Shown here: in pieces, positions 1 to 16,031 of the stretch
Layout of the letters: every line of letters begins with the position of its first letter
Position numbering within the stretch: the first letter of the stretch is position 1
Assembly (NCBI GenBank): GCA_030748455.1
Contig: JASMLY010000050.1
Span: 1 to 16,031, forward strand
Source of the DNA: Phycisphaerales bacterium
GTDB lineage: Bacteria > Planctomycetota > Phycisphaerae > Phycisphaerales > SM1A02
DNA length: 16,031 nucleotides
Direction: 5' to 3'
Notes under the pieces: model-generated
Database searches by the model: none
The model's input: the letters and a program-made list of their open reading frames with translations, nothing else
Told to the model about the DNA's origin: nothing
Translations under genes and position numbers: made by a program

Positions 1-1507
1 TAATTTCGCCATTACCATCCTTGTCGAATCTTTCCATAAATGCTTCTCGCCCACCCTCGAATCCACCGCGGTCGCTACCACGTCTACCACTGTCGGCAGA
101 ATCTCGGTTGCCACGATCGTTTCGCTCTTCACGTTTTTTCAAACCGCCAAGTGCTTCAATTTGTTCTTCAGTTAACAGCATTCGCAATTGTTCAAGGTAA
201 TTGTCTTCAATTTTTTGACGGTCTTCCGTTGCTTTGCGAATCGGGCTTTCAGCACGTTCTGAAGACCCGCCTGACATTCGCTGAGCAAAGCGGTTCATTC
301 GGTCGATCTGCTCTTGGGCTTCCCAGCGATGCGTCGCCTCTAATACTTGTTCATTTGCGTACACCATTTCAATTTGCAATGAAGCGTACAATTCTTCAAT
401 CGCTTGAAGAATATCTGGCTCTAGGCCTTCTAGTTCAAGAGCAGCCTGAAACGCACGATCAGTTCGAGTTGGTCTAAAGATTCGAGGATATCCACGTTCA
501 TTCGCAATTGTTTTAAAGTCAGCAGATTTATCATCTGGCAACAACAAAACAATGTTTTGCACTGCATCGTCATTGATATCTCGAACTCCCTCTGCTAATC
601 GACCTTGGGCTTTCATCACTTCTATTCCAGAATCCACATCCATAGTTCGCATAGAAGACATTAACGCACCTTGGTTCTCAATCATGTGATCATCACGTGC
701 TGTCAGAGCCGTAGTTACTGATACATCCCACTCCTGCAAGACGGGTAACAACCGAAGAAGCACCTCGTCATCAAACTCTTGTTGATCTACTAACCCCATC
801 ACATCAACTGCTTCACCGCTTAAGCGACCCCTTGGTAGCAATCTATCTCGAATGAGTTGCCGTTGAAGAGGAGGCCATAACACTTGCTGCTCATCATTAA
901 GAATCGCAACGAGGTCACCTTCAAACTCTTCTCGCATTTGCCGTTTTAACCTGAGTTGATCTTGCATAAGTAATGCTACTTCTTCAAAAGCAGCTTGGCG
1001 TTCCGGTGATTGCCATTGTTCAATACGAGTTTGTCGCATTTCATCCCGAATTGATTCAAGTTCAGCATTAAGGCGCTTTTGCAATTCCTGCATATCTTGC
1101 TCGCCTCCTAGCTTCCTTGCTGAATCCAGTTTGTCTCGGATCTCACGGGAACGATCTCTCAATTCTTGGGACCTCTGCCTCGCAGGATCGTCTTCACTAC
1201 CTCGCATCGAACCAAATGAAGAACTCATGCCTGCACGGCTCGCATCAGCTGCTTCTCTAAAGGATTCATCGTATTCCCTGAGCATCTGCTCAACTATTGT
1301 GGTTTGGTAGTCTTTAAGTTCGAGTGCAATTTGAAATTTTTGCAAATCTCGCAGCATGTAATCAGGAGTTGTCCCACCTGAGGACATAGAAGACATAAAT
1401 CCTCCGCCTCGTCTACCAGAATTTTGTTGGGCTAAGGAATGGGCTGATAGCACTGTAACTGATGTTAAAACAAGCACTTGCAACGCTTTGAGAGAAGGTG
1501 TTTTCAT
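1..1507 (-). CDS. Secreted Spy-like coiled-coil protein with C-terminal EF-hand (partial, 3' end off window)
   Basis: The frame is open from an ATG at 1507 to the left window edge, giving 502 complete codons. The start has an AGGAG ribosome site (1516-1520 on the plus strand) 8 nt upstream. Residues 1-26 form a signal peptide with probable cleavage after SLA, so the protein is exported. The rest is mostly charged and helical, with predicted coiled-coil stretches at about 105-200 and 355-465. Two LTxxQ-like motifs, LNDEQ (203-207) and LTEEQ (445-449), recall the periplasmic Spy/CpxP chaperone fold, but overall similarity to that family is not established. An Arg/Gly/Asp-rich linker (about 458-490) leads to a calcium-binding loop at 495-502 (D495, D497, N499, E501), the start of at least one EF-hand. 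A role in the periplasm or at the surface is inferred. The function is unknown, and more EF-hands may follow outside the window. Confidence 0.85.
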   Translation of the reverse strand, partial: MKTPSLKALQVLVLTSVTVLSAHSLAQQNSGRRGGGFMSSMSSGGTTPDYMLRDLQKFQIALELKDYQTTIVEQMLREYDESFREAADASRAGMSSSFGSMRGSEDDPARQRSQELRDRSREIRDKLDSARKLGGEQDMQELQKRLNAELESIRDEMRQTRIEQWQSPERQAAFEEVALLMQDQLRLKRQMREEFEGDLVAILNDEQQVLWPPLQRQLIRDRLLPRGRLSGEAVDVMGLVDQQEFDDEVLLRLLPVLQEWDVSVTTALTARDDHMIENQGALMSSMRTMDVDSGIEVMKAQGRLAEGVRDINDDAVQNIVLLLPDDKSADFKTIANERGYPRIFRPTRTDRAFQAALELEGLEPDILQAIEELYASLQIEMVYANEQVLEATHRWEAQEQIDRMNRFAQRMSGGSSERAESPIRKATEDRQKIEDNYLEQLRMLLTEEQIEALGGLKKREERNDRGNRDSADSGRRGSDRGGFEGGREAFMERFDKDGNGEI

Positions 1508-1515
1508 TGTGTGTA

Positions 1516-1556
1516 CTCCTGAATGTGTTAGAGAAAAAACTGAAGTTGTGTGTCAA
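1516..1556 (-). promoter_or_regulatory. Candidate sigma70-type promoter of the EF-hand protein gene
   Basis: On the minus strand, a perfect TTGACA (-35, plus 1551-1556) is followed after 18 nt by TCTAAC (-10-like, plus 1527-1532). The expected transcription start falls near 1520, just at the AGGAG ribosome site of the gene starting at 1507, so the leader would be very short. The match is by eye only, and the AT-rich surroundings also contain other -10-like strings. Confidence 0.35.
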
Positions 1557-1598
1557 AATCAAACGCACAAAGAAAGGGCGATATAACATTTTTTTTTG

Positions 1599-2093
1599 CT
1601 AAATTTTGTATTTTTTTTTCTTTCTTATAGGCAATACCCCCTTGTAATGCCGTATTTTTGGACTTTCGTGGGAATCCGCGAGTTGGACAGCAATCAGATC
1701 TACACGCAATGAACATCGGTGTTTTATGGCTTCTGTTTGGACATGCCTAGCAACACGTCGCATTGCTTTTCGTTTTCTTTGAGTAATGGTATCTTCTGGT
1801 CGCGTGCCCTTTCTTGCTGTCGTTCGTACTTCAACAATTGAAATGGTTTCTTCACGCGGGCACATAGCAAGAATATCCAATTCATCTTGACCAAAACGTA
1901 CATTAGTATCCAAAATCCTCCACCCAAGTTTCTTCAAATATGAACGTGCAATCTGTTCGCCAACAGCACCAATTTTCTGCCTGTTTATACCTTGATGCCT
2001 ACCGCTGAAATCTCTGAATTGCAATATTCGCAATGCTGTCAGCCATCGATTTAACTTTCTTGAGACTACCTTCACCCCAGAGAGATTCAACAT
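1599..2093 (-). CDS. yraN: YraN/UPF0102 family endonuclease-like protein
   Basis: The core from about residue 41 (GAVGEQIARSYLKKLGWRIL) through the FGQDELDILA and SIVEVRTT motifs to RVDLIAVQL matches the UPF0102/YraN family. This family has a restriction-endonuclease-like fold, with acidic residues (here E71/D73) and E88 near the expected metal site. Its cellular role is poorly defined, and a DNA repair or recombination link is usually suspected. The ATG at 2093 was chosen because GGTGATC/GAGGG lies at Shine-Dalgarno distance. A GTG at 2108 is also possible. From the ATG the protein has 164 residues, and the first 40 lie outside the family core. The start lies inside the 3' end of the SurA-like gene (95-bp overlap), so the two are probably co-transcribed. 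The C-terminus is very basic (RKKKKYKI) and is encoded by an A9 run. Confidence 0.75.
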   Translation of the reverse strand: MLNLSGVKVVSRKLNRWLTALRILQFRDFSGRHQGINRQKIGAVGEQIARSYLKKLGWRILDTNVRFGQDELDILAMCPREETISIVEVRTTARKGTRPEDTITQRKRKAMRRVARHVQTEAIKHRCSLRVDLIAVQLADSHESPKIRHYKGVLPIRKKKKYKI

Positions 2094-3336
2094 AACGATC
2101 ACCCTCACGACGGAATTGTACTTCTTGCAGAGCGGATTGAACCGCTATTTGGATTTGACGGTTGTAGAGCGATATTGGCTGCTGAACATCAAGCACTGCA
2201 AACCAATTAATACTCGTTGCAAAAGTGATTGGCTCAAGAATATCACCTTCTGATAAACCAACGAGACGTTCCTGCAATACAGGCCCAGCCTGAATATCTG
2301 AAATGCCGCCTTCCCCCATCTCAAACATCTCCCAAACTCCTCCATTTGGCGTCCCAGTTATCTGAGAAACTTCTTCAAATGTAAATCCATCTTCAAAAGC
2401 AATTTTAACCTCTTCTATGCGCGGGTCATCAAGCGGCAACCGAATCCTTCCAAGAGTAACAGTGCCACGGGCAGCTTCAATATCCCGAAGTGATTTACCT
2501 GTCCTTAATGCCATCAACACTGCAGCAGTTCTAGATTCGTCTGGCTCAATTACGACTTCATCATCGAAAACAACATGCCCAAACTCTCTTTGAATATCTC
2601 GCCATGTCACATTTACTTTTGGCATGATCTTCTGTCGATACAAGGCGTCAATCAATATTTTTTCCCGTTGGAATTCGAGAAACTCATCTACAGAAACGCC
2701 CATTTTAGTTGAAAGGTCTTCCCGTAATTGTGATTGACTTCCACCCTGCGCAGATGCCAAGTCACTTCGCATCTGCCCAATAATTGAAATGAGCCCGTAC
2801 GATTGCTGCGTTGTCATTCCACTGAGTGCCTCAGACAAAAGCAAGTCGTTCATGACGAGGTCGTACACCCTACCTTCGCGAAGAACGACTCCCATTTGCT
2901 CTGTCTCTGAGTAGAGTGCTTCGCGAATACTCGCTGAAAATTCCGGGCGACTCAGTTGTTCTGATGCGGCTGCTAACTCATCTGCTATCGGGTCAAGCAC
3001 AGTATTGGCATAGATAGGGCGCCCATTAATTTGCCCAACGAGTGCCTCGACAGTGAGTGCAACTCCAACCGAGTCCGGAACCATTGCTTCGTATAGTTCT
3101 GCTTTTTCTGCTTCCAATGCTTCTGCTACAAGATCCTCTATGAGGACTTCCTCGACTTCAAGTGCAATTATTTCACTTATTTCCTCAGATGTATCTAGAG
3201 TTTCAGAAAGCACCTCGGTCGGGCTCTTCGTAAAATCGCTTGTTTGAATGTATTCAATTTCTTCAGTAATTACTGTCAACTGACTCGTACAGCCAGTGAC
3301 AATCCCAAGAGCAAAAAATGCAGTCCATCGCAACAT
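1999..3336 (-). CDS. SurA/PrsA-like envelope chaperone, predicted lipoprotein
   Basis: This is a 445-residue protein with a lipoprotein signal: a hydrophobic segment at residues 5-15 and a lipobox V13-T14-G15-C16. Threonine follows the lipidated cysteine. A very acidic linker (about 22-90) comes next, then GQINGRPIYANTVL (101-114), which resembles the start of SurA/PpiC-type N-terminal chaperone domains (VNGxxI). The helical region at 115-240 ends in MPKVNVTWRDIQREF, the usual transition from the chaperone helix to the foldase part. The region at 260-410 would be the parvulin position, but I see no clear parvulin active-site pattern. The likely role is folding or escorting exported proteins at the membrane. 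The gene is divergent from the DUF1844 gene and overlaps yraN downstream. No good ribosome site precedes the ATG. TACAAT (plus 3346-3351) is 9 nt from the ATG and could be a -10. Confidence 0.55.
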   Translation of the reverse strand: MLRWTAFFALGIVTGCTSQLTVITEEIEYIQTSDFTKSPTEVLSETLDTSEEISEIIALEVEEVLIEDLVAEALEAEKAELYEAMVPDSVGVALTVEALVGQINGRPIYANTVLDPIADELAAASEQLSRPEFSASIREALYSETEQMGVVLREGRVYDLVMNDLLLSEALSGMTTQQSYGLISIIGQMRSDLASAQGGSQSQLREDLSTKMGVSVDEFLEFQREKILIDALYRQKIMPKVNVTWRDIQREFGHVVFDDEVVIEPDESRTAAVLMALRTGKSLRDIEAARGTVTLGRIRLPLDDPRIEEVKIAFEDGFTFEEVSQITGTPNGGVWEMFEMGEGGISDIQAGPVLQERLVGLSEGDILEPITFATSINWFAVLDVQQPISLYNRQIQIAVQSALQEVQFRREGDRYVESLWGEGSLKKVKSMADSIANIAIQRFQR

Positions 3337-3341
3337 GATTT

Positions 3342-3372
3342 TTGCATTGTACGACAGGAACTCGCGTATACT
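3342..3372 (+). promoter_or_regulatory. Candidate promoter of the DUF1844 gene
   Basis: TTGCAT (3342-3347) and TATACT (3367-3372) are separated by 19 nt. The expected start near 3379 leaves a leader of roughly 36 nt that includes the GGAG ribosome site (3406-3409). On the opposite strand, TACAAT at 3346-3351 could be the -10 of the divergent SurA-like gene, so the two promoters would overlap. The spacing is longer than ideal. Confidence 0.35.
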
Positions 3373-3415
3373 GCCCGATTACGAAATTTCTCTTGCACCT
3401 TTTTTGGAGTTCACA

Positions 3416-3898
3416 ATGACACAGACACCTGAAGAACAAAATACTGCCGATACATCACCAGAAATTCAAGTTGATAGTGACTGGAAAGCAGAAGCACAAG
3501 CCGAAAAAGTACGCTTACAAGACGCTGAACAAAAAGCAACTGAAAAAGCTGAAGCCAAGCAACAGATGCCCGAACCAAACTTCCGGGGACTTTTAGGTAT
3601 TCTTGCTTCACAAGCCCTCATGGGGCTCGGCATGCACCAAGACCCTTCAGGTAAAGGTGTTATGGTCGATTTGGAAGGTGCTAAGTTTGTAATCGATCTT
3701 CTTGAGATGCTGCAGAATAAAACTGATGGAAACCTCTCCGAAGAAGAATCAACCGAAATCAAACAATTGGTAACCGAATTGCAAAATCGATTTGTCCAAA
3801 TTGCAGAACTTGTTGCTGCCCAAATGCAACAAGGAACCGCTACCCAAGGGACACCTGAAGCAACTTCTCCAAGTGGCATCATCGATCCAACTGCATAA
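3416..3898 (+). CDS. DUF1844 family protein
   Basis: This is a 160-residue protein. The start at 3416 is preferred over an upstream in-frame ATG at 3296 because GGAG (3406-3409) lies 6 nt before it and the upstream 40 residues overlap the divergent gene. Residues 1-52 are charged, Glu/Lys/Gln-rich and probably disordered or coiled. Residues 54-130 match DUF1844: NFRGLLGILASQALMGLG, then DLEGAKFVIDLLEMLQNKT, GNLSEEE and LQNRFVQI. DUF1844 proteins are small, probably cytosolic, helical proteins of unknown function that are common in Planctomycetes, Acidobacteria and Deltaproteobacteria. The C-terminal 25 residues are low-complexity (Gln/Thr/Pro). The gene stands alone between a divergent and a convergent neighbour. 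Confidence 0.8.
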   Translation: MTQTPEEQNTADTSPEIQVDSDWKAEAQAEKVRLQDAEQKATEKAEAKQQMPEPNFRGLLGILASQALMGLGMHQDPSGKGVMVDLEGAKFVIDLLEMLQNKTDGNLSEEESTEIKQLVTELQNRFVQIAELVAAQMQQGTATQGTPEATSPSGIIDPTA

Positions 3899-3919
3899 TC
3901 CCTTCCCCCCCCTTTTCAG

Positions 3920-5191
3920 TTAAAGCCAAGTTGCCGTCAACCATGCGGCGATAGCTGCAAGCATGATGTACTGCGCGAGAATCAACCATTTTGGTAATAC
4001 TCGAACCCAGACAATCGGTAGCATAAAAGCCCATGTCAATAGAAAACGATCGAAAACAAATCCTCTTGTGAATGCATACAGAAGCCACCCAAATGTTAGT
4101 GTCCAAAACGTAATTGAACCAATCAACTTTGCCTTGTTTCGACAGTGCCACAATCCCACGAGCCCCGCTAGACCGATACCTGCAAGTACTGAAAGGGCTA
4201 CCTGCTGAGCACTGCTCCCATTAGTTACTCTCTTGACAACACTCGCAGCGATTCCTTGGAATCGCTCGTTTGGGGTGTTAAAATCGATGACATCTGGTAC
4301 GAAAAGTGTAGGCATTGCAAGGGAGACAAGCAGAACACCAAGGACGAATGCCGACACGATACCGACTTTTGATTTTGCAATTCGCCATCCTTCAATTGCG
4401 AATACTCCGACAAATGGAACGAGCGCCGCTGCAAGATAAGACAAACTGTCAACTCGAAATCCAAGGCCGTGCAACGATTGATATTCTGGGCTTACTAGAC
4501 CTCCCCACCTCATCCACAGAGGAATTCGTAACAAACCAGCAATAACACTCGCAACCCACCATGGCCAACTTCGTTTTCCTTGGAGTGCAAATGCAGTGAA
4601 ACAAATTCCACCTGCAAGTGCAACAACATGTATTCTGCTATGCAATGCAAATGCTACTGCGATGCAATACAACGCAGGAGCAAGAAAACGGCGAGACTTT
4701 GGAGCACGATCCTGAAGTCCCCAAAGAAAAGCTGCGACTGCAAGAAGAGACAAAAGAAGGAAAGAAATTTCCCCCATAACCAGTTCACTAAAGACGATGT
4801 TGTAGGGCAACAAGAGCCACCCAAGTGCAACTAGATACAAACTCTTCCGATAGACCGAACATTGCACTGCAATCCATGAGAGAATTGTCAAGCCAAAAAT
4901 TGAACACCACACGCTAACAAGTCGCAAGTCGTTTAACGTGCCGCCAAACATCTTTCCAAAGAAAGCGTAAGGCCAAATCAATGCTGGGCCTTTCGTCTCT
5001 TCAAAATCAATTGCAGTTTGTACAGACCAACCATCTGCCATTATGTTTTTCATTGGAACTGTGATGTACTTCTCATCAAAGGCAGGACCTTGTGTCAAAA
5101 TTCCAGTAGACCATCGAAGCCCAAAGAGAACCACAGCAACTAAAATTGCCGACCCTAAAATCCAAGATCTATCCACTCGTTTATTGAGCAT
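3920..5191 (-). CDS. Multi-pass membrane glycosyltransferase-like protein (GT-C / ArnT-PMT type)
   Basis: This protein has about 423 residues and around ten hydrophobic segments. The first is followed by an extracytoplasmic loop with the acidic pair D39-E40 (FDEKY), as in GT-C enzymes that use a polyprenyl-phosphate sugar donor. KGPALIWPYAFFGKMFGG followed by NDLRLVSV matches the usual 'K-P-P-L ... FG ... aLRL' pattern of the PMT/ArnT family. The likely reaction is transfer of a sugar from a lipid-linked donor to a glycan, lipid or protein outside the membrane; the acceptor is unknown. Two starts are possible, ATG 5191 and GTG 5200. Neither has a ribosome site, and both lie inside the end of the FkbM-type methyltransferase gene, so translational coupling is likely. 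It converges with the DUF1844 gene, 21 bp from its stop. Specific substrate cannot be assigned. Confidence 0.7.
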   Translation of the reverse strand: MLNKRVDRSWILGSAILVAVVLFGLRWSTGILTQGPAFDEKYITVPMKNIMADGWSVQTAIDFEETKGPALIWPYAFFGKMFGGTLNDLRLVSVWCSIFGLTILSWIAVQCSVYRKSLYLVALGWLLLPYNIVFSELVMGEISFLLLSLLAVAAFLWGLQDRAPKSRRFLAPALYCIAVAFALHSRIHVVALAGGICFTAFALQGKRSWPWWVASVIAGLLRIPLWMRWGGLVSPEYQSLHGLGFRVDSLSYLAAALVPFVGVFAIEGWRIAKSKVGIVSAFVLGVLLVSLAMPTLFVPDVIDFNTPNERFQGIAASVVKRVTNGSSAQQVALSVLAGIGLAGLVGLWHCRNKAKLIGSITFWTLTFGWLLYAFTRGFVFDRFLLTWAFMLPIVWVRVLPKWLILAQYIMLAAIAAWLTATWL

Positions 5192-6050
5192 CACGTTCAC
5201 ATAAAATATTCACATAAGAATCTTGCGGGCATGCTTCAAGGACGTCTTGCATTGATGACCGAATCACATCGCCCGTAGCATCATCAACGATTGTAAAGCA
5301 AAACCCTTGTCGCTTCAGCCATGCAAGCAAATCACCCGCGATTGACCCCGCATCTTCAAGTTGTGCAGGAGAAAGCTCCCAAACAATTTTGATGTTTGCG
5401 TTCTCTTCTAATACTCGTTGCATGCCGCGAAAAGCTGCTGCCTCTGCGCCTTGCACATCCATTTTTATTACATCAACTTGTTCGCCTGATTCAAAAAATG
5501 TGTCGAGAGTTGTGCAAGGAACTTCAAGTGTATTTCGATTCCCTTGATGAAAAAGTTGGTGATCCCCAGTGTTAAATGTAGATGTATGAAGATGCACCGT
5601 TTTTGCAATATCAGAAACTGCAGATTGAATTGCCTCGATTGAAGTGGCACAAGAATTACGTTCAATGTTCTGCAAAAGCATTTTGTAATTGTCTGGGTGT
5701 GGCTCAAAAGCAACAACTCGTCCTGTTTCGCCAACCCACTTTGTTGCGGGTATCGCGAACAATCCGACATGTGCGCCGATATCGACAAATGTCATTCCAT
5801 CTTGCAACAGCCCTTCAATGAGTGATGTTGTCACTGGTTCGTACTCACCTGTTGATTCTGCTTCGAGCGTGACTCCAAAATCACCACTTGGAAGTTGAAA
5901 TTGCATCCCACATCGTTGCAACTTTCCAGACTGTTTCATTTTGAGTAAACGAACCGCAACCGCACGTATTGGAGGGCATCGTTCCAAAACTGGTCGAATA
6001 ATCGGGGCAATTCGCCGCCGTAAATTTCCAAATGAACTTGATGTTTTCAT
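5181..6050 (-). CDS. FkbM family SAM-dependent methyltransferase
   Basis: This is a 289-residue protein. Motif I, FVDIGAHVGLFA (88-99), binds S-adenosylmethionine. The acidic strand end VVAFEPHPDNYKMLLQNI (112-129) and the later VDVIKMDVQGAEAAAFRGM (192-210) are signatures of the FkbM family. These enzymes O-methylate sugars or polyketide hydroxyls. Next to a GT-C glycosyltransferase, methylation of a surface or exported glycan is the best guess. The N-terminal 50 residues are basic and outside the catalytic core. Its ATG shares ATGA with the hemW stop (4-nt overlap), and its own stop overlaps the start of the glycosyltransferase gene, so it is the middle gene of a coupled three-gene run. Confidence 0.88.
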   Translation of the reverse strand: MKTSSSFGNLRRRIAPIIRPVLERCPPIRAVAVRLLKMKQSGKLQRCGMQFQLPSGDFGVTLEAESTGEYEPVTTSLIEGLLQDGMTFVDIGAHVGLFAIPATKWVGETGRVVAFEPHPDNYKMLLQNIERNSCATSIEAIQSAVSDIAKTVHLHTSTFNTGDHQLFHQGNRNTLEVPCTTLDTFFESGEQVDVIKMDVQGAEAAAFRGMQRVLEENANIKIVWELSPAQLEDAGSIAGDLLAWLKRQGFCFTIVDDATGDVIRSSMQDVLEACPQDSYVNILCERDAQ

Positions 6051-7309
6051 GTACTCGTTCGCTCTTTGGTATCGGTCATCTCTTCATCTTCCATGAGCAA
6101 TGCGAGTGTCACCGTATCAGCAAATCGCATTCCAGTATCAGTAAGCGTGAGGCAATCATTATTCCAATGAAGTAAACCCTCATCTACATATCGTTTAATT
6201 ACGTTCTCACGCCATCTATTGTTCGATTGAGAAATCAATTCGTCCACCCACGCGCGTTCCATTCCCTTTACCAATCGAAGCCCAACCATGAAGGATTCAC
6301 CTGCACTTTTATCTGGATCAAGTTTTTCAACATCAACAATTGTCGGCAAATTTCCCGCAGAAATATACTCTGGAATACGTGGCGTATTTTTCCATCTCCT
6401 TCCTGCGAGATGCCCTGAAGCCGATGGCCCAAACGGCCACCATGACTGATTAGTCCAATATGCAATGTTGTGTTTACATTCTTTGCCTAACTTTGCGAAG
6501 TTACTAATCTCGTACTGCAAATACCCCTCTTGATGAAGATGTTCTTTCACACTTTCAAACATTGTCGCTTCAAGTTCATGATTAACTCTACTTACTTCCC
6601 CTCTATCCAACCGAACTCGCAGTGGAGTGTTTGGCTCATAGATTAGTGAATAACAACTTAGATGCGTGGGCGCCAAAGAAACTGCTTGATGAAGATCTCT
6701 AAACAATTGCTCTTCCGTTTGCGATGGAATTGCATAGATAAGATCAAGACTAATATCAGTAACACCTGCATTTCGAACTATATCAACTGATTTTCCAACA
6801 CTCGATGGGTCATGCCATCTCTCGAGAGCCTTGAGTAAGGTTGGATGGAAAGATTGAGCTCCGATACTCACGCGATTTACACCATGGCGAACCATCGCTT
6901 CTGCCTTCTGCGCGGTGACGGTTTCTGGATTTGCTTCTACGGTCCACTCACACTGAGTAGATCGTGGCAAATACGTTTCGACTGAATGCAACATATCTTC
7001 AAAGAGTCTTGTTTCAAAAATAGTAGGTGTGCCACCTCCAATAAAAATTGTCTCGACAGTATTAAGGTGCGGGCCAACATGCTCTAGTTCTTTGGCGAGT
7101 TTCTGCACGAATGCCTCATACAGGTGTTCAGATCCTGCTGTGCTAAAGAAGTCGCAATAATGGCATTTATGAAAACAGAAAGGAACGTGGATATAGACCG
7201 AATTTACCGAATTTGCCTCTGCTAACCATGACTCTGCTGTAAATTGCTCCTCAAAACCACAAGAATGACCTTGTAGAGGAAGAACAGAGTTGTTAAACTG
7301 GGTAAGCAT
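6047..7309 (-). CDS. hemW: Radical SAM protein HemW (heme chaperone, HemN-like)
   Basis: This is a 420-residue protein. The radical-SAM cluster motif CX3CX2C is at C45, C49 and C52 (FCFHKCHYCDF), in the HemW form with an aromatic residue after the third cysteine region. GGGTPTIF (91-98), VEANPETVT, GVNRVSIGAQSF, LDLIYAIPSQT and YEISNFAKLGKECKHNIAYW all follow the HemW/HemN order. HemW binds heme and delivers it to respiratory proteins; it is often misannotated as coproporphyrinogen oxidase. The C-terminal HemN-type domain is present. The radical-SAM strand begins at residue 38, so there is an unusually long N-terminal extension of about 36 residues. I see no other in-frame start, which argues that it is real. 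No ribosome site is visible. It starts the run that continues into the FkbM and glycosyltransferase genes. Confidence 0.9.
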   Translation of the reverse strand: MLTQFNNSVLPLQGHSCGFEEQFTAESWLAEANSVNSVYIHVPFCFHKCHYCDFFSTAGSEHLYEAFVQKLAKELEHVGPHLNTVETIFIGGGTPTIFETRLFEDMLHSVETYLPRSTQCEWTVEANPETVTAQKAEAMVRHGVNRVSIGAQSFHPTLLKALERWHDPSSVGKSVDIVRNAGVTDISLDLIYAIPSQTEEQLFRDLHQAVSLAPTHLSCYSLIYEPNTPLRVRLDRGEVSRVNHELEATMFESVKEHLHQEGYLQYEISNFAKLGKECKHNIAYWTNQSWWPFGPSASGHLAGRRWKNTPRIPEYISAGNLPTIVDVEKLDPDKSAGESFMVGLRLVKGMERAWVDELISQSNNRWRENVIKRYVDEGLLHWNNDCLTLTDTGMRFADTVTLALLMEDEEMTDTKERTST

Positions 7310-7315
7310 GAAGGA

Positions 7316-7361
7316 GGGGCTCGGGGGCTCGGGTGATTTGGGCTAGGATAGGGTAAACGGG
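7316..7361 (+). promoter_or_regulatory. G-quadruplex-type G-run cluster in the hemW / FHA divergent region
   Basis: Six runs of three or more G lie at 7316-7319, 7323-7327, 7331-7333, 7340-7342, 7351-7353 and 7359-7361. The first four have loops of 3, 3 and 6 nt and fit the standard G3+N1-7 quadruplex pattern. They fill most of the 66-bp space between two divergent starts. A structural or regulatory effect is inferred only. Confidence 0.5.
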
Positions 7362-7375
7362 AACAGGATTCTACA

Positions 7376-9727
<2,352 letters not shown>

Positions 9728-9733
9728 CTCCAC

Positions 9734-9739
9734 ATTCTA
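9734..9739 (-). promoter_or_regulatory. Candidate -10 box immediately upstream of uppS
   Basis: TAGAAT (5 of 6 consensus) on the minus strand is 6 nt from the ATG at 9727. The matching -35 position falls inside the 9751-9795 palindrome and shows no TTGACA-like sequence. It has the same spacing as the TATACT box of purA. The identification is by eye. Confidence 0.35.
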
Positions 9740-9750
9740 CCACCGTAATT

Positions 9751-9795
9751 CGGCTCAGAGCCAGATTGGCTCAGAGCCAATCTGGCTCTGAGCCG
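9751..9795. repeat. 45-bp nested palindrome (three GGCTC(A/T)GAGCC units)
   Basis: Perfect 21-bp inverted arms (9751-9771 and 9775-9795) surround a 3-nt centre. Each arm contains a shorter palindrome, so the element is three 11-bp units GGCTC(A/T)GAGCC at 9752-9762, 9768-9778 and 9784-9794. The units are joined by AGATT and its complement AATCT, and their centres are 16 bp apart. It lies in the likely uppS promoter/leader, after the terminator of the upstream giant gene. It could be a multi-site operator, a cruciform/hairpin element, or a small mobile palindrome. There is no T-run on either side, so it is not a standard terminator. Confidence 0.95.
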
Positions 9796-9803
9796 TTGTA
9801 ATG

Positions 9804-9854
9804 AAAAAACCCGCCCCACCATGTCATTTTGCGGATGAGCGTGGCGAGACGGGC
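9804..9854 (-). terminator. Rho-independent terminator of the giant GspK-like gene
   Basis: Read on the minus strand, a GC-rich stem forms between GCCCGTCTCGCCAC (plus 9841-9854) and GTGGGGCGGG (plus 9810-9819), with a small internal mismatch and a loop of about 20 nt. Six T follow at once (plus 9804-9809). It sits about 20 bp after the stop codon at 9875 and separates that gene from uppS. Confidence 0.75.
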
Positions 9855-9874
9855 TAAATCGTTTACAAATTATC

Positions 9875-12800
9875 TTAGTTTGGCAATTTCTCGAAATACA
9901 CAATCCTTGGCTTATCCGCAGGTGTATTCACATTACTTCGATCTACAAGCATGACATACCTGCTGTCATCAATAATATATCTCAGGTCAGTTGCATCCCA
10001 CAACGCAGTAATCGGGTTACGCTTGAAAGTTCGTATTCTCATATGCACCGTGAACATGTCGCTATTTGTCGAAATCAGGTTGGATATTCCTGCCTGCAAC
10101 ATGTTTATCTCTTCAGCGTCACCACTCACTTCATCACCCCTAACAGAATCTTCGCCATAATAATCAGCCCGATTCACATCAGTACTGATGTGCGTGCCTA
10201 AATCGTTAGCTACATCAAATGGTTCAAGAGCAGCAAAGTCAATTCGCCAAGCATCTGCATATTTCGTCGTTGACCACGGCTCACCCACTGCATCGTCAGG
10301 AGCATAAGATCCTAAAGGATCAACAGGACGCAGTAATCCAATTTCTGCTGGAGAGGAGAATCCGCGTGTTTGTTTTGGGCCAGTACCAAGTTCCATTTCA
10401 AGTGTCAATGCACGGTCAGAATAATCTGTGCCGCCAGGAATTCCCGTGTCATCTGTTACGCTCCAACCTCCATTGGCACCCTCACGCCATTGCACCATAG
10501 CTTCAGGAATTGATGAACGCGGGTTTCCGGTTCCTGCAGACGTACGATGCACAACCTTATACATATGTGGCAACATACGAAGAACTTCAACTGGAGCGGT
10601 ATTGATGTTAATCATGCCTGGTGTCGCTTTGCCGGAGAACCCGTTTGCGTTAAAGAGGGAATGTATAGATGGCCACTCATATTGTGATGATGCTATAGGT
10701 GACAAATCATCATCTTCAGCATCGCCAGTAAAGTCCACCCTACCAGGACCATCACAAACAAACGAATCGAGAATTCTCGTAGCAATTGCCTGGCGAGGCC
10801 ACGGGTGATTCAACGCGTCCGCTTGACCGGGACCAATATATTCACTTCGGCCACCCATCATCAATGGAGTCGGCTCGCTATTCTCACCGCCTGATCCACG
10901 AGGAAGAAACCGAAGTCGGTTCACTCTTTCATCGAGGATCAGTTCATCGTCCTCGTCAATAATGCCAACCAACGGCGCCCACCAATCTTCAATTTGCCAA
11001 TTTGGATACATAAACTCGCTAAAGGTTGTCACAGTGCCGGCATTGACTTGAGTTCCATGATCAAGATGGCTTAGCGGCAATTCTAGGTTGTAATCAAAGT
11101 CCTCATCTGGTGGAAACGGTGGGAAGTAGTCGCCTTCAAGCATATGCCCAAAGAGCCAAACATTGAGTAACTCGCCCACCTGATCAAAGTCATCATCTTT
11201 TTGCAACATCTGAAGCGGGAATGTTAAACCCATATTGAGTTCATCCCTATCAATATCAATCCCGCCTGAACCATTTGTATCTGCATACGCAGGCACGACT
11301 GAAGTTGTACTGCTTGAATTCAATGTTTGTCCATACCACCCCTTGTCAGGGAATGGTGGATTTTCAATTTTATTCATATCAAAAAATGTTGGTTTTCGAT
11401 GTCGGTATCCACCGTGAACTACACCATCATAAATATCCGAATCGTCCGCGCTTGGGTGCCAAAGGTAAGTTGTAAACCATGGGTCTGGAAAATCTGTCAA
11501 TTCATCATCATCAGCAGGAAAAACTGCATTGTCATCCAGTTCACCGCTCCCGTCAAAGTCGTCTGGATCAACAAATTCGGTCCAATGAAACTCTGAACTA
11601 TGTTCAAGATAGATTTGAGACCCTGCATACACATTTTTTGTAATCCTACGCTTCCCATTAAACTCTGGCTCAGCAGGAAAAGTCGTGGGGTCGAGGTCAT
11701 CAACATCATCACCATTTCGAATGAAATCATTCGCGGCAAATACATAGCGCGGGTTTCTTTCAGTAGCGTCATAAGTGTCATTGGGCCAGACACCATCCTC
11801 TGGAACATCAAGTCCCCACGCACGAGTCACTCGATCCCAGTGTACGAGAATAGTTTCAGTGTTTGGCTCAAAGGGAATGAATGTATTCACGTACCCCGTA
11901 TCCCCAACTTTATTCCACTGTCTTTCGAGATCTTCACTTACTCTACTTGCTAATGTTGATCCACTAGATTTCCCTGGTGCATCAATCCGGTCAATAAGAA
12001 CTCGCTGGTCTTCGTCAAATTTATACAAGGCAATAGCGTTGTACTCGGTATCATCCTTATTCCAGTCTAGATCATCGTAATACCCACGAGTTGTCTCCCA
12101 CCCAGGAAGCAAATTCGATGTAAATGAGGGGACTTTAATTATCAAGGTTTTTTCAACACCTTCGTATGGCACGGTGTTTGGATCATCAACGGTATTTACA
12201 TCATCCTGTGGATGGTCATCTTCTTCAATGTCAAGAAAATCTTTCCAGTCCTGATTTAAATCTGGAATAGTTGGATCAAGCGGATCAGCAAAGATTGAGG
12301 CATCAGGCATATCTGCATCTTCAGGGAATGCATACAAAATAAGCGTGGCGGGATTCTCAGGTGTTGCAGGAGGAAGAAGCAAAGATGTCGGGTCTGGAAC
12401 TCCGGGCGTAACAATAGAATCGAACTTAAACTCCTTGCCAAAAAATTCTACAGAATAATCTTGTAAATCGATAAGTCGATTAAACGGATTTGCTAACTGC
12501 ACCACTGCATATGTTCCCTGAAAATCAGACCAAAGTCTATCATCCGGATCAGGATTATCATTCACGATGAAATATTGAATACAAGGCGTATCAATACACT
12601 CCTCTCCACTCTTATAAGTACCACCAAGATTATCGCAATGCGCCTCTTCACTAACATCAATACAACTTCCTGAACCAAAACAACAAGCACCTTCAAACAC
12701 ACACGGCTCATCACCAGTATCTGGAATTTGGTCTGGTCCAAAGCAAGAAACACCATCACCAGCATATGTTCCGCCAAGTTCAATACACTGTTCCTCGGGC

Positions 12801-15800
12801 ACATAAGAACATGGCGAGAAGGCAAGGCAACATGCTCCACCGCAATCTGAATCTGCACAGAATTCACCTGGACGATAGATGCCACCTAAAACAACCTCAC
12901 AGTATTCAGTGAAGTCACGGACACCCACAATATCAACGCAAGTGTCGCTCATTAAACAACACGACCCACTTGGCGCACAAGCAACAGGACCACAAGGTTC
13001 CCCAACACCTTGGAAATATCCAGGGGCATCATTAGTTTCCCACTCACCATTGCCATCGGGATCCTTAAGTTCATCGCAAGAATCCATTGACATCATTTCG
13101 CATCCACCCGCCCAGAGACAACACGCGCCAACGCAGGGATCCGTTGCGCAGAGTTGTCCTGCAGTGTAAATACCTCCAAGAATATCGCACGATGAGCTGT
13201 TCGTTGTGTCAACGCAATTAGCAGTGGTGCCATTGTCTAAACAGCACGAACCGTTTGAGCATGTTTCTAAAAGACAACTACCGCTACTATCCCAAATACC
13301 GTTTGCTTCATCGCACATAGCTTGAATAACCATCACACAGCCAAATGGTTCCATACAACATGCTCCTTCAACGCCTAATGCACATGGATCCGACACACAT
13401 GTTGTTTCATCCCCTTCGTATGAACCTCCAAGAGTGATAATACACATATCTGATGTGAGTTCATCACAGAATTGACTGCTAATACAACACGCTCCAATTG
13501 GCAAACATGGCTCCGTGTCACATGACCGGTCAAAGATAAATGTTCCTCCCATTTCAAGGCAATCCACCGCATAATTATCAAGACAAATACCAAGTGGGAA
13601 GCAACAAGCACCAAGACAAACATTGTCAGCACATGTTTGACCTGGGTTAAAATCACCGCCTATATTTGCACAGTTATCTATTTCTAATTCGAGACATGTG
13701 CCGTTTCCTACGCAACAAGCGGATGTGTCTGAACATGGCGCTGGCAATTCCTCGCAGCGAACCAGCACGCCTTGAAACTCCCCGCCAATATCATTACATG
13801 CACTTTCAAGAAAAACATCTTGGCAGTACCCGGTATCTAAACAACAAGCCCCACGTTGGCTTTCCCCACAAGGAACAGTTCCACAACCCACGCCATCGCC
13901 TGTATATGTACCACCAAGTGCTAAACACGATGTCTCGAGCAAATCTTGAAGACAACCCCCGTCATCTGGTAAACAACATGCACCAGTTGGAACACATGGT
14001 GAATCAACGCAATACTCACCAACTTTATACTCACCTCCAAACAAGTCGCAAGTATCTTGCAACATGACTTCGCACCCACCCGTGTAAAAACAACATGCAC
14101 TTCTACAAGGGCTTATATCGCAAGCATAACCCTGAATATATGTTCCATCAAGACTAATACAAATGCCGAGGGAAACTTCAATGCATGTCCCTTCTCCTAA
14201 ACAACAAGAGCTATTACACGGCGCTTCTACACATTGCACACCTGCAATAAAGTCACCGTTAATCGTATTGCATTCTTGAAGGGAGGCAACTTCAGTGCAA
14301 CTTTCACTCCCTACACAACATGAACCTGCTGCTTGACATGATAACTCGGTGCAATTTTGGTCTTGCCCAAAATATACTCCGCCCAATTCATTACATGCTG
14401 TCGTTGTGACATCGACACACTGGGTGTAGTCCAAGCAACAAGGCGTGGTACAAGGATCAGCATTGCAAAACTGAAGACTTCGATAGGTTCCACCAAGTGA
14501 CGAGCATGCCTCTTGGCTAAGAACATCAACGCAACTGCCACTTTCAACGCAACATGCTCCAAGGGTTTGGCAATCGCCAGCACATTGAGTCTCATACCCT
14601 GCAAATGCTCCGCCAAGTTCAGTACAACTGCGTAAGGAAAGTTCTTCACATGTTCCCATATATAGACAACAACGCCCAATACATTTATTCAACTCACAGA
14701 TTGTGCCATCGCCCCTATATTCACCCTGTAAGGTATTGCAATTACTTGGTCGCATCACAATGCACCCACCATCAGGGAGACAACATGCACCGTACTCACA
14801 ATTTGCAAGTAGACAATTCTCTGAACCTTCAAAAGTACCATTGAGGGCAACACAAGTCAATTCTGAGGTCATTTCACAAAAACCATCTAAACAGCAGGCT
14901 CCTGGGTCATACTCTTCTGTTTCTGCACCATGTGCATGTCCAATGAACGCTTCCATAATAAAGGGTTGCGCTTCAAGCCCGAGCATCACGATGTCGCCAT
15001 CATTTGGGCCAAGGACTGGGACATCTGCATACGGAAGATCATTATCACCTTCCTCTGCTTCTTCCCAACCATTATTGCCAAGGACTGGCGGGGGTACAAC
15101 ACTCGAAAGAGGCGTGTCTACTTTTGGTGTAACACCTGAAATATGGGTGGCAAATGGCGAATGGTCTCGCCATCGATCATCTGCATCAAGATAGGACATA
15201 ATGTTTGATGCAAGTCCAGCAGACATAAGCCGAGCTTGTTGGTAATAATTGTTTACAGGACCATCGGTAGTCCATTGAGCATCCATATCTGGCTCGGTAT
15301 ACGTTCCAAGGGGTCCACGGGCAGGCAAATCAGCAAAATCAAGCGAACTCACACCTTTTTCTTGGGCGTCAGTCATGGCAAGCAAAATTTGAAGTGGCGC
15401 TCGTTGGCTCAGAGTCAATTTTCCATCAGCATTTGACTCCCACCAAATAGCCCATGACGATGTAGGTGGAGTTGGGTCGTAATATTCACGCAAATCTACT
15501 TTGGTTCGGGATTGCTCACGCCAAGTATTCACAACAAAGTTTGCTGTCTTAAACAAATTTATAAGATAATCAGGATCACTTGGATCCAAGAGCGACATTG
15601 CCTCTCCAACTTCCTGTGGAATTGATGGTGGAAAAAGTGAACCCCAAGGCTGAAAGTCATTGTTATAACTTTCGAGTTTAAATGCGTCATACCCACGCGG
15701 CAACGTTCCGGTTGAATCGTTTCGTTGCCAAAACCGCTCTTCCCAACGCAACCATGGCGCCAACAAATCATTCCTCACGCCGCTAAACGCTGTGAGTTTT

Positions 15801-16031
15801 CGGCGATTATCAAAAAGCAATTCCTTATTGTTTAGTTGATCACGTAACTCAGATGCTTCGTGGCGAAGATAACTACTCCGGATGAATTGAGTGTTAGATG
15901 AATCTACACTATTCAGACTACGCTCTAAACGTGACCCAACAAATTGGTAATTGTTCCCTTCAACAACGCGGAGTTCTAATTCATCCGCTGTGGTGTATGG
16001 ACGGAATCCATTTGTGGCAGAAAATGGGTCT
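9875..16031 (-). CDS. Giant GspK-like pseudopilin-family protein with 19 cysteine-rich repeats (partial, 5' end off window)
   Basis: The frame is open from the right edge (first full codon 16030-16028) to a TAA at 9875, giving 2051 visible residues. A TTG at 15820 is not the start, because 70 more in-frame residues precede it. Visible order: a GspK-like segment with NIMSYLDADDRW (LDADD at 281-285); a strand MLGLEAQPFIMEAFIG (about 348-363); 19 Cys-rich repeats (377-1150); YAVVQLANPFNRLIDLQDYS (about 1174-1193), which resembles the rest of a lamin-tail-like domain; a long Asp-rich region with EF-hand-like loops; ININTAPVEVL (1807-1817), the GspK helix-hairpin-helix-like signature; and a C-terminal segment ending in MLVDRSN and PRIVYFEKLP. 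GspK is the large tip pseudopilin of type II secretion, so an envelope or surface location is inferred. Outside the array I see only one cysteine. The N-terminal prepilin part lies off the window. A terminator follows the gene. Assignment to GspK proper is uncertain; a planctomycete-specific relative is equally likely. Confidence 0.8.
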   Translation of the reverse strand, partial: DPFSATNGFRPYTTADELELRVVEGNNYQFVGSRLERSLNSVDSSNTQFIRSSYLRHEASELRDQLNNKELLFDNRRKLTAFSGVRNDLLAPWLRWEERFWQRNDSTGTLPRGYDAFKLESYNNDFQPWGSLFPPSIPQEVGEAMSLLDPSDPDYLINLFKTANFVVNTWREQSRTKVDLREYYDPTPPTSSWAIWWESNADGKLTLSQRAPLQILLAMTDAQEKGVSSLDFADLPARGPLGTYTEPDMDAQWTTDGPVNNYYQQARLMSAGLASNIMSYLDADDRWRDHSPFATHISGVTPKVDTPLSSVVPPPVLGNNGWEEAEEGDNDLPYADVPVLGPNDGDIVMLGLEAQPFIMEAFIGHAHGAETEEYDPGACCLDGFCEMTSELTCVALNGTFEGSENCLLANCEYGACCLPDGGCIVMRPSNCNTLQGEYRGDGTICELNKCIGRCCLYMGTCEELSLRSCTELGGAFAGYETQCAGDCQTLGACCVESGSCVDVLSQEACSSLGGTYRSLQFCNADPCTTPCCLDYTQCVDVTTTACNELGGVYFGQDQNCTELSCQAAGSCCVGSESCTEVASLQECNTINGDFIAGVQCVEAPCNSSCCLGEGTCIEVSLGICISLDGTYIQGYACDISPCRSACCFYTGGCEVMLQDTCDLFGGEYKVGEYCVDSPCVPTGACCLPDDGGCLQDLLETSCLALGGTYTGDGVGCGTVPCGESQRGACCLDTGYCQDVFLESACNDIGGEFQGVLVRCEELPAPCSDTSACCVGNGTCLELEIDNCANIGGDFNPGQTCADNVCLGACCFPLGICLDNYAVDCLEMGGTFIFDRSCDTEPCLPIGACCISSQFCDELTSDMCIITLGGSYEGDETTCVSDPCALGVEGACCMEPFGCVMVIQAMCDEANGIWDSSGSCLLETCSNGSCCLDNGTTANCVDTTNSSSCDILGGIYTAGQLCATDPCVGACCLWAGGCEMMSMDSCDELKDPDGNGEWETNDAPGYFQGVGEPCGPVACAPSGSCCLMSDTCVDIVGVRDFTEYCEVVLGGIYRPGEFCADSDCGGACCLAFSPCSYVPEEQCIELGGTYAGDGVSCFGPDQIPDTGDEPCVFEGACCFGSGSCIDVSEEAHCDNLGGTYKSGEECIDTPCIQYFIVNDNPDPDDRLWSDFQGTYAVVQLANPFNRLIDLQDYSVEFFGKEFKFDSIVTPGVPDPTSLLLPPATPENPATLILYAFPEDADMPDASIFADPLDPTIPDLNQDWKDFLDIEEDDHPQDDVNTVDDPNTVPYEGVEKTLIIKVPSFTSNLLPGWETTRGYYDDLDWNKDDTEYNAIALYKFDEDQRVLIDRIDAPGKSSGSTLASRVSEDLERQWNKVGDTGYVNTFIPFEPNTETILVHWDRVTRAWGLDVPEDGVWPNDTYDATERNPRYVFAANDFIRNGDDVDDLDPTTFPAEPEFNGKRRITKNVYAGSQIYLEHSSEFHWTEFVDPDDFDGSGELDDNAVFPADDDELTDFPDPWFTTYLWHPSADDSDIYDGVVHGGYRHRKPTFFDMNKIENPPFPDKGWYGQTLNSSSTTSVVPAYADTNGSGGIDIDRDELNMGLTFPLQMLQKDDDFDQVGELLNVWLFGHMLEGDYFPPFPPDEDFDYNLELPLSHLDHGTQVNAGTVTTFSEFMYPNWQIEDWWAPLVGIIDEDDELILDERVNRLRFLPRGSGGENSEPTPLMMGGRSEYIGPGQADALNHPWPRQAIATRILDSFVCDGPGRVDFTGDAEDDDLSPIASSQYEWPSIHSLFNANGFSGKATPGMININTAPVEVLRMLPHMYKVVHRTSAGTGNPRSSIPEAMVQWREGANGGWSVTDDTGIPGGTDYSDRALTLEMELGTGPKQTRGFSSPAEIGLLRPVDPLGSYAPDDAVGEPWSTTKYADAWRIDFAALEPFDVANDLGTHISTDVNRADYYGEDSVRGDEVSGDAEEINMLQAGISNLISTNSDMFTVHMRIRTFKRNPITALWDATDLRYIIDDSRYVMLVDRSNVNTPADKPRIVYFEKLPN
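12581..14902 (-). repeat. 19-unit cysteine-rich protein repeat array
   Basis: These 774 codons encode 19 tandem units of about 36-54 residues (mean about 41). The usual unit is G-A-C-C-x(5-9)-C, then a second Cys about 8-10 residues on, a G-G-x-(Y/F) turn, and two more Cys near the end, which makes six Cys and room for three disulfides. Unit starts read CCLDGFC, CCLPDGGC, CCLYMGTC, CCVESGSC and so on to CCFGSGSC. Units are clearly related at the protein level but diverged at the DNA level, which argues for an old expansion rather than recent slippage. Units 15, 16 and 18 carry extra insertions; the one in unit 16 (13028-13063) encodes DPDGNGEWETND. Confidence 0.95.

What the first reader, a model, noticed from the sequence alone, without database searches (positions are those of the whole stretch)
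12581..14902. Giant GspK-like protein carrying 19 tandem six-cysteine repeats
The sequence directly shows 19 consecutive CC-x-C...C...GG(Y/F)...C...C units, about 774 residues, inside a protein whose ends look like a type II secretion tip pseudopilin. Cysteine is almost absent elsewhere in the protein. A large disulfide-rich module on a pseudopilin scaffold is not a known GspK architecture. It could be an adhesin, a binding module or a rigid stalk at a secretion/pilus tip. The repeat type resembles ones I recall from planctomycete secreted proteins, but not in this setting.
Basis: partly seen in the sequence, partly recalled or inferred. Interest (0 to 1): 0.8.

Follow-up and report, generated by a model that had tools for sequence, protein, structure and literature searches.

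The report
Giant pilus-tip protein with disulfide-rich array
This gene encodes a very large protein that probably caps a retractable bacterial surface filament and carries a long chain of small six-cysteine modules, most likely a tough, reaching stalk that helps the cell grip surfaces or polysaccharides.

Summary
The full-length protein (P0001, 2528 aa; the window lacks its first 477) starts like a prepilin without Glu5.

The "type II secretion GspK" label is only partly right. In 17 of 19 relative loci with at least 9.9 kb upstream, the gene ends a conserved operon: pilT-pilB-pilC-prepilin-like genes-K. Only one of these 17 (L005) bears the array. An ordinary-size GspK-like protein lies elsewhere in 10 of 10 genomes tested. 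Best read as the K/X-position minor pilin of a PilT-linked type IV filament, distantly related to Verru_Chthon cassette protein A.

The array was probably gained once, in a short loop. Its units keep one-to-one register between orthologues. In relatives it is interrupted by CBM96/DNRLRE-like domains, and two relatives have a secreted free-standing array gene next door.

Best reading: a modular tip pilin whose array is a disulfide-braced adhesive stalk. Adhesion, tip location and disulfides are inferred. The unit matched no Pfam, NCBIfam or PDB entry but recurs in other secreted Phycisphaerae proteins. New variant of a known kind (modular pilins).

The parts
9875..16030 (-). Giant K/X-position minor pilin ORF (residues 478-2528 of the full-length relative P0001; 5' end beyond the window edge; stop codon at 9875-9877)
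   Evidence: open ORF, 2051 codons; P0001 full length; 2 differences in 2051
14903..16030 (-). Scaffold before the array (window residues 1-376), ending in the conserved MLGLEAQPFIMEAFIGH strand and a short linker
   Evidence: same motif precedes the array or a short loop in relatives
12581..14902 (-). Array of 19 six-cysteine units, 774 residues; unit starts at 14902, 14791, 14677, 14560, 14446, 14326, 14212, 14101, 13984, 13852, 13723, 13612, 13495, 13366, 13252, 13129, 12967, 12838, 12691
   Evidence: register with orthologues; shuffle control
9878..12523 (-). Scaffold after the array (882 residues), conserved with array-less relatives, starting at FQGTYAVVQLANPF
10580..10633 (-). GKATPGMININTAPVEVL motif (NINTA signature, the stretch that aligns with GspK-like proteins)
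   Evidence: position
9752..9794 (.). Short palindromic repeats (GGCTCAGAGCCA) between K and the next gene; in L001 and L004 a secreted free-standing array gene sits in this gap instead
   Evidence: L001/L004
9023..9733 (-). Downstream neighbour on the same strand, uppS-like (name recalled from the sequence); its homologue follows K in L005 and L006, and follows K plus the free-standing array gene in L001 and L004

Best explanation
The ORF is the K/X-position minor pilin, probably the capping tip subunit, of a PilT-linked type IV filament of Phycisphaerae. Shown from sequence: a prepilin-like start, a conserved operon in relatives (pilT, pilB, pilC, prepilin-like genes, K), one ORF across independent assemblies, an array of fixed Cys pattern inserted at one loop of the scaffold, and register conservation. 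Inferred: after prepilin-peptidase cleavage the hydrophobic helix packs into the filament tip with the preceding minor pilins. The array is oxidised in the periplasm to three disulfides per unit. The resulting stiff, protease-resistant string of 19 modules projects beyond the tip when PilB extends the filament, and binds or presents binding domains for extracellular polysaccharide or matrix. PilT then retracts the bound tip. In relatives the string carries a CBM96/DNRLRE-like domain, and two relatives encode a secreted free-standing array protein next door that may be a partner or matrix component, as CofJ is for CofB.
For: Full-length start MNHRLNQTSSTLRAG|NALILVIGILVLLVLVATAF (the cleavage point is my reading). 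One regular expression finds the same kind of start in 99 of 120 relatives, Glu at +5 in 0 of these; the 21 misses are mostly entries whose start is missing or called downstream. L005: PilT 388.8 bits over its 319.1 cut-off; PilB 610.6 and GspF 387.1 bits, strong but under their equivalog cut-offs (675.65, 424); then five prepilin-like ORFs whose matches are weak (best GspG 8e-9, ComGE 1e-7, Verru_Chthon D 5e-10, PilV 1e-7, GFxxxE 0.005), then K. tblastn with the L005 proteins finds pilB, pilC, G, H, I and J before K in 17 of the 19 loci with at least 9.9 kb upstream, G2 in 16 of the 17. pilT stands before pilB in 17 of 17: in 12 inside the locus (75-84% identity; L005 is the query), in 5 in the adjoining stretch of the same contig (79-84%). 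The array lies between the QPFIxEAFIGH and VVQLANPF motifs, where the array-less close relative P0015 has a short loop. Array and C-terminal scaffold are equally conserved against P0002 (78% and 75%). 125 of 152 units match best the same-numbered unit of an orthologue (my count from the lists, 8 orthologues). Array-bearing proteins group together with one array-less row among them: 2 changes, shuffled mean 17.7. Inside the array: CBM96 over the Pfam cut-off in P0022, DNRLRE over the NCBIfam cut-off in P0004 and P0012. A VKOR and a Thioredoxin_4 domain lie side by side in frames of equal length in 4 of 4 genomes tested, 3 of which have an array-bearing K.
Against: No direct evidence for adhesion, tip location or disulfide formation. 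Of the 17 loci with the operon only L005 bears an array; the other array-bearing loci (L001-L004) are cut off before the pilus genes, and the window does not reach them. The AF2 model of three units is moderately confident (pLDDT 85, pTM 0.55), with no PDB match. The C-terminal scaffold model is poor (pLDDT 54.5), so the pilin fold was not confirmed. P0015 does without the array, so it is not needed for the core role. The window's own array has no carbohydrate-binding domain by Pfam or NCBIfam; CBM96 is under its Pfam cut-off in P0004 and P0012 and not found in P0006, where DNRLRE is also under its cut-off. The unit is common in other secreted proteins of these genomes, so it may be a generic spacer. 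The major pilin and the secretin used are not identified. PilT as such is present in 22 of 22 genomes, each with several PilT/PilB-family matches.
Confidence: 0.55

Rival explanations
1. It is a true type II secretion GspK with an added array: the tip of a secretion pseudopilus that captures cysteine-rich exoproteins (the many secreted array proteins) through like-with-like contacts and pushes them through the secretin.
For: NINTA motif and tail resemble GspK (tail by eye); the same module occurs in many secreted proteins of the same genomes; two free-standing array genes lie directly downstream of K.
Against: A GspK-like protein of ordinary size sits elsewhere in 10 of 10 genomes, on the same contig as a secretin in 6 of the 8 genomes searched for both; pilT lies in the K operon; 98 of 120 listed K relatives have no array, 3 of them with one or two units. 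Limit of the contrast: the four ordinary-size proteins scanned match the NCBIfam GspK model well (E 1e-13 to 3e-25) but are also under its cut-off of 130 bits.
Confidence: 0.2
2. The array is a neutral or generic extracellular spacer or length ruler; binding is done by the scaffold or by other minor pilins.
For: CC motifs number 19-20 in one set of relatives and 34-35 in another, as expected of a ruler; the module is widely reused in secreted proteins (31 of 150 class genomes).
Against: Units keep individual identities although the arrays of all but the nearest orthologue are only 43-51% identical, more than a pure spacer needs; CBM96/DNRLRE-like domains occur inside some arrays.
Confidence: 0.2
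3. The array mainly forms covalent or metal-mediated cross-links with the free-standing secreted array proteins, anchoring the cell to its own matrix.
For: Neighbouring secreted 10- and 7-unit proteins in L001 and L004.
Against: The cysteine number per unit is even and constant in the window, which favours closed intra-unit disulfides; no such neighbour in the window, L005 or L006.
Confidence: 0.05

Closest known systems
Modular type IV pilins (Streptococcus sanguinis PilB, CofB of ETEC, ComZ of Thermus; PMC8179133, passages seen)
   Same: Extra module on a prepilin-type minor pilin, likely tip exposed; ComZ and GspK carry the insert inside the pilin part, not at its end; [quoted passage not shown]
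   Different: Here the scaffold alone is about 1750 residues and the insert is a string of six-cysteine units (19 in the window); the most extreme case named in the passages seen was an 860-residue protein with 12 copies of one motif
Type II secretion GspK (PF03934, NF037980)
   Same: Start without Glu5, NINTA motif, last of the prepilin-type genes in its operon
   Different: About 5 times longer than the 436-569-aa GspK-like frames of the same genomes; profile thresholds not met; operon has pilT
Verru_Chthon cassette protein A (TIGR02600) with cassette proteins C and D (TIGR02599, TIGR02596)
   Same: Large protein (profile of 1296 positions); 27 of 28 array-less relatives match weakly, best E 2e-5; neighbouring prepilin-like ORFs of L005 match cassette proteins D (4.7e-10) and C (0.0059), under their cut-offs
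   Different: Not over the curated cut-off of 332 bits as far as shown; no paper in the held library contains the name
PilX/PilY1 tip complex of type IVa pili (PMC13190605, passages seen)
   Same: K follows H-, I/V- and J-like genes as PilX goes with FimU, PilV and PilW, and would supply a large tip moiety as PilY1 does
   Different: No PilY1 match in 20 of 20 genomes, but no control genome rang either, so absence is not shown

Membership tests
Type II secretion GspK | T2SSK/GspK profile match over the curated cut-off | tested here: not met
   Pfam T2SSK 8 of 28 array-less relatives at E up to 5, best 0.03; NF037980 8 of 28, best 0.048; window ORF 0 families. The ordinary-size comparators are under the NF037980 cut-off too, though at E 1e-13 or better
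Type II secretion GspK | Prepilin-type start lacking Glu at +5 | tested here: met
   P0001 sequence; 99 of 120 relatives, Glu in 0 of the 99
Type II secretion GspK | Profile-profile homology over the GspK pilin and alpha domains | tested here: not met
   hhalign A1 against four ordinary-size GspK-like proteins: 22 columns, probability 14%; A7 is shallow (4 rows)
Type II secretion GspK | Encoded with the T2SS set and the only GspK of the genome | tested here: not met
   pilT-pilB-pilC operon; separate GspK-like protein in 10 of 10 genomes
Type II secretion GspK | GspK fold in a structure or model | tested here: inconclusive
   C-terminal model pLDDT 54.5; its fold search was not accepted
Minor pilin of a type IV filament | Linked to pilB/pilT/pilC and to other prepilins | tested here: met
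   in relatives: 17 of 19 loci with at least 9.9 kb upstream, one of them array-bearing (L005); not visible in the window itself
Minor pilin of a type IV filament | Incorporated at the filament tip | not testable with these tools
   needs proteomics or imaging
Modular pilin | Pilin-type N-terminus plus an extra module not specific to pilus biology | tested here: met
   module also found in unrelated secreted proteins
Verru_Chthon cassette protein A | TIGR02600 over its cut-off | tested here: not met
   27 of 28 match, best E 2e-5; P0024 shown at 12.3 bits against 332.3; window ORF no match
Known six-cysteine domain family (Pfam, NCBIfam, PDB fold) | Any match of the unit or array | tested here: not met

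The most novel reading that the evidence does not exclude
A lineage of Phycisphaerae has turned the capping subunit of a retractable type IV filament into a 2500-3400-residue, disulfide-armoured harpoon: a register-fixed string of 19 to more than 30 three-disulfide modules of a fold not yet described, in some members studded with CBM96-like polysaccharide-binding domains, with a secreted free-standing string of the same modules as partner in some genomes.
Probability: 0.4. Interest if true: 0.8.

Novelty: new variant of a known kind. Interest (0 to 1): 0.6.

Why it matters
If true, it adds a new way of building a pilus tip: a long covalently braced string of small modules, inserted into the pilin scaffold at one loop and kept in fixed register, in place of the one or two extra domains of most known modular pilins. 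It gives a concrete gene for how uncultured aquatic Phycisphaerae might grip polysaccharide particles. It also defines a module without a Pfam or NCBIfam family that is widespread (six-cysteine units in 31 of 150 sampled class genomes) and a large minor-pilin family behind it: strong long matches in 5 of those 150 genomes (E under 1e-90), matches at E <= 0.001 in 110 of 150, most of the listed ones short.

Tried and rejected
Separate protein or assembly join: rejected, single ORFs in other records.

Recent tandem amplification: rejected. Units within P0001 are 37% identical on average, while same-numbered units average 48-78% in the four 19-unit orthologues for which this was printed. Tandem Repeats Finder sees no array at DNA level.

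T2SS GspK: rejected as membership, with the limit that the ordinary-size comparators are also under the NCBIfam cut-off.

Fold of the unit: three units modelled, no PDB match; the best Foldseek rows (ADAM17-iRhom complexes) have E of 4.4 or more and were not used. Fold of the scaffold: model too poor to use. Sequence search of the scaffold profile in the PDB gave only weak rows, best E 0.041 to ribosomal protein S16, taken as chance.

Alignment A3 with overlapping windows slid out of register and was not used; A5 used 17 of the 18 locus triples printed plus 4 window triples. Two strict motifs for the insertion loop caught only 19 of 120 relatives, so only named rows of it are cited. The tree used 71 rows: 80 taken, P0022 and P0025 left out by hand, 7 without the motif dropped; it is a quick tree, the place of P0015 has support 92, and starred branches force only one change, so P0015 may lie outside. 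PilY1 absence: no control genome rang, so not claimed. ORFs with many CC in L029 and L038 were checked by the unit pattern: L029 not listed (fewer than 2), 2 in L038, not arrays.

Literature: searches are search listings. No listed title or abstract start describes this module or a planctomycete K protein; most subscription papers are not held, so no claim that it is unpublished is made beyond those searches. Searches (PMC8179133; PMC13190605): passages. (PMC9971899): abstract and start of the introduction.
Full report
What is there. The minus-strand ORF 9875-16030 is open for 2051 codons and leaves the window at its right edge. Shuffled proteins give at most 2 such units in 1000 trials. The complete protein is taken from P0001, 2528 residues, which differs from the window at 2 of 2051 residues.

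The scaffold. P0001 begins with a short leader, then G followed by NALILVIGILVLLVLVATAFITRVQ, the start of a prepilin-like subunit that lacks glutamate at +5; 99 of the 120 listed relatives match the same kind of start and none of these has Glu there. The search found 149 relatives of the C-terminal part and listed 120. Of these 98 have no array (three have one or two units) and are 1137-2876 residues long, the lower limit being set by the search. Profiles place the family weakly: Verru_Chthon cassette protein A matches 27 of 28 array-less members scanned, best E 2e-5, with P0024 at 12.3 bits against a cut-off of 332; GspK models match 8 of 28, best 0.03-0.05. A profile comparison with four ordinary-size GspK-like proteins aligns only 22 columns around the NINTA motif, probability 14%.

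The neighbourhood. The window shows only the downstream side. In L005, a 29.6-kb locus with an array-bearing K, the K gene follows pilT (over its cut-off), pilB/gspE, pilC/gspF (strong, under their cut-offs) and five ORFs with prepilin-type starts, and is followed by a uppS-like gene and, by eye, the same genes in the same order as in the window (gene names uppS, purA recalled). All 19 loci with at least 9.9 kb upstream were examined with the L005 proteins: 17 show pilB-pilC-G-H-I-J before K (G2 in 16 of them), one (L040) part of it, one (L039) only weak prepilin matches. Only L005 of these 17 has the array; L001-L004, also array-bearing, are cut off before the pilus genes. An ordinary-size GspK-like protein (frames of 436-569 aa) lies elsewhere in 10 of 10 genomes, on the same contig as a secretin in 6 of the 8 genomes searched for both. 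Four of these proteins were scanned: all match the NCBIfam GspK model at E 1e-13 or better but under its cut-off. So K most likely belongs to a second type IV filament system with the retraction ATPase, not to the type II secretion system proper.

The array. It sits between two conserved strands of the scaffold where P0015 has a short loop. 22 of 120 listed relatives carry it, with 18-35 CC motifs. On a quick scaffold tree of 71 rows the 20 array-bearing rows form one group with P0015 inside it: one gain and one loss is a simple history, and a single change is not ruled out. Counting, 125 of 152 units of P0001 match best the same-numbered unit in eight orthologues, while units inside P0001 share 37% identity. 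The array is thus old, register-fixed and as conserved as the C-terminal scaffold (78% against 75% to P0002). After unit 6 the array of P0022 is interrupted by a CBM96 domain over the Pfam cut-off, and those of P0004 and P0012 by a DNRLRE domain over the NCBIfam cut-off. In P0004 and P0012 CBM96 matches the same stretch (in P0004 its first part only) but under its cut-off, and P0006 has only a DNRLRE match under the cut-off. P0005, P0007 and P0013 have an insert at the same place that was not scanned. The founding CBM96 domain binds alginate (PMC9971899, abstract). L001 and L004 carry a separate protein of 10 and 7 units, with a signal peptide by eye, between K and uppS; the window, L005 and L006 do not.

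The module elsewhere. The unit occurs in 19 of 20 genomes that were reached through K relatives and in 31 of 150 genomes of the class (at most about 30 candidates scored per genome). Twenty hit regions of three genomes were read: most frames begin like secreted proteins and hold 2-8 CC motifs, several with dockerin-like ends (by eye). Pfam's dockerin match in the L001 protein is under its cut-off. Neither Pfam nor NCBIfam covers the unit, and a three-unit model (pLDDT 85) has no PDB match. A VKOR and a Thioredoxin_4 domain lie next to each other in frames of equal length, probably one fused disulfide-forming protein, in 4 of 4 genomes tested.

Mechanism. From established knowledge of type IV filaments, the GspK/PilX subunit caps the tip with the I/V- and J/W-type subunits. 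By position and sequence this protein should do the same (inferred). The most economical role for a disulfide-braced string attached there is reach and grip: it extends from the tip, resists proteases, binds or displays binding domains, and is hauled in by PilT. Shown: sequence anatomy, operon in relatives, register, carbohydrate-module-like insertions in relatives. Inferred: oxidation state, tip location, adhesion. The main rivals are a secretion-capture role and a neutral spacer or ruler.

Novelty. Modular pilins are known (PMC8179133, passages). The size, the array and its internal insertion make this a new variant of that kind. It should not be filed as GspK.

Noticed in passing
L001:6548-7933 and L004:7181-8203: Secreted (by eye) free-standing six-cysteine array proteins (10 and 7 units) directly between the K gene and the uppS-like gene.
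   Followed up: partly
P0022 about 1104-1291, P0012 about 1140-1325, P0004 about 701-892: CBM96/DNRLRE-like domain inserted after unit 6 of the K array; in these three a second, unnamed insert of about 170-490 residues follows a few units later.
   Followed up: partly
window 9752-9794: Tandem palindromic GGCTCAGAGCCA repeats between K and the uppS-like gene, terminator- or REP-like.
   Followed up: no
G003:C13, G004:C32, G005:C31, G008:C1, G010:C36, G020:C3: Ordinary-size GspK-like protein and a secretin about 5-7 kb apart on the same contig, separate from the pilT-K operon.
   Followed up: partly
G001:C133, G002:C198, G003:C5, G004:C12: VKOR and Thioredoxin_4 domains adjacent in frames of equal length (601-625 aa), a likely disulfide-forming fusion enzyme.
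   Followed up: no
G003:C27:2865-3665: The pilus operon of L005's contig seems to hold a second PilB-like ATPase just upstream of pilT.
   Followed up: no
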